From Desulfovirgula sp. (lineage in GTDB: Bacteria; Bacillota; Desulfotomaculia; Desulfotomaculales; Desulfovirgulaceae), in NCBI GenBank assembly GCA_020725525.1, contig DYEX01000077.1, positions 1 through 64,000 of the forward strand: a stretch of DNA of 64,000 nucleotides, in the 5' to 3' direction. The position numbers and the translations under genes are program-made. Positions 1 through 64,000 of this stretch are shown here, one piece after another. Position 1 is the first letter of the stretch. Each line of letters starts with the position of its first letter. The notes under the pieces were generated by a model. That model was not told where the DNA came from. It saw only the letters and a list, made by a program, of their open reading frames with translations, and made no database searches.

Positions 1-138
1 CATCCCATAGGCTGCACGGGGGCCAGGCTGGTGGTCACCATTATGCACGAAATGAAGAGAAAAAATTTGCAAACCGGTCTGGTGACCATGTGCATTGGCG
101 GCGGCCAGGGGATGGCCATGATTGTAGAAAATATTTAG
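1..138 (+). CDS. Acetyl-CoA acetyltransferase (thiolase), C-terminal end only
   Basis: The window opens inside a gene that ends at a TAG at 136-138. The 45 visible residues contain HPIGCTGARLV and CIGGGQGMAMIVEN, the C-terminal signature of biosynthetic/degradative thiolases. The Cys in CIGGG is the catalytic general acid/base and the His-Pro-x-Gly-Cys stretch lines the active site. The enzyme condenses or cleaves acetoacetyl-CoA. It lies 18 bp upstream of hbd on the same strand, as expected for a thiolase-hbd-crotonase acyl-CoA operon. The N-terminus, including the nucleophilic Cys, lies outside the window. Confidence 0.93.
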   Translation, partial: HPIGCTGARLVVTIMHEMKRKNLQTGLVTMCIGGGQGMAMIVENI

Positions 139-156
139 GGGAGGTTCAGGGGATTT

Positions 157-1011
157 ATGGATGTACAAAAGGTAATGGTTGTCGGTGCCGGCCAGATGGG
201 TTCGGGCATTGCCCAGGTGGCGGCAGTGGCCGGCTGCCAGGTCATTTTAAATGACATTAAAGATGAATTTGTTCAACGGGGCCTGAGCAATATCGAAAAG
301 AACCTGAGCCGGGATGTGAGCAAAGGGAGGTTGCAGGAAGATCAAAAGGCAGAAATCCTCGCGCGCATTTCACCTTCCACCAGTCTGGCCGATGCTAAAG
401 ATGTGGACCTGGTCATTGAAGCGGCTATAGAAAATATGGAAGTGAAATCCAGCATTTTTAAACAACTGGATGAAATTTGCCCCGCCCACACCATCCTGGC
501 CACCAACACCTCGTCCCTGCCCATAACCCAGATTGCCGCGGCAACGAAAAGGCCGGAAAAGGTCATCGGCATGCACTTTATGAACCCGGTGCCGGTAATG
601 AAGCTGGTAGAAGTTATCCGTGGACTGGCTACCTCCGATGAAACCTTTGCGGTGGTCAAGGCCATGAGTGAACGCATGGGCAAGGTGCCCGTGGAAGTCA
701 ACGATGCTCCGGGTTTTGTATCCAACCGGGTGCTTCTGCCCATGATCAACGAAGCCATTTTCTGCGTTTACGAAGGAATAGCCACTCCCGAAGCAGTGGA
801 CCAGGTGATGAAACTGGGTATGAACCATCCCATGGGACCCCTGGCCCTGGCGGATCTTATTGGCCTGGATACCTGTCTTTACATCATGGAAGTACTGCAC
901 AGGGAGCTGGGTGACAGCAAGTACCGCCCCTGTCCCCTCCTGAGAAAATACGTAGCCGCCGGCTGGTTAGGCCGCAAGACCGGACGGGGATTCTACGTTT
1001 ACAACCAGTGA
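157..1011 (+). CDS. hbd: 3-hydroxybutyryl-CoA dehydrogenase
   Basis: This 284-residue protein has the usual length for bacterial short-form 3-hydroxyacyl-CoA dehydrogenases, which interconvert acetoacetyl-CoA and 3-hydroxybutyryl-CoA with NAD(P)H. The Rossmann nucleotide motif GAGQMGSG is at residues 10-17. The active-site residues of the family are visible as Ser119/Ser120 (NTSS), His140 (GMHFMNP) and Asn190 (PGFVSNR). The C-terminal domain with GRKTGRGFY is complete. ATG 157 follows a GGGGAGG ribosome site. It sits between the thiolase end and the crotonase, so the three probably form one operon for C4 acyl-CoA metabolism (butyrate-type synthesis or beta-oxidation). Confidence 0.95.
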
Positions 1012-1051
1012 CTTCTGGTTTAAAGGTTTGCAGAACAGAGGAGGTAGGATA

Positions 1052-1834
1052 ATGTCCTGGAATAATATCCTGGTGGAAAAGGATGGCCCGGTGGCCATAC
1101 TCACCATCAACCGGCCGCAGGTGTTGAACGCACTAAATGCCGAGACGCTTACGGAGATCGACGGGGCCATCGAGGAACTGGGGGCGGACCCGGCGGTACG
1201 GGTAATTATTATTACCGGTGCGGGGGAGAAGGCCTTTGTGGCCGGGGCAGACATTGCCTTTATGAGCAAGCTGACCCCCCTGGAGGCTAAAGATTTTGCC
1301 CGGCTGGGACAGAAAGTATTGAGCAAGATTGAAAACCTGCCCAAACCGGTAATTGCCGCCGTCAACGGCTTTGCCCTGGGCGGCGGGTGCGAACTGGCCA
1401 TGGCCTGTGATATTCGCGTGGCCTCGGAAAAGGCTAAATTCGGTCAACCGGAGGTTAATCTTGGTTTGATTGCCGGTTTCGGCGGTACCCAGCGTTTGAC
1501 CAGACTGGTCAACCCCGGCCTGGCCAAGGAGATTTTGTTTACGGCGGACATGTTTGATGCCGAAACCGCCAGGCGCATAGGACTGGTGAATCATGTGGTA
1601 CCGGCTGAGGAACTGCTTAGCTTTTGCCGGGGGATGGCCGAGCGCATTGCCGCCCGGGGACCGGTGGCTGTACGGTTGACCAAGGAAGCCGTGAATGAAG
1701 GACTGGAAATGGACCTGGAAAAGGCCCTGGCCCACGAGGCGGATCTTTTCGGGCTGGTATTTGCCACGGCCGACCGGGAAGAAGGTATTGCGGCCTTTTT
1801 AAACAAGCGCAAGCCGCAATTCCAGGGTCGTTAA
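1052..1834 (+). CDS. crt: Enoyl-CoA hydratase / 3-hydroxybutyryl-CoA dehydratase (crotonase)
   Basis: This 260-residue crotonase-fold protein hydrates crotonyl-CoA or dehydrates 3-hydroxybutyryl-CoA, the step next to hbd. The oxyanion-hole segments are AFVAGADI (61-68) and FALGGGCELA (107-116). Glu114 and Glu134 are spaced like the catalytic Glu pair of rat crotonase. ATG 1052 is preferred over the upstream TTG 1028 because GAGGAGGT lies just before 1052 and homologues start near this point. The gap to hbd is only 40 bp, so the genes are probably cotranscribed. A rho-independent terminator follows about 85 bp downstream. The gene symbol is given by context; substrate chain length cannot be read from sequence. 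Confidence 0.92.
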   Translation: MSWNNILVEKDGPVAILTINRPQVLNALNAETLTEIDGAIEELGADPAVRVIIITGAGEKAFVAGADIAFMSKLTPLEAKDFARLGQKVLSKIENLPKPVIAAVNGFALGGGCELAMACDIRVASEKAKFGQPEVNLGLIAGFGGTQRLTRLVNPGLAKEILFTADMFDAETARRIGLVNHVVPAEELLSFCRGMAERIAARGPVAVRLTKEAVNEGLEMDLEKALAHEADLFGLVFATADREEGIAAFLNKRKPQFQGR

Positions 1835-1918
1835 CACTGACGCAAGTTGTTGTTGCATATCAGATTCGCCCTGGAAACTCCGGTGATCATTGTGGCTCCG
1901 GTGTAGGTGTAATAAAAG

Positions 1919-1961
1919 AAAGCAGGCTGGGCAATCGCCGTAAAACAGCCTGCTTTTTTTT
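1919..1961 (+). terminator. Rho-independent terminator after crotonase
   Basis: AGCAGGCTG at 1921-1929 pairs with CAGCCTGCT at 1946-1954 and is followed by a run of T. This is a plausible end of the thiolase-hbd-crt transcript. Confidence 0.85.
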
Positions 1962-2003
1962 ACATGCGCACCGGTGTTAAAAAACATGTTATAGTATAAT
2001 TAT

Positions 2004-2095
2004 ATCAGGTACAGTCACATGATCCGTCATAGAAAGAGAGGGTGACGGTTAGTGGATCCTTTTTCGCCATAACGGACTGACGACCGTCCCCCGGA
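2004..2095 (-). repeat. Diverged copy of the interspersed hairpin repeat (copy E)
   Basis: Read on the minus strand, GGACGGTCGTC near 2090 is followed by ATCATGTGACTGTACC near 2006-2021. The same order (GGGCGGTCG hairpin, then TTATGTGACAGTATC) occurs in the better copies at 12064, 17990 and 32388. The similarity is partial, so membership is tentative. Apart from the terminator described above, the roughly 300 bases between 1835 and 2134 show nothing else. Confidence 0.4.
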
Positions 2096-2134
2096 TGGTT
2101 TTGCAGCGCACAAAAGTAGGGGGTGGTGGGGTTT

Positions 2135-2326
2135 ATGGATATTACCTGGCTCTTCCTGTTTCTGTGTCCGTATATGCTGCTGTATTTTTATCTGTGGGAT
2201 TTTACCTCCTGGAACCACCGGAAGATAGTGATCTTTTGGGTTGCCGGCCTATTTGTGTTGATTGGTATTTATTCCTTGATCAATTACTTAAATCCCGTTC
2301 ATCCAGCATTTCCCGGTCTTTTTTAA
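2135..2326 (+). CDS. Small two-helix membrane protein of unknown function
   Basis: This predicted 63-residue protein starts MDITWLFLFLCPYMLLYFYLWDF. It has two hydrophobic segments (about residues 3-21 and 30-49) separated by a short basic stretch (WNHRKI), and ends in a proline-rich tail. ATG 2135 is chosen because a G-rich ribosome site (AGGGGGTGGTGG) precedes it; a GTG at 2123 would add four residues. I recognise no family. The coding potential is judged from hydrophobic periodicity and the Shine-Dalgarno site only. It is a monocistronic, short gene between a terminator and an inverted-repeat element. Confidence 0.55.
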   Translation: MDITWLFLFLCPYMLLYFYLWDFTSWNHRKIVIFWVAGLFVLIGIYSLINYLNPVHPAFPGLF

Positions 2327-2390
2327 GTAACCAGTTGTTAAATTTCCGTCCCGCTTCGGTTCCGTTTGGCGTCCTTAATAGCCGGGCCGG

Positions 2391-2482
2391 CCCAGCACTC
2401 ACTGAAAAAGCTATACTGGAAAGACCAGCATTTACTGCTTGTTACAGCAGCCTAAGAGCATCATAGTTAAGTGAGTGCTGGG
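2391..2482. repeat. 92-bp element bounded by a perfect 13-bp inverted repeat
   Basis: CCCAGCACTCACT at 2391-2403 is exactly inverted as AGTGAGTGCTGGG at 2470-2482. A second element with the same arms and nearly the same span lies at 48290-48384 in front of carA. The interiors share only short stretches (GAGCA and TCATA near the right arm). It is followed at 2487-2517 by a smaller hairpin (GGTGCT/AGCACC). It could be a degenerate miniature transposable element or a structured RNA. No protein is encoded. Confidence 0.6.
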
Positions 2483-2563
2483 TTACCGGTGCTCCGAAGG
2501 TCGCTCGCAAAAGCACCGTCGTACCCTTCCTTTTAACAGGCGGTTTTATGGCTATACTACATG

Positions 2564-2597
2564 AAAACCCGACTGCTTACTACCAGTCGGGTTTTTT
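2564..2597 (-). terminator. Bidirectional terminator after the S24 regulator gene
   Basis: CCCGACTG (2568-2575) pairs with CAGTCGGG (2583-2590). T-runs lie on both sides (TTTT on the minus strand, seven T on the plus strand). It ends the minus-strand regulator at 2597 and would also stop plus-strand transcription. Confidence 0.85.
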
Positions 2598-3412
2598 TAA
2601 TCGTTTTCTTCGTTTTCACCGGTTTCTTCTTCGTGTTTACTCACAATTAATCTGCCAAACGATTCAAGCAGTCGTTTCGCCTTTTCCGGGCTGATACCGT
2701 ACCTGGCTGCCACTTCTCTGACCTGCAGCCAATCGTCGGCCTGATTATCATAAACGCCATCTGCCAGAGCAGGCGGCTTTTTCTGGATTAATACCACTAC
2801 ACCCTGTATCCTTTTTTCGCCGGGGTAAAGCAGCGTATCGTGGTATTTGGGATTGGCCGCCCGTAACTTCTTAATGCCATACTCGGAAATGACATATCTC
2901 AGAGTAGCCTCGCCTCCATTTGCGAGGGTTATAACTATCTGTCCCGGCTCTGCAGTATCGGCTTTCTTGCAAATCGCGATGTCTTCGGGCATAATCCCGG
3001 CTCCGCTCATGCTGTCGTCCTTTACCTTTAAGGCGAAGTCCGCGTCCAGTTCCCTGTCGATGCTCATGTAGCCAAGAATATCCCCGTCAGCGTGTGGAGG
3101 TACTCCGGCGCGTATAGTGGCCAAAAGAGGAATTTGTTTTACGGGCAGAAAGTCGGCCAGGGGTTTTTGGATCAGGGTACTTATGGTTTCCATAGGTGAA
3201 AGGCTTTCTCCTAAAAAAAAGGACAACGGTTTGCCAAGGACGTGTGATATTTTCTTCAGATCGTCTATGGAAATCCGTCTTTTCCCCTTTTCATAAAGAT
3301 TAATAGCGGTTTTGGTAAACCCCAATTTTTCACCTAACTGTTCCTGGGTCAGGCCCCGCTCTTCCCGGGCAATCTTTATTCGTTTCCCAATTTCTTCGTA
3401 ATAATTTTTCAT
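2597..3412 (-). CDS. XRE/S24-type (CI/LexA-like) transcriptional repressor
   Basis: This 271-residue protein has an N-terminal Cro/CI helix-turn-helix at about residues 7-61 (LTQEQLGEKLGFTKTAINLYE) and a LexA/CI peptidase S24 domain at about 90-205. The likely self-cleavage dipeptide is Ala102-Gly103 (IRAGVPP) and the catalytic Ser is Ser134 (DDSMSG). The residue aligning with the catalytic Lys of LexA (TVKRL) appears to be Arg172 (ATLRYV), so self-cleavage may be impaired. A 70-residue C-terminal extension contains a second HTH-like stretch (VREVAARYGISPEKAKRLLESFG). It is divergent from a small HTH gene across palindromic operators, in the manner of a phage or conjugative-element switch, although no other phage genes are nearby. 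Confidence 0.85.
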   Translation of the reverse strand: MKNYYEEIGKRIKIAREERGLTQEQLGEKLGFTKTAINLYEKGKRRISIDDLKKISHVLGKPLSFFLGESLSPMETISTLIQKPLADFLPVKQIPLLATIRAGVPPHADGDILGYMSIDRELDADFALKVKDDSMSGAGIMPEDIAICKKADTAEPGQIVITLANGGEATLRYVISEYGIKKLRAANPKYHDTLLYPGEKRIQGVVVLIQKKPPALADGVYDNQADDWLQVREVAARYGISPEKAKRLLESFGRLIVSKHEEETGENEEND

Positions 3413-3491
3413 AATGTCACCTTAATTTTCATCAGGAAAATGTAACTATATTATTTCCTTAACTATTTCCTTATAATTTCCGAAAAACCTC

Positions 3492-3520
3492 TTGACATCA
3501 AGTTATCAGTATGATAACTT
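3492..3520 (+). promoter_or_regulatory. Promoter overlapped by a palindromic operator
   Basis: TTGACA at 3492-3497 is followed after 17 bp by TAACTT (3515-3520). The half-sites AAGTTATC (3500-3507) and GATAACTT (3513-3520) form a perfect inverted repeat with a 5-bp centre, lying over the spacer and -10 region. This is the expected placement for repression of the rightward gene, probably by the divergent S24 regulator (inference). Confidence 0.7.
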
Positions 3521-3555
3521 TAGAATAAATGGCAGGAACTTTTATTTTTGTCATT

Positions 3556-3576
3556 AAGTTATCAATGAGAAAACAT
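3556..3576 (+). promoter_or_regulatory. Second, imperfect operator copy
   Basis: AAGTTATC at 3556-3563, then a 5-bp centre, then GAAAACAT. This repeats the architecture of the upstream operator with a weaker right half. A lone GATAAC half-site follows at 3589-3594, right before the start codon of the small HTH gene. Multiple spaced operators are typical of CI-like control. Confidence 0.5.
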
Positions 3577-3594
3577 TGTACACGAGGTGATAAC

Positions 3595-3846
3595 GTGGCC
3601 GGGCGCAAAAGTAAAATGGCCGAAATTGAGGCGAGGTTTGGGGAACCCATAGAAACTCTTATCCGGCACTATTACTACGAAAGAGAATACACCCTGGACC
3701 AGCTGGCTAAACTGTTTGGGGTGAGCAGGGCAACGGTTTCGGTTTGGATGCTGAAACTCGGCCTCCCTACAAGAAACTGGAAGTTACCCGACCCCGACAA
3801 CGATAGGCGAAATCCAGGTACGCAAACGGTCTCCCTGCAAAGATGA
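3595..3846 (+). CDS. Small helix-turn-helix DNA-binding protein
   Basis: This predicted 83-residue protein carries one clear HTH, YTLDQLAKLFGVSRATVSVW, at about residues 28-47. It is preceded by an amphipathic stretch (IETLIRHYYYERE) and followed by a short polar tail. GTG 3595 is chosen because ACGAGGTG lies 6 bp upstream; an in-frame start at 3529 has no ribosome site and would run through an operator. The HTH resembles those of phage and transposon-associated regulators. Target genes are unknown. The head-to-head pairing with the S24 repressor suggests the two regulate each other or a shared element (inference). Confidence 0.7.
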   Translation: MAGRKSKMAEIEARFGEPIETLIRHYYYEREYTLDQLAKLFGVSRATVSVWMLKLGLPTRNWKLPDPDNDRRNPGTQTVSLQR

Positions 3847-4075
3847 GGGGCGTATTTATGGCAGTACAGTACTGCGCATAAAACGCGGGAACCCGAATGT
3901 AATACCATGTACTAGTAATTATACCATTATTAGGCATACAAATCCATACTCAACCAGCATACTCTGCGAGCACACAGGCATGGGAATACGAAAATGTGCC
4001 CATATTTACCGAAATGAGCACACCGATAAATATCCGGTATTAGTTATTGTCTCGTCATAGGGAGGGAGCGGATCC

Positions 4076-4291
4076 TTGGACAAGAAACTCTGGGCACAAA
4101 TAGAACACCTGCGCCGGAGGTTAAACGGCGTGGACAGGAAGGATCAGGATAAGTTACTGGCTTTAAGCCAGCACCTGGACAGGTTGATCGTGCAATACCA
4201 GCGGCAGGTCCTTGGGGAATTCAGGGGGGAGATGATTTGTCAGAGGGACGGGGATGCCTCGAGCCGAAAAACTGAAGGCAATCCCTGGTAA
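4076..4291 (+). CDS. Spo0E-like sporulation regulatory phosphatase
   Basis: This 71-residue protein starts at TTG 4076, after GGGAGGGAG. The family signature is in LLALSQHLDRLIVQYQRQ (about residues 28-45), matching the S-Q-x-L-D-x-L-I motif of Spo0E aspartyl-phosphate phosphatases. It is preceded by the usual basic amphipathic helix (IEHLRRRL). Family members dephosphorylate Spo0A~P and delay sporulation, acting as small two-helix cytoplasmic proteins. The acidic C-terminal tail is longer than in minimal members. It is transcribed alone, about 80 bp upstream of the CBS-ACT gene, which has its own promoter. Assignment rests on the short motif and length. Confidence 0.75.
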   Translation: MDKKLWAQIEHLRRRLNGVDRKDQDKLLALSQHLDRLIVQYQRQVLGEFRGEMICQRDGDASSRKTEGNPW

Positions 4292-4307
4292 CTTTTGATT
4301 TTAGCCG

Positions 4308-4335
4308 TTGCGTTCCCCGGGGGCAGTGTTATAAT
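4308..4335 (+). promoter_or_regulatory. Promoter for the AcuB-like gene
   Basis: TTGCGT at 4308-4313, a 16-bp spacer and a perfect TATAAT at 4330-4335 lie 36 bp upstream of ATG 4371. AGGAGG precedes the start. Confidence 0.65.
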
Positions 4336-4370
4336 ATAGGGAAAGGCTTTTTAGCAGGAGGTTTTTCAAC

Positions 4371-5003
4371 ATGTTTGTGCGGGATTACATGAGCACTTCG
4401 CCCGTCACCATTAACCCGGGAACTCCTATTTTGGAAGCCTTGAACATTATGAAGAAGAATAAGATCAGGCATTTGCCGGTGGTAGATAAGGGCCGACTGG
4501 TTGGACTGGTAACCGAGCGGGACCTGCTGACCGTTTCTCCCTCCCCGGCCACAACTCTTAGTGTTTTTGAGATGAATTATCTTTTGTCGAAAATGGTTGT
4601 TAAGGATGTCATGAAAATCAATCCCATTATTGTGGTCCCGGACTGTACCATAGAAGAAGCGTCCTTAATTATGCGGGAGCATAAAATTGGCAGTCTTCCT
4701 GTTGTTGAGGAGGACAGGCTGGTAGGGATCATAACCCAGACCGATATTCTGGATGCTCTGATCCGGATCTTTGGTTTGCGCAAAGCAGGCACCCGGCTGG
4801 TATTGGAAGTTAGCGACCGTATTGGTGCCCTGGCTGATATTCTGGCCATAGTCAGGGATCACCAGATCAATGTCATTGGCGTAGCCTGCCGGTACAAGGA
4901 AAATGAGCGGGTGCAGATTATGCTGCGCTTGAGTACGGTGGAACCTGATCCCCTGGTGCAGGATTTACAAAAACAGGGTTTCGAAGTAAAGTCTGTGAGT
5001 TAG
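4371..5003 (+). CDS. acuB: AcuB-like protein: two CBS domains plus ACT domain
   Basis: This 210-residue protein has two CBS repeats (about 5-60, MSTSPVTINPGTPILEAL; about 77-130, VMKINPIIVVPDCTIEEAS) and a C-terminal ACT domain (about 138-208, LVLEVSDRIGALADILAIV). This is the AcuB architecture. CBS pairs bind adenylates and ACT domains bind small ligands, so this is probably an energy or metabolite sensor. In Bacillus subtilis the acu genes lie beside acsA and control acetyl-CoA synthetase activity. Here acsA is 0.8 kb away and convergent, which supports the assignment, although no acuA acetyltransferase or acuC deacetylase is present in the window. Confidence 0.82.
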   Translation: MFVRDYMSTSPVTINPGTPILEALNIMKKNKIRHLPVVDKGRLVGLVTERDLLTVSPSPATTLSVFEMNYLLSKMVVKDVMKINPIIVVPDCTIEEASLIMREHKIGSLPVVEEDRLVGIITQTDILDALIRIFGLRKAGTRLVLEVSDRIGALADILAIVRDHQINVIGVACRYKENERVQIMLRLSTVEPDPLVQDLQKQGFEVKSVS

Positions 5004-5128
5004 CCAGCTGGGGGGGGTTACATAATATCCTTTTATCCGGCTCTGGAAGGGGCCGGATTGGTTTTGGTTTAAACATTTTTTGCCAATGGTAACAATATAA
5101 TTTGATTTTGACAAAGGAGAAGATTTAC

Positions 5129-5767
5129 ATGGATTCCCCTGGTTCTCATGTTTTATCCCGTTATGCCACCATTGCTATAGATATCGCCACCCGCATCGTG
5201 CGGGGTGAATACCGTGAAGGACAGAAAATTTTTGGCCGTTCTACCCTGGCTGGCAAGTACAACGTTTCGCCGGAAACCATCCGCCGGGCTTTAACCCTTT
5301 TGCAGGATACGGGAATTGTGCAGGTATCTCCAGGGGTAGGGGTGGTGGTTAAGTCCCAGCGGGCAGCAGAGGCTTTTCTGGCTGAATGCGGTCACCGCCA
5401 GGTACTCAGGGAAATGCAGGAACGGTTGCAAAGATTGCTGCGGGAAAGGGACCGGATTAATACGGAAATAGAGAAACTCATGAACGAATTGCTGGACTAT
5501 ACCTTTAAGATGGCCGGCAATTTGCAACGCGTTGAAGAAATCCGGGTGTTGCCCTCGTCACCCCTGGTGGGTAAATCCCTGGCCGAAGCCGAATTCCGGA
5601 CTAAGACGGGTTCTACGGTCCTGGCCATTTACCGCAGCGGTGAGGAGATCCTCTCACCCCAGGCCGATACCGTGATCCAGGCCGGTGATGTTCTGATTGT
5701 CCTGGCGCCGCCGGAGTTGAAAGAACAGGTATATAACCTGGTAAACGGTGTGGTAGCTCCGCAATAA
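5129..5767 (+). CDS. GntR-family regulator fused to an RCK_C (TrkA-C) domain
   Basis: This 212-residue protein has an N-terminal GntR winged helix at about residues 8-75 (YREGQKIFGRSTLAGKYNVS, then PETIRRALTLLQDTGIVQV). A coiled-coil linker runs from about 90 to 132 (LREMQERLQRLLRERDRI). An RCK_C/TrkA-C domain occupies about 140-212 (PLVGKSLAEAEFRTKTGSTVLAI, GDVLIVLAPPE). RCK_C domains bind ligands in K+ channels and transporters, and some bind c-di-AMP, so this is a predicted ligand-controlled repressor, perhaps of ion transport. ATG 5129 follows AAAGGAGA; an upstream TTG at 5102 lacks a site. It lies between the AcuB-like gene and convergent acsA. Its regulated genes cannot be read from the window. 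Confidence 0.85.
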   Translation: MDSPGSHVLSRYATIAIDIATRIVRGEYREGQKIFGRSTLAGKYNVSPETIRRALTLLQDTGIVQVSPGVGVVVKSQRAAEAFLAECGHRQVLREMQERLQRLLRERDRINTEIEKLMNELLDYTFKMAGNLQRVEEIRVLPSSPLVGKSLAEAEFRTKTGSTVLAIYRSGEEILSPQADTVIQAGDVLIVLAPPELKEQVYNLVNGVVAPQ

Positions 5768-5806
5768 AAAACCCCCTCCCGTCAGGAGAGGAGGCTTTAT
5801 TTTTTT
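5768..5806. terminator. Bidirectional terminator between converging genes
   Basis: A CCCCTCC / GGAGAGGAGG stem (about 5773-5794) has A-runs to its left and T-runs to its right, so it can end both the GntR-RCK gene and acsA. Confidence 0.75.
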
Positions 5807-7751
5807 AACCCTGCTGCATTTTCTTGATCGCCTCACGAATTTCATCCACCGAAGCCTCTTCTTCAATGGTGGAAAGGTCTCCCAGTTCCTTACCGATCCA
5901 GAGGGTTTTCATCACCCGGCGCATGATCTTACCGCTGCGGGTCTTGGGCAACGAGTTGACAAATTGAATGTCCCGGATGATCACAATTGGCCCCATGGTA
6001 TTGCGCACGTGGGCAATTAATTCCTTTTTCATTTCTTCGTTGGGCTGGTAACCCTGTTTTAATACCACAAAGGCACAGGCCACTTCACCTTTCAGTTCGT
6101 CCGGAACTCCGGAAACACCGGCCTCCACCACCGCCGGGTGGGAGATCAGGGCGTTTTCAATTTCAATGGTGCCAATTCTGTGGGCGGCAATCTTAATTAC
6201 TTCGTCCGAGCGGCCGGCAAACCAGATGTAGCCGTCTTCATCAAAGGAAGCGGCATCTCCGCAGTAATACCTGCCTTTGGTAAAGGGGAGTCGCTCCCAG
6301 TACTCCTTCTGGTAACCTTCCTCGTTGTTCCACAGGGTAGAAGTCAGCCCCGGGAACGGCCTTAAAATGGTGACAATGCCTTTCTCGCCGGGAGCTGTGG
6401 GCTTGCCTTCCTTGTCATCCACAATTTCGGCAATGATGCCTGGTACCGGAATACCAGCAGAGCCGGGTTTAATGGGTATCATACCCAGGCCGTAGGGGTT
6501 GGCAAAAATGGGACCGGATGTTTCCGTCTGCCACATGTGGTCTATAACGGGAATTTTGTTCTCAAATACCTGTTCCTGCAGCCAGCTCCAGGCGGGGGGA
6601 TTTAGTACTTCTCCGGCACAGAAAACTCTTTTGACTGTGCTCAAATCATGTTTTTTGGCGTGCTCAATGCCCAATCTCATCAAGCCCCGCACACCGGTGG
6701 GGGATGTCCATATGGCGGTAACCTTGTTCCGCTCCACGATATCCCACCACATATCGGGTCGCGGGTAATCGGGAGTGCCTTCGTAAAGGACGCTGGTGGC
6801 CCCGACCAGAAGGGGTCCATAAACATTGTAGCTGTGCCCAACAATCCAGCCGATGTCGGAAGTGCAGAACCATACATCGTCTTCCTGTAATGCATAAATC
6901 CATTTGGCCATGGAGTAGATGTAAATCTGGTAGCCGCCGTGCTTTTGCACGGTAACTTTGGGTTTGGCCGTCGTGCCCGAAGTGGGTAGCAGGAAGAGGG
7001 GTTCGTTTGCTTCCATCGGTACCACTTCAGAGCTCTGCCCTTCGCCCATGGCCAGGAACTCGTCCCAGAAAATATCTCGTCCGGCCTTCATTGGTGGTGT
7101 TTGTTCTTTATTCTTCTGTAAAACCACTACTTTAGCAATTAAATCTTCCGGACACATGGCCAGGGCCTCATCAATGATTTTCTTTAAAGCCACCGGCTTG
7201 CCCCGGCGTGACCCTTCATCCTGAGTGAGGATGTACCTGGCACCGGAGATCTGCAGGCGGTCTGCCACGGCTCCGGCCGAAAAGCCGGCAAAAATAACCA
7301 CATGGATGGCTCCAATGCGGGCACAGGCCAGCATTGCGGTCACCGATTCAACGCCCGTGGGCATATAAATGGCCACCCGGTCACCCTTTTGCACACCCAG
7401 GCCCCTTAAAGCAGCCGCGTATTGCTTTACCAGGGAGAGGAGTTGACCGTAGGTTACCGTCCTCACTTCACCGGTTTCTCCGGATTCGGCAACCAGCGCC
7501 GCCCGGCCGGCCAGCCCCCGTTTTACCTTGTAGTCCACACAGTTATAGCAAATGTTGGTCAAACCCCCGGAAAACCACTGGAAAGTGGGATAATTCCAGG
7601 TAAATACCTTGTCCCACTTTTTGAACCAGTGAATGTCGTGAGCCGCTTTGCGGGCGGCTTCATCCCAAAAACCTTCCGGATCTTTGGCTGCCCAATCGAT
7701 GAAAGACTTCACCTGCGGGGGAACCAACCCGGTACCCATTTTTTCAGCCAC
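5805..7751 (-). CDS. acsA: Acetyl-CoA synthetase (AMP-forming)
   Basis: This 648-residue protein has the normal length for acetate:CoA ligase, which activates acetate with ATP to acetyl-CoA via acetyl-AMP. The P-loop motif TSGTTAKPK is at 257-265. The acetate-pocket and AMP motifs (WWDIVERNKVTAIWTSPT, DHMWQTETSG) are present. The C-terminal PKTRSGK ends at Lys608, the residue that is acetylated in the family to switch the enzyme off. The start is a GTG at 7751 behind AGGAGGT; the nearby ATG is out of frame. Its convergent neighbours AcuB-like and GntR-RCK suggest a local acetate-utilisation regulon (inference). Confidence 0.95.
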   Translation of the reverse strand: MAEKMGTGLVPPQVKSFIDWAAKDPEGFWDEAARKAAHDIHWFKKWDKVFTWNYPTFQWFSGGLTNICYNCVDYKVKRGLAGRAALVAESGETGEVRTVTYGQLLSLVKQYAAALRGLGVQKGDRVAIYMPTGVESVTAMLACARIGAIHVVIFAGFSAGAVADRLQISGARYILTQDEGSRRGKPVALKKIIDEALAMCPEDLIAKVVVLQKNKEQTPPMKAGRDIFWDEFLAMGEGQSSEVVPMEANEPLFLLPTSGTTAKPKVTVQKHGGYQIYIYSMAKWIYALQEDDVWFCTSDIGWIVGHSYNVYGPLLVGATSVLYEGTPDYPRPDMWWDIVERNKVTAIWTSPTGVRGLMRLGIEHAKKHDLSTVKRVFCAGEVLNPPAWSWLQEQVFENKIPVIDHMWQTETSGPIFANPYGLGMIPIKPGSAGIPVPGIIAEIVDDKEGKPTAPGEKGIVTILRPFPGLTSTLWNNEEGYQKEYWERLPFTKGRYYCGDAASFDEDGYIWFAGRSDEVIKIAAHRIGTIEIENALISHPAVVEAGVSGVPDELKGEVACAFVVLKQGYQPNEEMKKELIAHVRNTMGPIVIIRDIQFVNSLPKTRSGKIMRRVMKTLWIGKELGDLSTIEEEASVDEIREAIKKMQQG

Positions 7752-7969
7752 CCAACATTACCTCCTCTTAAATTTTCTCTACTTCCAAGTATAAATTGAA
7801 ATTCAGTCAAAGATTAAGAAAACTCCGGCGGATTGTATTTTTTTGCATCCGAGTGGATTGATAGCAGGAGCGAACGGATTGGCCAGTGTGATGGTAGTGA
7901 TGGTGCTTTTTTCTCAGCCTCAGCTGCCAGTGCAGAATAAAGGAGTGGTAAAGGAAAAAAATATATTTG

Positions 7970-7996
7970 AGGCCGCCTTTCTGGTGGCCTTTTTTA
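7970..7996 (+). terminator. Possible terminator or leader hairpin
   Basis: GGCCGCC (7971-7977) pairs with GGTGGCC (7983-7989) allowing a G-T pair, and six to seven T follow. It lies about 30 bp ahead of the membrane-protein gene. It could be an attenuator or the end of an unseen short transcript from the 7800-7960 region, in which no convincing gene is visible. Confidence 0.5.
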
Positions 7997-8024
7997 ATGG
8001 TTGGCCAAAGGGGGGGGGTCATGT

Positions 8025-8696
8025 ATGGGCCGGGCGTTTTTTCGCCTGTGCTTCCTTTCCGGCCGTATTTTGCGCCGTTGTCTTCGGCTCTTGCGCAAGC
8101 TATTACTGATACTGGCCATTTTTTTCAGTCCTTTTATTGTCTTTTTAACCCTGGTGATCAACCGGGAAATAATTCATTTTCTGTCTCAATCCCGCTGGCT
8201 GGCCGCTTTCTTTCCCGGTATAGCGGCTACCATTCAGAAAGACGTCAGCAGTCGCTGGTTTACCCTGGGTTTTAATCAGGCAGTTCTGGGAGGGCTGCTT
8301 ACTCTCTACGGGGTGATTGTTACTGTGTGGTACTATCATATAACCAGGCAGCAGGAAGTGGTGGAAAAAAGGTTATTTATCATCGAGGAGTTGCTGGAAG
8401 AATTAAAGAGAAACAGGCGTGTTCTTGACGAGTTGAATAACCGTTCCGGTCTCCTTTTGCCCGATGGAAAAATAGCTTTTTCCGTAGGTGCCTGGGAACG
8501 GTTGGGGGCTGATGTGGCCCTTCTGCCGCGACGTATTCATATGCGCTTAAGCGTGCTTTATGCCTGTTTAGGGGAATGCACCTCCTGGGCGGATTTTCAG
8601 AGCCGGCGTGCCACACTGGAGCGCATTCCTGACGTGATGGCTGAATTAAACCGCCTGCGCAGCCGGCTTAGTAGACAGGGGCTGGACCTTTGCTAA
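8025..8696 (+). CDS. Membrane protein of unknown function
   Basis: This predicted 223-residue protein starts MGRAFFRLCFLSGRI. A basic N-terminus (RRCLRLLRK) leads into a hydrophobic segment (about 23-42, LLLILAIFFSPFIVFLTLVI), and a second one lies near 85-105 (LGFNQAVLGGLLTLYGVIVTVWYY). Beyond it is a cytoplasmic-looking, Leu/Glu/Arg-rich, probably helical domain (VVEKRLFIIEELLEELKRNRRVLDEL and the rest). The second half looks like a soluble sensor or scaffold. ATG 8025 follows a poly-G ribosome site; a TTG at 8001 is less likely. I recognise no family. It is monocistronic, followed by the promoter of the riboflavin operon. Confidence 0.7.
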   Translation: MGRAFFRLCFLSGRILRRCLRLLRKLLLILAIFFSPFIVFLTLVINREIIHFLSQSRWLAAFFPGIAATIQKDVSSRWFTLGFNQAVLGGLLTLYGVIVTVWYYHITRQQEVVEKRLFIIEELLEELKRNRRVLDELNNRSGLLLPDGKIAFSVGAWERLGADVALLPRRIHMRLSVLYACLGECTSWADFQSRRATLERIPDVMAELNRLRSRLSRQGLDLC

Positions 8697-8708
8697 CGGC
8701 AACAAATA

Positions 8709-8737
8709 TTGACACCGGTGGTGAACGGGCCTATAAT
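8709..8737 (+). promoter_or_regulatory. Promoter of the riboflavin operon
   Basis: There is a perfect TTGACA (8709-8714), a 17-bp spacer and a perfect TATAAT (8732-8737). Transcription would start about 20 bp ahead of the FMN riboswitch. Confidence 0.85.
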
Positions 8738-8762
8738 AACCTTAGTGGTTCTAAAAATTAAA

Positions 8763-8910
8763 GAGCCTTCGGGGACGGGTGAAATTCCCTACCGGCGGTA
8801 TGGGGGGTAAACCTTCCGAGCCCGCGAGCCCTGCACTCACTGGGTGAGTGCAGGGTTGATCTGGTGAGAGGCCAGGGCCGACAGTGAAAGTCTGGATGGG
8901 AGAAGGCGTG
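8763..8910 (+). promoter_or_regulatory. FMN riboswitch (RFN element)
   Basis: The conserved core is easily read. The P1 strand GCCTTC (8765-8770) pairs with GAAGGC (8902-8907). Between them are GGGTGAAATTCCC, ACCGGCGGT, AGCCCGCGAGC, GATCTGGTGAGAG, and GCCGACAGTGAAAGTC followed by TGGATGGGAGAAGGC. The variable arm is a long hairpin, CTGCACTCACTGGGTGAGTGCAG (about 8830-8853). FMN binding favours the downstream terminator and shuts off ribD-ribE-ribBA-ribH. Confidence 0.97.
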
Positions 8911-8962
8911 ACGGGACTGCTTTTTATAAGAAAAGGCAGGATCGTGTCTCGTTGTGCCCATT

Positions 8963-8999
8963 AGCCCTGAAGGTTACTTGCCAACCCGGGGCTTTTTCT
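8963..8999 (+). terminator. Riboswitch-controlled terminator
   Basis: AGCCC (8963-8967) with GGTT pairs with AACC and GGGGCT (8988-8993), then TTTTT. It lies between the FMN aptamer and ribD, so it is the expression platform for transcription attenuation. Confidence 0.85.
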
Positions 9000-9022
9000 A
9001 TTTTGTATTGCAGGTGAGGACG

Positions 9023-10132
9023 TTGGACAGATACTACATGCAAATGGCTTTAGACCTGGCCCGGCAGGCCCTGGGGCGAACCAGTCCCAATCCCATGGTG
9101 GGGGCGGTCCTGGTGAAGGATGGTCGGGTGATCGGGCAGGGCTACCATACCCGGCCCGGTACCCCTCATGCAGAGATTCACGCTTTAAGGGAAGCCGGTG
9201 AGCGGGCGGCAGGAGCTACCCTTTATGTTACCCTGGAACCATGTTGTCACCAGGGAAGAACGGGGCCCTGTACTGAGGCCATCCTGGCTGCCGGCGTCAA
9301 GCGGGTGGTGGCTGCCATGACCGATCCCAACCCCCTGGTTTCCGGGCGGGGGTTGGAGCGGTTGCGCCGGGCCGGGGTAGAAGTGACCGTGGGCGTAATG
9401 GAAGAAGATGCGCAGCGGTTAAATGAGGTGTTTATAAAATACATTACTACCCGTCGTCCCTTTGTGGTTTTAAAGACGGCCATGAGCCTGGACGGCAAAA
9501 TAGCGACCCGCAGCGGGGAATCGCAGTGGATTACCGGTCCGCAGGCCCGGCTGGCAGTGCACCGCCTCCGGGACCGTTATGATGCCGTCCTGGTCGGTAT
9601 AAATACAGTCCTGAAGGACAACCCTTCCCTGACTACCCGTATTCCGCAAGAGGATGGCAGGGATCCGGTGCGGGTCATTGTGGATAGCCTTGCCCGTACC
9701 CCGCCGGAGGCCCGGGTGATTACGCAGCAGTCTTCAGCCCCAACCATTATTGCGGTAACCGAAAAAGCACCCGCACAGAATCTGCGCCGGTTGGAGAGGG
9801 CCGGGGCGCAGATCGTAGTGGTACCCGGAAACGGCCCCCGGGTGGATCTGGCGGGTTTGATGGCCGAGTTGGGTCGCCGGGAGATTACCAGCGTGCTTGT
9901 TGAAGGAGGCGGGGAAATTCACGCCTCTTTCCTGGAAGCCCGCCTGGTAGACAAAGTGATCTGGTTTATTGCCCCGCGGATTATTGGCGGGCGGCAGGCG
10001 CCCGGTCCTGTAGGAGGTGAAGGTCCGGCCCGGCTGGTGGACGCAATTCGGCTGAAGGACGTCTCCCTGAGCCGTTACGGGGAGGACTTGTGTGTGGAGG
10101 GGTACGTAGTAGATCCCGGGGGTGAAGGTTAA
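9023..10132 (+). CDS. ribD: Bifunctional riboflavin deaminase/reductase RibD
   Basis: This protein of about 369 residues catalyses the second and third steps of riboflavin synthesis. The N-terminal deaminase domain has the zinc site HAEIHAL and PCCHQGRTGPC. The C-terminal domain is a pyrimidine reductase (KTAMSLDGKIATRSGESQWITG and VEGGGEIHASFLEARLVDK). The start is taken as TTG 9023, just after AGGTGAGG and beyond the attenuator terminator; ATG 9038 is the alternative. An in-frame ATG upstream (8954) would fall inside the terminator and is rejected. Its stop overlaps the ribE start by one base, indicating translational coupling. Confidence 0.95.
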   Translation: MDRYYMQMALDLARQALGRTSPNPMVGAVLVKDGRVIGQGYHTRPGTPHAEIHALREAGERAAGATLYVTLEPCCHQGRTGPCTEAILAAGVKRVVAAMTDPNPLVSGRGLERLRRAGVEVTVGVMEEDAQRLNEVFIKYITTRRPFVVLKTAMSLDGKIATRSGESQWITGPQARLAVHRLRDRYDAVLVGINTVLKDNPSLTTRIPQEDGRDPVRVIVDSLARTPPEARVITQQSSAPTIIAVTEKAPAQNLRRLERAGAQIVVVPGNGPRVDLAGLMAELGRREITSVLVEGGGEIHASFLEARLVDKVIWFIAPRIIGGRQAPGPVGGEGPARLVDAIRLKDVSLSRYGEDLCVEGYVVDPGGEG

Positions 10133-10791
10133 TGTTTACCGGACTGGTAGAAGAAATAGGCATTTTACGTCGAATAACCCGGGGAAGGGATTCCGCCCGG
10201 CTGACCATAGAAGCTACAAAAATTACCGGTGACTTGCAGTTGGGAGACAGTGTAGCCGTCAATGGTGTCTGCCTGACGGTGGTAACCTTCGACCTTAATT
10301 CCTTTACTGCCGATGTGATGGCTGAAACTCTGGCCAAAACCAACCTTGGCCATTTGCAGTCAGGAGACCGGGTTAACCTGGAACGGGCTTTGCGCCTGGG
10401 GGATCGCCTGGGGGGGCACCTGGTGACGGGACACATTGATGGTGTAGGCCGTATCTTGCGGCGCGAGGAACATGATATTGCCATTTTGCTTACCATCGGG
10501 ACTGTACCTGAAGTGCTGCGTTATATCGTAAAAAAAGGTTCGGTGGCCGTTGACGGTACCAGTTTGACGGTAGTGGAGGTGGGTGAGGAGGACTTTTGGG
10601 TATCCCTGATTCCCCACACCGCCCATCATACCACTCTGGGTAACAAAAAAACGGGCGATCTGGTCAATCTGGAAACAGATATTATCGGCAAGTATGTAGA
10701 AAGATTCTTGGCTCTTTCGAACCAGGATCGGGGTCATGGTAACAAATCAGGTATTTCGCTGGAGTTCCTGGCCGAACACGGTTATTTATAA
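10132..10791 (+). CDS. ribE: Riboflavin synthase alpha subunit
   Basis: The 219-residue protein is made of two similar beta-barrel halves, each with the lumazine-binding pattern. Half one has [22 protein letters not shown] and [20 protein letters not shown]. Half two has [28 protein letters not shown] and [14 protein letters not shown]. It dismutates two 6,7-dimethyl-8-ribityllumazines into riboflavin, with RibH supplying the substrate. Its start ATG overlaps the last base of the ribD stop. Confidence 0.95.
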
Positions 10792-10815
10792 AAGTGCACG
10801 GGGAGTGACTGGAAC

Positions 10816-12033
10816 ATGGAATTTCGTTTCAACACCGTGGAAGAAGCTATCGAGGACATTCGTGAGGGGAAAATGGTTGTGGTTGTGGATGATGAGGACC
10901 GGGAAAATGAAGGGGACGTGATCATGGCGGCAGAAAAGGTCACTCCCGAGGCAATCAACTTTATGGCTACCTATGCCCGTGGGTTGATCTGTATGCCCAT
11001 CACCAATGGACGGGCCGACGAACTGGATTTACCTCTTATGGTTACCCACAACACCGACAAACACGGTACTGCCTTCACCGTATCCGTGGACCATAAAGAT
11101 ACCAGTACAGGTATTTCCGCCTATGAGCGGGCGCAGACCATTAAAGCCATTTTGGATCCTGCTACCCGGCCGGAAGATTTGCGCCGCCCGGGACATATTT
11201 TTCCCCTGCGCGCCCGGGAAGGTGGGGTACTGCGCCGGGCCGGCCATACTGAGGCAGCGGTGGATTTGGCCCGCCTGGCCGGTTTATACCCGGCAGGAGT
11301 AATCTGCGAGATTATGAAAGAAGATGGCACCATGGCCCGGGTACCGGAGTTAATGGCCTTTTGCCGGCAGCACGGGTTAAAAATAATTACCATTGCCGAT
11401 TTAATCAAATATCGCCGGCGGACGGAAAAACTGATACGCCGGGTGGATTCTGCCCATCTGCCCACCAGATACGGTGATTTTACCGCCGTGGCTTATGAAA
11501 GCCTGCTTGATGGCAAGGGCCATCTTGCCCTGGTCAAAGGGGATCTGAGCCAGGTGGAGGCACCTTTAGTCAGGGTGCATTCCGAATGCCTGACCGGCGA
11601 TGTTTTGGGTTCCACCCGCTGCGATTGCGGGGAGCAGCTTGCTAAGGCCATGCAAATGATTGCCAAAGAAGGAGTGGGGGTGCTCCTGTACATGCGGCAG
11701 GAAGGCCGGGGCATTGGACTGCTAAACAAAATCCGTGCTTACAAACTCCAGGATCAGGGTAAGGATACGGTGGAAGCCAACGAGGCTCTGGGCTTCCCGC
11801 CCGATTTGCGGGATTACGGCATTGGGGCACAAATTCTGGCCGATTTGGGTCTGAAAAAAATTCGTTTGTTGACCAACAACCCGCGTAAAATTGCCGGTCT
11901 AGAGGGTTATGGTTTGGAAGTAGTGGCCCGGATACCCATTGAAATCCGTCCCGGTAAGCATAACCGGTTTTACCTGGCCACTAAAAGACAAAAGCTAGGC
12001 CACCTGCTCAATATTACCGATGAAGTTAGCTAG
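10816..12033 (+). CDS. ribBA: Bifunctional DHBP synthase / GTP cyclohydrolase II
   Basis: The protein has 405 residues. The N-terminal 3,4-dihydroxy-2-butanone-4-phosphate synthase domain (about 1-200) shows [24 protein letters not shown] and [22 protein letters not shown]. The C-terminal GTP cyclohydrolase II domain shows [24 protein letters not shown], whose three Cys bind zinc, and [14 protein letters not shown]. Both entry branches of riboflavin synthesis are therefore made from one polypeptide. ATG 10816 follows GGGGAGTG. It is third in the rib operon. Confidence 0.96.
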
Positions 12034-12063
12034 AAGAGAATGTTGCAGGACCAAAAATGAACA

Positions 12064-12140
12064 GGGTCGGCGGTCGGACCGGACCGCCCTTCGCGACGAG
12101 GGACGACCGCCACCGAGTAGATATGCAACAGTATCTAGAA
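12064..12140 (+). repeat. Interspersed hairpin repeat, copy A
   Basis: GGCGGTCG (12069-12076) pairs with CGACCGCC (12104-12111). The core GACGAGGGACGACCGCC and the tail TATGCAACAGTATCT are shared with the copy at 17990 and, in part, with those at 32388 and 48150. It sits between ribBA and ribH, with its tail abutting the ribH ribosome site, so it is part of the rib transcript and could affect ribH expression or mRNA stability. Confidence 0.7.
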
Positions 12141-12152
12141 AGGAGAAACAAA

Positions 12153-12620
12153 ATGCCAAAAGTATACGAAGGACATCTGGTCGGTCAGGGGTTGCGCTTC
12201 GCCCTGGTGGTGGGTCGTTTCAATGAGTTTATTACCAACAAGCTGTTAACAGGGGCCCTCGATGCCCTGCATCGGCATGGCGTGGCCGATCAGGATATTG
12301 AAATTGCCTGGGTACCGGGAGCCTTTGAAATTCCCGTGGTAGCCCGGCGCATGGTGGCTACGCAGCGCTTCGATGCAATAATTTGCCTGGGGGCGGTCAT
12401 TCGCGGCGCCACACCCCACTTCGACTATGTGGCTGCCGAGGTGGCCAAGGGCGTGGCCAAGGTGGGGCTGGATACCGGTGTGCCGGCTATTTTTGGCATA
12501 ATTACTGCCGATACCCTTGAGCAGGCCATTGAGCGGGCAGGGACAAAAGCCGGAAATAAGGGTTGGGATGCGGCAGTAGGGGCCATTGAAATGGCCAATT
12601 TGATGCGCAACCTGGATTAG
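12153..12620 (+). CDS. ribH: 6,7-dimethyl-8-ribityllumazine synthase
   Basis: The protein has 155 residues and the normal lumazine synthase length. Motifs in order are [50 protein letters not shown] with the catalytic His in the PHFD segment, and [31 protein letters not shown]. It condenses DHBP with the RibD product and typically assembles as 60-mers. ATG 12153 follows AAGGAG; an in-frame ATG at 12057 would read through the hairpin repeat and is rejected. Confidence 0.95.
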
Positions 12621-12639
12621 GAAAAAGGGGGCCACACCG

Positions 12640-13683
12640 GTGCAGGCACCAAATATGATTCAGAACTTAAAGGAAGTGGCTGAGCTTCGCGTTTTTCCCG
12701 AGCAGCGCCTTTTTTCGGCAGATGGTCAGGAGATCCTTGCCGGCTGGACCACGGACATTTATTTTATCAAAACCAGGGAAATTCTGCGGGCCATGAAGCT
12801 GGCCGATACACCAGTGGTGGCCGAGGTGTTTGCCGGCAAAAGGGGAGTGCTGGCCGGAGTACCAGAAATAAAGAATTTGCTTGCCGGTACGGAGGTAGAG
12901 GTCTGGACCTTACCCGAGGGGGAATGGTTCGAGGAAAAGGAAGTTGTTTTACGCATCCACGGACCCTATGACCGGTTTGGTCTTTATGAAACGGCTCTTT
13001 TGGGTATTCTGGCCAGTTCCAGCGGTTGGGCTACGGCAGCCAGACAATGCAAGGAGGCGGCTGGTAACAGGCGGATGATCTGCTTCGGTGCCCGCCATGT
13101 TCATCCGGCAGTGGCGCCGGTGATGGAGAGGGCGGCGATAGTGGGGGGAGCTGACGGGGCCAGCTGCATTCTCGGAGCCAAGCTGGCCGGCCAGGAGCCT
13201 GTGGGCACCTTACCCCATGCCGTGATGCTTATTGTGGGAGATACTCTGGAAGTGGCCCGGGCCTACCAGCGTACCATGCCTGCCGGGACGCCCGTGATTG
13301 TACTGGTGGATACTTTTAAGGATGAGGCGGAAGAAGCTTTACGGGTAGCGCAGGCCCTGGGGAAAGATTTGGCGGCCATCAGACTTGATACCCCCAGTGA
13401 GCGGGGTGGTGTTACTCCTGCGCTGGTCCGGGAGGTGCGTGCCCGACTGGATCAGGCGGGTTATCATCACGTGCAAATCCTGGTCAGTGGCGGTTTGACC
13501 CCCGAGCGGATTCAGATCCTGGCCCAGGCAGGGGCAGATGCTTTCGGGGTGGGCAGCTACATATCTGGTGCTCCCCCTATAGACATGACCATGGATTTGA
13601 AGGAGGTAAATGGAAAACCTGTTGCCAAACGGGGACGCATACCCGGCATTACCCCCAACCCCCGTTTACAAAGAATCCTCTGA
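12640..13683 (+). CDS. Nicotinate phosphoribosyltransferase (short archaeal/clostridial type)
   Basis: This 347-residue protein starts at GTG 12640 after AAGGGGG. It has the quinolinate/nicotinate phosphoribosyltransferase TIM-barrel pattern: FFIKT-like entry (DIYFIKTREILRAM), CFGARHVHPAVAPVMERAAIVGGADGASCILGAKLAG, VLVDTFKDEAEEAL, and the C-terminal phosphate-binding LVSGGLTPERIQILAQAGADAFGVGSYISG. The H-P-A-V and D-G-A-S blocks fit the short NAPRTase family that salvages nicotinate into NaMN. It follows ribH by 19 bp and may be cotranscribed, joining flavin and NAD supply in one unit. Discrimination from NadC-like quinolinate enzymes is by family pattern only. Confidence 0.83.
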   Translation: MQAPNMIQNLKEVAELRVFPEQRLFSADGQEILAGWTTDIYFIKTREILRAMKLADTPVVAEVFAGKRGVLAGVPEIKNLLAGTEVEVWTLPEGEWFEEKEVVLRIHGPYDRFGLYETALLGILASSSGWATAARQCKEAAGNRRMICFGARHVHPAVAPVMERAAIVGGADGASCILGAKLAGQEPVGTLPHAVMLIVGDTLEVARAYQRTMPAGTPVIVLVDTFKDEAEEALRVAQALGKDLAAIRLDTPSERGGVTPALVREVRARLDQAGYHHVQILVSGGLTPERIQILAQAGADAFGVGSYISGAPPIDMTMDLKEVNGKPVAKRGRIPGITPNPRLQRIL

Positions 13684-13705
13684 AAACATATTAAGCAGAA
13701 CAGCA

Positions 13706-13732
13706 ATAAAAAAACGGCTTGAAAGCCGCTTT
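13706..13732 (-). terminator. Terminator downstream of rpmB
   Basis: On the minus strand GCGGCTT-TCA-AGCCG is followed by a run of seven T. It directly follows the rpmB stop and backs onto the end of the rib/nicotinate operon. Confidence 0.85.
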
Positions 13733-13734
13733 CT

Positions 13735-13926
13735 CTAAATGGCCCTTTGCACCTTGCCACTGCGCAGGCAGCGGGTGCACACCAGGATCCTTTTGGGGGT
13801 ACCATTGACCAGAGCCCTGACCCGCTGTAAGTTAGGTTTCCAGGTCCTTTTCGTCCGGATGTGGGAGTGGCTTACCTGCATACCGACCACCACACCTTTA
13901 CCGCAAACAGCACATTTCCTGGCCAA
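13735..13926 (-). CDS. rpmB: 50S ribosomal protein L28
   Basis: This is a 63-residue ribosomal protein. The start is a TTG at 13926 preceded by AAGGAGGTGG, giving the typical (M)ARKCAVCGKG opening. Four Cys in two CxxC pairs (KCAVCGKG and VCTRCL) mark the zinc-containing form of L28. HSHIRTKRTWKPNLQRV is the conserved rRNA-binding core. It is alone on the minus strand with its own terminator, as is common for rpmB next to recG in Firmicutes. Confidence 0.96.
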   Translation of the reverse strand: MARKCAVCGKGVVVGMQVSHSHIRTKRTWKPNLQRVRALVNGTPKRILVCTRCLRSGKVQRAI

Positions 13927-14167
13927 TTCAGCCACCTCCTTTTGCAAAACCACTCCTTACATTCTAACAAAAATACTACCGCGGTGCAAGGTGGAACAAA
14001 ACCAGGGTAGCCCATTTTTTCGAGCAGCGGGCCGTCGGGCCTCCACGTGCAGGTGGCAGAAGCCCCGTCCGGCAAGCAAAGTTACGGCGAAGCCTCCGGC
14101 CTGACGGCAGCTAAAAGTGTGGATACCTTAGGGAAAAGGGAGGTAAAATACTTCAAGGTAAAACCCA

Positions 14168-16243
14168 ATGGCCGAAGTTGGTTTTGAGCAGTACCCGGTA
14201 CAATATCTGAAAATGGTTGGCCCGCGTCGTTTTGCCCTTTTAAACAGACTGGGCATTAAAACAGTAAAAGACTTGCTTTACCACTTCCCCCGGGAATATC
14301 AGGACCGTACGGTGAGAAAACCGTCCTACGCCTGCACCCATGGGGAACAGGTGACCCTTCAGGGAAGGGTTGTTGGGGTGTCCGAGTTAAACCCCAGACC
14401 GGGGTTGTGCATTACCAGGGTGAAAGTGCAGGAACAAACAGGGTACTTTTTTGCCGTCTGGTTTAACCAGCCCTACATAAAAAAAATGCTTCCGGTCGGC
14501 AGCCGCGTGCAGGTTACGGGAAAGCTGGAGCGTCGTTATGGTGAGAATCAGCTACTGGTAGCTGATTATGAAATGCTGGATGGAAATAATGGGGTTGAAC
14601 AGGGAGGTATCGTACCCATTTACCCCCTTACGGAACAATTGACCCAGCGCCTCATGCGGTCATTAATGCGCATTGCCCTGGACGAGTGGACATCCCGCAT
14701 CAACGATTTTCTTCCCCCGGCAGTGCGGCAGAAATTCTCCCTGCCGGAGTTGCCCAGTGCCCTGCGCCAGATCCACTTTCCCAATACGGAAAGGGAGGCC
14801 ATCAGGGCGAGAAAGCGCTTTATTTTTGAGGAGCTGTTTCTGCTCCAGCTGGCCCTAGCCTTGCGGCGCAGACGCATTACCCGGCGGGTTAAACCGCATC
14901 GTTACCACGATCACATGAACCTGGTGGACCGTTTTCTTGACAGTTTACCCTTTGCGCTAACTGCCAGTCAGCAGCAGGCCTGGGAAGAAATCCGGGCCGA
15001 TATGGATACCCCCTGGCCCATGAACCGGTTATTGCAGGGAGATGTGGGGGCGGGCAAAACGGTGGTCAGTACCCTGGCCCTGCTTAGGGCAGTGGGTAGT
15101 GGGTTGCAGGGAGCACTGATGGTGCCCACGGAAATCCTGGCCGAACAACATCACCTTACCCTCTCCCGGGACCTGGCCCCCCTGGGAATTAAGGTGGGGT
15201 TGCTTTCGGGCGGCCTCAAAAAGAAAGAGAGGGTGCAATTATTATCCGGTCTTGCTTCCGGGGAAATACCCCTGGTGGTGGGTACCCACGCCCTGATTCA
15301 GGAAGACGTACAGTTTAAGTCGCTGGCCCTGGTGGTTATTGACGAGCAGCATCGCTTCGGAGTGCGCCAAAGAGCCATTTTGCAGTATAAGGGGCACTGC
15401 CCGGACGTGCTGGTCATGACGGCCACACCCATTCCCCGCACTCTGGCCCTTACACTCTACGGAGATCTGGAGGTAAGCACCATTTCCGAATTGCCTCCCG
15501 GCCGCCGGCCGGTGCGGACCTACGCCCTTCCCTTTTCCCGCCTGCCTGATGTTTACCGCCTGCTACAGCGGGAAGTGGAAAAGGGTCACCAGGCTTATGT
15601 GGTTTGCCCTCTGATAGAGGAATCGGAAAAAATTGATGTCCAGGCTGCTGTAGAGTTAATGGAGGAACTTTCCCGGGGACCGCTGTCCCGGTGCCGGTTA
15701 GGTTTGCTTCACGGACGTATGAAACCTGCGGAAAAAGAGCAGGTGATGGAGGCCTTCCGCACGGGTGAAATACAGGTACTGGTAACCACCACCGTGGTGG
15801 AAGTGGGAGTGGATGTACCCAACGCCACGGTAATGGTCATCCTGGATGCTGATCGTTTTGGCCTAGCCCAGTTACATCAGTTGCGGGGCCGGGTGGGAAG
15901 GGGGGAAGCCCAGTCCTACTGCATTCTGGTTTCCGATAGTTCCACACCAGAAGCCCGCTTCAGGCTGGAGGCCATGACTGCCACCAGCGATGGCTTTGTC
16001 CTGGCGGAAAAAGACTTGCAGTTACGGGGACCCGGAGAGTTTACCGGTACCAGACAATCGGGCCTGCCTGAATTTAAAATAGCCGACCTGATCCGGGACT
16101 GGCGCGCCCTACAGCTGGCCCGGCAGGAGGCGGTGGCTTTGATTGAAAAGGACCCGGAATTAAATGCTCCGGAACACCGGTCCCTGGCCCGGGAATTATC
16201 CATCAGGTTTGGTGGAAAGGCGGGATATCTGGATATCGGGTAA
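14168..16243 (+). CDS. recG: ATP-dependent DNA helicase RecG
   Basis: The 691-residue, full-length protein reverses stalled replication forks and branch-migrates Holliday junctions. The wedge OB-fold is at about 60-150. Helicase motif I is GDVGAGKT (about 292-299), motif II is DEQH, motif III is MTATPIPRTLALT and motif VI is QLRGRVGRG. GEFTGTRQSGLPEFKIADL is the C-terminal RecG-specific hook. ATG 14168 has only a modest AAGG site. The preceding 240 bp hold no gene or recognised RNA. A terminator overlaps the stop codon region. Confidence 0.97.
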   Translation: MAEVGFEQYPVQYLKMVGPRRFALLNRLGIKTVKDLLYHFPREYQDRTVRKPSYACTHGEQVTLQGRVVGVSELNPRPGLCITRVKVQEQTGYFFAVWFNQPYIKKMLPVGSRVQVTGKLERRYGENQLLVADYEMLDGNNGVEQGGIVPIYPLTEQLTQRLMRSLMRIALDEWTSRINDFLPPAVRQKFSLPELPSALRQIHFPNTEREAIRARKRFIFEELFLLQLALALRRRRITRRVKPHRYHDHMNLVDRFLDSLPFALTASQQQAWEEIRADMDTPWPMNRLLQGDVGAGKTVVSTLALLRAVGSGLQGALMVPTEILAEQHHLTLSRDLAPLGIKVGLLSGGLKKKERVQLLSGLASGEIPLVVGTHALIQEDVQFKSLALVVIDEQHRFGVRQRAILQYKGHCPDVLVMTATPIPRTLALTLYGDLEVSTISELPPGRRPVRTYALPFSRLPDVYRLLQREVEKGHQAYVVCPLIEESEKIDVQAAVELMEELSRGPLSRCRLGLLHGRMKPAEKEQVMEAFRTGEIQVLVTTTVVEVGVDVPNATVMVILDADRFGLAQLHQLRGRVGRGEAQSYCILVSDSSTPEARFRLEAMTATSDGFVLAEKDLQLRGPGEFTGTRQSGLPEFKIADLIRDWRALQLARQEAVALIEKDPELNAPEHRSLARELSIRFGGKAGYLDIG

Positions 16244-16263
16244 AGCCCCAAAGGGCTTTTTTC
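16243..16263 (+). terminator. Terminator after recG
   Basis: AAAGCCC-CAAA-GGGCTTTTTT begins immediately at the recG stop codon. Confidence 0.85.
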
Positions 16264-16385
16264 GTTCCAAAAATATATTAAAAAGAGACCAGGAAAGCCG
16301 AACCAAGACAGAACAAGGTAACACGCTTTTCTTTAGACCTTAAGTTAAGGGAACTGCGGCGGCATGCTGGGGTAAAATGTTCTAG

Positions 16386-16415
16386 ACATAATCGATTTCA
16401 ACAAGGCCCATAATA
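16386..16415 (+). promoter_or_regulatory. Probable sigma-G promoter of the SASP gene
   Basis: CATAATA at 16409-16415 fits the sigma-G -10 consensus CATNNTA exactly. ACATA lies 18 bp upstream (16386-16390), four of five against the GMATR -35. The start would fall just before the AAGGAGGTG ribosome site. Confidence 0.55.
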
Positions 16416-16446
16416 AGAATAGTCTGAAGGCAAGGAGGTGACAAAA

Positions 16447-16704
16447 ATGGCGTTAGGGCAGAAGCGGAACAAGCTGATTCTTCCCCAGGCCGCCGCGGCC
16501 ATGGAACAGTTCAAGTGGGAAACCGCTGCTGAGCTGGGCATCCAGGTTCCCCAGAGCGGGTACATGGGTGACCTGCCTTCCCGGGTAAACGGGGCCATTG
16601 GCGGTAACATGGTTCGGAAGATGATCGCCGCTTATGAGCAAAGCCTGGCTGCCGGTACCCAGCCTCCGACTCCCCAAGTAACCAACGCTCGCACCACTCC
16701 TTAA
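16447..16704 (+). CDS. Alpha/beta-type small acid-soluble spore protein
   Basis: This 85-residue protein starts at ATG 16447 after AAGGAGGTG. The family blocks are WETAAELGI, which contains the germination-protease cleavage site region (KWE-TAAELG), and GYMGDLPSRVNGAIGGNMVRKMIAAYEQSL, the DNA-binding C-terminal signature. These proteins coat spore DNA, protect it from UV and heat, and are degraded at germination. The protease that does this, gpr, lies convergently 0.2 kb downstream. Expression in the forespore is predicted from the sigma-G-like promoter just upstream. Confidence 0.96.
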   Translation: MALGQKRNKLILPQAAAAMEQFKWETAAELGIQVPQSGYMGDLPSRVNGAIGGNMVRKMIAAYEQSLAAGTQPPTPQVTNARTTP

Positions 16705-16778
16705 TGGAGGTTAAGGTATGAGCTCATTGGGTACACAAGGTTTAACGAGGTGTACCGGTTATATGTCCAGTTCCCTTG

Positions 16779-16845
16779 CGGGGGGGGACCCGGCTACAGG
16801 AAAGCCTGGTCCGAAACCTTGTTCCCTGTTGGTTGGGCCCCCCGG
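16779..16845. other. GC-rich inverted repeat between SASP and gpr
   Basis: CGGGGGGGGACCC at about 16779-16791 can pair with GGGCCCCCCGG at 16835-16845 around a 43-base centre that itself contains a CAGG/CCTG hairpin. No T-run follows, so it is not a typical terminator. Its function is unknown. Confidence 0.4.
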
Positions 16846-16888
16846 CAGGGACTGCTCCCAAATATGTTATTCTTTAAGCTTTTCTTTA

Positions 16889-17863
16889 TTAATGCAAATA
16901 GTAGCTATAGTCATCTTCCGTTAAACCCGGATGCAAGGCCAGGGAAATCCCTCCGGCAATAACTTTCGCCGTAGCGGCAATTAATGCATCTATTTCCTTG
17001 GGAGTGACCGTGAGGTTGCCGCCAAAGGGTTCTAAAACCTGCTCAATGGCCCGCCGGGCCAGAGCAGGATTAAACCCTGCAGACATAGGCGTATTTTGCA
17101 GTTGTTCTAAATAGGCATTTATGGTATCCTGGCTGATGACTGCGGCATGAACCACGGTGGGTACTCCAATGGCGATTACCGGTACTCCCATGCTTTCCTG
17201 GTTGATTCCGGCCCGGCGGTTGCCAATACCCGAACCGGGACTGATGCCTGTATCGGCTACCTGAATGGTGGTGCAAATACGGGTGACACTGCGGGCGGCC
17301 AGGGAATCAATGGCAATAATCAACTCCGGGCGGATCTTTTCTACCACTCCTTTAATAATTTCGGCGGTTTCGATCCCGGTTAGTCCCAGTACTCCCGGGG
17401 CCAGGGCACTGACTGAACGCATTCCGCCCTTTAATTCCTGAGGAGCGTAGTTAAACAGGTGCCGGGTTACCAGGCTCATTTCGATAACCTTTGGTCCCAA
17501 AGCATCAGGGGTGGCGCGCCAGTTGCCCAGGCCCACCAGCAGGATATTGGCGTATTCCGGTAGATGAGAGACAAACCGTTCCAGTTGCCGGGCGAAAATT
17601 TGACTTACCTCCTGGTGGGCGGCCGGGTGATTTTCCCTTAAAACAGGAGCTTCAATGGTGATATATGTACCCACGGGTTTACCCATGATCGCCTCGGCGG
17701 CCTTTTCAACAATATGTACAATCGTTACTTCACCATGTTCAAACCTTTCCCGATCCACCCGCACACCGGGAATCTCCTGACCTGTTTCCCCCCGCACAAT
17801 TTCCCTTGCTTCCAGGGCTAAATCCAGATTGACTCCAAGGGAACGGCAGAGATCCAAGAGCAT
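16889..17863 (-). CDS. gpr: Germination protease GPR
   Basis: The 324-residue protein belongs to the atypical aspartic-type peptidase family that degrades alpha/beta-type SASPs at the start of spore germination. It is made as a zymogen in the forespore and has a short pro-region before PGVRVDRERF. Conserved stretches visible are TYITIEAPVLRENHPAAHQEV, ILLVGLGNWRATPDALGPKV, MRSVSALAPGVLGLTGIETAEII, IIAIDSLAARSVTRICTTIQVADTGI and PGSGIGNRRAGINQESMGVPVIAIGVPTVVHA. ATG 17863 follows GAAGGGGGG. It converges with the SASP gene, and a sigma-F-like promoter precedes it. Confidence 0.96.
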   Translation of the reverse strand: MLLDLCRSLGVNLDLALEAREIVRGETGQEIPGVRVDRERFEHGEVTIVHIVEKAAEAIMGKPVGTYITIEAPVLRENHPAAHQEVSQIFARQLERFVSHLPEYANILLVGLGNWRATPDALGPKVIEMSLVTRHLFNYAPQELKGGMRSVSALAPGVLGLTGIETAEIIKGVVEKIRPELIIAIDSLAARSVTRICTTIQVADTGISPGSGIGNRRAGINQESMGVPVIAIGVPTVVHAAVISQDTINAYLEQLQNTPMSAGFNPALARRAIEQVLEPFGGNLTVTPKEIDALIAATAKVIAGGISLALHPGLTEDDYSYYLH

Positions 17864-17906
17864 ACTGGTGGCCCCCCTTCATTGGTAGCCCTCCAAACTT
17901 CACCTA

Positions 17907-17935
17907 TATATTTTCCTTCTTGGGACGGAATATAC
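17907..17935 (-). promoter_or_regulatory. Possible sigma-F promoter of gpr
   Basis: On the minus strand GTATA (17935-17931) fits the sigma-F -35 GYWTA. After 14 bp, GGAAAATATA (17916-17907) matches GGNRANANTW at nine of ten positions. It lies about 45 bp upstream of the gpr start, in keeping with known forespore expression of gpr. Confidence 0.55.
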
Positions 17936-17989
17936 GCTACATATTTTGCCTGTTCACTTTTACATACAGTCGCCATTAGCCAACAATGA

Positions 17990-18070
17990 AAAGGGCGGCC
18001 GGGTTGGCCTGGAGCATTGAAGCAACGAGGGACGACCGCCGCATTAAGTAATTATGTGACAGTATCTTTT
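17990..18070 (+). repeat. Interspersed hairpin repeat, copy B
   Basis: AAGGGCGGCCGG at the left and CGAGGGACGACCGCC (to 18040) at the right form the stem, and TTAAGTAATTATGTGACAGTATCT (18045-18068, conserved parts AAGTAATTATG and ACAGTATCT) forms the tail. The core and tail match copy A. It lies between divergent gpr and rsmD, with two TATAAT boxes (18076 and 18086) right after the tail. Confidence 0.7.
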
Positions 18071-18129
18071 TCTGGTATAATGTGCTATAATATTTGCGTT
18101 AAGATGCCTTGAGGAAAGGAATTGAGCAT

Positions 18130-18693
18130 TTGCGTGTCATTGCCGGCATTGCAAAAAAAAGGCGCTTAAAAATGCCCCCGGGGTGGAGCGGCCGTCCTAC
18201 TGCCGATCGGGTTAAAGAATCGTTGTTTAATATCCTGGGCCCGCGGATTCCCGGTTGTTATTTCCTCGATCTTTTTGCCGGCACAGGGAATGTAGGTATC
18301 GAAGCCTTGAGCCGTGGTGCTGCCCGGGTAGTGTTTGTGGAGCGGGATAAAAGGGCGGTCAAAACCATCCGGGATAATCTTGTTCATGTTGGTCTGACAG
18401 AACGGGCTGAGGTGCTGGCACAAGATACCTTCCTGGCTTTAAGGCAACTGGCAGGACAGCAGTTTGATGTGATCTTTTTAGACCCACCCTATGGACAAGG
18501 CCTGGAGTTACCTGCCCTGGAAGCTATTGATCGCCACGCGCTGGTAGTTAGCGGGGGTATTGTGGTGGTGGAAAGCAGCAAGCGGCAGGTACTACCCCGG
18601 CGCCAGGGTCAGCTGGTGCAATACCGGCAACATCAGCTGGGAGATACCATGCTGTCATTTTATCAGCCCGGCATTACCGGAGAGGAGGATTAA
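18130..18693 (+). CDS. rsmD: 16S rRNA (guanine966-N2)-methyltransferase
   Basis: The protein has 187 residues from TTG 18130, which gives the family's usual (M)RVIAGIAKKRRLK opening and has GAGGAAAGGA upstream; TTG 18109 would add seven atypical residues. SAM-binding motif I is FLDLFAGTGNVGIEALSRGA, and DPPYGQG is the catalytic N-methyltransferase motif (D/N-P-P-Y). It methylates G966 of 16S rRNA. It is 4 bp upstream of coaD, the usual rsmD-coaD pair of Firmicutes. Confidence 0.95.
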   Translation: MRVIAGIAKKRRLKMPPGWSGRPTADRVKESLFNILGPRIPGCYFLDLFAGTGNVGIEALSRGAARVVFVERDKRAVKTIRDNLVHVGLTERAEVLAQDTFLALRQLAGQQFDVIFLDPPYGQGLELPALEAIDRHALVVSGGIVVVESSKRQVLPRRQGQLVQYRQHQLGDTMLSFYQPGITGEED

Positions 18694-18697
18694 ATCT

Positions 18698-19201
18698 TTG
18701 CGCATTGCGGTTTATCCGGGCAGTTTTGACCCGATAACCAATGGCCATCTCGATGTAATTGAGCGGGCAGCCTGTTTATTTGATCAGCTGGTGGTGGCAG
18801 TTTCCCGTAACACCAGTAAAAAGCCGCTTTTTACTGTTAGTGAAAGGGTAGAAATGCTACGGGAGGTATTGCAGCCCTATTATAATGTGGTGGTAGATTC
18901 CTTTGATGGACTGACGGTAAATTACGCCAAAAGCCTTGGTGCCCAGGCAATTATACGGGGCCTGCGGGCCATTTCCGATTTCGAAAACGAGTTTATGATG
19001 GCCCTGACCAACAAGAAACTGGTTCCTTCAATAGATACCTTGTTTCTCATGACCCGAGCGGAATATTCTTTCATCAGTTCAAGTGCCGTTAAGGAAGTGG
19101 CTTACTTTGGGGGCTGTGTACGGGACCTGGTACCGCCCGTGGTAGAGAACAAGTTGCGGGAAAAATTTATGGCCCTTCAACAACCGGGTAAGGAGGGGTA
19201 G
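18698..19201 (+). CDS. coaD: Phosphopantetheine adenylyltransferase
   Basis: The 167-residue protein starts at TTG 18698 after GAGGAGG. It carries the nucleotidyltransferase motif YPGSFDPITNGHLDVIERA with T/GHxxH, RGLRAISDFENEFMMALTNKKL, and the ISSSAVKEVAYFGG ATP-binding block. It transfers AMP from ATP to 4'-phosphopantetheine to make dephospho-CoA, the penultimate step of CoA synthesis. The in-frame region upstream of 18698 is inside rsmD and is not coding in this frame. Confidence 0.96.
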   Translation: MRIAVYPGSFDPITNGHLDVIERAACLFDQLVVAVSRNTSKKPLFTVSERVEMLREVLQPYYNVVVDSFDGLTVNYAKSLGAQAIIRGLRAISDFENEFMMALTNKKLVPSIDTLFLMTRAEYSFISSSAVKEVAYFGGCVRDLVPPVVENKLREKFMALQQPGKEG

Positions 19202-19203
19202 CA

Positions 19204-19686
19204 GTGGAGCTGTTTCATATTTTAAATGAAATGGAAGAAATGATTGAAAGCAGTCCCCGGATACCCATGACCAGGCGGGTGGTAGTGGACGAGGACAAAC
19301 TGCTCGATTATCTGGATCGCATTCGCACCACTCTGCCGGAAGAATTGCGCCAGGCGCGCTGGGTTCTCCAGGAACGGGAAAAGGTGCTGGCCGACACCCG
19401 CAAGGAAGCAGGACGTCTTTTGGAAGATGCCCAGAAACAACTGGAAAAACGGGCGGAAGAAAGTGAAGTGGTTAAAAAAGCCCAGGCCATGGCCGACGAA
19501 ATTGTGCACAAGGCCGAACAGGTGGCCAGGGAAATTAAACAGGGAGCCCGGGAGTATGCCGATGAAATACTGCAGGGTTTGGAAGAAGAACTGGACAAGA
19601 TCATGGCCCAAATCCGCAACGGACGAGCGGAGTTAAGAGGGCTTAAAGTGAGTGAATCCGTTAATTCAAGGACGGCCCAGGGTTAA
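19204..19686 (+). CDS. Coiled-coil protein (DivIVA/ATP synthase-subunit-like)
   Basis: The 160-residue protein starts at GTG 19204, two bases after the coaD stop and behind AGGAGGGG. Apart from a short N-terminal helix (FHILNEMEEMI) it is nearly all charged coiled coil: RQARWVLQEREKVLADTRKEAGRLLEDAQK through EQVAREIKQGAREYADEILQGLEEELDKIM. Similar proteins are often named ATPase or V-type ATP synthase subunit H in Clostridia, on the basis of the coiled coil only. Its conserved position after coaD suggests a role in envelope or division, but no function can be assigned. Its end overlaps the convergent neighbour by 4 bp. Confidence 0.75.
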   Translation: MELFHILNEMEEMIESSPRIPMTRRVVVDEDKLLDYLDRIRTTLPEELRQARWVLQEREKVLADTRKEAGRLLEDAQKQLEKRAEESEVVKKAQAMADEIVHKAEQVAREIKQGAREYADEILQGLEEELDKIMAQIRNGRAELRGLKVSESVNSRTAQG

Positions 19687-20735
19687 TCCGCCAGGGCCTG
19701 GAGTATGGCCGCAAGATCACAGTATTTTTCTATATTTTCCCGGGCCAGGGCGATGCTTTTCTGGTCTCGGGGACGGATACGCCGGCTGATCTCGGCCAGC
19801 TTTTCGATAGTGGTAAAGGTATCGTAATGTACCAGGATAACCGGTACGTTTTTTTCTGCCGCCCGCGCAATCACTTTCACGTCCGGATACAAACCACCGG
19901 TAAGAATTAATACCGAAGTGTTGGTTTCCAGGGCCGCCAGAGCCAGGTCGGCGCGGTCGCCGCCGGTAACCACTGCCTTATTGGGGGCCCGCCGCAAGTA
20001 GCCCAGGGCACTTTCGATAGTCATGGCACCGATAACCATATCTTCTACCAGCCGGTTCAGGTTTTCTTCTCCCGCCAGAAGTTCTCCACCCAGCGTCTCA
20101 TAGAATTCAGCCACGGTAGGCGAAGCTATTTCCGGCCGTTGAGGAATAATACCCAGGGTGCGGTATCCCCGTTCCTCAAGTAGAGACTTATAAATACCCT
20201 CGGTTTTAGCCAGCAGTGGGCGGGGAACGTTGTTAAAGACATTGCCCAGCACCCTGATCCCCTGGTTTGCCAGATAGCTGTTAATGAAAATGGCCTGATC
20301 CAGGCTGAAGTCATTTTCAATACGGATCATAAATAAAACCAGAGCATCAAATTTTTGGGCCAGAGTAACGGCATCCAGGCCCCAGCACCCCATGATATGG
20401 GGAAAAGCTGCTCCCCCGATAAGCACCACGTCGGCCCCGGCACTGACCTGCCGGTAACAGGATACAATACGTTCCAGTGCCTCGCATTGCCGGTACCCCG
20501 AGAGATAAGACGGGCCGGCGATGAAGGGTACGATTACTTCCAGGGGATGCTTTAAGTTCAATACTTCCTGCATGAGCCGGGCATCCTCATCATGCTGCTC
20601 CTTTACACCGGTAGGATGACCCACTGGCTTAAAATAGGCCACGCGGTAGCCGTGCTGGTGCAGTTGCAGGGCCAGCCCCACGGCCAGGGCTGTTTTTCCA
20701 CTGCCAGCCGTACCCATGATATAAATGTTTTTCAC
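19683..20735 (-). CDS. BioD-like P-loop protein with DRTGG domain (phosphotransacetylase N-terminal-like)
   Basis: The 350-residue protein starts at GTG 20735, six bases after GAGGTG; the GTG at 20744 lies inside that ribosome site. The N-terminal half is a BioD-like NTPase with Walker A MGTAGSGKTALAVGL. The C-terminal half is a DRTGG domain (TPT-like VTGGDRADLALAALETNTSVLILTGG). This two-domain arrangement is the N-terminal part of long bacterial phosphotransacetylases without the catalytic PTA domain. Its start is about 10 bp from the stop of the ADP-forming acyl-CoA synthetase, so the two are probably one operon, suggesting a regulatory role in acetyl-CoA/acyl-CoA conversion (inference). 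Confidence 0.82.
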   Translation of the reverse strand: MKNIYIMGTAGSGKTALAVGLALQLHQHGYRVAYFKPVGHPTGVKEQHDEDARLMQEVLNLKHPLEVIVPFIAGPSYLSGYRQCEALERIVSCYRQVSAGADVVLIGGAAFPHIMGCWGLDAVTLAQKFDALVLFMIRIENDFSLDQAIFINSYLANQGIRVLGNVFNNVPRPLLAKTEGIYKSLLEERGYRTLGIIPQRPEIASPTVAEFYETLGGELLAGEENLNRLVEDMVIGAMTIESALGYLRRAPNKAVVTGGDRADLALAALETNTSVLILTGGLYPDVKVIARAAEKNVPVILVHYDTFTTIEKLAEISRRIRPRDQKSIALARENIEKYCDLAAILQALAD

Positions 20736-20745
20736 CGTGCACACC

Positions 20746-22848
20746 TCACGATATAGTGATTTTTATATCCAGGGCAAATGCACCGTCCGAGTAGGCAAAA
20801 ACCGGGTTGATATCCATTTCTGCAATTTCAGGAAAATCAACCACCAGTCTGGCAGCCCGGGCAATCATTTCGATGATTGCCCTTATATCTTTGGGTTTTT
20901 CCCCGCGATAGCCACGCAACAACGTATAGGCCCTGGTTTCGGTAAGCATGCGCTGAATTTCTTCCCTGGTCAATCCATGAGCCAGGCGAAAGGAAACGTC
21001 TTTCAAAAGGTTAACGTAAATTCCACCCAGACCAAAAGCAATTAGCGGTCCGAACTGCACATCCCGGGTCATGCCAATAATTAATTCCGTTCCCTTAGGC
21101 ATCATTTTTTGGATTTCAATTCCGTGAATAACCACTTTCGGCAGGTACCGCTGCACATTTTCGGTAATTTCAATAAAGCTTTTCTTGACTTCCCGGGTAT
21201 TTTCGACCCCTATTTTTACTCCACCTATATCAGTTTTGTGCAGAATTTGGGGGGAAGCTACCTTCATGACCACCGGAAAGCCCATTTCCTGTGCTCTGGC
21301 CACTGCTTCTTCGGGACTGGTGGCCAGAACAATGGGAGCTATGGAAATGCCGTAATACCGGGCCACTTCACTGGCTTCACTGCCGAGCAAAGTTAACCTG
21401 CCTTCCTGGCGTATTTTTTGCAAGACTTCCTTGACCCGTTCCGGTTGAATACAATCCAGTTCAATCTCTTCTTCTTTTGCGGGCCGTTCCCTGGTCCGGG
21501 CGTAACGAACCATACCGCTCAAGGCCCTAACTGCCGGTTCCGGAAAGGTGAAACAGGGAATGCCCTCTTCAGCCAGGAGACTGGCTCCCGCAGCCAGAGT
21601 TTTTCCACCCATATAGGCTGCGAATACCGGTTTGGCAGGGTGCATACGGTGGGTTTCGATGATGGCCCGGGCGGTTTTTTCCGGTTCAGTCACTGCCGTG
21701 GGACAGACCAGCACCACCACACTATCCACACTCTGATCATGCAGCACCTTTTCCAGGGCAAAACGATAGCGGTCCTCGCCGGCATCACCAAGGACGTCAA
21801 CCGGGTTATAAATTGCTGCTTCCCCCGGCAGGTTGGCCCTTAATTCCTGGCTGGTTTCCTTGCTGAAGCGGGCCATGGTCAGTTCACTCAGTTCGATATT
21901 ATCTGTGGTGACAATTCCGGGTCCTCCGGCGTTGGTTACCACCGCCACCCGATTTCCTTTTGGCAGGGGCTGGTGGGCAAAGGCAACGGCCAGGTCGAAA
22001 AGCTCGGCCATGCTCCGGGCGCGGATGACGCCGCACTGGCGGAAAGCCGTCTCATAGGCCAGGTCGCTCCCGGCCAGGGCTCCCGTGTGGGAGGATGCCG
22101 CCTAGGCCCCGGCCTGGCTGGCACCGCTTTTAAGGATAATCACCGGTTTTCTGCGGCTGGCCACTTTTGCTACCTCTAAAAATTGCTGGCCCCGGGCTAC
22201 ATCCTCAATGTAACAGAGGATAACCTTTGTATGGGGATCACTGGCTGCATCGGCTATAAAATCCGCTTCATTTAAGCCCGCCTTATTGCCCAGGCTGACT
22301 ATCCGGGAAAAGCCCAGTCCCGTAGCCTGGCTCCAGTCCAGAATGGCCACCAGCATGGCCCCACTCTGGGAAATAAAAGCAATGTTCCCCCGTCTGGGAA
22401 AAACGGCTGAAAAGGAAGCGTTGATGGGTACGTGGGTATCCATCATGCCCACGCAGTTGGGGCCTAAAAGGCCCATATCGTAACTGCGACAAATGCGGGT
22501 GAGTTCCTTTTCCAGAATCAGTCCTTCCTTACCTACTTCTTTAAATCCTGCCGATATGACCACCAGGTTTTTGGCCCCAACAAGGCCACATTCCTGGGCG
22601 ATTGAGACGACCAGGCTGGCCGGAACGGCTACCACCACCAGGTCTATACCTTCCCCGATGACACGTAAATTGGGATAACAACGCAGCCCCTCAATTTCCT
22701 CTTCTTTGGGATTGACTGGATAAATCCTGCCCGTGTAACCACAGGCAATCATATTTTTCACGATGACGTTGCCAATTTTACCGGGTTTCCTGGAAGCACC
22801 GACAATAGCTACCGTTTGGGGGTGAAAAAAAGCATGCAGGTCCGCCAA
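20746..22848 (-). pseudogene. ADP-forming acyl-CoA (acetyl-CoA) synthetase interrupted by an in-frame TAG
   Basis: The gene encodes 700 residues in a single frame, broken only by TAG at codon 249 (plus-strand CTA at 22102-22104). The first part has the CoA-binding Rossmann domain (IVGASRKPGKIGNVIV) and succinyl-CoA ligase-like domain (GLLGPNCVGMM, SQSGAMLVAI). The sequence around the stop reads GASQAGA-stop-AASSHTGALAG, with the phosphohistidine expected at His254. The rest has the second CoA-ligase domain and the ATP-grasp domain (GFPVVMKVASPQILHKTDIGGV). The family makes ATP from acyl-CoA, or the reverse. Everything after the stop is intact. It could be a recent nonsense mutation, a sequencing error, or read-through/pyrrolysine. 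If translation stops, only a 248-residue fragment is made, although an internal ATG at 22011 could start the second part. Confidence 0.85.
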
Positions 22849-22990
22849 AGTATCTCACCTACTTGAACCTGGTGTCGGTTGTGCTTATCATGTCCGGCAA
22901 GGGGAGAAAGCATACCATTGGGGACCTGCATTTAGAATCATAGATGATTTTGTTTTTGTATTATGGGCAGAAGGCAACTTGTAATAGTGA

Positions 22991-23800
22991 TCAAGTTGTC
23001 CTTGCGGGCTTAAAATAATCCTCCTTGCAAAGCTGGAGCAGCAATTTGTACACTTCCCCGGGTGAAGACAAACGGACGGTTGCGGCGCTGGGACGGGAGT
23101 CTGGGCTGACCAGGATGCCCCAGCCCCTTTTTAGGGCCATAAAAGCATCCTCATCGGTCCGGTCGTCGCCGATATAAACCGGCAGTGCCCGGGAATATTT
23201 CCGGCAAAGGTATGCCACTGCCTTTCCTTTATGTATTCCCCGGGGGCGTATTTCCAGCACCTTTTTACCTGGTAAGAGCTCCAGTTGTTTTTGGCGCACG
23301 ATGGAGGAAGTTCTTTTGATAAAACTGTCCAGTACCTTCTGGGCCAGGCCGGGATCGGCCAGGCGATAATGCAGGGCAAGGGAGGTACCTTTGTTTTCCA
23401 CCAAAAAGCCGCTGCATTTAGCCATACATTCTCTGGCTATTATTTCCAGGTTAACCATGTCTTCCTTGAGCTGTTGATTGTGCATCGAACGGTATACTTT
23501 GCCACCCGGTTCCTTGATTTCCGCACCGTGGGAACCAACCAGGTACAGGCCAGCCAAAGGGAGCAATTCCTGCAGTTCGTCCAGTTTACGACCGCTGATT
23601 ACTGCTACCACTCGACCGGGGAAAAAAGCTAACTTTTGCAGGGTGGCCAGGAGTTCTGGAGCAGGCCGGGCCAGAGCCGGAGTGGCCGCAATGGGAACCA
23701 GGGTACCGTCATAATCCAGCATGAGCAACAGTTCGGGTGCTGCGGTCAGGTATGCGGCCAGTTTTTCTGGGGTTGATGCAGGCGGCTCCCCTTGTGCCAA
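22991..23800 (-). CDS. otsB: Trehalose-6-phosphate phosphatase
   Basis: The 269-residue HAD-family protein starts at TTG 23800, eight bases after AGGAGGT; upstream in-frame sequence lies inside otsA. HAD motif I is LMLDYDGTLVPI, motif II is VAVISGRKLDEL, and the late motif is YIGDDRTDEDAFMAL. LYLVGSHGAEIKEPGG is typical of OtsB. It removes phosphate from trehalose-6-phosphate to yield trehalose, a compatible solute. It lies 18 bp downstream of otsA as the last gene of a four-gene minus-strand cluster. Confidence 0.92.
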   Translation of the reverse strand: MAQGEPPASTPEKLAAYLTAAPELLLMLDYDGTLVPIAATPALARPAPELLATLQKLAFFPGRVVAVISGRKLDELQELLPLAGLYLVGSHGAEIKEPGGKVYRSMHNQQLKEDMVNLEIIARECMAKCSGFLVENKGTSLALHYRLADPGLAQKVLDSFIKRTSSIVRQKQLELLPGKKVLEIRPRGIHKGKAVAYLCRKYSRALPVYIGDDRTDEDAFMALKRGWGILVSPDSRPSAATVRLSSPGEVYKLLLQLCKEDYFKPARTT

Positions 23801-23817
23801 GGAACCTGACCTCCTGC

Positions 23818-25278
23818 TTACAGATTGGCTGCGTTGATGGCTGCCGGGCTGATGCCGGAGCCCAGGCTTTTGACCAGTTTCAAGTTGGTCTGCCACCACC
23901 AGCGCACATCCCGGCTCTTAACCGTCCGGCGTAAGGATTCCAGGCGACTTTTTTGTTCCTGGAAAGACATTTCCAGGGCCATTTTGATTTTTGCCGCCAG
24001 GTGGGCCGGTTCAAAGGGATTGGCCAGCAGTGCTCCGTGGAGTTCCTGGGCCGCGCCGGCAAAGGGGCTCAAAATAAGCACTCCCTTACCATCAATACGT
24101 GAAGCCACAAACTCCTTGGCCACCAGATTAAGGCCATCCCTTAAGGCTGTCACCAAAAGCACATCGGCAGCCAGATAATGGGCTACCAGCTCGGCCTGGT
24201 CCAGGGACTGATAACGGTAACGTACCGGCACTGCGCCATACATCTGGTCGTATCGTCCGTTGACTTCCCCTACTATTCGTTCTACTTCCTGCTTTAAAAT
24301 ACCATATTCTCCGATGCCGTTGCGACTGGGTACGGCAATTTGTAAAAGGGTAACCCTGCCGCGATATTCAGGATATTTTTCTAAGAAGCATGCCATAGCC
24401 CGTATCCGTTCGGGAATTCCCTTGGTATAGTCCATGCGGTCGATGCCCAGGAGCACCTTTTCTGCACCCAGGGATTTACGGATTTCCGCCGCCCTGGCCC
24501 GTACGGCGGGATCGGTGGCCAGCTGTTCAAACCGGTGGTAGTTAATACCTACCGGCAAGGCCTGGACCAAAATTTTGCGGTTGCGGAAGCGAATCAAACC
24601 TTGTTCCGGATAAATTCTGGCCGGGTAGTAGCAAGACATGGTATCAAGGAAATTTTCCACATACCGGCTGGTGTGGAAAGCAATTAAGTCGCTGCCCAAA
24701 AGACCGTAGATGATTTGGCGTCCCCAGGGGAGAATCTGGAACAGGTCTGCTGGAGGGAAGGGAATATGCCAGAAGAAAGCAATAGCAGCCCCGGGTGACT
24801 GCTGCCGTAATAATTGTGGTACCAGGGCAAGGTGAAAATCATGTATCCAGTAGATTTCCTTTTTTGCTTCCAGGGTGATGCGGGCAAACTTCTGGTTGAC
24901 CCGGCGGTAAGCCTCCCAGTAAGCCTTTTCAAAGGAACAACGCTCGGGTAGTTGATGACACAGGGGCCACAGAATGGCATTACAAAAGCCGTGGTAGTAG
25001 TGGTCGTGCTCCTCTGGAGTAAGGAAGACTTCCTGGATCTGGTAGCGCGGTTCTCCTGGGGGTATGCCCAGCTTAACTCCCTGTTCTTTGCTATGATCAA
25101 GGCGTCCGCACCAGGAGATCCAGGTTCCTCCGTGGGCGGTGAGTACCGGTTCCACCGCCGCAACCAGTCCTCCTACCGTTCGCCTGGGAATTACCTGATC
25201 GTGACCCTCCTGGAAGGTATAGGCTCCCCGGTTGGAAACCACAACCACCTGTGCGGTGTTTTTGCTGTAGCTGTACAC
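23818..25278 (-). CDS. otsA: Trehalose-6-phosphate synthase (GT20)
   Basis: The 486-residue protein starts at GTG 25278 behind GGGAGGTGG; an in-frame ATG at 25305 overlaps the upstream gene and has no site. The GT20 family blocks are VVVSNRGAYTFQEG, RRTVGGLVAAVEPVL, YYHGFCNAILWPLCH, IYWIHDFHLALVPQLLR, FFWHIPFP and GIDRMDYTKGIPERIRA. The nucleotide-sugar pocket is ALRDGLNLVAKEFVA. It transfers glucose from UDP- or GDP-glucose to glucose-6-phosphate. An OtsA-like glucosylglycerol-phosphate synthase cannot be fully excluded, but the adjacent otsB favours trehalose. Confidence 0.9.
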   Translation of the reverse strand: MYSYSKNTAQVVVVSNRGAYTFQEGHDQVIPRRTVGGLVAAVEPVLTAHGGTWISWCGRLDHSKEQGVKLGIPPGEPRYQIQEVFLTPEEHDHYYHGFCNAILWPLCHQLPERCSFEKAYWEAYRRVNQKFARITLEAKKEIYWIHDFHLALVPQLLRQQSPGAAIAFFWHIPFPPADLFQILPWGRQIIYGLLGSDLIAFHTSRYVENFLDTMSCYYPARIYPEQGLIRFRNRKILVQALPVGINYHRFEQLATDPAVRARAAEIRKSLGAEKVLLGIDRMDYTKGIPERIRAMACFLEKYPEYRGRVTLLQIAVPSRNGIGEYGILKQEVERIVGEVNGRYDQMYGAVPVRYRYQSLDQAELVAHYLAADVLLVTALRDGLNLVAKEFVASRIDGKGVLILSPFAGAAQELHGALLANPFEPAHLAAKIKMALEMSFQEQKSRLESLRRTVKSRDVRWWWQTNLKLVKSLGSGISPAAINAANL

Positions 25279-25294
25279 AACTTCCACCTCCCTC

Positions 25295-27475
25295 TCAATT
25301 TTCAATGATTACACGGGTATTGCCTGTAGCCCTTATTACCCCACAATAGGCTTTTCCCTGTTTGCGAGTAAATTCCAGATCCACCGTTCCGGAACCGGCA
25401 GCCAGGTTACAAATCTGGATTTCCTGGACCCAGGAAGGCAGCAGGGGAGCCCACACGTGTACCTCGTTACCCCAGCAGGAAATGCCCAGTATGGTGCGGA
25501 TGAGCAGGGGCATGGTCCCTACGGCCCAGGCCTGGGGATCACAGGCGGTGGGGTAATGTACCGGCCCACCGTCCCTGCGTCTGGTAAAACCACAAAAAAC
25601 TTCCGGCAACCGGTGATAGGGGAAGGACATAGCAGCCTCAAAAAGGCCGGTGACTACCTTTTCCAGCAGATCAAACTGGCGGTAGCAACGTAACCCGTAG
25701 GCAATAATGGCATTATCATGGGGCCATACCGAACCGTTATGATAACTCATGGGATTGTAGGGTCCCATGGATTTACTCATCGTGCGGATGCCCCACCCCG
25801 AGTGCATATCACTGGTCAACAGCCGCCGGGCCACTGTTACGGCCAGCTCATCAGGAAGAATACCCGTAAACAGACAGTGACCGGGGTTAGAGACAATGGT
25901 TTTAACCGGCTTTTTTTCACCATCCAGGGCAAAGGCCAGGTACTGTTCCTCTTCCATCCAGAAAGCCTCTAAAAACTTGCGTTGCAGTGCGGCAGCTTCC
26001 TGTTCCAATTCTCCGGCCCACTCATCCTTGCCGAGCACCCGGCCTATTTCAGCGGCCCGCTTTAGAGCAAGATAATAATAGGCTTGTACCTCCACCAGGG
26101 CAATGGGGCCGGTGGGCAGGCTGCCCCGGGGATCAATAACCCCGTCCCAGGAGTCCTTCCAGCCCTGATTGGTTAGTCCCCGCGGGGAACGGACGGCATA
26201 TTCAATAAAACCATCGCCGTCCATATCCCCGTATTTCCGGCACCATTCCACAGCCGCAAAAAGATTGGGAGCCAGATCGGTGAGTAACTGTTTATCTCCG
26301 GTCCAGCGGTAGGTTTCAGAAAGCAGTATAATAAACCAGGGAGTGGCGTCCACACTTCCGTAATAAGGAGTATGGGGAATTTCCCCGCAGGCAGCCAGCT
26401 CTCCCCGGCGGAATTCATGTAATATTTTCCCCGGCTGTTCATCCCGCCAGGGATTATCCTCTTTCCCCTGCAGGCGGGCTAAAAAGTACAGGCTTTGCCG
26501 GGCAATGTCGGGGTTCACAATTAATGCCTGCCAGGAAGTAATCAGGGCATCCCGGCCGAAGGGTGCCGCATACCAGGGTATGCCGGCCTGCACAATGGTT
26601 CCCAGGTCGGGATAATGGGTACACAAAGCATATAGATCCGTCACATTACGCCGGAGCATATTGCTCAAAAAGACATTATCGCTCTTAAATTGGGTACATT
26701 GCTCTTTCCACTTTTCGTAAAGAGAATAAGTTTTACGTACCGCCCGGCTGAATCCGGAGGCAATGGTTGCTTTTCCCCGGAAGAGAACAGGGTTTGGTTT
26801 GTCACCAATTAAAGGCTTCACCTGCATGTAAAGGTATACTTTCCGTCCGGGAGGCAAAGTGAGGGAAAACCGGGCGGTAGCCAGGTTGCTTTCCCGTTCT
26901 ATCTCTACACTGTCAGGGAAAGGGGAAAAGGAAACTCTGGTATAACGGCAGAGATTGTCCCTTCCCCGGTAGCCAAAGAGAATTCCCTCCCGGGTAGCCA
27001 CCGGTGTAAAAGTTTCCCCCTTTTGGTCGCGGATAAAACCCCGGACCTCAAAAATATCCAGAAAGTCAGCCCCCAGCCTTATTTGCAGGGTAATCATTAC
27101 AGGCATGGGGTTGAAATTGATCAAACGCAAGCGTTGAAACAGGGCGTTGTCCAGGACCCGCAGGGCGCGGATGTGTATGGTACTGGCCGGAATAACATGA
27201 TCGTCCCGGTTCAGAGCCGGGTTGGTGAGTTCGAATTGGGCAAAGTGGCTGTCCTTAATGGAAGAGGAGAGAAATAGAAGGTTTCCTTCCGTTAGCCTCA
27301 TTTCTAAACAGCTTAAAAAACGGGTGTCGCGATAATAGAGCCCGAAACCCCCGTTATGCTGGTAAGATACCTCTCCCTCGGGTCCGCAAATGAAAAAAAG
27401 TTCTCCTTCCTTAAGCACTTCCTGGGAAAGGCACGACCGGGTGGCTAACCCCGGTATGTGGGTAATATCGAGCAC
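25295..27475 (-). CDS. Amylo-alpha-1,6-glucosidase / glycogen-debranching-type glycosidase
   Basis: The 726-residue protein starts at GTG 27475 after AGGAGGT. The N-terminal GDE_N-like domain (FFICGPEGEVSYQHNGGFGLYYRDTRFLSCLEMRL) is followed by an (alpha/alpha)6 barrel with AGIPWYAAPFGRDALITSWQAL, NQGWKDSWDGV and GSVWPHDNAIIAYGL, which carries the acidic residues of the family. Such proteins hydrolyse or remodel alpha-glucans. It lies between a GT4 glycosyltransferase and otsA on one strand (gaps of about 11 and 16 bp), suggesting release of glucose for trehalose or processing of an unusual glucoside (inference). Confidence 0.87.
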   Translation of the reverse strand: MLDITHIPGLATRSCLSQEVLKEGELFFICGPEGEVSYQHNGGFGLYYRDTRFLSCLEMRLTEGNLLFLSSSIKDSHFAQFELTNPALNRDDHVIPASTIHIRALRVLDNALFQRLRLINFNPMPVMITLQIRLGADFLDIFEVRGFIRDQKGETFTPVATREGILFGYRGRDNLCRYTRVSFSPFPDSVEIERESNLATARFSLTLPPGRKVYLYMQVKPLIGDKPNPVLFRGKATIASGFSRAVRKTYSLYEKWKEQCTQFKSDNVFLSNMLRRNVTDLYALCTHYPDLGTIVQAGIPWYAAPFGRDALITSWQALIVNPDIARQSLYFLARLQGKEDNPWRDEQPGKILHEFRRGELAACGEIPHTPYYGSVDATPWFIILLSETYRWTGDKQLLTDLAPNLFAAVEWCRKYGDMDGDGFIEYAVRSPRGLTNQGWKDSWDGVIDPRGSLPTGPIALVEVQAYYYLALKRAAEIGRVLGKDEWAGELEQEAAALQRKFLEAFWMEEEQYLAFALDGEKKPVKTIVSNPGHCLFTGILPDELAVTVARRLLTSDMHSGWGIRTMSKSMGPYNPMSYHNGSVWPHDNAIIAYGLRCYRQFDLLEKVVTGLFEAAMSFPYHRLPEVFCGFTRRRDGGPVHYPTACDPQAWAVGTMPLLIRTILGISCWGNEVHVWAPLLPSWVQEIQICNLAAGSGTVDLEFTRKQGKAYCGVIRATGNTRVIIEN

Positions 27476-27486
27476 CGCATTACCTC

Positions 27487-28692
27487 CTAAGCAATTTGTT
27501 TTTGCTTGCGCAGGTAGCAGGCGAGTGCTTTACCGTAAACCTGGAGTGTACGGGCGGTCATTACTTCCCGGGTAAAGTTTCTTTCCACCATCTGCCGCCC
27601 TGTTTCACCCATTTGACGGGCCTTTTGTGGGTCGGCCAGCAAATGGCAGCACTTCCGGGCTAATGCCTCGTGATCGTGCATGGGCACCACGAAGCCGTTG
27701 ATGCCGTCCTGGATCACCTCGGGCATACCGCCGGCCCGGCTGACCACCATGGGACGCCCCGTGGCCAGGGATTCCAGCATGGCCAGGCCGAAAGGTTCTT
27801 CAAAGCAGGAGGGGTAGATGCAAATTTCGGCAGCCTGGTACATTAAGGGGATCTCCTCCCAGGAGAAGAAGCGAATGAAAACATCCCGTTCCAGTCCCAG
27901 TTCCATGATCAGGCGTTTGATTCTGGATACGTGCCCGGGCTGGTGGCTGCCCCAGTCGACGGTTTTTTCCGTACCGGCCAGCACTAGCATTGTATCCGGA
28001 TACTGTTCCTTAATTAACTTGAACGCCTTTATGCTGATGTGGCAACCCTTATCAAAGCTCATCCGGGCCGGGTGGAAGATCACCCGCCTGCCTTTCAGTT
28101 CTGGATAGGATTGCCATGCAGTTTGGAGATCACCTTCGGCAGGAGGTTTAAATCTTTCCAGATCAATGCCATGGTGAATTACGGTGATCCTTTCCTCCGG
28201 GAACCCGGCTTTAACCAGTTCTTTCTTGATGTAATGGCTGACCGCAATTACCGCATCCCACTCGGCAGCACGCCGGCACATTTCCTCCCACAGGGAATCG
28301 GACCACACGTTATGGGCCGTTAACACCAGGGGGATTCCACAGCGCTTTTTGGCTTCCACTAAAGCGTCAAGATGGACCGGACTGAAGTAATGCATGTTGT
28401 GGGCGTGGATAATGTCAGGGTGAACCTGCTGGACAAAATCGCCAATCAAGCGGCGAATTTCGTCCCCGCTGTCCATGATTTTTTGTGCATCCAGGCTGTT
28501 CAGATCCATCAGCTTACGGCGACGCACCCGTAAACCCTGCCAGGTGTATTCCATTTCCCCTTCCTGGGTGGAGCCGGTGAGAAGGCTTACCTGGCAACCG
28601 TAACGGGTGAGCTCTGGACACAACATGGCCAGATGGCTTTCCACACCACCGATAATCGGGGGGAAAGCCCAGTGTAACATGGCAACTTTCAC
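27487..28692 (-). CDS. Glycosyltransferase family 4 protein
   Basis: The 401-residue GT-B protein has an N-terminal loop HWAFPPIIGGVESHL. HAHNMHYFSPVHL and VIAVSHYIKKELVKAGFPEERITVIHHGIDLERFKP are typical of retaining GT4 enzymes. The C-terminal donor-site motif is IYPSCFEEPFGLAMLESLATGRPMVVSRAGGMPEVI with the E-x7-E pattern. It transfers a sugar from a nucleotide donor to an unknown acceptor. It is the promoter-proximal gene of the cluster and ends 11 bp before the debranching enzyme. It may make glycogen-like or glycoside substrate for that enzyme. Confidence 0.88.
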   Translation of the reverse strand: MKVAMLHWAFPPIIGGVESHLAMLCPELTRYGCQVSLLTGSTQEGEMEYTWQGLRVRRRKLMDLNSLDAQKIMDSGDEIRRLIGDFVQQVHPDIIHAHNMHYFSPVHLDALVEAKKRCGIPLVLTAHNVWSDSLWEEMCRRAAEWDAVIAVSHYIKKELVKAGFPEERITVIHHGIDLERFKPPAEGDLQTAWQSYPELKGRRVIFHPARMSFDKGCHISIKAFKLIKEQYPDTMLVLAGTEKTVDWGSHQPGHVSRIKRLIMELGLERDVFIRFFSWEEIPLMYQAAEICIYPSCFEEPFGLAMLESLATGRPMVVSRAGGMPEVIQDGINGFVVPMHDHEALARKCCHLLADPQKARQMGETGRQMVERNFTREVMTARTLQVYGKALACYLRKQKQIA

Positions 28693-28855
28693 ACTGACAC
28701 CTCCCGAAAAATAATTAACTCCCGGCTGGTTTTCTGCTGCCGGGTATATGTGAATGCTTACTTTTTGTCCGGCCAGAGAAAACCCCCTTGAGAAACCATA
28801 TTTTGCTATCTTAATTTAAGACTATTATAAACAATTACCGAAAAAAATGTCAAGA

Positions 28856-30094
28856 TTATCTAGGTCTGAGAATAAAGACGCGTATACGGGTTAGTATGGC
28901 CAGCAACACTGCCAGGACAATCAAGCCGCCCAGCGAAAGAAGGAGTATCAACAGGGCTATAAAGCTTGCACCCCAGAGAGAAATGGGGAGGGCCGCTACA
29001 CAAAGTGGTGCAAAAACCGGTTGGAGCAAAAAACGGGCCAGTGGCTCGGCTGATCCGAACATGAGATAGGTGTAAAGGGCGGCCAGAATGGCATGGGCCA
29101 TGCGTACCAGTACAAAGGGGCCCATGCGGATATCGGTTCCGGCAATCATGCTGGCTGCCTGGGCCTGTACGGACAGGCCGCTCCAGGCCAGGATCATGGC
29201 TACGGCAATTAACTGGTGCAGTAAAGGGGCAGCCGAGTCCGCAGCCAGTTTGGTGCCCGTGGTCATTTCAAACAGTCCGCTGGCCAGTGCCGGGAGCACT
29301 GCCGGTGAAATGCCCAGAGGTAGTAACACCAGCCCTAATGTCCGGACCACCAGGTCAATAAAACCCGCTTGACTTAGCAGGCGAATAACTACGGCAAAAA
29401 GGATAATAAAGCCGCCAATGTTTAACAGGTTATTGATCGCATCCCTCACCGCATCGCCAATAATTTGGCCGGGCGTGCGGTTATCCTGGCGCTGGCGTCT
29501 AACCATTTCCGCAAAGGCCCGCCTTAAAATGAAAGTGTCCCTATCGGTTATGGGGCTGGGAAGTATTTCCCGGTCGTGGCGGCCGTAGAAACGCAAAGCC
29601 AGGCCCAGGGTAAGGTTGGACAGGTAATGGGCTCCGGCAATTAAAGGACCGAGGGAGGCGTTGTGAAACATGCCCACGGCTACAGCCACCAGCATGAATA
29701 GGGGACTGGAATTGCTGGTAAAAGACATTAACCGTTCCGCTTCGATTCTGGTACATAGTTTTTGCTCGCGCAGGCGGGCGGTAACCATGGCTCCAATGGG
29801 ATAGCCGCTGGTATAACCAATGGCCAGGACAAAGGAACCCGCACCGGGTACGTTAAAAACGGGACGCATAACCGGTTCCAGGAGAACACCCATAAAATGT
29901 ACCACGCCAAAATTCATCAGCAATTCCGAAACGATGAAAAAAGGCAGCAGGGAAGGGAATACTATATTCCACCAGGCACCAAGACCGAAAACGGCGCCCT
30001 CGTAAACGGTTTGGGGGTGTGTGATCATGCCAAAAACAAACAACAGGGCACAGGCGGTCCAAAAAAGACGCATGGTTTGCTGATGTTTTTGCAT
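28856..30094 (-). CDS. ylbJ: Sporulation integral membrane protein YlbJ
   Basis: The protein has about 412 residues and eight or more hydrophobic segments. Nucleoside-recognition/Gate-type patterns are visible: WWNIVFPSLLPFFIVSELLM, LAIGYTSGYPIGAMVTARL, LMSFTSNSSPLFMLVAVAVGMF and GLFEMTTGTKL. YlbJ is needed for spore cortex/core dipicolinate loading in Bacillus. Start 30094 is favoured by GGGTGA upstream; ATG 30121 is the alternative. In many Firmicutes ylbJ follows rsmD-coaD. Here a 9-kb block on the minus strand separates them. Confidence 0.9.
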   Translation of the reverse strand: MQKHQQTMRLFWTACALLFVFGMITHPQTVYEGAVFGLGAWWNIVFPSLLPFFIVSELLMNFGVVHFMGVLLEPVMRPVFNVPGAGSFVLAIGYTSGYPIGAMVTARLREQKLCTRIEAERLMSFTSNSSPLFMLVAVAVGMFHNASLGPLIAGAHYLSNLTLGLALRFYGRHDREILPSPITDRDTFILRRAFAEMVRRQRQDNRTPGQIIGDAVRDAINNLLNIGGFIILFAVVIRLLSQAGFIDLVVRTLGLVLLPLGISPAVLPALASGLFEMTTGTKLAADSAAPLLHQLIAVAMILAWSGLSVQAQAASMIAGTDIRMGPFVLVRMAHAILAALYTYLMFGSAEPLARFLLQPVFAPLCVAALPISLWGASFIALLILLLSLGGLIVLAVLLAILTRIRVFILRPR

Positions 30095-30230
30095 TTGGGA
30101 GTCACCCGCTTTGTTCCTCATTGATTACCGTTATCAGTGCCATCTGGGGATTTTGCAACCCTTTTGCTTTTTTGAAACCCCTTTGATATATATGGGACTC
30201 TTTTGGCCGATAGACCACTTTTCTTAAACT

Positions 30231-30248
30231 ATGTGAGAATAGTCACAT
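30231..30248 (+). promoter_or_regulatory. Perfect Crp/Fnr-type palindrome
   Basis: ATGTGA-N6-TCACAT (30231-30236 and 30243-30248) contains the exact TGTGA-N6-TCACA core of Crp-family operators. It lies in the divergent region about 95 bp upstream of the ferredoxin gene and 137 bp from ylbJ. An overlapping inverted repeat ATCTGGCC/GGCCAGAT spans 30247-30287. Confidence 0.6.
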
Positions 30249-30341
30249 CTGGCCAGGGAAGAAACGCACAGTGTTTGTCGGCCAGATCGATTATCTTATT
30301 GGCAGGGAAAGCATGCAGGCTCAAAAGAGGAGGTAGATTTT

Positions 30342-30719
30342 ATGACCAAACGCCAAATAGTGCGCATAGATGAGGAAAAATGTACCGGGTGCGGCCTCTG
30401 CGTTACACCTTGTGCCGAAGGGGCTATCGAGATTGTGGACGGCAAGGCCCGGGTAGTCCGGGAGGAATTGTGCGATGGTGCCGGTTTTTGTATCGGCGTT
30501 TGTCCGGTGGGCGCACTCTCTATTGAAGAACGGGAAGCGCCGGATTTTTCCGAAAAAGCAGTTCATGAGCATTTGAAGGGCAAGGAAAAAAACTACATTA
30601 CCCAAACTTGCTTCCGTTGTGGTAACACGGAGGACCGCATTCCCCTGCTTCCCTGCCGGCACCAGGGGGAAAGCCTCTGGGTATGCACCCGCTGTTTGCC
30701 GCCGTTGATTCACGGCTAG
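30342..30719 (+). CDS. Ferredoxin-like 4Fe-4S protein with C-terminal CxxC knuckles
   Basis: The 125-residue protein starts at ATG 30342 behind AGAGGAGG. The first cluster motif CTGCGLCVTPC (about 14-24) is canonical. The second, CDGAGFCIGVCP (about 46-57), has a four-residue first gap, as in some 3Fe/4Fe or modified clusters. After a linker, two more Cys pairs (CFRCG and CTRC, with a further Cys in LLPC) suggest a zinc knuckle or extra metal site. It is probably an electron carrier or a ferredoxin-type regulator subunit. It is monocistronic, with a Crp/Fnr-type operator upstream and a strong terminator downstream, consistent with redox or energy control (inference). Confidence 0.85.
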   Translation: MTKRQIVRIDEEKCTGCGLCVTPCAEGAIEIVDGKARVVREELCDGAGFCIGVCPVGALSIEEREAPDFSEKAVHEHLKGKEKNYITQTCFRCGNTEDRIPLLPCRHQGESLWVCTRCLPPLIHG

Positions 30720-30740
30720 TTTCCTCCCGGCGGCTCCCGG

Positions 30741-30780
30741 AAAAAAGATGCGACTTCCCTTAAAAGTCGCATCTTTTTTC
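30741..30780 (+). terminator. Terminator after the ferredoxin gene
   Basis: AAGATGCGACTT pairs with AAAGTCGCATCTT, with six A before and six T after the stem. It can act in both directions. Confidence 0.92.
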
Positions 30781-30837
30781 CCTGGGCCAGGAGCAGGAGT
30801 CCGAACAGATATGTCGAAGAGGAATGCTAGGGCCGGG

Positions 30838-31032
30838 TTAACGGGAGTACAGGCAATAGCATTTAATGCATTTACCCTTGGAACCTTTAAACAGGTCACG
30901 AAATAACTGGTCAAGTTCTGCGTGCTTTAACCGGATTAAACCTTCAGGGTTGGCCAGGACATTATTGACAAACAGGCGGATATAAACGTATTCCTGTGTC
31001 TCGACCACTACCACGAGTTTATATTCGTTCAC
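30838..31032 (-). CDS. Small protein of unknown function
   Basis: The predicted 64-residue protein (MNEYKLVVVVETQEYVYIRLF...) starts at GTG 31032, which follows AAAGGGGTG; the longer in-frame reading to 31080 lacks a site. The first half is beta-rich, the middle is helical and acidic (KHAELDQLFRDLFKG), and the C-terminus has two Cys (CIKCY), a possible half metal site. I recognise no family. It is transcribed alone between the ferredoxin terminator and the divergent metallophosphoesterase. Confidence 0.6.
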   Translation of the reverse strand: MNEYKLVVVVETQEYVYIRLFVNNVLANPEGLIRLKHAELDQLFRDLFKGSKGKCIKCYCLYSR

Positions 31033-31141
31033 CAGGTGACACCCCTTTGTTCTTTTAAGTATCCCTCCCAAAGGAAACATTCCCCTTTTTCCAGTGCTGG
31101 TATCCCCGACCAGGGCACGCTGGGTGGGAGAGTGAAACTAA

Positions 31142-31888
31142 ATGAAAATATATGCCATCAGCGACTTACATTTATCCTTTTCCAGGACACCGAATCCGGC
31201 AAACTGGGGCGACAGTCCGGAATATAAGCCCATGGCCGAGGTAGATGAAACCTGGACCGGTCATGCGTCGCGCATATACGAAAACTGGTTGCGGACCGTT
31301 GGTGCCAATGATGTGGTGTTGGTGGGCGGGGACATCTCCTGGGCCATGCGTTTGGAGGAAGCCAAACCTGATTTACATTTTCTTGGCTTGCTGCCAGGAC
31401 TCATTGTGGCTGTACAGGGAAACCATGATTACTGGTGGCAGAGTATCTCCCGTGTGCGGGCGTCAGCACCTCCCAATATGCGCCTGATCCAGAACGACCA
31501 CATAAGGGTGGGCGATCTGGTTATCTGTGGTACCCGGGGGTGGTTATGTCCCAACGGAGCCTTTTTCCGTGATGAAGATATGAAAATTTACAAACGCGAG
31601 CTCCTCCGCTTGCGGAACTCCCTGAACAGTGTACAAGGACCGGCGCAGGAAATTATTGTCATTATGCACTATATGCCGACCAACGAAAAACACGAATACA
31701 GTGGATTTATCGAAATTTTTCAAGAGTACGGGGTGAAACATGTGGTTTACGGGCACTTGCATGCCCGGGCCTGTCGTTACCGTTTACCCGATCAGGCCTG
31801 GGGCATCAACTTTTATCTTACCAGTGCCGACTACTTGTCCTTTACGCCGCGCTTGATTATGGATTGGCCGCATAAAAACGGCATTTAA
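31142..31888 (+). CDS. Metallophosphoesterase (calcineurin-like)
   Basis: The 248-residue cytoplasmic protein carries all five metallophosphatase motifs: SDLHLS (D-x-H), GGDISWAM (GD), VQGNHDYWW (GNHD), IVIMHYMPTN (H) and VVYGHLHARA (GHxH). A dinuclear metal centre is therefore expected. It belongs to the bacterial single-domain group whose substrates are mostly unknown (phosphodiesters or nucleotides). It starts at ATG 31142 following GGGAGAGTG, and is divergent from the small protein upstream. Confidence 0.9.
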   Translation: MKIYAISDLHLSFSRTPNPANWGDSPEYKPMAEVDETWTGHASRIYENWLRTVGANDVVLVGGDISWAMRLEEAKPDLHFLGLLPGLIVAVQGNHDYWWQSISRVRASAPPNMRLIQNDHIRVGDLVICGTRGWLCPNGAFFRDEDMKIYKRELLRLRNSLNSVQGPAQEIIVIMHYMPTNEKHEYSGFIEIFQEYGVKHVVYGHLHARACRYRLPDQAWGINFYLTSADYLSFTPRLIMDWPHKNGI

Positions 31889-32047
31889 TTTTTACCCTGG
31901 AAAGACAAAAATTCTATTTGCGAAGGGGAGCAGGAGTTTAGTCTTTTATATCTAAAATATAAACTGAAAAGAAGCGTTTTTAAAGACCTGAGTTGGGAGA
32001 AATGAGAAGTGTTTTTTATGGGGGTAGAGTAAGGGAGGGGTTATAGT

Positions 32048-32371
32048 TTGGCTAAATTTATTTGTGATACCTGTGGGAAGGAAGTGCAGGTAATTGACGG
32101 GGTGGTCTCCTGGACCAGGGAAGAACAGGAGTTGCGCAATTTCAAACTCACCCATAAGGAAAGCCTGGGTACGGGGTGCCAGCCGGATAACAACCGTTAC
32201 CGGGAATTGTATACTCTAACCCTGGCCAGCGGGTTTATGGAATTTGTGCAGTATCTCCTGGAACGCTGGGCAGATGGACTCATCTTAAGGGATCCCGAAA
32301 CCTTGCGCAGTGTCATGCGTCAGTTGAACCTGCATATGCACGAAAAATTGTTGATGCTGGTTGAGGAGTAG
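32048..32371 (+). CDS. Small zinc-ribbon-like protein of unknown function
   Basis: The 107-residue protein starts at TTG 32048 after GGGAGGGG. The N-terminal FICDTCGKEV (CxxC) and a later Cys in TGCQPDN could make a metal site. The rest is helical and Leu/Glu/Arg-rich (MEFVQYLLERWADGLILRDPETLRSVMRQLNL). I recognise no family. It stands alone, followed within 20 bp by a copy of the interspersed hairpin repeat. Confidence 0.65.
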   Translation: MAKFICDTCGKEVQVIDGVVSWTREEQELRNFKLTHKESLGTGCQPDNNRYRELYTLTLASGFMEFVQYLLERWADGLILRDPETLRSVMRQLNLHMHEKLLMLVEE

Positions 32372-32387
32372 TAACCCCTGCATGAGA

Positions 32388-32475
32388 AAAGGGCGGTCGG
32401 TCGTCCCGCAGCGTCTTCCGTGGCAAGAGACGACCACCGCCCTAAGTAGTTATTACGAAAAAATTTTCTAAGAGC
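32388..32475 (+). repeat. Interspersed hairpin repeat, copy C
   Basis: GGGCGGTCGGTCGTC (32391-32405) pairs with GACGACCACCGCCC (32429-32442) with a single bulge, giving a 14-bp stem. It is followed by TAAGTAGTTATTACG. The stem sequence and AAGTAGTTAT tail are shared with copies A, B and D. It is located at the 3' end of the 32048 gene, converging on the aminotransferase. It has no poly-T and so is not an ordinary terminator. Confidence 0.7.
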
Positions 32476-32508
32476 AGGAAAAGCCGGGTTTGCCGGTCCG
32501 GAGCTGGC

Positions 32509-33702
32509 TCACTTTTGATTTAAATCCAGTTCCCGGGCCAGTTGTGTCCAGGCGGGTAAGGAATTCAGGATGATCTGTTTACTTATGCAGTATGATAGAC
32601 GAAAGTAGCCCGGCAGTCCAAAACCGCGCCCGGGAACCACCAGGATATTATACTTTTGGGCCAGCCGTACGAATTCCAGATCGTCGGGCAGAGGGGAACG
32701 GGGGAACAGGTAAAAAGCACCTTGTGGTTTCACCACCTCAAAGCCCAGGGAGACCAGGTGGTTATACAAAAGGTCGCGTTTTTCCTGGTAAGCGGCAATA
32801 TCCACCTTTTCCCGCTGCAATTTGGCCACCAGCCGTTGCATCAGCGCGGGGGCATTGACAAATCCCAGGGTGCGGTTGCAGAAAACCAGCCCTTCCAGCA
32901 ACAGGTCACAATCGTCTATATCCGGGTGAACGGCAATATAACCAATACGCTCACCGGGCAGGGCCAGATCTTTGCTGTGTGAGGTAACCACCATACTGTT
33001 GCGGGTAAACTTAAAAACGCTGGGTACTTCTATGCCGTCATAAACTATTTTGGCGTAGGGCTCATCGGAGATTAAATAAATGGTAGTCCCCAGTTCCTCG
33101 CCTTTTTTATCCAGCAGCTTGCCCAATTCCGCCAGGCAACCGGCACCGTATACCACCCCGGTGGGATTATTGGGTGAATTGATAATTACAGCCTTTGTCT
33201 TTGGGGTAATGGCTTTTTCCAGGGCCTGCAGATCCGGTTGAAAGTCAGAGCCGGTGGGTACCTCTTTAATCACTCCGCCGTGGTTATCCACATAAAAGCG
33301 GTACTCCACAAAATAAGGAGTGAATACAATAACCTCGTCGCCCTGATCCAGCAGTGCTTTTAATACTACATTTAATCCCCCCCCGGCGCCTACCGTCATC
33401 ACCACATGCCGGGCGGCAAAAGCCAGCCCCGTGCTTTCCGCCAGTACTTCGGCAATTGCCCGGCGGGTTTCTTCATACCCCGCATTACTCATGTAGCGGT
33501 GCATCCCCGGGATAGGATTCTCGGCCAGCCTCCGTAATTCCTCTTTAAAAGCCGCCGGGGGTTCTACATCGGGATTACCCAGGGTAAAGTCATACACCTT
33601 ATCGGCACCGTAAATGGCACGCAACCGCTCTCCCTCTTCAAACATTTTGCGGATCCAGGAAGCCTGGGAAAGAAATCCGGCAATCTTTTTGCTTATTGTC
33701 AC
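32509..33702 (-). CDS. PLP-dependent class I/II aminotransferase
   Basis: The 397-residue protein starts at GTG 33702 behind AAAGGAGGG. It has the fold-type I aminotransferase landmarks: FTLGNPDVEPP, GAGGGLNVVLKALLDQGDEVIVF, NSPNNPTGVVYGAGCLAEL, ISDEPYAKIVYDG and the Schiff-base Lys in TSHSKDLALPGERIGYIAV. The Arg that binds substrate carboxylate is in FRLSYC. It is probably an aspartate or broad-specificity aminotransferase; substrate choice cannot be read directly. It is monocistronic. Confidence 0.9.
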   Translation of the reverse strand: MTISKKIAGFLSQASWIRKMFEEGERLRAIYGADKVYDFTLGNPDVEPPAAFKEELRRLAENPIPGMHRYMSNAGYEETRRAIAEVLAESTGLAFAARHVVMTVGAGGGLNVVLKALLDQGDEVIVFTPYFVEYRFYVDNHGGVIKEVPTGSDFQPDLQALEKAITPKTKAVIINSPNNPTGVVYGAGCLAELGKLLDKKGEELGTTIYLISDEPYAKIVYDGIEVPSVFKFTRNSMVVTSHSKDLALPGERIGYIAVHPDIDDCDLLLEGLVFCNRTLGFVNAPALMQRLVAKLQREKVDIAAYQEKRDLLYNHLVSLGFEVVKPQGAFYLFPRSPLPDDLEFVRLAQKYNILVVPGRGFGLPGYFRLSYCISKQIILNSLPAWTQLARELDLNQK

Positions 33703-33805
33703 AATTAACCCTCCTTTGGGTTTTGGAATTCGCCGTAGAGCAAAAAATACCTGCTTGTCAACCGGCAGTTATGCTATACTGTTGAAGGAAAGGCGGGTAT
33801 GAACC

Positions 33806-34462
33806 ATGTGCATACAGGTGGCTTTGTTTGATCTGGACGGCACCCTGGCCGACTCCCTACCTCTGATCATGCATACTTACCGGCGGGTATTCGATGAAAT
33901 GGGCATCCCCTGGATCAATGACAATGTCATGCGCTGGATTGGCCGTCCCATCGTGGACATTGCGCGGCATTTTGCCGGGGGGGAAAGGGCGGAAGAGTTT
34001 ATCCAGCGCTATCAGCACCACTACCACCGTGATCACGACCGTTATACGCGGCTTTTCCCGGGTACGCTGGAAATGCTCCAGGATCTGCGCGCCCAGGGCT
34101 TACACCTGGGCATCGTTACGTCCAAAGGGAAGACCGGTGCCTGGAACACGCTCAAATTTACCGGCCTGGATAGCCTGATGGATGTGGTGGTTACCGCTCA
34201 TGACGTGGAAAAGCATAAGCCCCTACCCGATCCCATCCTCAAAGCCCTGGAAGCTCTTCGCATTCACCCTCGGGAAGCAGTCTATGTGGGAGACAGCCAT
34301 TATGATATCCAGGCCGGCCAGGCGGCCGGAACGCTAACCCTGGGCGTCACCTGGGGTGCAACCCCCCGGGAGGAATTGGAACGTTATCAACCCGACGGGC
34401 TGCTGGAATCCTGGGCGGATTTAAAGTCATTTCTAGAGAAAGCTAATAGAAACTGCCGCTGA
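33806..34462 (+). CDS. HAD-family phosphatase (phosphoglycolate phosphatase / PpaX-like)
   Basis: The 218-residue protein has motif I DLDGTLADS with both catalytic Asp, motif II LGIVTSKGKTG, motif III Lys in EKHKPLPDPILKAL and motif IV VYVGDSHYDIQAGQAAG. The helical cap (about 16-85) is of the Gph/PpaX type. Likely substrates are phosphoglycolate or pyrophosphate. It starts at ATG 33806 with AAGGAAAGG upstream, and is divergent from the aminotransferase. A bidirectional terminator follows. Confidence 0.88.
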   Translation: MCIQVALFDLDGTLADSLPLIMHTYRRVFDEMGIPWINDNVMRWIGRPIVDIARHFAGGERAEEFIQRYQHHYHRDHDRYTRLFPGTLEMLQDLRAQGLHLGIVTSKGKTGAWNTLKFTGLDSLMDVVVTAHDVEKHKPLPDPILKALEALRIHPREAVYVGDSHYDIQAGQAAGTLTLGVTWGATPREELERYQPDGLLESWADLKSFLEKANRNCR

Positions 34463-34492
34463 CCCCAGGAAATATTTGGTGTCAACTGGTGT

Positions 34493-34533
34493 AAAAAAAA
34501 GGATGGGGTCCGGTGTTGGCACCCCATCCCTTT
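34493..34533. terminator. Bidirectional terminator
   Basis: GGATGGGGT (34501-34509) pairs with ACCCCATCC (34521-34529). Eight A precede the stem, so on the minus strand it ends the glutaredoxin-like gene with a strong U-tract. On the plus strand only a short T-run follows. Confidence 0.88.
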
Positions 34534-34547
34534 CATACGGCATTTTC

Positions 34548-34802
34548 CTAAGTCATCCGCAAGGGTTCTTCCGCGAGGAGGTGATCCCATTTTTCCGGCA
34601 GGTAGCCCACCACGATATGACCGTCAACATCGATGGTGGGGCACTCGGTGCGCCCGGTCTTGTAGCGCAATTCCCCCCTTGCTCCGGGATCTCGAATGCT
34701 TTTTTCTTCGTAGTTAATCCCCCTGTTTTCTAGAAACTGCCTTGCCTTTTGGCAATTGTCACAGTGGGGCGACACGTAAAGGATCACATGATAATCTCCC
34801 AA
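34548..34802 (-). CDS. Glutaredoxin/NrdH-like thiol protein
   Basis: The protein has about 84 residues. VILYVSPHCDNCQKARQFLENRGINYEEK carries the CxxC redox motif after a beta strand, and ECPTIDVDGHIVVGYLPEKW provides the cis-Pro and glutathione/protein-binding loop. It is a small cytoplasmic disulfide oxidoreductase, for example a ribonucleotide reductase or peroxidase partner. TTG 34802 is spaced best from GGAGGTG; ATG 34817, GTG 34805 and GTG 34787 are alternatives. It is monocistronic with its own terminator. Confidence 0.83.
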   Translation of the reverse strand: MGDYHVILYVSPHCDNCQKARQFLENRGINYEEKSIRDPGARGELRYKTGRTECPTIDVDGHIVVGYLPEKWDHLLAEEPLRMT

Positions 34803-34883
34803 CACGGGCACCTCCATCTCTGGATTTTACCCTATTTTGCCCCGGTGTGGGGAAATTTTCTCCCCGTACGGGCCGGGCTGTTT

Positions 34884-35306
34884 TTAACGGGATCCCGGTG
34901 AGCCGCCGGCCAGCTGGGCAAAGTTGTAGCGCTTAAATTCCTGGACGAGGGTTTCCTGGATGGATCCCAGGGCCCGGTGTACGGGACAGCGGGGCGGTCC
35001 CTGTTTGCTGCAAAAGTCCGGATCCACCAGGCAACGGTTTATTTGTACCGGTCCCTCCACGGCCATCAATACATCCAGCAGGGTGATCTCCCCGGGCGGG
35101 CGGGCCAGGGCGTAACCTCCGCCTACGCCGCGGTAGGAATCTACGATGCCAGCCTTGGTGAGCAGGCGTAAAATCTTCAACAAGAAACGCATGGGTATAC
35201 ATTCCCGCCTGGCGATGACCTGCGCTTCGACCACCTCTCCAGGGGGTAACTGGGACAGATAGAGCACAGCTCGAAAAGCATAGTCGGTAGCCTGATTCAG
35301 TCTCAT
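34884..35306 (-). CDS. Rrf2-family transcriptional regulator (IscR-like, possibly Fe-S)
   Basis: The 140-residue protein starts at ATG 35306 (MRLNQATDYAFRAVLYLSQL) after GAAGGGCA; the longer reading frame to 35450 has no site. The winged helix is at about 1-80 (RRECIPMRFLLKILRLLTKAGIVDSYRGVGGGYALARPP). Three Cys follow in INRCLVDPDFCSKQGPPRCPVH, the spacing of cluster-ligating Rrf2 proteins such as IscR, NsrR or RsrR, so [2Fe-2S] or [4Fe-4S] sensing is likely. No isc/suf genes are adjacent, so its regulon is unclear. Confidence 0.88.
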   Translation of the reverse strand: MRLNQATDYAFRAVLYLSQLPPGEVVEAQVIARRECIPMRFLLKILRLLTKAGIVDSYRGVGGGYALARPPGEITLLDVLMAVEGPVQINRCLVDPDFCSKQGPPRCPVHRALGSIQETLVQEFKRYNFAQLAGGSPGSR

Positions 35307-35392
35307 ATACTGCCCTTCATTCCAAAGTATACTTAACAGGTTCACATTGGGGTATATTTTATCCTGCCGACCTTTGTCTGTCAAGGGGGGAA

Positions 35393-35617
35393 TCAGTGTT
35401 TCATTTCTCCATGGCCGGTGCTCACCGCTATCCTCCGCTCCCGGCCGCAAGCCGGGCAGGAAAAAAGATGCACGCAGACCGGTTCCTCAAAAGCCAGGTT
35501 ATAGTAAGGACTGTAGGGTCCGTAATAATCGGCCACCGGGCCGGCATCCTGCATGGGAGTCCCGCAGGGGCAAACCTGCCGGCCGGTATAAATACCGTTG
35601 CACAGAGGACAAGTCAT
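35393..35617 (-). CDS. Small zinc-ribbon protein
   Basis: The 74-residue protein (MTCPLCNGIYTGRQVCPCGTPMQDAG...) starts at ATG 35617 after GGGGTGAG. It has two Cys pairs at the N-terminus (CPLC, CPC) and one at the C-terminus (SCPACGRERR), with a Tyr/Pro-rich middle (DYYGPYSPYYNLAF). A structural zinc site and possibly protein or nucleic acid binding are expected. I recognise no named family. It is upstream of, and on the same strand as, the Rrf2 regulator, with an 86-bp gap. The 234 bases to adhE hold no other gene. Confidence 0.7.
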   Translation of the reverse strand: MTCPLCNGIYTGRQVCPCGTPMQDAGPVADYYGPYSPYYNLAFEEPVCVHLFSCPACGRERRIAVSTGHGEMKH

Positions 35618-35851
35618 CTAGCTCACCCCATTTGTTTAATACGAAAACATGTTCTAAGGAAGGAGTACTGGCCCCGACCGAACGACGGCGTAATGGCACG
35701 AGAGTAAACCGGACCTGGCGGGGCTTAAACCGGTGGCTGCTGATAGTGACGTGAAACCATTTCCGTTTTCTGTTTCAGGTTTTATTTTAGCCCATCCCGG
35801 CGGGCATATTCCGTTGTTTCCGGGAAATAATGAGGGGGGAGGTGTCGGCAA

Positions 35852-38560
35852 GTGGCTGAGCAGGGAAATTTTCCTGAAATCGACGCCCTGGTGAAAAAGG
35901 CCAATCAGGCGGCCCGGGAATTTGCCCGCCTGGATCAGGAGGCGGTGGACCGCATTGTGCTCAGTATGGCCCTGGCCGGGCTGGACAAACACATGGAACT
36001 GGCCCGCATGGCTGTGGAGGAAACGGGCCGCGGTGTTTATGAAGACAAGGCGATTAAAAACATTTTCGCCACTGAGGCGGTTTATCACAGCATTAAATAC
36101 GTCAAAACCGTGGGTGTGATTGAGGATAACGAAGAAGAAGGGTACCTGGAAGTGGCCGAGCCCGTGGGAGTGGTGGCTGCCGTGGTGCCCGTAACCAATC
36201 CCACTTCCACCACCATGTTTAAGTCCCTGATTTGCGCCAAGACCCGGAACCCGGTGATCTTTAGCTTTCACCCCGGAGCCCAGCGCTGTAGCGCCGCAGC
36301 CGCCCGGATTATGCTGGAAGCGGCGGTGGCCGCCGGGGCGCCGGAGCACTGTATTGCCTGGCTGGAGAACCCGAACTACGATACTACTGGCTATTTAATG
36401 AGGCACCCCGGTGTGGCCTTAATTGTGGCCACCGGCGGGGCCGGGCTGGTGCGGGCGGCCTACAGTACCGGGAAGCCGGCCCTGGGCGTAGGACCGGGAA
36501 ACGTGCCCTGCTACATTGAAAAAACCGCTAATTTGAGGCGGGCGGTAACCGATCTGATCATGAGCAAAACCTTTGACAACGGTTTAATCTGTGCTTCCGA
36601 ACAAAGTGTCATCATTGACCGGGAAGTGGCCGACCAGGTTATTGCCCTGATGAAGGAAAATGGTTGTTATTTCCTAAATGAAGAGGAAACCCGCCTCTTG
36701 GAAGCCGTAGCTGTAGAACAGGGGAGTTGCACTTTGAATCCCCGGGTGGCCGGGCAATCAGCCCTGAGGATTGCGGAAATGGCCGGTTTTGCCGTGCCGC
36801 CGGACACAAGGGTCCTGGTAGTACGCCTGGCTGGAGTGGGGCGGGAATACCCCCTGTCCATGGAAAAGCTAAGCCCCATTCTATCCTGTTACATCGTGGA
36901 AGGTTTTGCCCAAGGAGTAGAATTATGTGAAAAGGTGGTGGAATTCGGCGGGCTGGGTCATACGGCGGTCATTCATTCCGAAGATCAAAAAGCCATTGAA
37001 GAGTTCTCCCGCCGCATTCGCACCGGGCGGATTATTGTCAATTCGCCGGCTACCCACGGTGCCATCGGGGATATATACAACATGAACGTGCCTTCCTTTA
37101 CCCTGGGGTGCGGCTCCATGGGCAGCAATTCCACCACCTCCAATGTCAGTGTGGAAAACCTGATCAATATTAAGCGGGTGGCCAAGCGCCGGGTGAAATT
37201 ACAATGGTTTCGGGTTCCCGAACGGATCTATTTTGAACCCGGTTCCATACAATATTTGCGCAAACTCCCCGGAGTTAAGAGGGCCTTAATCGTAACCGAT
37301 CCGGAGATTAAGCGCCTGGGTTTTGTGGACAAGGTGCTTTATCACCTTAACCACCGTAATAACAGGGTGGTTACCGAGGTCTTCTACGAGGTTGAACCCG
37401 ATCCCTCGGTGGAAACGGTACGCCGGGGCTGTGCGGTGATGAATCAGTTCCGTCCCGATACCATTATTGCCGTAGGAGGGGGTTCGGCCATTGACGCCGC
37501 CAAGGCCATGTGGCTTTTTTACGAACACCCGGAAGTGGAATTTGAGTTTCTCAAACTCAAATTTATGGACATTCGCAAGCGCACTTACAAGTACCCCAAA
37601 CTGGGGCGTAAGGCGCAACTGGTGGCCATACCCACTACCAGTGGCACCGGTTCGGAAGTAACGGCCTTTGCCGTCATTACCAACAAGGGCGAGCAGGTGA
37701 AATATCCCCTGGCCGACTACGAACTGACACCCGACGTGGCCATTATTGACCCGGATTTTGCCCGCACCATGCCCAGTAAGGTAGCAGCCGACACGGGTAT
37801 GGACGTGCTTACCCACGCCCTCGAAGCCTATGTTTCGGTAATGGCCTCGGATTACACCGATGCCATGGCGGCCAAGGCCGTGGAACTGGTTTTCCACTAC
37901 CTGCCCCGCTCTTACCGGAATGCCCAGGACCACAAGGCCCGGGAAAAAATGCACAACGCCTCCTGTATTGCCGGCATGGCTTTTACCAATGCCTTTTTAG
38001 GCATCAATCATGCCATGGCCCACCAGCTGGGGGCCACTTTTAATATTCCCCACGGCCGCGCCAATGCTGTCCTCTTACCCTATGTGGTAGCTTACAATGC
38101 CAGCCGTCCGACCAAATTTGTGTCTTTTCCCCAGTACGAATACTTCCACGCTCCGGAAAAATACTGGCAGCTAGCTCGCCTGCTGAATTTGCCTGCAGGT
38201 ACGGTGGAAGAGGGAGTGAGGAGCCTCATTGGAGCCATCTTCCACCTGTTGAGGGAACTGGATATGCCCCTCACCGTGGCCGATCTGGGGATTGAGCGTT
38301 CAATTTATGCGGGCAAGATCCCCGAACTGGCCGACCGGGCCTTTGCCGACCAGACCACCACGACCAACCCCCGTTTTCCCCTGGTGGCCGAACTGGCTGA
38401 CCTTTACCGTTTAGCCTACGGCCCCCCGTTATCCCGGGAAGTGGGTGCAGGGTTGCTGAATTTTTCCCTGCTCCAGGGGAACAGGGAAGGCATGGCCGCC
38501 GCGTTGCCCCTCTGGGAAGCGGGTATTCCGGGAGTGAGGCCGGAAAATCCGCTGCAATGA
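35852..38560 (+). CDS. adhE: Bifunctional acetaldehyde-CoA/alcohol dehydrogenase AdhE
   Basis: The protein has 902 residues. The N-terminal CoA-acylating aldehyde dehydrogenase domain (about 1-440) shows PVTNPTSTTMFKSLICAKTRN, GPGNVPCYIEKTAN and the catalytic Cys in NGLICASEQS. The C-terminal iron-dependent alcohol dehydrogenase domain (about 455-880) shows VGGGSAIDAAKAMW, IPTTSGTGSEVTAF and the metal site GINHAMAHQLGATFNIPHGRANA. It reduces acetyl-CoA to ethanol with 2 NADH (or the reverse) and forms spirosomes in other bacteria. GTG 35852 follows GGGGGAGGTG. It is monocistronic with a downstream terminator. Confidence 0.97.
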   Translation: MAEQGNFPEIDALVKKANQAAREFARLDQEAVDRIVLSMALAGLDKHMELARMAVEETGRGVYEDKAIKNIFATEAVYHSIKYVKTVGVIEDNEEEGYLEVAEPVGVVAAVVPVTNPTSTTMFKSLICAKTRNPVIFSFHPGAQRCSAAAARIMLEAAVAAGAPEHCIAWLENPNYDTTGYLMRHPGVALIVATGGAGLVRAAYSTGKPALGVGPGNVPCYIEKTANLRRAVTDLIMSKTFDNGLICASEQSVIIDREVADQVIALMKENGCYFLNEEETRLLEAVAVEQGSCTLNPRVAGQSALRIAEMAGFAVPPDTRVLVVRLAGVGREYPLSMEKLSPILSCYIVEGFAQGVELCEKVVEFGGLGHTAVIHSEDQKAIEEFSRRIRTGRIIVNSPATHGAIGDIYNMNVPSFTLGCGSMGSNSTTSNVSVENLINIKRVAKRRVKLQWFRVPERIYFEPGSIQYLRKLPGVKRALIVTDPEIKRLGFVDKVLYHLNHRNNRVVTEVFYEVEPDPSVETVRRGCAVMNQFRPDTIIAVGGGSAIDAAKAMWLFYEHPEVEFEFLKLKFMDIRKRTYKYPKLGRKAQLVAIPTTSGTGSEVTAFAVITNKGEQVKYPLADYELTPDVAIIDPDFARTMPSKVAADTGMDVLTHALEAYVSVMASDYTDAMAAKAVELVFHYLPRSYRNAQDHKAREKMHNASCIAGMAFTNAFLGINHAMAHQLGATFNIPHGRANAVLLPYVVAYNASRPTKFVSFPQYEYFHAPEKYWQLARLLNLPAGTVEEGVRSLIGAIFHLLRELDMPLTVADLGIERSIYAGKIPELADRAFADQTTTTNPRFPLVAELADLYRLAYGPPLSREVGAGLLNFSLLQGNREGMAAALPLWEAGIPGVRPENPLQ

Positions 38561-38616
38561 TTGTTACACCCGGCCCCGCCAGGTCTTTTTATCCCCTTTT
38601 GGGCTGCGTAAAATAA

Positions 38617-38646
38617 AAATAAGCCGGTGGTCGGCCGGCTTATTTG
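38617..38646. terminator. Terminator between adhE and the convergent protease
   Basis: AATAAGCCGG pairs with CCGGCTTATT; the sequence is A-rich on the left and T-rich on the right, so it may work both ways. Confidence 0.8.
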
Positions 38647-38686
38647 CATGCCGCAAGGTGGGATGAGGGGGATGTTGAAACGCCAA

Positions 38687-39526
38687 CTACCGGTCGTTTG
38701 GCCGGGGTTCCCGGGTGTAGGGCAGGGGGATATACTGTACAGATGGGCGGCGCTGGGCCGGTTGGGGATAAAGGTCCATCAGGGCATAGATTTCCGCCGG
38801 TAGCTCGGCGCAAACCGGGAAGCCCAGGTCCCGCAACTGCTCACAGGTAAGGGGGTAATCGTGTGTCCATTGGCCGCTGGTAAACAGGTGGCTGATCTGG
38901 CGGGCTTTTTCCGGGGACATTTTTTCCACCAGCAAACGGTAAACAAATTCCTCCACCTGATTCAGGGCCTTGGAAGCAATGTCGGCCAGCATCAGGGTGC
39001 GGTCATCCACCCGTTCCCGGCCTTTGATCTGTACCGCTTCCAGAATAGATGCTGCCGGCATATCGCCCAATTGCGGGTCCACCGGACCGAGAACGGCGTT
39101 TTCATCCATCATAATCTCATCGGCAGCCAGGGCAATCATGGTCCCACCGCTCATGGCATAGTGGGGGACAAAGACCGTCACTTTGGCTTTATGCTTTTGC
39201 AGCGCCCGGGCAATTTGTTCTGCCGCCAGCACCAATCCGCCTGGCGTATGCAGGACTAAGTCGATGGGCATGTCGTCCGGGGTCAGGCGAATGGCACGCA
39301 GAACTGCCTCCGAGTCCTCCACATTTATGTAACGGGATATGGGAAAACCTAATAAACTAAGTGATTCCTGGCGGTGGATCAAGGTGATTACCCGGCTACC
39401 CCTCTTTTTTTCCAGGCTCCGGATCAGGCGCAGTCGCATGGTTTCCAGGCGGTATTGCCGGGAGGCAGGTAAAAAGGCCAATAGAATAAAAAAAATCCAC
39501 AACAGGTCTCCAAAGGAAAAGTTCAT
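38687..39526 (-). CDS. SDH-type (Clp-fold) membrane serine protease
   Basis: The 279-residue protein starts at ATG 39526 (MNFSFGDLLWIFFILLAFLPA) after GGGGTGA. One N-terminal transmembrane helix (about 5-20) anchors it. The ClpP/SppA-like domain has LHTPGGLVLAAEQIARAL, the nucleophile in YAMSGGTMIALAADEIMM, Asp in AVLGPVDPQLG and a later His in GQWTHDYPLT. This Ser-Asp-His order defines the SDH_protease family of archaea and thermophilic Firmicutes. It probably degrades membrane proteins. It lies just downstream of, and on the same strand as, the isolated AMP-binding C-terminal domain gene. Confidence 0.88.
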   Translation of the reverse strand: MNFSFGDLLWIFFILLAFLPASRQYRLETMRLRLIRSLEKKRGSRVITLIHRQESLSLLGFPISRYINVEDSEAVLRAIRLTPDDMPIDLVLHTPGGLVLAAEQIARALQKHKAKVTVFVPHYAMSGGTMIALAADEIMMDENAVLGPVDPQLGDMPAASILEAVQIKGRERVDDRTLMLADIASKALNQVEEFVYRLLVEKMSPEKARQISHLFTSGQWTHDYPLTCEQLRDLGFPVCAELPAEIYALMDLYPQPAQRRPSVQYIPLPYTREPRPNDR

Positions 39527-39548
39527 GCTCTTTTTCACCCCATTTTTA

Positions 39549-39929
39549 TTATTTTGAACTAAAAAGGTTTTTTCTATTTCTCGAGTCAATGGCCTGGAGA
39601 TAGTAATTAATTAACTTTTGCCGCTGCAATTTGCCGCTGGGAGTACGGGGGATAGCAGGTACCATAAGATAGCGCTCCGGCTGCTCGTCCCGTGAGATTT
39701 CCGGGCAGCGGGAGATAAAGTCTGCCAGCGCCTCCGGTGTCAGTTCGGCGACAGACGGTGCCACATAGGCTACCAGCACCGGACGTCCTTTTTTATCGTT
39801 TACAAAATCCACGGCTGCATCGGTTACTACCGGGTGTTGGTACAGCACCGCTTCAATCTGACGAAAAAGGACCTGATCCCGGGCTATTCCCCGGGGAGTG
39901 GGACTATTTTTAACCACTTTAAGCATCAT
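39549..39929 (-). CDS. Stand-alone C-terminal domain of an AMP-forming acyl-CoA synthetase
   Basis: The 126-residue protein starts at ATG 39929 after GAGGGAG. It matches only the mobile C-terminal domain (AMP-binding_C) of the ANL superfamily: IEAVLYQHPVVTDAAVDFV, GRPVLVAYVAP, and the A10 motif IPRTPSGKLQRQKLI with the catalytic Lys. No N-terminal adenylation domain precedes it in the 300 bp upstream. Either it is the remnant of a larger gene or an independent protein that complements another ligase or is an acylation substrate. The ribosome site and intact frame argue against complete decay. Confidence 0.82.
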   Translation of the reverse strand: MMLKVVKNSPTPRGIARDQVLFRQIEAVLYQHPVVTDAAVDFVNDKKGRPVLVAYVAPSVAELTPEALADFISRCPEISRDEQPERYLMVPAIPRTPSGKLQRQKLINYYLQAIDSRNRKNLFSSK

Positions 39930-40165
39930 CGCAACCACTCCCTCTTGACGTATATCCCTATACTGAAAATTCGCGAAAAATCGCTCTGATCCTCCTTTAA
40001 ATTAGTTAAGTTTTGCCAGGCCGTTCCGTCCGGAAATCCCCTTTCCCGTTTTGGAGGGTTGTAACGGGAGTAGATGTCAGGGTGCCGTTGCCGGCTACAC
40101 TTTGGCGGTTGCCCCTTGCTGCCATAAGAACTGGTGTTTGCATTAATGGAAGATAAGGCTGGGTT
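39930..40165. other. Intergenic region without recognisable genes
   Basis: The whole gap from 39930 to 40303 (374 bp) contains no open frame with a ribosome site. Its only readable contents are the promoter and tRNA-like half at its right end, listed separately. The left 236 bp show nothing identifiable on either strand. Confidence 0.6.
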
Positions 40166-40195
40166 TTGCTCCCCAACCCAATTTCATGGTATTAT
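40166..40195 (+). promoter_or_regulatory. Probable promoter of lspA-rluD
   Basis: TTGCTC (40166-40171), an 18-bp spacer and TATTAT (40190-40195). The start would fall at about 40202, just ahead of the tRNA-like segment. Confidence 0.55.
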
Positions 40196-40217
40196 ATGCT
40201 AGGGTACAGGGGGGGGG

Positions 40218-40248
40218 GAGTGCCTGGCCGAGCGGGTTAAGGCCCCGT
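40218..40248 (+). other. tRNA-like 5' half (class II D-arm)
   Basis: GAGTGCC, then T8-G9, then GCC-GAGCGGGTTAA-GGC (40227-40243), reads like the acceptor 5' strand and D-arm of a Ser/Leu-type tRNA. The anticodon arm is not complementary, and no T-arm or 3' acceptor follows. It is therefore a fragment or a chance resemblance, not a gene. Confidence 0.35.
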
Positions 40249-40303
40249 GATTAAATGTTTTAAAAGGCCCGACATGGGCCATGGATGTAAAGGGGGAGAA
40301 ACG

Positions 40304-40777
40304 TTGCCTTTCTGGTTAACCGCCCTGGTTACTCTTGTGTTGGATCAGGCTTCCAAGGAACTGGTTCAGCGCCTGATGTGGGAGGGGCAATCCATTCCGG
40401 TAATACCGCACATTTTTCATTTAACGTACATACGCAATCCGGGGGCGGCCTTTGGTCTATTTGCCTACCGCACCGGCTTTTTTATCGTGGTCACCCTGCT
40501 TGTCGTGGCCGGGGCGCTGGTTGCTGCACTGCGTCTTTCTCCCGGACGGCACATGCTTCGTTTATCCCTGGGATTGGTCATGGGGGGTGCCCTGGGCAAC
40601 CTCATAGACCGGGTCCGTTTTGGGCTGGTAGTGGATTTTTTGGACTTTCGGGTATGGCCTGTTTTTAATCTGGCGGACACGGCCATAGTTACCGGGGCCT
40701 TTTTGCTGGTCTTTGCGGTCTGGCGGGAGGACCGGGAAAGGGGACCTGAAAGGGTGGGGCCCGGTGCAAAAAATTAG
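40304..40777 (+). CDS. lspA: Lipoprotein signal peptidase (signal peptidase II)
   Basis: The 157-residue integral membrane aspartyl protease has four hydrophobic segments. Conserved blocks are LVLDQASKELVQRLM, IRNPGAAFGLF, GALGNLIDRVRFGLVVDFLDF and FNLADTAIV, with the catalytic Asp pair in NLIDR and NLADT. It cleaves signal peptides from diacylglyceryl-prolipoproteins. TTG 40304 follows AAAGGGGGAG. A GTG at 40247 would add 19 untypical residues and use the tRNA-like segment as leader, so it is rejected. The end overlaps rluD by 14 bp. Confidence 0.94.
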   Translation: MPFWLTALVTLVLDQASKELVQRLMWEGQSIPVIPHIFHLTYIRNPGAAFGLFAYRTGFFIVVTLLVVAGALVAALRLSPGRHMLRLSLGLVMGGALGNLIDRVRFGLVVDFLDFRVWPVFNLADTAIVTGAFLLVFAVWREDRERGPERVGPGAKN

Positions 40778-41681
40778 TTGCCATCGGGTGGAGGGGGAAA
40801 ATGCCGGGGAACGCCTGGATGTTTTTCTAGCTAGAGAAAATCCGGATCTCTCCCGTTCCCATATCCAGAGATTAATAGCCGAGCAGCAGGTAACGGTAAA
40901 CGGTGAGCCTGCGCGCTCCAGTTACCGGGTGAAACCGGGGGATGAGGTGGTGCTGAAAATACCGTTGCCCCGGGAACTGGAAGTGGTTCCGGAAGACATT
41001 CCCCTGGACATTTATTTCGAGGATGGGGATGTGGTGGTGGTGAATAAACCCCGGGGCATGGTAGTGCACCCGGCAGAAGGTAACTACAGTGGAACACTGG
41101 TTAACGCCCTTTTATATCACTGCCGGGATTTGTCCGGGGTGAACGGAGTACTGCGGCCGGGTATAGTCCATCGGTTGGATAAGGATACCTCGGGTTTGGT
41201 GATGGTGGCTAAAAACGACTTTGCCCACCTGGAGCTGGCCCGGCAGTTGAAAGACCGCCGGGTGACCCGGCGTTACACTGCCCTGGCCCATGGTAACTTC
41301 AAGGAGGACCGGGGTACGGTGAATGCTCCTATTGGCCGTCACCCCAGGGACCGGCAGCGCATGGCCGTGGTAAGCCGGGGAGGGCGCCATGCGGTAACCC
41401 ATTATATGGTAAAGGAACGTTTTGGCCAGTACACCCTGCTGGAGTTAAAGCTGGAAACCGGCCGGACCCACCAGATCCGGGTTCACATGGCCTACCTGGG
41501 ACATCCCCTGGTGGGTGATTTAAAATATGGACCTGCCCGGCCCCACTTTGGCCTGCAGGGCCAGTTTTTGCACGCGGCAGTACTGGGCTTTCACCATCCC
41601 AGGCGGGGAGAGTATCTGGAATTTACCGCCCCATTGCCGGAGGAGCTGGAGAATATTCTAACCCGGTTGCGGCAGGCTTAA
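40764..41681 (+). CDS. rluD: RluD-type 23S rRNA pseudouridine synthase
   Basis: The 305-residue protein starts at GTG 40764 after AAGGGTGGGG, inside the end of lspA (translational coupling). The N-terminal S4 RNA-binding domain (about 14-75) shows RLDVFLARENPDLSRSHIQRLI. The pseudouridine synthase domain has the catalytic Asp in RPGIVHRLDKDTSGLVMVAK and LETGRTHQIRVHMAYLGHPLVGD. It belongs to the RluA/RluD family (YlyB in Bacillus), which usually follows lspA. The exact uridines are not predictable. Confidence 0.94.
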   Translation: MQKISCHRVEGENAGERLDVFLARENPDLSRSHIQRLIAEQQVTVNGEPARSSYRVKPGDEVVLKIPLPRELEVVPEDIPLDIYFEDGDVVVVNKPRGMVVHPAEGNYSGTLVNALLYHCRDLSGVNGVLRPGIVHRLDKDTSGLVMVAKNDFAHLELARQLKDRRVTRRYTALAHGNFKEDRGTVNAPIGRHPRDRQRMAVVSRGGRHAVTHYMVKERFGQYTLLELKLETGRTHQIRVHMAYLGHPLVGDLKYGPARPHFGLQGQFLHAAVLGFHHPRRGEYLEFTAPLPEELENILTRLRQA

Positions 41682-42133
41682 TGCTTCAACAAGGCAGCCA
41701 GCTCCATAAAAAGGGCAGTAATACCCGCAGCCATGAGGGGGCCTACAGGTACCCCTCCTAAAAAGACAATACCAAAGATCGATCCAATCATCAGGCCGAA
41801 AATAATTTCAGGTTGCAATTGCAACAGCTTTAGTCCCTCCCCATTAAGGTGGGTGGCCAGTGCCCCCCCAAAAAGAGCCAGCAACCCCGGCAGGGAGGTA
41901 AGATTATAAAACATTTCCCGCTCGCTGATCCTGCCCGTGGCTACGGGTACCAGGATGGAGAGTAAAAGAAACAACAGGCCCAGCTCCAAACCGCGCTTTT
42001 CCAGCAGGGGAAAGATAAAATTCAGGTTGGCGAGCTTGATGATGAGCAAAACACAGGCTGCCATGGCGATGAGATTGGAGCGGGCCACAATACCGATCAA
42101 CAACAGGGCGACCAACAGGGTGACTCCAGGCAT
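41678..42133 (-). CDS. DUF441-family membrane protein
   Basis: The 151-residue protein has four hydrophobic segments (LVALLLIGIVARSNLIAMAACVLLI, LGLLFLLLSILVPVATG, LLALFGGALATHL and IIFGLMIGSIFGIVFLGGVPVGPLMAAGITALFM). PxGP (VPVGPLMAAG) and the middle SEREMF fit the DUF441/YtwI group of small integral membrane proteins, whose function is unknown. ATG 42133 follows GGGGAAGG. The stop overlaps the convergent rluD end by 4 bp. Confidence 0.88.
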   Translation of the reverse strand: MPGVTLLVALLLIGIVARSNLIAMAACVLLIIKLANLNFIFPLLEKRGLELGLLFLLLSILVPVATGRISEREMFYNLTSLPGLLALFGGALATHLNGEGLKLLQLQPEIIFGLMIGSIFGIVFLGGVPVGPLMAAGITALFMELAALLKH

Positions 42134-42269
42134 GGCCTTCCCCTCTCTATATTTCTTTGGTTTAAAATATGTGCGGGTGATGGGTAATATTACCAGGAAG
42201 AGACAATGCCGTCTCAGAAAGCGGCTCAGGTTACTGAAAACCCAATCATCGGGGGTTTGTTCTTTCCGA

Positions 42270-42298
42270 AAGAAAGCCGCCTTAGAGGGCGGCTTTTG
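42270..42298 (-). terminator. Terminator after phosphosulfolactate synthase
   Basis: AAAGCCGCC (42273-42281) pairs with GGGCGGCTTT (42287-42296). It lies downstream of comA on the minus strand. Between it and 42133 further small inverted repeats (GAGAC/GTCTC at about 42199; AAACCC/GGGTTT at about 42240-42256) could be a leader of the DUF441 gene. Confidence 0.7.
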
Positions 42299-42385
42299 GT
42301 TTTAGCCCGGTTTCACTGCCTGAACCTGTTCTTACGGTAGCCGAGGATGCCCGCTTTTGGTTCTCGGTAAAAATAAACTGGTTAT

Positions 42386-43198
42386 CTAGATAGCCACTCG
42401 TTCTAAGGTAGTTTTCAGGGTATCTGCCCGGAGACCAACCCGCAGGGCTTCCACGGCTAGAACCTCGTGTGGAGGAATGTTGCCGAGGTTAACGTTGGGG
42501 CCGAAGCGTAAAATGAGCTCTTGCTGCTGGTTCTTTCGCGGAGCTTCCCATATCAGTACACGGGGGTCGCCAATACCGGACAGGAGTTCATCCAGTTCCT
42601 CCTGAATGAACCGTCCCTGATCATCATAAAGCCCCACATTTATACCCGATTCCCGTCCCTCTAAAATGACCCGGTAGGCACCGTGTTGAAAATCCCGACG
42701 GATCTGTTCTACTAAATGCTGTATTGAATGGTGGCCTCCATCCTTTTTGCCTACTTCCGTTAATACTTTAAAACCCAGATCCGCGGCCCTGGCAATGGCT
42801 TTTTCCCTGACCTCGGAGGACATGGTGATGGTGCCGTCCGATACTTCGATGGCGGTAAAGCCAAAGGTTCTGGCCAGGTACAGGTACTCCTCAATTTTTT
42901 CCTGCAGGATGGCCACCTCAAAGAAAGTTCCTCCGGGGTAGATATCTATGCCGAAGGACTTGACGAGATGAATTTTTTCCTCTAACACCTCCGGAGCATA
43001 TAAAGCAGGAGTACCGAATCCCAGCTTAAAAAAGTCAATGTACTGACCACATACATGCAAGAGATCTTTTGTTTCCACCAGACCCAGGCCCTTGTCAATA
43101 ATCATGGTCAAGCCCTGCTGCCTCGGTTTGACCAGCCGGTTGCCCAGGGGAAAATTAAGAAATGCCTGCCATGTTCGGGTGCCCCCCCGTTCGTTCAT
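42386..43198 (-). CDS. comA: Phosphosulfolactate synthase
   Basis: The 270-residue TIM-barrel protein adds sulfite to phosphoenolpyruvate to give (R)-phosphosulfolactate. The family blocks visible are GLTMIIDKGLG, IDFFKLGFGTPALY, GIDIYPGGTFFEVAI, FTAIEVSDGTITM, VLTEVGKKD, VILEGRESGINVGLYD and LIWEAPRKNQQQELILRFGPNVNLGNI. In methanogens it begins coenzyme M synthesis; in Bacillus the homologue YitD supplies sulfolactate to spores. No comB or comC lies nearby. For a sporulating anaerobe a spore sulfolactate role is plausible (inference). ATG 43198 is preceded by AAGGAGC. Confidence 0.9.
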   Translation of the reverse strand: MNERGGTRTWQAFLNFPLGNRLVKPRQQGLTMIIDKGLGLVETKDLLHVCGQYIDFFKLGFGTPALYAPEVLEEKIHLVKSFGIDIYPGGTFFEVAILQEKIEEYLYLARTFGFTAIEVSDGTITMSSEVREKAIARAADLGFKVLTEVGKKDGGHHSIQHLVEQIRRDFQHGAYRVILEGRESGINVGLYDDQGRFIQEELDELLSGIGDPRVLIWEAPRKNQQQELILRFGPNVNLGNIPPHEVLAVEALRVGLRADTLKTTLERVAI

Positions 43199-43334
43199 AC
43201 TCTCAAGCTCCTTTCACGGATGGCAATACACCTGGCTGGAGTCCAGGTGTTTTGTCGGACACCTCCTTCCCGAGTTTCCCGTAAAAGGTCAGCCATTCAT
43301 AGATTTATTACCGGATGAAGGAAAAGGTTACCCT

Positions 43335-43362
43335 GGAAAAGGTGGCAAAAAAGCCCACCTAA
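43335..43362 (-). terminator. Terminator after the MFS gene
   Basis: On the minus strand AGGTGGG, a T-rich loop and CCACCTTTTCC follow directly after the transporter's stop at 43366. Confidence 0.65.
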
Positions 43363-43365
43363 ACT

Positions 43366-44673
43366 TTATGATCCCTGTTCATTCTTAGGATTCCAGGGCT
43401 TGCGCAGGGCAAATCCATAGGCTGGTTGTGGAGAACAGGGAGCGGTCTGATTTTTTTCTTCCGCCGTTGTTGGAGACCTCATATCCTTGACCCGGATTAA
43501 AAAGGCGGTCAGCAAGACAGTGATACCCGCCAGGGCTGCTGTGCTCCAGAACATAAGGGATAGACCGTAACCCATTAACAGACCAAAAAGGGGAGGGCCC
43601 AGGGCGACACCCATAAAACGCACACCCCCATACAAGGAGGTTACCAGACCCCGCCTTTCTGTGGCCGTGGAGCTGGTAATAATGGTGTTCAGGCAGGGCA
43701 GGGTGAGGCCAGTACCCACACCGGCCAGAGAAATGGCTATAAAAAAGAGGAAGGTGGTTCGAAAAAAACCCATCATGGTTAACGCCCCGCCGATCAAAGC
43801 CAATCCTACCACCACCAGCCATTTCATTAAAGCCAGGCGTTTTTTAATTACCCGGCCGGTGAGGTAAGAGGTTGTGCTCATAAATAAAACCGGTATGGCC
43901 AGAGTTACGCCTTTGCGCACTCCGTTTAACCGGAAAACAGTTTCCAGGTGTTCCGAGAGAAAAAATAACACTCCAAAGAGGATTAGCAAGGCTATCGCCC
44001 CGCCAAGAAAGGAGGTAAGCAACATGGCTGATTTTTTCTCAAAAATTCGGGCGATGGATTTCAAATACTGGCCGACATTTTGTGCCTGCCGGTTACCTTC
44101 TGGTTCTTTAACCAGAAACCACAGACCCAATACCACGGGAATAACCACCAGTGGAAAAAAAAGAAAAGTGGCATACCACGTGATCAACCCCAACAGTGCC
44201 CCTAAAATGGGGCTGACCACCTTGCCCAGACCGTTGGCTGCCTCAATAATGCCCAGGGCAGTACCCCGCTCTTTACCAGTAAAAAGGTCCCCGGTGAGGG
44301 CCATGGCGATGGGTGCAGTACCGGCCGCTCCGATACCCTGCAAAATGCGTCCGCCCAGGATGGCCGGGTAAGCAAAATTATTAAAGAAAATGGCCGCCAG
44401 ACCGGCCAATACTCCACCCAGGCCGTAAAGGATCAACGACGGCGCAATTACTTTTTTGCGGCCAAAGCGGTCGGACAAAAAACCGGCCAGGGGAATTACA
44501 ATACCGGCAGGGATGGAAAAGAGGGTAATCAACAGGCTGACCTTAAACTGGCTAAGGTGCAGTGCCCCCTTGATGGCCGGTAGCACCGGGATGAGCATGG
44601 AATTACCCAACACCATAATAAAGGGCACCCCACTTAAAGCAGCCAGCACCAGGGTGCGTTTTTGCGGTTTCAT
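43366..44673 (-). CDS. Major facilitator superfamily transporter (drug-efflux type)
   Basis: The protein has 435 residues and 12 predicted membrane helices. The MFS loop 2-3 signature is GFLSDRFGRKKVIAPSLI, and the helix-5 antiporter-like motif is GIIEAANGLGKVVSPILGALLG (G-P-x-x-G region), as in DHA-type multidrug exporters. The C-terminal tail is hydrophilic. ATG 44673 (MKPQKRTLVLAAL) follows GGAAGGACGGG; the longer frame to 44748 is not supported. The substrate is unknown. It is monocistronic, with a terminator. Confidence 0.87.
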   Translation of the reverse strand: MKPQKRTLVLAALSGVPFIMVLGNSMLIPVLPAIKGALHLSQFKVSLLITLFSIPAGIVIPLAGFLSDRFGRKKVIAPSLILYGLGGVLAGLAAIFFNNFAYPAILGGRILQGIGAAGTAPIAMALTGDLFTGKERGTALGIIEAANGLGKVVSPILGALLGLITWYATFLFFPLVVIPVVLGLWFLVKEPEGNRQAQNVGQYLKSIARIFEKKSAMLLTSFLGGAIALLILFGVLFFLSEHLETVFRLNGVRKGVTLAIPVLFMSTTSYLTGRVIKKRLALMKWLVVVGLALIGGALTMMGFFRTTFLFFIAISLAGVGTGLTLPCLNTIITSSTATERRGLVTSLYGGVRFMGVALGPPLFGLLMGYGLSLMFWSTAALAGITVLLTAFLIRVKDMRSPTTAEEKNQTAPCSPQPAYGFALRKPWNPKNEQGS

Positions 44674-44783
44674 GATAATCCCGTCCTTCCGCCAAAAGTT
44701 TTCCCTGCCCCTATCCTTGCCTATGCATTTATCCGTATCGTAGGGCATAAGAAATTTTAGTAAAAAACGGCAGGAGGGATTTT

Positions 44784-45059
44784 ATGTTTCTGTTCCTCGA
44801 CCGCATTGTTTTGAGTATGGCCCTTTTGCGGCTGCTCTCTTCCTCCATTGAATTTAGTGCGGCCATGTTAATGTTATACTTTAACCGGGTGGAAACAGCT
44901 TTTAAAATAAATAGTCTTTTGGCCCTGGTGGGTCCAACGGTACTGCTTACGACTACCAGCCTGGGACTGGTGGGCCTGGCGGGTAAAGTTTCCCCTTCCA
45001 GCATGGCCATTATCCTGCTGGGAGTCGCCCTGATCTTTATCGGCACCAACCGGATGTAG
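44784..45059 (+). CDS. yqhV: YqhV-family small membrane protein
   Basis: The 91-residue protein starts at ATG 44784 after AGGAGGG. It is almost entirely hydrophobic, with three segments. RIVLSMALLRLLSSSIEFSAAMLMLYFNRVETAFKINSLLALVGPTVL is the core of the YqhV/DUF2619 family found in spore-formers, where it normally sits next to spoIIIA. Its role is unknown. Here it is alone between the MFS exporter and the pyr operon promoter. Confidence 0.85.
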   Translation: MFLFLDRIVLSMALLRLLSSSIEFSAAMLMLYFNRVETAFKINSLLALVGPTVLLTTTSLGLVGLAGKVSPSSMAIILLGVALIFIGTNRM

Positions 45060-45079
45060 CAGTTTTTTTAGTTCATCAC

Positions 45080-45108
45080 TTGACATTTGGCGTGGATTTT
45101 TGTATCCT
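45080..45108 (+). promoter_or_regulatory. Promoter of the pyrimidine operon
   Basis: There is a perfect TTGACA (45080-45085), a 17-bp spacer and TATCCT (45103-45108). The transcript would begin at about 45115, directly before the first PyrR site. Confidence 0.8.
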
Positions 45109-45113
45109 TTTAG

Positions 45114-45785
<672 letters not shown>

Positions 45786-45799
45786 TCCTGGTGCCGTCT

Positions 45800-45893
45800 T
45801 TTAAGTAGCGGTCCAGAGAGGCCGGCAAGGAGGGCACGCATAACGCTTGCCGGGCCTCGTTCGGGAATAATACCGGGCGGGGCATTATTTTTG
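45800..45893 (+). promoter_or_regulatory. PyrR-controlled attenuator 2 (before pyrB)
   Basis: GCGGTCCAGAGAGGCCGGCAAGG (key GGTCCAGAGAGGCC, about 45809-45823) fits the PyrR site. GAGGCCGGCAAG can pair with CTTGCC-GGGCCTC (to 45858). A terminator hairpin AATAAT...ATTATTTTT spans 45866-45892. It separates pyrR from the biosynthetic genes, as in Bacillus. Confidence 0.87.
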
Positions 45894-45912
45894 GGAGATG
45901 CGGAGGTTTGGC

Positions 45913-46848
45913 ATGATGAACTGGAAGCGCAAAGACCTCCTCGGTCTGAAAGATCTGTCGGCGGAAGAAATCAAACTGATCCTGGATACAGCCGTGCCCA
46001 TGAAAGAGATCCTGGGGCGACGCATTAAAAAAGTGCCTACCTTAAGGGGGCGGACGGTGGTGACGTTATTTTACGAACCCAGTACCCGCACCCGTACCTC
46101 TTTTGAGCTGGCAGCCAAGTACTTAAGCGCCGACAGCGTGAATATTTCCACATCAGCCAGCAGCGTGGTTAAGGGAGAAAGCCTTAAGGATACCGCCCGA
46201 ACGCTGGCGGCAATGGGCGCAGATGTGGTGATTTTGCGCCATCCAATGGCCGGGGCGCCTGTGTTATTGGCCCGCACCATTCGGGCGGCGGTAATTAACG
46301 CCGGGGATGGAACCCACGAGCATCCCACCCAGGCTCTTTTAGATATGTTTACCGTACGGGAAAAAAAGGGAGAACTGGCCGGGCTTACTGTGGCCATTAT
46401 CGGTGATATTTTACACAGCCGGGTGGCTCGCTCCAACATCTGGGGTTTTACCAAAATGGGCGCACGGGTACGGGTCTGTGGTCCCGCTACCATGATGCCC
46501 CCGGAAATAGAGGTCACCGGTGCCCAGGTATGTTTGAGTATAGAAGAGGCCCTGACCGGCGCCGATGTGGTCATGATGCTGCGCATACAGCTGGAAAGGC
46601 AGCAGCAGGGTCTTTTTCCCAGTATCAGGGAGTACGCCCGTTTATTCGGGCTCAACCGTGAAAGACTGTCCCTGGCCCGGCCCGATGCCCTGGTCATGCA
46701 CCCCGGCCCAATGAACCGGGGGGTGGAAATCTCCCCGGAGGTGGCCGACGGGGTCAATTCAGTAATAAATGAACAGGTCACCAATGGTGTGGCCGTGCGC
46801 ATGGCTCTACTATACCTGCTGAGTGGAGGGGGGATGCCGGATGCATAA
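45913..46848 (+). CDS. pyrB: Aspartate carbamoyltransferase catalytic subunit
   Basis: The protein has 311 residues. It carries the transcarbamoylase motif [19 protein letters not shown] (carbamoyl-phosphate site S-T-R-T-R), [27 protein letters not shown] and [12 protein letters not shown]. It condenses carbamoyl phosphate with aspartate, the first committed step of pyrimidine synthesis. ATG 45913 (or 45916) follows CGGAGGT; the ATG at 45898 precedes the site. It overlaps pyrC by 8 bp. Confidence 0.97.
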
Positions 46849-48136
46849 ACTGCTGCTCAAAGGTGGCCGTGTGATTGACCCAAAGGCGGGGGAAATGTTT
46901 ACTGCGGATATTTTGATTGTGGAAGGGAAGGTTGCAGCCATCGGCCCCGCTCTGGAAGCAGGGGAAGGGGCGGTAATGGATGTTACCGGCAAGCTGGTTG
47001 CCCCCGGATTAATCGATATGCACGTTCATTTCAGGGAACCCGGTTTCGAAGCCAAAGAAACCATTGCCTCGGGCAGCCGGGCGGCGGCCCGGGGGGGTTT
47101 TACTGCCGTGGTCTGTATGCCTAATACCGATCCGGTAGCCGATAACCGGGCGGTTATTTCCTGCATTAAGGCCCGGGCTCAAGAAACAGGCCTGGTAAAA
47201 GTTTACCCTGTCGGGGCTATCACCCGGGGCATCCGGGGGGAAGAGTTGACGGAGATGGCCGATTTAAAAGAAGCCGGTGCGGTAGCCCTCTCCGATGACG
47301 GCCGCCCGGTGGCCAGTGCGGCGGTGATGCGCCGGGCCATGCAGTACGCCCGCATGGTGGGACTGCCCATTATTTCTCACTGCGAGGAACCAGCTCTGTC
47401 TGCCGGCGGGGTAATGCATGAAGGCTATATGTCCACCGTTCTAGGGCTGCCGGGTATCCCGGCGGCGGCGGAGGAAATTATGGTCGCCCGGGACATTATT
47501 TTGTCCGAGTATACCGGTTGCCCCCTGCACATTGCCCACGTCAGCACCGCCGGTTCAGTGCGCCTGATCCGGGAGGCCAAGGCCCGGGGAGTGCCCGTAA
47601 CGGCTGAGGTTGCTCCCCATCATTTTACCCTTACCCACCGGGCGGTGGCCAACTACGATACCAGCACCAAGGTCAACCCTCCCCTGCGTACGGAGGATGA
47701 TGTGGCGGCGTTGAAAGAAGCCCTGGCTGACGGTACCATTGACGTCATTGCCACCGATCACGCCCCTCACACCCTGGAAGAAAAGGATGTGGAATACCAG
47801 CTGGCTCCCTTTGGCCTGGTGGGCCTGGAAACCGCCCTGGGACTGGTCTGGACAGAACTGGTGATACCGGGTGTCTTAAGCCCGGTGGAGGCCATCCGCA
47901 AGCTAACGGTAAACCCCGCCCGCATCCTGGGCCTTCCGGAAGGGGTGCTCAAAGTCGGAGGGGATGCAGATATAACCATCATTGATCCGGAACTGGTCGA
48001 AGTGGTTGATCCGGCTACCTTTGCCAGCAAGGGACGGAACACTCCCTTTGCCGGTAGACGTTTACAGGGCCTCCCCGTGGCCACCATCGTCAAAGGGCAG
48101 GTAGTTTATAACCGTAATCTGGCGGTGATTTGGTGA
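46841..48136 (+). CDS. pyrC: Dihydroorotase (class I)
   Basis: The 431-residue protein starts at ATG 46841 within the end of pyrB, with GGAGGGGGG as its site. The amidohydrolase zinc ligands are [13 protein letters not shown]-type [23 protein letters not shown] and [12 protein letters not shown]. Class I dihydroorotases form the ring of dihydroorotate from carbamoyl aspartate. The 320 bp that follow, before carA, hold no gene but a repeat copy and an inverted-repeat element. Confidence 0.97.
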
Positions 48137-48149
48137 ACATGGTATAACC

Positions 48150-48245
48150 GGTTACTGAATACTGTTGCATAACTACATCGGGCAGTTTAAAGATGGTTGG
48201 GCAGCAGTAGTGACAATGACAATCCGCTCAAGGGCGGCCCAAAGC
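48150..48245 (-). repeat. Interspersed hairpin repeat, copy D (inverted)
   Basis: On the minus strand the order is GGGCCGCCC near 48230, CTGCCCGATGTAGTTATGCAACAGTAT near 48161-48187 (key GTAGTTATGCAACAGTAT). The tail matches AAGTAGTTAT in copy C and ATGCAACAGTAT in copy A. It is located between pyrC and carA. Confidence 0.6.
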
Positions 48246-48289
48246 GAGCCGTGGTGCGCATCTTACGCGAAGCCAGGGAGAGACCGGGA

Positions 48290-48384
48290 CCCAGCACTCA
48301 CTGGAACACTAGCTCTTCCCAAAACCTGATTTGTCAATTAAACCTGAAACACCGGGAGCAGAGTCATATTGTGGTGAGTGCTGG
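48290..48384. repeat. Second inverted-repeat element, upstream of carA
   Basis: CCAGCACTCAC (48291-48301) is inverted as GTGAGTGCTGG (48374-48384). The arms and span (94 bp) match the 2391-2482 element (90 bp between the same arm ends), and GAGCA/TCATA before the right arm is also shared. A smaller GGGG/CCCC hairpin follows at about 48398-48417, as in the first copy. It lies in the leader of carA-carB and could influence their expression. Confidence 0.6.
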
Positions 48385-48456
48385 ACCGCGCCTGAAGGGG
48401 CAAACTGGACCCCTAGAACGACCCATGGACCAACCACCAGAATGCGAGGTGTTACG

Positions 48457-49536
48457 ATGATGCAGGCCATACTAGCTCTCGAAGACGGAACCGTGTTTAC
48501 CGGCCGGGCCTTTGGGGCCAGAGGGGAAAGATGGGGAGAGGTGGTCTTCAATACCGCCATGACCGGTTACCAGGAAATCCTCACCGACCCTTCCTACTGC
48601 GGCCAGATTGTGGTGATGACCTATCCCTTGATTGGCAACTACGGCATCAACCGGGAGGATTTCGAATCGAAAAAGCCCTATGTACGGGGCTTTGTGGTGC
48701 GGGAGGAGTGCGACCGTCCCAGCAACTGGCGGGCCAGCTACCGCCTGTCTGATTTCCTGGCCCGGGAAGGGGTGGTGGGCATTTCCGGTATCGATACCCG
48801 CGCCTTAACCCGCCACCTGCGCAACCAGGGGACCATGCGGGGAGTCCTGAGCACCGAATGCAACGATCCCGCCCTCCTGGTGGAAAAGGCCAAACAATGC
48901 CCCCACCTGACCGGGCAGGAGCTGGTGCCCGAGGTGGCCACAAAAGAGATCTATACTCTGGAGGGTAATGGTTACCGGGTGATCTTGATCGACCTTGGTT
49001 CCAAGCTGAACATCATCCGGCATTTACGGGAGCGGGACTGTGAGGTGGTGGTGGTACCCCCCACCACTAAGGCGTCGGAAATTCTGGCCCTGAATCCCGA
49101 CGGCATCCTGCTATCCAACGGCCCCGGCGACCCGGTGGATGTTCCCTACGCCATCCAGGCCACCAGGGAGCTGATCGGAAAGCGCCCCATGTTTGGCATT
49201 TGCCTGGGTCACCAGGTGATTGCCCTGGCCCTGGGGGCCAAAACTTATAAGATGAAATTTGGCCACCGGGGAGCCAACCACCCGGTAAAGGACCTGGCTA
49301 CGGGCAAGGTGTACATCACCTCCCAGAACCACGGGTTTGCGGTGGATGCCGATTCCCTGGCCGGTTTGCCCGTGGAAGTCTGCCATCGGAACCTGAACGA
49401 CGGTACGGTGGAGGGTATCCGGCACAAGCACCTGCCGCTTTTCTCGGTACAGTATCACCCCGAGGCCTCCCCGGGACCGCGGGAATCAGCCTATCTGTTC
49501 GACCAGTTTATTGACTTAATGCAGCGGAGGAAGTGA
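48457..49536 (+). CDS. carA: Carbamoyl-phosphate synthase small (glutaminase) subunit
   Basis: The protein has 359 residues. The N-terminal domain shows [46 protein letters not shown]. The class I glutamine amidotransferase domain has the nucleophile in [22 protein letters not shown] and the His-Glu pair in [13 protein letters not shown]. It supplies ammonia to CarB through a tunnel. ATG 48457 (or 48460) follows GCGAGGTG; the longer frame from 48331 runs through the inverted-repeat element and is rejected. Confidence 0.96.
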
Positions 49537-49540
49537 GAAC

Positions 49541-52500
49541 ATGCCGTTGAAAAAGGGACTGCGCAAGGTAATGGTTATTGGCTCCGGGCCCATTGTCATC
49601 GGCCAGGCGGCGGAGTTTGACTACGCCGGTACCCAGGCCTGCCGCGCCTTGCGGGAAGAGGGGCTGGAAGTGGTGCTGGTAAACAGCAACCCGGCCACCA
49701 TCATGACCGATGCCAACATGGCCGACCGGGTATATATCGAACCTTTGACGCCTGAGTTTGTTGCCCGGGTCATCCGCAAGGAAAAACCGGACGGCCTTTT
49801 GCCCAGCCTGGGCGGCCAGGTGGGACTGAACATGGCCCTGCAACTGGCGAACGCCGGGGTGCTGGAGGCTGAAGGGGTACAGCTTTTGGGCACGCCCCTG
49901 GAAGCCATCCGCCGGGCCGAGGACCGGGAAGAATTTAAGCTCACCATGGAACGCATTGGCGAGCCCATTCCCGAAAGCACTATTGTCAGCAGCGTTAATG
50001 AAGCGGTAGCCTTCGCCCGGGAAATCGGCTTTCCCCTGGTGGTTCGCCCGGCCTACACCCTGGGAGGTACCGGCGGGGGTATGGTCTATGACATGGATGA
50101 ACTAAAAGCTACCGTCACCCGTGGTTTAAAGGCCAGCATTATTCACCAGGTGCTCGTGGAGAGGGGCCTGGTGGGCTGGAAGGAAATCGAGTTTGAGGTG
50201 ATGCGGGACAGCGCCGACAACTGCATCATTATCTGCAGCATGGAAAATATCGACCCCATGGGCATTCATACCGGGGACAGCATTGTGGTTGCTCCCGTAC
50301 AAACTTTGAGTGACAAGGAATTCCAGATGCTGCGCACCGCCTCCCTGAACATCATTCGGGCTTTGGGGGTGGAGGGGGGCTGCAATGTGCAGTTTGCTCT
50401 GGATCCCAACAGCTACAAATATTATGTAATTGAGGTCAACCCCCGGGTGTCCCGTTCCTCGGCCCTGGCCTCCAAGGCCACCGGCTACCCCATCGCCAAG
50501 GTGTCCAGCAAGATTGCCGTGGGGTTGACCCTGGACGAAATTAAAAACGCGGTTACCGGTAAAACCTATGCCTGCTTTGAACCTTCCATAGACTACGTGG
50601 TGTTGAAATTCCCCCGCTGGCCCTTTGACAAATTTGCCCTGGCCGATCGCACCCTGGGTACCCAGATGAAGGCCACCGGGGAAGTTATGGCCATAGACCG
50701 GACCCTGGAAGGCGCCCTGTTAAAAGCGGTACGCTCCCTGGAAATCGGCCTGGCGGGTCTTCTGGTCCCGGAGATGGAACAGTTGAGCGATGAAGAGATT
50801 GAAACCAAGCTGTCCCGGGCCGAAGATATGCGCCTGTTTGTGGTGGCCGAAGCTTTGCGCCGGGGGATGCTTGTGGACAGGGTCCGGGCCTTAACGGGCA
50901 TTGACCGCTTTTTCCTGGACAAGATCCAAAACATTGTGCAACTGGAGCAGAAGATCCGCCGCCAGGGACCGGCGGCTTTAACGCCGGACCTTTTGCGCCG
51001 GGCCAAGGAAATGGGCTTTGCCGACGCCTATCTGGCCCAAATCACCGGCCAGGACGAAACCAGGGTGCGTGCCCTGCGGGAGGATTACGATATCAAGCCC
51101 GTTTATAAAATGGTGGACACCTGTGCCGCGGAATTTGAAGCCGCTACCCCCTATTACTACTCCTGTTATGACAAAGAAGATGAGGCGGAAAACACCAGTA
51201 TGCGCAAGGTGGTAGTCCTGGGATCGGGACCCATCCGCATCGGGCAGGGTATCGAGTTCGACTACTGCTCGGTTCACTCGGTGTGGGCCCTGCGGGAGGA
51301 GGGCGTAAAGGCAATCATCATTAACAACAACCCGGAGACGGTCAGCACCGACTTTGATACCGCCGACCGGCTCTATTTTGAGCCCCTTGTTTTGGAAGAC
51401 GTCTTGAACATTCTGAGGAAGGAACGCCCCGAGGGGGTAATTGTCCAGTTTGGCGGCCAGACGGCCATCAACCTGGCCGTTCCCCTGGCCAGAGCCGGCA
51501 TCCCCATTTTAGGTACGGCGGTGGAGGATATCGACCGGGCGGAAGACCGGGAGCGTTTCGATCAACTGCTCGTGGAACTGGGTATTCCAAAACCGCCGGG
51601 GAGGACAGCTTTTTCCGTGGGTGAAGCAGTGGACATCGCCCGGGAAATAGGTTTCCCTGTCCTGGTCAGGCCCTCCTATGTGCTAGGTGGTCGGGCCATG
51701 GAGATTGTCTATAATCATGAAGAACTGCTCAACTACATGGCCAATGCGGTCAGGGTTACCCCCGAGCACCCGGTGCTGGTGGATAAGTACCTGCAGGGCG
51801 AGGAGCTGGAAGTAGATGCCATAGCCGACGGGGAGACGGTGCTTATTCCGGGGATCATGAAGCATATCGAGCGGGCCGGCGTTCATTCCGGGGATAGCAT
51901 AGCCGTCTACCCGGCCAACAAGATCACCCCGGAGGTAAAGGCTCAGCTGGTGGACTATACCACCCGTCTGGCGCGGGCTTTAAATGTACGGGGCATGATC
52001 AACATCCAGTACGTGCTCTATAACGGACAGGTCTACGTGCTGGAAGTCAACCCGCGGGCCAGCCGCACGGTGCCCTACATGAGCAAAATCACCGGCATTC
52101 CCATGGTCAACCTGGCCACTAAAGTAATTCTGGGCCGCAAATTAAAGGAGCTGGGTTACAGCGGCGGACTTTACCCGGAAAGCCGGTATTTCGGCGTCAA
52201 GGCTCCCGTATTCAGCTTTGCCAAACTGCTCCAGGTAGATATCTCCCTGGGGCCGGAAATGAAATCCACCGGGGAGGTTATGGGGGTGGACAGCAGTTAT
52301 CCAGCGGCTCTTTATAAGGCCCTGGTGGCCGCCGGTTACCACATCCCCCGGAACGGTACCATCCTGGCCACCATTGCCGATAAAGACAAAAAAGAGGCCC
52401 TGCCCCTTTTAAAGAGCCTGGCCGGTCTGGGCTACACCATTTGTGCCACCGCCGGGACGGCGGCCTTCTTGCGGGAGAACGGTATGGCAGTGGAGCGGGT

Positions 52501-52753
52501 GAACAAGGTGCGGGAAGGCTCCCCCCATATCGTGGATCTCATCCGGGCAGGGAAGATCCACCTGGTCATCAACACCCTCACCCGGGGCAGGGCCCCGGAG
52601 CGGGACGGTTTCCGCATCCGCCGGGCAGCGGTGGAACACGGCGTCCCCTGCCTGACCTCCCTGGATACCGCCCGGGCCATCCTGGAAGCGCTTGTTTCAA
52701 TCAGAGAGGGGGATGTCATGGACCTGATCCCCATCCAGGAGGTGGCGGTTTAG
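49541..52753 (+). CDS. carB: Carbamoyl-phosphate synthase large subunit
   Basis: The 1070-residue, full-length protein has two homologous ATP-grasp halves. Each begins with a repeat of the type [22 protein letters not shown] (first) and [22 protein letters not shown] (second), and each carries PSLGGQ/VQFGGQT and [24 protein letters not shown]-terminal MGS-like allosteric domain (about 935-1070) binds UMP/ornithine-type effectors. It makes carbamoyl phosphate for pyrB and possibly arginine. It starts 4 bp after carA behind GGAGGAAG. Confidence 0.98.
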
Positions 52754-52756
52754 CAA

Positions 52757-52787
52757 TTAACCCCGGGCGTGCTACCCGGGGTTTTTC
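52757..52787 (+). terminator. Terminator after carB
   Basis: CCCCGGG (52761-52767) pairs with CCCGGGG, then TTTTT. It ends the first pyr transcription unit before the inserted minus-strand gene. Confidence 0.9.
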
Positions 52788-52815
52788 TCCGTATTAATAA
52801 GGAGTTTACCTGATT

Positions 52816-53778
52816 TCAAAGCGTGTGGAGGGCTACAAAAGTTGGATTAAACAGAGCCGGGTGAAGGGGCGCAAGGGCCAGACACCACTGTTGGGCCGAA
52901 GTGAGCAAAGAATACTTTTCGATATTGCGGATCAGAATTTCAGGAGTGATGTCCGGGCTGCCCGCATTGATGCGCCTGATAGAACCATCGGTGATGCGGG
53001 GGTCGTTCAAACCCTTGCGGATATAATAGAGGTATTTATAGCCCAGGGAACGGGCAATCCTGGCGGCGGTGGGACTGTCTGCTCCATAAGGCCAGCAAAA
53101 CTGGTCTACAGGTCGACCCAGCTCCCTTTCCATTACCTCTTTGGCCTTGAGCAGATCTGCCTTCACCCGGGCTTCATATTCCGCTTCTGTTTCCCGGCGG
53201 TTTAACTTGCTGAGCCAGATGGGTCCCGACAGGGCCGGTCGTATATGCCGGGCGGCGGGCAGGCCCGGGGAAAACCTGGCCAGGTAGTGGCTGTCATAGG
53301 AATGGGGGTAAAAACTCATGCCGTGGGCCTGCATTTCCCGCATTTGTTCCCAGGTGAGCTTGGGTATTTTTTCCGTCGGGTCACCCACTTTTTTCACAAT
53401 AACAAAGCAGGTAGCCGGCATTTTTCTTTTTTTTAATTCCGGGTAGGCGTAAGTATAAAAGGACTCATACCCGTCATCAAAGGTAATAACCACTGCTTTA
53501 GGAGGGATAGTATCCTTCCCGGACAGGAACCGGGACAGTTTTTCCGCGGAGATAACCTGGTATCCTTCCCTTTGCAAGATGTCCAGGTGTTCCTGGAACA
53601 AACGGGGAGTGATTACCGCCGGACCCCGGTCGGTTTCGCTGATGTGGTGGTACATGAGTACGGCCACCCGGTTTTGATAGCCCGTGTGGGAACTGACGGT
53701 GGTGAAATGGGTTGAAAAGGAAACTGACCATGGTACAAAGAAAAAGAGTAATAGTCTGGTCACCCCTAAGAGGTTCAT
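52816..53778 (-). CDS. Polysaccharide deacetylase family protein, exported
   Basis: The protein has 320 residues. The hydrophobic N-terminus (LLGVTRLLLFFFVPWSVSF) is a signal peptide or anchor. The NodB-like domain has VLMYHHISE, the metal/catalytic TFDDGYESFYTYAYPEL, FYPHSYDSHYL (metal His) and FCWPYGADSPTAARIARSLGYKYLYYI. Such enzymes deacetylate N-acetylated surface sugars (peptidoglycan, poly-GlcNAc). The DD and H-x-x-x-S-H-like residues are present. It is transcribed against the pyr genes and splits carB from pyrK. ATG 53778 follows GGAGAGG. Confidence 0.9.
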   Translation of the reverse strand: MNLLGVTRLLLFFFVPWSVSFSTHFTTVSSHTGYQNRVAVLMYHHISETDRGPAVITPRLFQEHLDILQREGYQVISAEKLSRFLSGKDTIPPKAVVITFDDGYESFYTYAYPELKKRKMPATCFVIVKKVGDPTEKIPKLTWEQMREMQAHGMSFYPHSYDSHYLARFSPGLPAARHIRPALSGPIWLSKLNRRETEAEYEARVKADLLKAKEVMERELGRPVDQFCWPYGADSPTAARIARSLGYKYLYYIRKGLNDPRITDGSIRRINAGSPDITPEILIRNIEKYSLLTSAQQWCLALAPLHPALFNPTFVALHTL

Positions 53779-53954
53779 GTGTCGCCTCTCCTGTTTTGTC
53801 TTCTCCCATGATCGGGGTTAGCTCCCGGGAGAACTTTTTCACCTTGGGACAAAGCTGAGAGTAAAATATTCGCTAGCAGGGAGAAAATTCCCTGTTTGCT
53901 GTATCCCATATACGAAAAAATTTTAGTTAAAACACCAACGGGAGGCAACATGGT

Positions 53955-54749
53955 ATGGCTGTTGATATACCTGCCGAAGTGGTGCAGCAGGAGCAGGTGG
54001 GGCCGGGGCTTTACCGGTTAAGCCTTTATGCCCCTCAGATAACCCGCTCGGCTGTTCCCGGTCAGTTCGTCTACATACGTTGTACAGACAACCTGGACCC
54101 TTTGCTGCGCCGTCCGATAAGTATTCACGGGGTAAACCGGGGAAGGGGAGAGCTGTTCCTTCTTTACCAGGTGGTGGGAAAGGGCACCGCTTTGCTGGCT
54201 GGGAAGAGAAAGGGGGAGCGGCTTGGAGTAATGGGTCCCCTGGGCCGTGGTTTCACCCTGCCGGCGCCGGGGCAGCGGGTGGTTCTGGTAGGAGGCGGCA
54301 TTGGTGTGGCTCCCCTTGTTTTTTTGGGGCAGGAATTGGTACAAAGAAACAACCAGGTTTGTTTACTGGTGGGCGCCCGTAGTGCCCACCAGTTGCCGGT
54401 GGGAAAGGAGGGATATACCGCCCCGTTTGAGCTGGCTGTGGCCACTGATGACGGTTCTTGCGGCCACCATGGTCCGGTGACGGACCTGCTGGAAAAAATA
54501 CTGGCCGGCGAAGGGGCAGACATGGTTTACGCCTGCGGTCCCCGGGGTATGCTGCGCCAAACAGCTTCGCTTTTAGCCAGGTATGATGTGCCCGGGGAAT
54601 TTTCCCTGGAGGAGCGCATGGGCTGCGGGGTGGGAGCCTGCCTTTCCTGCGTGTGTAAAACCGCCGGCAAAGGCGGCGAACCCTTGCAGTATCGGCGGGT
54701 ATGCGTGGAAGGACCGGTTTTCCCGGCGGAGCAGCTGGTCTGGGACTAG
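53955..54749 (+). CDS. pyrK: Dihydroorotate dehydrogenase electron-transfer subunit
   Basis: The 264-residue ferredoxin-reductase-like protein has an FAD-binding barrel ([11 protein letters not shown]), the NAD domain start [19 protein letters not shown], and the [2Fe-2S] Cys cluster in [20 protein letters not shown] with a later Cys in [11 protein letters not shown]. It passes electrons from PyrD to NAD+ in type 1B enzymes. ATG 53955 follows GGGAGG by nine bases. It is the first gene after the interruption of the pyr operon. No PyrR site is visible upstream. Confidence 0.95.
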
Positions 54750-54763
54750 AGAGGGGATGTTTT

Positions 54764-55684
54764 ATGATCAAACCGAACCTTGCCGTAGACGTTGCCGGTA
54801 TACGGATGAAAAATCCTGTGACCACTGCCTCGGGCACCTTTGGCTTCGGCTCCGAGTATGCCCCCTTTGTTGATTTAAACCGCCTGGGGGCCATTGTGGT
54901 CAAAGGCACCACCCTTTTGCCCCGCCGGGGAAACCCTCCACCGCGCATTGTGGAAACACCGGCAGGTATCCTGAACGCCATTGGTTTGCAAAATCCCGGT
55001 GTGGATCACTTCATCGAAGTAGCCCTGCCTTACCTGAGGCAGTTTGACCTGCCGGTAATTGTGAACATTGCCGGGGATACGGTGGAGGATTACGCCGCCC
55101 TGGCGGCCAGGCTGGACGGGGTGCCGGGCGTGGCGGGACTGGAGGTGAATATTTCTTGCCCAAATGTCAAAAAGGGGGGGCTGGCCTTTGGTGCCGATCC
55201 CGATTCGGCTGCGGCCGTGGTGCGGGCAGTAAAGGGGGCTACCCGACTTCCAGTGGTGGTTAAGCTTTCTCCCAATGTGACCAGTATTGTCCGGCTGGCG
55301 GAAGCGGTGGTGGAGGCGGGGGCCGATGCCCTGTCCATGATTAACACCCTGCTGGGAATGGCCATAGACATTCGCCGCCGCCGTCCGGCCCTGGCCAACG
55401 TCATGGGCGGTCTATCCGGCCCGGCCATCAGGCCGGTGGCTGTAAGAGCGGTGTGGCAGGTTTACCAGGCCTTAAAGGTTCCCATTGTGGGCATGGGGGG
55501 CATCGTTACAGCCGAGGATGCCCTGGAATTCATCATGGCCGGGGCCACCGCCGTAGCTGTGGGGACGGCCAATTTCATCAACCCCCGGGCCACCACGGAT
55601 ATTATTGAGGGGATTGAAAGGTTTCTGGTGGAAGAAGGGGTATCGGACATTCAAGAGTTAATCGGGGCGGCCCACATGTCGTAG
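54764..55684 (+). CDS. pyrD: Dihydroorotate dehydrogenase, catalytic subunit (type 1B)
   Basis: The 306-residue FMN TIM-barrel protein has [63 protein letters not shown], the catalytic Cys within NISCPN, and [13 protein letters not shown]. The C-terminal phosphate-binding blocks are [18 protein letters not shown] and [30 protein letters not shown]. The Cys base distinguishes class 1 from class 2 enzymes. ATG 54764 follows GAGAGGGGAT and is 15 bp after pyrK. Confidence 0.97.
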
Positions 55685-55770
55685 GGGATGGTCTGGTTCC
55701 TGGCGAGCGGCCTACCAAGCACACCAGGCTTGGCGGGGATCAGCGCACCGTCCCGTTAAGGAGGGTTTTT

Positions 55771-56502
55771 GTGAACTTCGATCAGGCCAGGGAAAAGTTA
55801 ATTGTTGCTCTGGATGTGGACTCTACGGAACAGGCCCTTGATCTTGTGGAACGGCTCAAGCCCTGGGCGGGCATGTTCAAGATCGGCATGCGGCTGTTTT
55901 ACAGCCAGGGGCCGGCGGTAGTGGAGGGATTGTGCCGGCGGGGAGTGAAAGTGTTTTTAGACTTAAAACTTCACGATATCCCCAATACCGTGGCCCAGGC
56001 AGTCCGGGTTCTTGCCAGGCTGGGGGTGGCCATGTTCAACGTCCATGCCGCCGGCGGATCGGCCATGATGCGGGCTGCGGTGGAGTCCTGCGTGGAACAG
56101 TCGACCGCCCTGGGCATCCCCCGCCCGCTGGTCATTGCCGTTACCGTGCTTACCAGCATCGATCAGCCGGTTTTTAACCGGGAACTGGGTTTTTCCGGGC
56201 CTATTTTGGACCGTGTGATAGCCTGGGCCTTGCTGGCCAAAGAGTGCGGCCTGGACGGTGTAGTGGCTTCGGCCCAGGAAGCGGCGGCCATCCGGCAGTC
56301 CTGCGGACCCGACTTTTTAATCGTTACCCCCGGTATCCGCCCCGCCGGTGCAGTCAGCGGCGACCAGAAACGAATTGTAACCCCTGCCGGTGCTCTGGCT
56401 GCCGGCGTCAGTCATCTGGTGGTGGGCCGCCCCATTATTGCCGCCCCGGACCCGGTAGAAGCCGCCAGAGCTGTACTGGGTGAAATGGGGGCGAGTGTAT
56501 GA
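55771..56502 (+). CDS. pyrF: Orotidine-5'-phosphate decarboxylase
   Basis: The protein has 243 residues. It carries the decarboxylase motif VFLDLKLHDIPNTVAQAVRVLA with the D-x-K-x-x-D catalytic array, IVALDVDSTEQALDLVERL and TPGIRPAGAVSGDQKRIVTPAGALAAGVSHLVVGRPI. It makes UMP from OMP. GTG 55771 follows AAGGAGGG. The 86-bp gap to pyrD contains a CCAAGC/GCTTGG hairpin (about 55713-55731). Confidence 0.97.
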   Translation: MNFDQAREKLIVALDVDSTEQALDLVERLKPWAGMFKIGMRLFYSQGPAVVEGLCRRGVKVFLDLKLHDIPNTVAQAVRVLARLGVAMFNVHAAGGSAMMRAAVESCVEQSTALGIPRPLVIAVTVLTSIDQPVFNRELGFSGPILDRVIAWALLAKECGLDGVVASAQEAAAIRQSCGPDFLIVTPGIRPAGAVSGDQKRIVTPAGALAAGVSHLVVGRPIIAAPDPVEAARAVLGEMGASV

Positions 56503-56542
56503 AAAGGGGGGCGCTTCTATTCAAAAAGCGCACCCCCTGCCG

Positions 56543-56722
56543 CTATTGTCCCTGCATCATCGCCCGCTCAGCCCTTTCGATGGCCAGTCGGACCAGGTTA
56601 CCGCAGTTCCGCGAGGAAACGCTGCCCCAGCCCTCCCTGCACACCAGGTCGGCTACTCCCAGTTCTTGGGCTAATTCGTACTTCAGCCTGTCGGACATCA
56701 ATCCTCCACGCCGTCTACCCAT
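56543..56722 (-). CDS. Short alpha/beta-type SASP-like spore protein
   Basis: The protein has only 59 residues from ATG 56722 (MGRRRGGLMSDRLKYELAQELGV) after AAGGAGG. The first part resembles the E-x-A-x-E-L-G protease-cleavage region, and EGWGSVSSRNCGNLVRLAIERAER resembles the DNA-binding C-terminal motif of SASPs, but the protein is shorter and lacks GYMGDLPSR. It may be a minor SASP or a related spore DNA-binding protein. A textbook sigma-G promoter precedes it. It is antisense between pyrF and pyrE. Confidence 0.8.
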   Translation of the reverse strand: MGRRRGGLMSDRLKYELAQELGVADLVCREGWGSVSSRNCGNLVRLAIERAERAMMQGQ

Positions 56723-56763
56723 TAGCCTGCCTCCTTTTGGCGGGCGGGACAACGCGGCATTAT

Positions 56764-56793
56764 TATTATGTGATTTATGCCCGTGGGGCATTC
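56764..56793 (-). promoter_or_regulatory. Sigma-G promoter of the short SASP
   Basis: On the minus strand GAATG (56793-56789) fits GMATR exactly, followed after 18 bp by CATAATA (56770-56764), a perfect CATNNTA. It lies about 42 bp upstream of the start codon. Confidence 0.7.
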
Positions 56794-56850
56794 CTTAAGC
56801 GAACGAACTGGTATAATATTCTTTAAATCGACATTTGAGGTGAGTTAGCT

Positions 56851-57462
56851 TTGCTCAGCCGTGAAGAAATTCTTTTCATCTTTGAAAAAACCGGTGCCAT
56901 GCTCACCGGTCATTTTGTACTTACTTCCGGTCGCCATAGCGACCGTTACTTCCAGTGCGCCCGGGTGCTGGAACACCCCCGGTATTGCGAGTTGTTGTGC
57001 CGGGAACTGGCCCGGGGATGGATAGCTGAAGGACCTAAAAACGTGGATACTGTTATCGGCCCGGCCCTGGGCGGCATTCTGGTGTCCTATGAAGTAGCCC
57101 GGGCACTGGAAGCCAGAAGTCTTTTTACCGAAAGGGAAAACGGGGTAATGACCCTGCGGCGGGGCTTTGTGTTGTCTCCCGGGGAACGGGTGCTGGTGGT
57201 GGAGGATGTGATTACCACGGGCGGGTCGGTGCGGGAAGTGATTGACGTGGCCCGGGAAGCCGGGGCGCAGGTTGTGGGAGTCGCCGCACTGGTCGACCGC
57301 AGCAATGGGACGGTTGATCTGGGTGTGCCCCTCCGGGCACTGTTAACCGTTCCGGCGGTTAGCTACAGCCCGGAAGAATGCCCCCTGTGCCGGCAGGGTA
57401 TCCCCGCGGTCAAACCCGGGAGCCGTCACCTCTCCGGCGCTGGCGGAACTCCGAAGGGGTAG
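56851..57462 (+). CDS. pyrE: Orotate phosphoribosyltransferase
   Basis: The 203-residue protein starts at TTG 56851 after GAGGTGAG. The PRPP loop is RVLVVEDVITTGGSVREVIDVA, and VIGPALGGILVSYEVARAL plus FTEREN-GVMTLRRGF are typical. It converts orotate to OMP. The C-terminal CPLCRQGIPAVKPGSR is the normal Clostridial tail. The last 15 residues overlap the end of an AraC-family remnant on the other strand. A TATAAT at 56812 suggests a separate promoter. Confidence 0.96.
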   Translation: MLSREEILFIFEKTGAMLTGHFVLTSGRHSDRYFQCARVLEHPRYCELLCRELARGWIAEGPKNVDTVIGPALGGILVSYEVARALEARSLFTERENGVMTLRRGFVLSPGERVLVVEDVITTGGSVREVIDVAREAGAQVVGVAALVDRSNGTVDLGVPLRALLTVPAVSYSPEECPLCRQGIPAVKPGSRHLSGAGGTPKG

Positions 57463-57702
57463 CCCCCTCCCGTTTTTTAAATACCGCGGTAAAATAGCTG
57501 TTGTTGACAAATCCCACTGCGCTGGCAATCTGGTCGATGTTTTTTCCCCGGCCAGCAGGAGGGCCCTGGCTTCGTTAAGCCGGACCTCGGTAAGGTAATC
57601 GATAAAGCTCTGGCCCGTGCGCTGTTTGAACAGGCGGCTTAAATAGGCCGGGCTTAAATGAGCCTGACGGGCCACCTGGGTAAGGGTAATCGGTTTGGTT
57701 AA
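57410..57702 (-). pseudogene. AraC-family regulator remnant (HTH domain, frameshifted)
   Basis: Only the C-terminal double-HTH domain survives. Frame one reads TLTQVARQAHLSPAYLSRLFKQRTGQSFIDYLTEVRLNEARALLLAGE. After a run of six A (about 57548-57553), the -1 frame continues NIDQIASAVGFVNNSYFTAVFKKREGATPSEFRQRRR, stopping at 57410. Both parts align with the standard AraC pattern, so one base has been lost at the A-run. The N-terminal sensor domain is gone. The left end meets a permease remnant at about 57702. Confidence 0.8.
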
Positions 57703-57992
57703 ATTTCTTTAAGATTGGTATTCCAGCTGCCGCCGGCATTATTAACTTTGTGGTCATGACCGCGGCGCTATCCTCCTGCAACAGCAGCCTGTATAGCACC
57801 GGGCGCATGCTTTATAATCTGGCTCTGCTGAAAAACGCACCGGCGGTCTTTGGGAAACTCTCCCGCCACGGCATTCCTTACGTGGGCATACTGGTTTCCT
57901 CAGCTTTCCTGCTGGTGGGTGTGGTTTTAAATTACCTGGTGCCGGCTAAGGTTTTCATTTACATCACCAGCGTGGTCACCATAAAGCTGTGA
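57702..57992 (+). pseudogene. Amino-acid permease (APC superfamily) remnant
   Basis: About 95 codons in one frame read [24 protein letters not shown] then [39 protein letters not shown], and end in ITSVVTIKL-stop. This is the middle of GabP/AnsP-type amino-acid permeases (about 460 residues). N- and C-terminal parts are absent. Its 5' edge coincides with the end of the AraC remnant on the other strand, so a deletion probably joined them. The 45 bp that follow contain the alanine dehydrogenase ribosome site. Confidence 0.8.
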
Positions 57993-58037
57993 GCAGGATA
58001 CGATAACTTCAAAAGTTGAAAAAGGGGGGTACAGCAA

Positions 58038-59183
58038 ATGATTGTTGGAGTACCAAAGGAAATAAAGGATAATGAGAACCGGGTTGGTATCACCCCCTCC
58101 GGTGTAGAAGCCCTGGTTAAAGCGGGACACCAGGTGGTCATTGAAAACGGGGCCGGTCTGGGCAGCGGCATCACCGATGAGGAGTATGTGGCTGCCGGCG
58201 CCCGCATGTTGCCCACCAAGGCGGATGTTTACGAGCAGGCCGACATGATCATGAAGGTTAAAGAACCCCTGCCGGAAGAATACGATTTGTTTAAAGAGGG
58301 TCAGTTACTCTTCACCTATCTGCACCTGGCTCCCGAGCCGGAACTTACCAGGGCCCTGCTGGCCAAAAAGATTACGGGCATTGCCTACGAAACCATTCAA
58401 ACTAACCGGGGTACCCTGCCCCTGCTCATGCCCATGAGCGAGGTGGCCGGTCGGATGTCCGTCCAGGTTGGTGCCCAGTTCCTGGAAAAACCCTACGGTG
58501 GTCGCGGGGTGCTCCTGGGCGGGGTTCCCGGCGTGCCTCCGGCTAAAGTGGTCATTATTGGCGGGGGTACCGTGGGTACCAATGCGGCCAAAATTGCCGT
58601 GGGCATGGGGGCAGACGTAACCATTATTGATAAGAATGCCGATCGCTTACGCTATCTTGACGATATTTTCGGTCCCCGGATCAAAACCCTCATGTCCACC
58701 AGTTATAACATCAAGGAGGCCGTTAAAGAAGCTGACCTGGTCATTGGTGCGGTACTCATTCCTGGAGCCAGAGCTCCCAAGCTGGTTACTGAAGATATGG
58801 TTAAAGCCATGCAACCCGGATCCGTTATAGTAGACGTGGCCATTGACCAGGGTGGCTGCGTGGAAACTGCCGACCGGGTAACCACTCACTCCAATCCAAT
58901 CTATGTCAAGCATGGGGTCATTCACTATGCCGTGGCCAACATGCCCGGTGCGGTTGCCCGGACTTCCACCTATGCCCTGACCAATGTCACCCTGCCCTAC
59001 GCCCTGGAGCTGGCCATTAAAGGTCTGGCCCAGGCGGTCAAGGACGACATTGCTCTGGCCCGGGGCGTGAACGTAATGGACGGTAAGGTAACGTACAAAG
59101 CCGTGGCCGAAGCCCTGAATCTGGAGTATACCCCGCTGCATGAACTGATGGATGTACCGGTGGATTTAATGCGCATTGCTTAA
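58038..59183 (+). CDS. ald: Alanine dehydrogenase
   Basis: The protein has 381 residues (typical 370-380). The N-terminal domain shows [23 protein letters not shown], the catalytic Lys/His in [11 protein letters not shown] and [12 protein letters not shown], and the Rossmann domain has [38 protein letters not shown]-type ([20 protein letters not shown]) and [19 protein letters not shown] are family hallmarks. It interconverts L-alanine and pyruvate with NAD. ATG 58038 follows AAAGGGGGG. It lies beside alanine racemase and next to a decayed permease/regulator pair, which suggests a once larger alanine-utilisation locus. Confidence 0.97.
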
Positions 59184-59225
59184 CGCCGTGCTTGCCTGGT
59201 GGTTCACGGAGAAGTAAAATAAAAA

Positions 59226-59256
59226 GGGGCCTCTCACAGGGGAGGCCCCCCGTTTT
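59226..59256 (+). terminator. Terminator after ald
   Basis: GGGGCCTC pairs with GGGGAGGCCCC, followed by CCGTTTT. The T-run is short but the stem is strong. Confidence 0.75.
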
Positions 59257-59372
59257 AAAAAGCATATGCCGTTTAATAAGAAAGAACCTGGCGGACGTCT
59301 GGTTGGACACCGGTGTGAAAGGGAAGACTGCCGCTTCAGGTTTAGCAATGGCATCAAAAAAGGAGTCCTGAT

Positions 59373-60512
59373 ATGATTGCCGGAAGTTGCAGTAACGGCC
59401 GTCCTGTTTGGGCAGAGGTAAACCTGGGGGCCGTTGCCCATAACGTGCGGGAGATCCGCAAATTGCTTCAACCGGATACAAAGCTGATGGCCGTGGTCAA
59501 GGCCGATGCTTACGGTCACGGGGCGCTGCCCGTGGCCCGGGTAGCCCTGGCCAGCGGTGCCGAGCGCCTGGCCGTGGCTATCTTGGATGAAGCCCTAGCC
59601 CTGCGCCGGGGAGGTATAACCGCCCCCATCCTGATCCTGGGTTATACCCCCCCGGAACAGGCACCCCTTGTGGTGGAGCATGATCTGACCCAGACCGTTT
59701 TTTCCCTGGAAGTAATCCAGGCCATTTCTGCTGCTGCCGCAGCTGCGGGGAAAACCGCCCGGGTACACATAAAGGTGGACACGGGTATGGGCCGTATTGG
59801 AGTCTTTCCTTCTGAGGCACCGGATTTTGCTGAGGCTGTATCCCGGCTGCCTGGCATCTTTATCGAAGGGGTCTATACCCACATGGCCTGCGCCGATGAA
59901 CAGGACAAAGCTTACACCCGCTGGCAGTTTGACCGCTTTAAAGAAGCACTGGCCGGCATTAAAGCCCGGGGCGTAGCCATACCGCTTAAACACGTGGCCA
60001 ACAGTGCCACCACCCTGGATTTACCGGAAATGCATCTGGACATGGTACGGACGGGTATTATTTTGTACGGTCTGTGGCCTTCCCCCGAGGTGCGGCGGGT
60101 GATTGACTTAAAACCGGCCATGCAGTTAAAGGCCCGGGTGGCTTATGTTAAGAAAGTTCCGCCAGGAACTTCTATCAGTTACGGTCGCCAATTTACCACC
60201 AGCAGCCCTTCGGTTATTGCTACTCTCCCCCTCGGCTATGCCGACGGCTGGTCCCGGCTGTTGTCCAATAAGGCTGCAGTACTAATTCGCGGGCAGCGGG
60301 CTCCAGTGGTCGGCCGGGTGTGCATGGACCAGTGCATGGTGGACGTGACCCATATCCCGGGGGTAAAGCCCGGAGACGAGGCTGTTCTCTTTGGAGTACA
60401 GGGAGGCGAGTTTTTACCTGTTGAGGAAGTGGCCTCCCATATGGGTACAATTAATTATGAGATGGTTTGCCTGATCAGTAAGCGGGTACCGCGTATTTAT
60501 CTTAATGATTAA
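59373..60512 (+). CDS. alr: Alanine racemase
   Basis: The 379-residue fold-type III PLP enzyme has the Schiff-base Lys in [67 protein letters not shown] and the second catalytic base Tyr in SISYGRQF. The C-terminal domain has [12 protein letters not shown]. It supplies D-alanine for peptidoglycan and spore germination control. ATG 59373 lies after AAAGGAG. It is probably transcribed separately from ald because a terminator lies between. Confidence 0.97.
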
Positions 60513-60618
60513 ACGGGTTGGGTTAAGCCCGGCCCAATTTGCTGTTTTGCGGGCGACGTTTGCCTGGCCCAAACAGTGCCCCCAGAAGAACTGCCTCCCA
60601 GGAATAAAGCAATTTTAG

Positions 60619-60647
60619 TTGACTTTGAGGAAAGGTTTTTGTATATT
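60619..60647 (+). promoter_or_regulatory. Promoter of the biotin operon
   Basis: TTGACT (60619-60624), a 17-bp spacer and TATATT (60642-60647) lie directly upstream of the BirA-type operator. Confidence 0.75.
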
Positions 60648-60649
60648 AT

Positions 60650-60681
60650 TTGTTAACCATATATTTATCAATGGTTAACGA
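60650..60681 (+). promoter_or_regulatory. BirA-type biotin operator
   Basis: TTGTTAACC (60650-60658), 14 bp and GGTTAACGA (60673-60681) match the bacterial BirA consensus of inverted TTGTNAACC half-sites. It starts just downstream of the -10 and covers the start point, so biotinoyl-AMP-bound BirA would block transcription of bioY-D-A-B. Confidence 0.85.
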
Positions 60682-60697
60682 TAGGAGGGATAGAGTT

Positions 60698-61267
60698 TTG
60701 CGGCTGTCGGTAAAAGAAATGGTTCTGGTGTCCATGTTTGCCGCCCTGACGGCAGTGGGAGCTTTCATTAAAGTTCCCATTCCCTATGTACCTTTTACCC
60801 TGCAGTTTCTCTTTGTCCTCTTTGCCGGACTTTTGCTGGGCAAGCGGCTGGCTTTTTTAAGCCAGGTGGTCTATCTGGTTCTGGGATTGGCCGGACTGCC
60901 CATTTTCACCCAGGGTGGCGGGCCGGCCTATGTGTTGCAGCCGACCTTTGGTTACCTGGTCGGATTTGCCCTGGGTGCTTATGTTATTGGTGCCGTTGTG
61001 GAAAAAGTGAGGGAAAAGGGCGTGCCGGGCTACTTTCTGGCCAGCCTGGCCGGGTTGGCGGTGGTTTATGTCCTGGGAGTAGTCCACCTGTACATAATTT
61101 TAAATTACGTAGTGCATAAACCCTTTACCCTGGCCCAGGCAGTATGGTTTGGCGCAATTATCTGTTCACCGGGTGATCTATTGTTGTCGCTGGTAGCTTC
61201 CCTGGTTGGCAGCAAGGTATATAAAACCCTGCAAGCGATCAATCCGGTCCACCGGGAGGTGTTTTAG
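60698..61267 (+). CDS. bioY: Biotin transporter substrate-binding subunit
   Basis: The 189-residue membrane S-component has six hydrophobic segments. Signature regions are MFAALTAVGAFIKVPIPYVPFTLQFLFVLFAGLLLGKRLAFLSQVVYLVLGLAGLPIF, GGGPAYVLQPTFGYLVGF and the C-terminal GDLLLSLVASLVGSKV. BioY imports biotin, alone or with an ECF ATPase. TTG 60698 follows AGGAGGG; the longer frame from 60650 would begin inside the operator. Its stop overlaps bioD by one base. Confidence 0.94.
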   Translation: MRLSVKEMVLVSMFAALTAVGAFIKVPIPYVPFTLQFLFVLFAGLLLGKRLAFLSQVVYLVLGLAGLPIFTQGGGPAYVLQPTFGYLVGFALGAYVIGAVVEKVREKGVPGYFLASLAGLAVVYVLGVVHLYIILNYVVHKPFTLAQAVWFGAIICSPGDLLLSLVASLVGSKVYKTLQAINPVHREVF

Positions 61268-61992
61268 TGGGCAGGGGATATCTGGTTACCGGTACTGATA
61301 CCGGTGTGGGCAAGACAGTCATCACCGCCGCCCTGGTGGGGGTCTGGCGGAGCAGGGGTATTGATGCCGTAGCCATAAAGCCGGTACAGAGCGGGGCAAT
61401 AGCCGAAAACGGGCGGTTGATCCCTGAAGATGCGGCCTTTTACCGTCAGGTGGCCGGCCTGCCCCAGACCATAGATGAGCTGAACCTTTATCGTTTTACC
61501 CCTGCAGTTTCCCCTCACCTGGCCGCAAAGCTTTCGGGGGAAAGAATTGAACCGTCACGGGTGGTGGATTTTTGCCGGGAAGTGCTTCAACGCCACGAAC
61601 TGGTCCTGGTGGAGGGGGCCGGGGGGTTGTGTGTGCCCCTTTCCGGTCCCGACTTTACCGTGGCCGACATGGCCCGGGAGCTTTCCCTGCCCCTGCTGGT
61701 AGTGGCCCGCCCGGGGCTGGGCACCATAAACCATACCGTGCTGACCGTAGCTTATGCCAGAAATGCGGGTCTTACTGTGGCCGGGATAATTATTAACGGC
61801 TTGAAACCAGAGGAGAGCGGACCCGCGGAAAAGGACAATCCCGGGGTTATTGCAGCCATGACCGGCGTGCCCGTGCTGGGGATAGTACCCTATCTGCCGG
61901 GGGTGAGTGTGGAAAAGGGTATTGCTGACGGGTTGGTGGACACAGTGGAAAAACAGGTGGCCTGGCAGCATTTAGTTCCCGGGGAAGTGTAG
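61267..61992 (+). CDS. bioD: Dethiobiotin synthetase
   Basis: The 241-residue protein has P-loop GTDTGVGKTVITAAL, KPVQSGAI, VEGAGGLCVPLSGPDFTVADMA and GIIINGLKPEE. It carboxylates and closes DAPA to dethiobiotin using ATP and CO2. GTG 61267 overlaps the last base of the bioY stop, indicating coupling. Confidence 0.96.
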   Translation: MGRGYLVTGTDTGVGKTVITAALVGVWRSRGIDAVAIKPVQSGAIAENGRLIPEDAAFYRQVAGLPQTIDELNLYRFTPAVSPHLAAKLSGERIEPSRVVDFCREVLQRHELVLVEGAGGLCVPLSGPDFTVADMARELSLPLLVVARPGLGTINHTVLTVAYARNAGLTVAGIIINGLKPEESGPAEKDNPGVIAAMTGVPVLGIVPYLPGVSVEKGIADGLVDTVEKQVAWQHLVPGEV

Positions 61993-62067
61993 ATGCACTA
62001 CCGTTCGTCTTTCATTTTCAGGTGCGATTTCGTTCTAAAAAATTATGGTTAATTGGAGGTGCTCAAC

Positions 62068-63435
62068 TTGACCCAATATGACCCGGCCCTGCTGGAACAT
62101 TGGGACAAGCAGTATGTCTGGCATCCCTTTACCCAGATGCAGCAGTTTGTCCGGGAGAAACCCCTGATTATTGCCCGGGGTGAGGGTAGCTACCTCATTG
62201 ATGTAGAAGGAAACCGCTATCTGGATGGAGTTTCCTCCCTCTGGGTGAATGTACATGGTCACTGTCACCCCGCACTGAATCGGGCCATCAAAGAACAGCT
62301 GGATGCAATAGCCCATTCCACCCTGTTGGGTTTGGCCAACATCCCCTCGATCCTCCTGGCCAAAAAGCTGGTGGAGATCACTCCCCCGGGGCTCAATAAA
62401 GTTTTTTATTCCGATGCCGGGGCTACCGCAGTAGAAATTGCCCTGAAAATGGCCTTTCAATACTGGCAGCAAAAGGAGGGGGGACGCTTTCGCAGCAAAA
62501 CCAAATTCATCTCCCTGGTCGAGGCCTACCACGGGGACACAATCGGCTCGGTAAGCGTGGGCGGGATGCCCCTTTTTCACGGCATCTTTAAGCCCCTGCT
62601 TTTTGAATGCCTGCACGCTCCCGCTCCCTATTGTTACCGCTGCCCGCTGGAAAGAGAAAGGGAAAGCTGCGGGATGGCCTGTGCGGACCGGCTGGAAGAG
62701 CTGCTTCAGAAGCATCACCAGGAAATTGCAGCCGTAATCATTGAACCGCTGGTTCAGGGGGCTGCCGGGATGATCACCGCACCGGACGGTTTTCTCCGCC
62801 GGGTGCGGGAACTATGCACCAGGTATAATGTTCTGCTGATTGCCGATGAAGTGGCGGTGGGTTTCGGCCGGACAGGGCGACTCTTTGCCTGCGAACACGA
62901 AGGAGTTTCCCCTGATTTGATGTGCCTGGCCAAGGGTATTACCGGGGGTTATCTTCCCCTTGCCGCCACCCTGACTACCGATGAGGTTTACAGCGCCTTT
63001 TTGGGTGAACCCCAGGAATGCAAAACCTTTTACCACGGTCACACCTATACGGGCAACCCCGTAGCCTGTGCTGCCGCCCTGGCCAGCATAGAAATTTTCG
63101 AGAAGGAAAATTTGCTGGCCGCCCTGCAGCCCAAAATTGAACTTTTGCGCCGGAAGCTGGAGCACTTCTGGCAACTGCCCCATGTTGGAGATATCCGCCA
63201 GCGGGGCATGATGGTGGGCATTGAACTGGTGGTCGATAAAAGGACCAAACAACCTTACCCGTTGGAGGAGCAGGTGGGCCACCGGGTGATCCTGGAGGCC
63301 CGCCGGCGGGGGCTGGTCATCCGCCCCCTGGGTAATGTGATTGTGCTCATGCCCGTACTGGCCATGTCGGAAGAGGAGTTAAACCAGGTCCTGGAGATCA
63401 CCTATGAATCCATATCCGTGGTCACGGGTGAGTAA
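62068..63435 (+). CDS. bioA: Adenosylmethionine-8-amino-7-oxononanoate aminotransferase
   Basis: The protein has 455 residues. The start is TTG 62068, six bases after GGAGGTG; the TTG at 62053 precedes that site. DAPA aminotransferase blocks are [85 protein letters not shown] and the PLP Lys in [17 protein letters not shown]. It uses S-adenosylmethionine (or lysine in the BioK type) as amino donor. The sequence W-H-P-F-T-Q supports the BioA/BioK group. Confidence 0.95.
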
Positions 63436-63594
63436 AAAAGTCATCTAATCCCATTTTCGTAGTAAAGAAACGCTATCTGCTGAAGGTGACGCGGTGCCGC
63501 TTGATAAACAGGGGAAAAGTCTTTGTCCCAACCCCCAAAAGGGTGCACCCCATGCCTGGATAATTAGTTGAGAATCTTTGGGGGGTTTTAGCTT

Positions 63595-64000
63595 ATGTGG
63601 CAGGAGATGAAAAATAAAGTCCTGGAAGGAAAGGGCTTAACCCGGGAAGAAGCATTTGCTCTGGCCGGTTGGCCGCCGAAAAAGCTGGCGGAACTGCTGG
63701 CCCTGGCCAGGCAGGTACGGGAGCATTTCGTGGGCAATGAAGTGGAGCTCTGTTCCATTATCAATGCACGCTCGGGGCTATGCAGTGAAGACTGCCGCTT
63801 CTGCGCCCAATCCTCCCGTTACAAGACCGGGGCGGAAAGTTACCCCCTGATTGGCCCGGAAAAGGCCCTGGAAAAGGCTCGTCGTGTGGAAGCTGCCGGA
63901 GCGAGGCGTTTTGCCCTGGTAACCAGCGGGCGAAGCATTGGGGGACGGGATTTTGAGCGGGTGCTGGAAATTTACCGGGTACTGCGGGCTGAAACCCGCC
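63595..64000 (+). CDS. bioB: Biotin synthase, N-terminal part
   Basis: This gene starts at ATG 63595 behind a G-rich site and runs past the window end. The first 135 residues include the radical-SAM cluster motif NARSGLCSEDCRFCAQSSRY (C-x3-C-x2-C), followed by GAESYPLIGPEKALEKARRVEAAGARRFALVTSGRS. BioB inserts sulfur into dethiobiotin. It follows bioA by 159 bp, in which no other gene or terminator is evident. The last gene visible in the operon is incomplete here. Confidence 0.96.
   Translation, partial: MWQEMKNKVLEGKGLTREEAFALAGWPPKKLAELLALARQVREHFVGNEVELCSIINARSGLCSEDCRFCAQSSRYKTGAESYPLIGPEKALEKARRVEAAGARRFALVTSGRSIGGRDFERVLEIYRVLRAETR

Follow-up and report, generated by a model that had tools for sequence, protein, structure and literature searches.

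The window, that is, the whole stretch of DNA analysed here, is 64,000 nucleotides of one contig of a Desulfofundulus (sulfate reducer) genome, a draft in 191 contigs rated 99.99% complete. On its minus strand, at 20746..22848, lies an interrupted gene for a fused alpha-beta ADP-forming acyl-CoA (acetate--CoA) synthetase, an enzyme common in energy metabolism, with a TTG start and a TGA end. Translation of this frame (22848-20746) gives 701 codons, with the TGA at codon 701 and a single internal stop, TAG at codon 249 (22102..22104), in the context GASQAGA-TAG-AASSHTGALAG. The histidine of this context is codon 254 (22087..22089), five codons past the TAG.

Domains and identity of the interrupted gene

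Domain searches of the two parts of the gene matched one family. The 248-codon fragment 5' of the TAG (22105..22848, minus strand) matches CoA_binding_2 and the first 96 of the 138 positions of Succ_CoA_lig; it holds the CoA-binding domain and a portion of the flavodoxin-like one. The 451 codons 3' of the TAG (20746..22101, minus strand) resume Succ_CoA_lig at positions 98-138, with the phospho-His loop, and continue into Ligase_CoA_2 and ATP-grasp_5. Hence, the full domain set of the ADP-forming acetate--CoA ligase (ACD) family (CoA-binding, Succ_CoA_lig, Ligase_CoA and ATP-grasp_5) stands in one frame only if the TAG is read through; as written, the frame at 20746-22848 is not uninterrupted, because of the TAG at codon 249.

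When the TAG is read through, the frame scores above the NCBIfam cut-off for TIGR02717 (acetate--CoA ligase alpha domain) and aligns end to end with PDB 8wzu_A (E 1.3e-160). The closest solved members of the ACD family are this protein, the Nmar_0206 4-hydroxybutyrate--CoA ligase, and 4xyl, an alpha/beta acyl-CoA synthetase (NDP forming). In the 8wzu alignment, the histidine of codon 254 falls on H256 of Nmar_0206, the phosphate-carrying histidine of the swinging loop (PMC11494057). The Desulfofundulus copy thus shares the domain set and the swinging-loop histidine of the family and differs from it by a stop five codons ahead of that histidine. These results bear out the first-pass annotation, which had named the gene an ADP-forming acyl-CoA synthetase and had placed the stop five codons before the catalytic histidine.

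The downstream neighbour of the synthetase gene is an intact AAA_26 + DRTGG gene (19683..20744, minus strand), found in the same order in congeners. Its protein is similar to the N-terminal part of phosphate acetyltransferase and may regulate the ADP-forming synthetase or act as its partner. Upstream, a cluster at 22991-28692 (minus strand) encodes a trehalose-phosphatase, a GT20 protein (trehalose-phosphate synthase family), a glycogen-debranching-type protein and a group 1 glycosyltransferase, and is probably a set of compatible-solute or storage-sugar genes.

Codon 249 in relatives and constraint on its flanks

The named relatives in the collection are D. thermosubterraneus (88%), D. australicus (82%) and D. 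thermobenzoicus (78%). We found an uninterrupted orthologue of the synthetase gene in all five genomes of the same genus, and gene order around it is kept in the four congeners compared over a longer stretch. The read-through frame is 82-89% identical to the intact congeners from end to end, and so the earlier description of the frame as complete apart from codon 249 stands.

The four nearest congeners (G002, G004, D. thermosubterraneus and G001) and D. thermobenzoicus all have CAG at codon 249, and D. australicus has CGG at the equivalent position. Among 99 homologous sequences, a count that draws on two collections and includes some sequences twice, the residue at the site is Gln in 42, Arg in 30, Lys in 21, Met in 3, Leu in 2 and Ala in 1. 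In a list of about 150 homologues drawn from 113 genomes of the class, no further stop stands at this position, and the TAG is unique to the source genome. Since the nearest relatives carry CAG and differ from the source genome at this codon by one base, the simplest account is a single C-to-T transition that turned CAG into TAG. Hence, a single substitution explains the stop, as had been proposed; the substitution named at the time, AAG to TAG, is at odds with the congeners, and the Lys or Arg said to be usual at this position gives way to Gln among near relatives.

C>T is the commonest change in the gene between the source genome and the congeners (53 of 188), and the gene of the nearest relative has 17 CAG codons. 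The C of the CAG in relatives is the inner C of CCAGG, which is the Dcm site in enterics, and so a 5-methylcytosine hot spot was considered as the cause. We looked for a C5-cytosine methyltransferase (PF00145) and found none; hence, the hot spot was set aside, and ordinary deamination or replication error suffices.

The site is also broken in one other genome. In G020 (MAG DeMMO5_3), a frameshift of one base falls in a G/C run of the orthologue, at residues 246-248 (L151 about 2085-2105; G020:C93 about 9085-9105), a few bases from the TAG site; it is probably an indel or an error in that run. This was the sole break at the site among the listed homologues, so recurrent disruption was rejected and the proximity treated as coincidence.

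Purifying constraint on the post-stop codons is normal. Relative to four congeners, dN/dS is 0.07-0.09 after the stop, 0.10-0.11 before it and 0.03-0.17 in neighbouring genes. On the branch to the four nearest relatives, which includes their stem in an unpolarised comparison, the post-stop codons show 99 synonymous and 25 nonsynonymous changes (omega 0.08). The unconstrained share of this branch is at most 2-5%, equal to a dS of about 0.011-0.023; a larger share would predict more nonsynonymous changes. Hence, the stop arose within the last 0.02 or so synonymous substitutions per site, unless it is an error; more generally, it is very young, not real or not effective. The first-pass annotation had taken the lack of downstream decay to mean recent mutation, error or recoding; the first two are upheld, and recoding by pyrrolysine falls away with the missing pyl genes described below.

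Reading of the TAG codon

Pyrrolysine insertion at the TAG had been put forward as conceivable. The gene resembles pyrrolysine-coding genes (e.g. mttB and mtmB) in having an in-frame TAG in an otherwise open frame, and PylS does occur elsewhere in the order, in one genome (G031, E 1.9e-129). In contrast, the same search, which was also positive in Methanosarcina acetivorans, gave no PylS over the cut-off in the source genome or in any of five congeners. In the source genome, PylB gave matches below the cut-off only, as it did in 12 control genomes, and PylC-N and MttB had no match over the cut-off. Also unlike pyrrolysine-coding genes, the TAG occurs in one species only and the nearest relatives carry Gln, not Lys, at the site. 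RNA structure after the stop was not stronger than in shuffled sequences (z -0.3). ARAGORN detected no tRNA at the G031 PylS locus, so no pylT query was obtainable from there. Pyrrolysine insertion in the source strain is refuted as far as sequence can refute it, and we give it next to no chance.

TAG is otherwise an ordinary terminator in this genome. Among 136 genes with orthologue-matched ends in 164 kb of the contig, 66 end in TAA, 41 in TGA and 29 in TAG, the codon-249 stop included; hence, TAG ends about 21% of the orthologue-supported genes, 28 of them besides the interrupted one. Since release factor 1 (RF1) is also present, genome-wide reassignment of TAG was rejected.

These termination data also weigh against pyrrolysine and against an amber suppressor tRNA, e.g. 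a mutated Gln or Tyr tRNA, that would read through the TAG and keep the full-length enzyme. The normal constraint on the post-stop codons favours such a tRNA. None of the 32 tRNAs found has a CUA anticodon, in a list without Met, Ile, Trp and Tyr tRNAs, and as some essential tRNAs are missing from this list, a suppressor may have escaped notice. When CUA tRNAs were sought by pattern, 7 matches came up, relative to 5 in the control, and the single match within a known tRNA was tRNA-Asp(GTC). We therefore regard a suppressor as very improbable, and the more specific version, in which a tRNA missing from the draft inserts Gln or another residue so that the enzyme is still made and partial UAG read-through is tolerated, as slightly more improbable again. 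The 32 tRNAs (G000, loci L120-L149, L161 and L162) lack those for four amino acids despite the 99.99% completeness of the genome; tRNA or rRNA clusters were probably lost at contig breaks or missed at first look.

A natural division of the gene into two subunits, with the downstream part restarting at the ATG at 22011, has a precedent, in that some relatives, and one paralogue in the source genome, encode alpha and beta separately. This paralogue (G000:C39:11054-13095, minus strand) occurs alongside fused forms in the same genome. However, genuine breaks, in this paralogue and between chains A and B of 4xyl, sit between domains near residue 452-467, whereas the TAG cuts inside the flavodoxin-like domain, and 22011, the next in-frame ATG after the TAG, is 3' of the catalytic histidine codon. 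Hence, the stop is in the wrong place for a natural alpha/beta split, which we rejected as hardly credible.

Origin and consequences of the stop

We consider it likely that, of the several ADP-forming acyl-CoA synthetase genes in this genome, one was broken by a recent nonsense mutation, CAG (Gln249) to TAG. One C-to-T transition would have produced the TAG, at which RF1 would end translation to leave a 248-residue fragment. This fragment would lack the phosphohistidine loop, the CoA-ligase domain and the ATP-grasp domain, and the gene is thus expected to yield no active enzyme; since the fragment ends before the phospho-His, it should allow no catalysis by the known mechanism (as judged from PMC11494057). 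The rest of the gene would be undecayed because the mutation is young. Intact paralogues are present at three places in the source genome, on C101 (66% identical), on C137 (39%) and on C39 (the separate alpha and beta genes), and these may cover the lost activity and possibly buffer its loss.

The chief competing reading is that the real gene is intact with CAG at the site, and that the TAG stems from a sequencing or consensus error or from a minor strain variant in a mixed assembly. Such an error gives the same pattern as a recent mutation: the codon is one base off the nearest relatives, there is no decay at all, and the genome is a draft in 191 contigs. Moreover, of 141 orthologous frames compared with G002 over the 164 kb, the synthetase gene alone is credibly interrupted, so no other break indicates active gene loss in the region. 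Further stops flagged against the congeners proved to be antisense frames or 5' extensions past the true start (e.g. that of a MutS-like frame in G002). The lone interruption argues against general gene loss and also for a clean assembly with a low error rate; in addition, the change, a transition, belongs to the commonest class on the branch and is not a homopolymer indel. We therefore hold an error to be possible but unlikely. The strong post-stop constraint would also fit efficient read-through, which counts against a recent nonsense mutation as well.

With a recent nonsense mutation as the preferred reading, the gene shares with young nonsense pseudogenes of bacteria a single nonsense change, orthologues in sister species that are intact with a sense codon, the lack of further decay and the presence of paralogues, with no notable difference. 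The interrupted synthetase gene is an ordinary case and has little importance beyond annotation, in which it should be marked as interrupted and not be put forward as a possible pyrrolysine protein. Should the TAG prove real, this strain would be a small natural experiment on how far ADP-forming acyl-CoA synthetases are redundant in thermophilic sulfate reducers.
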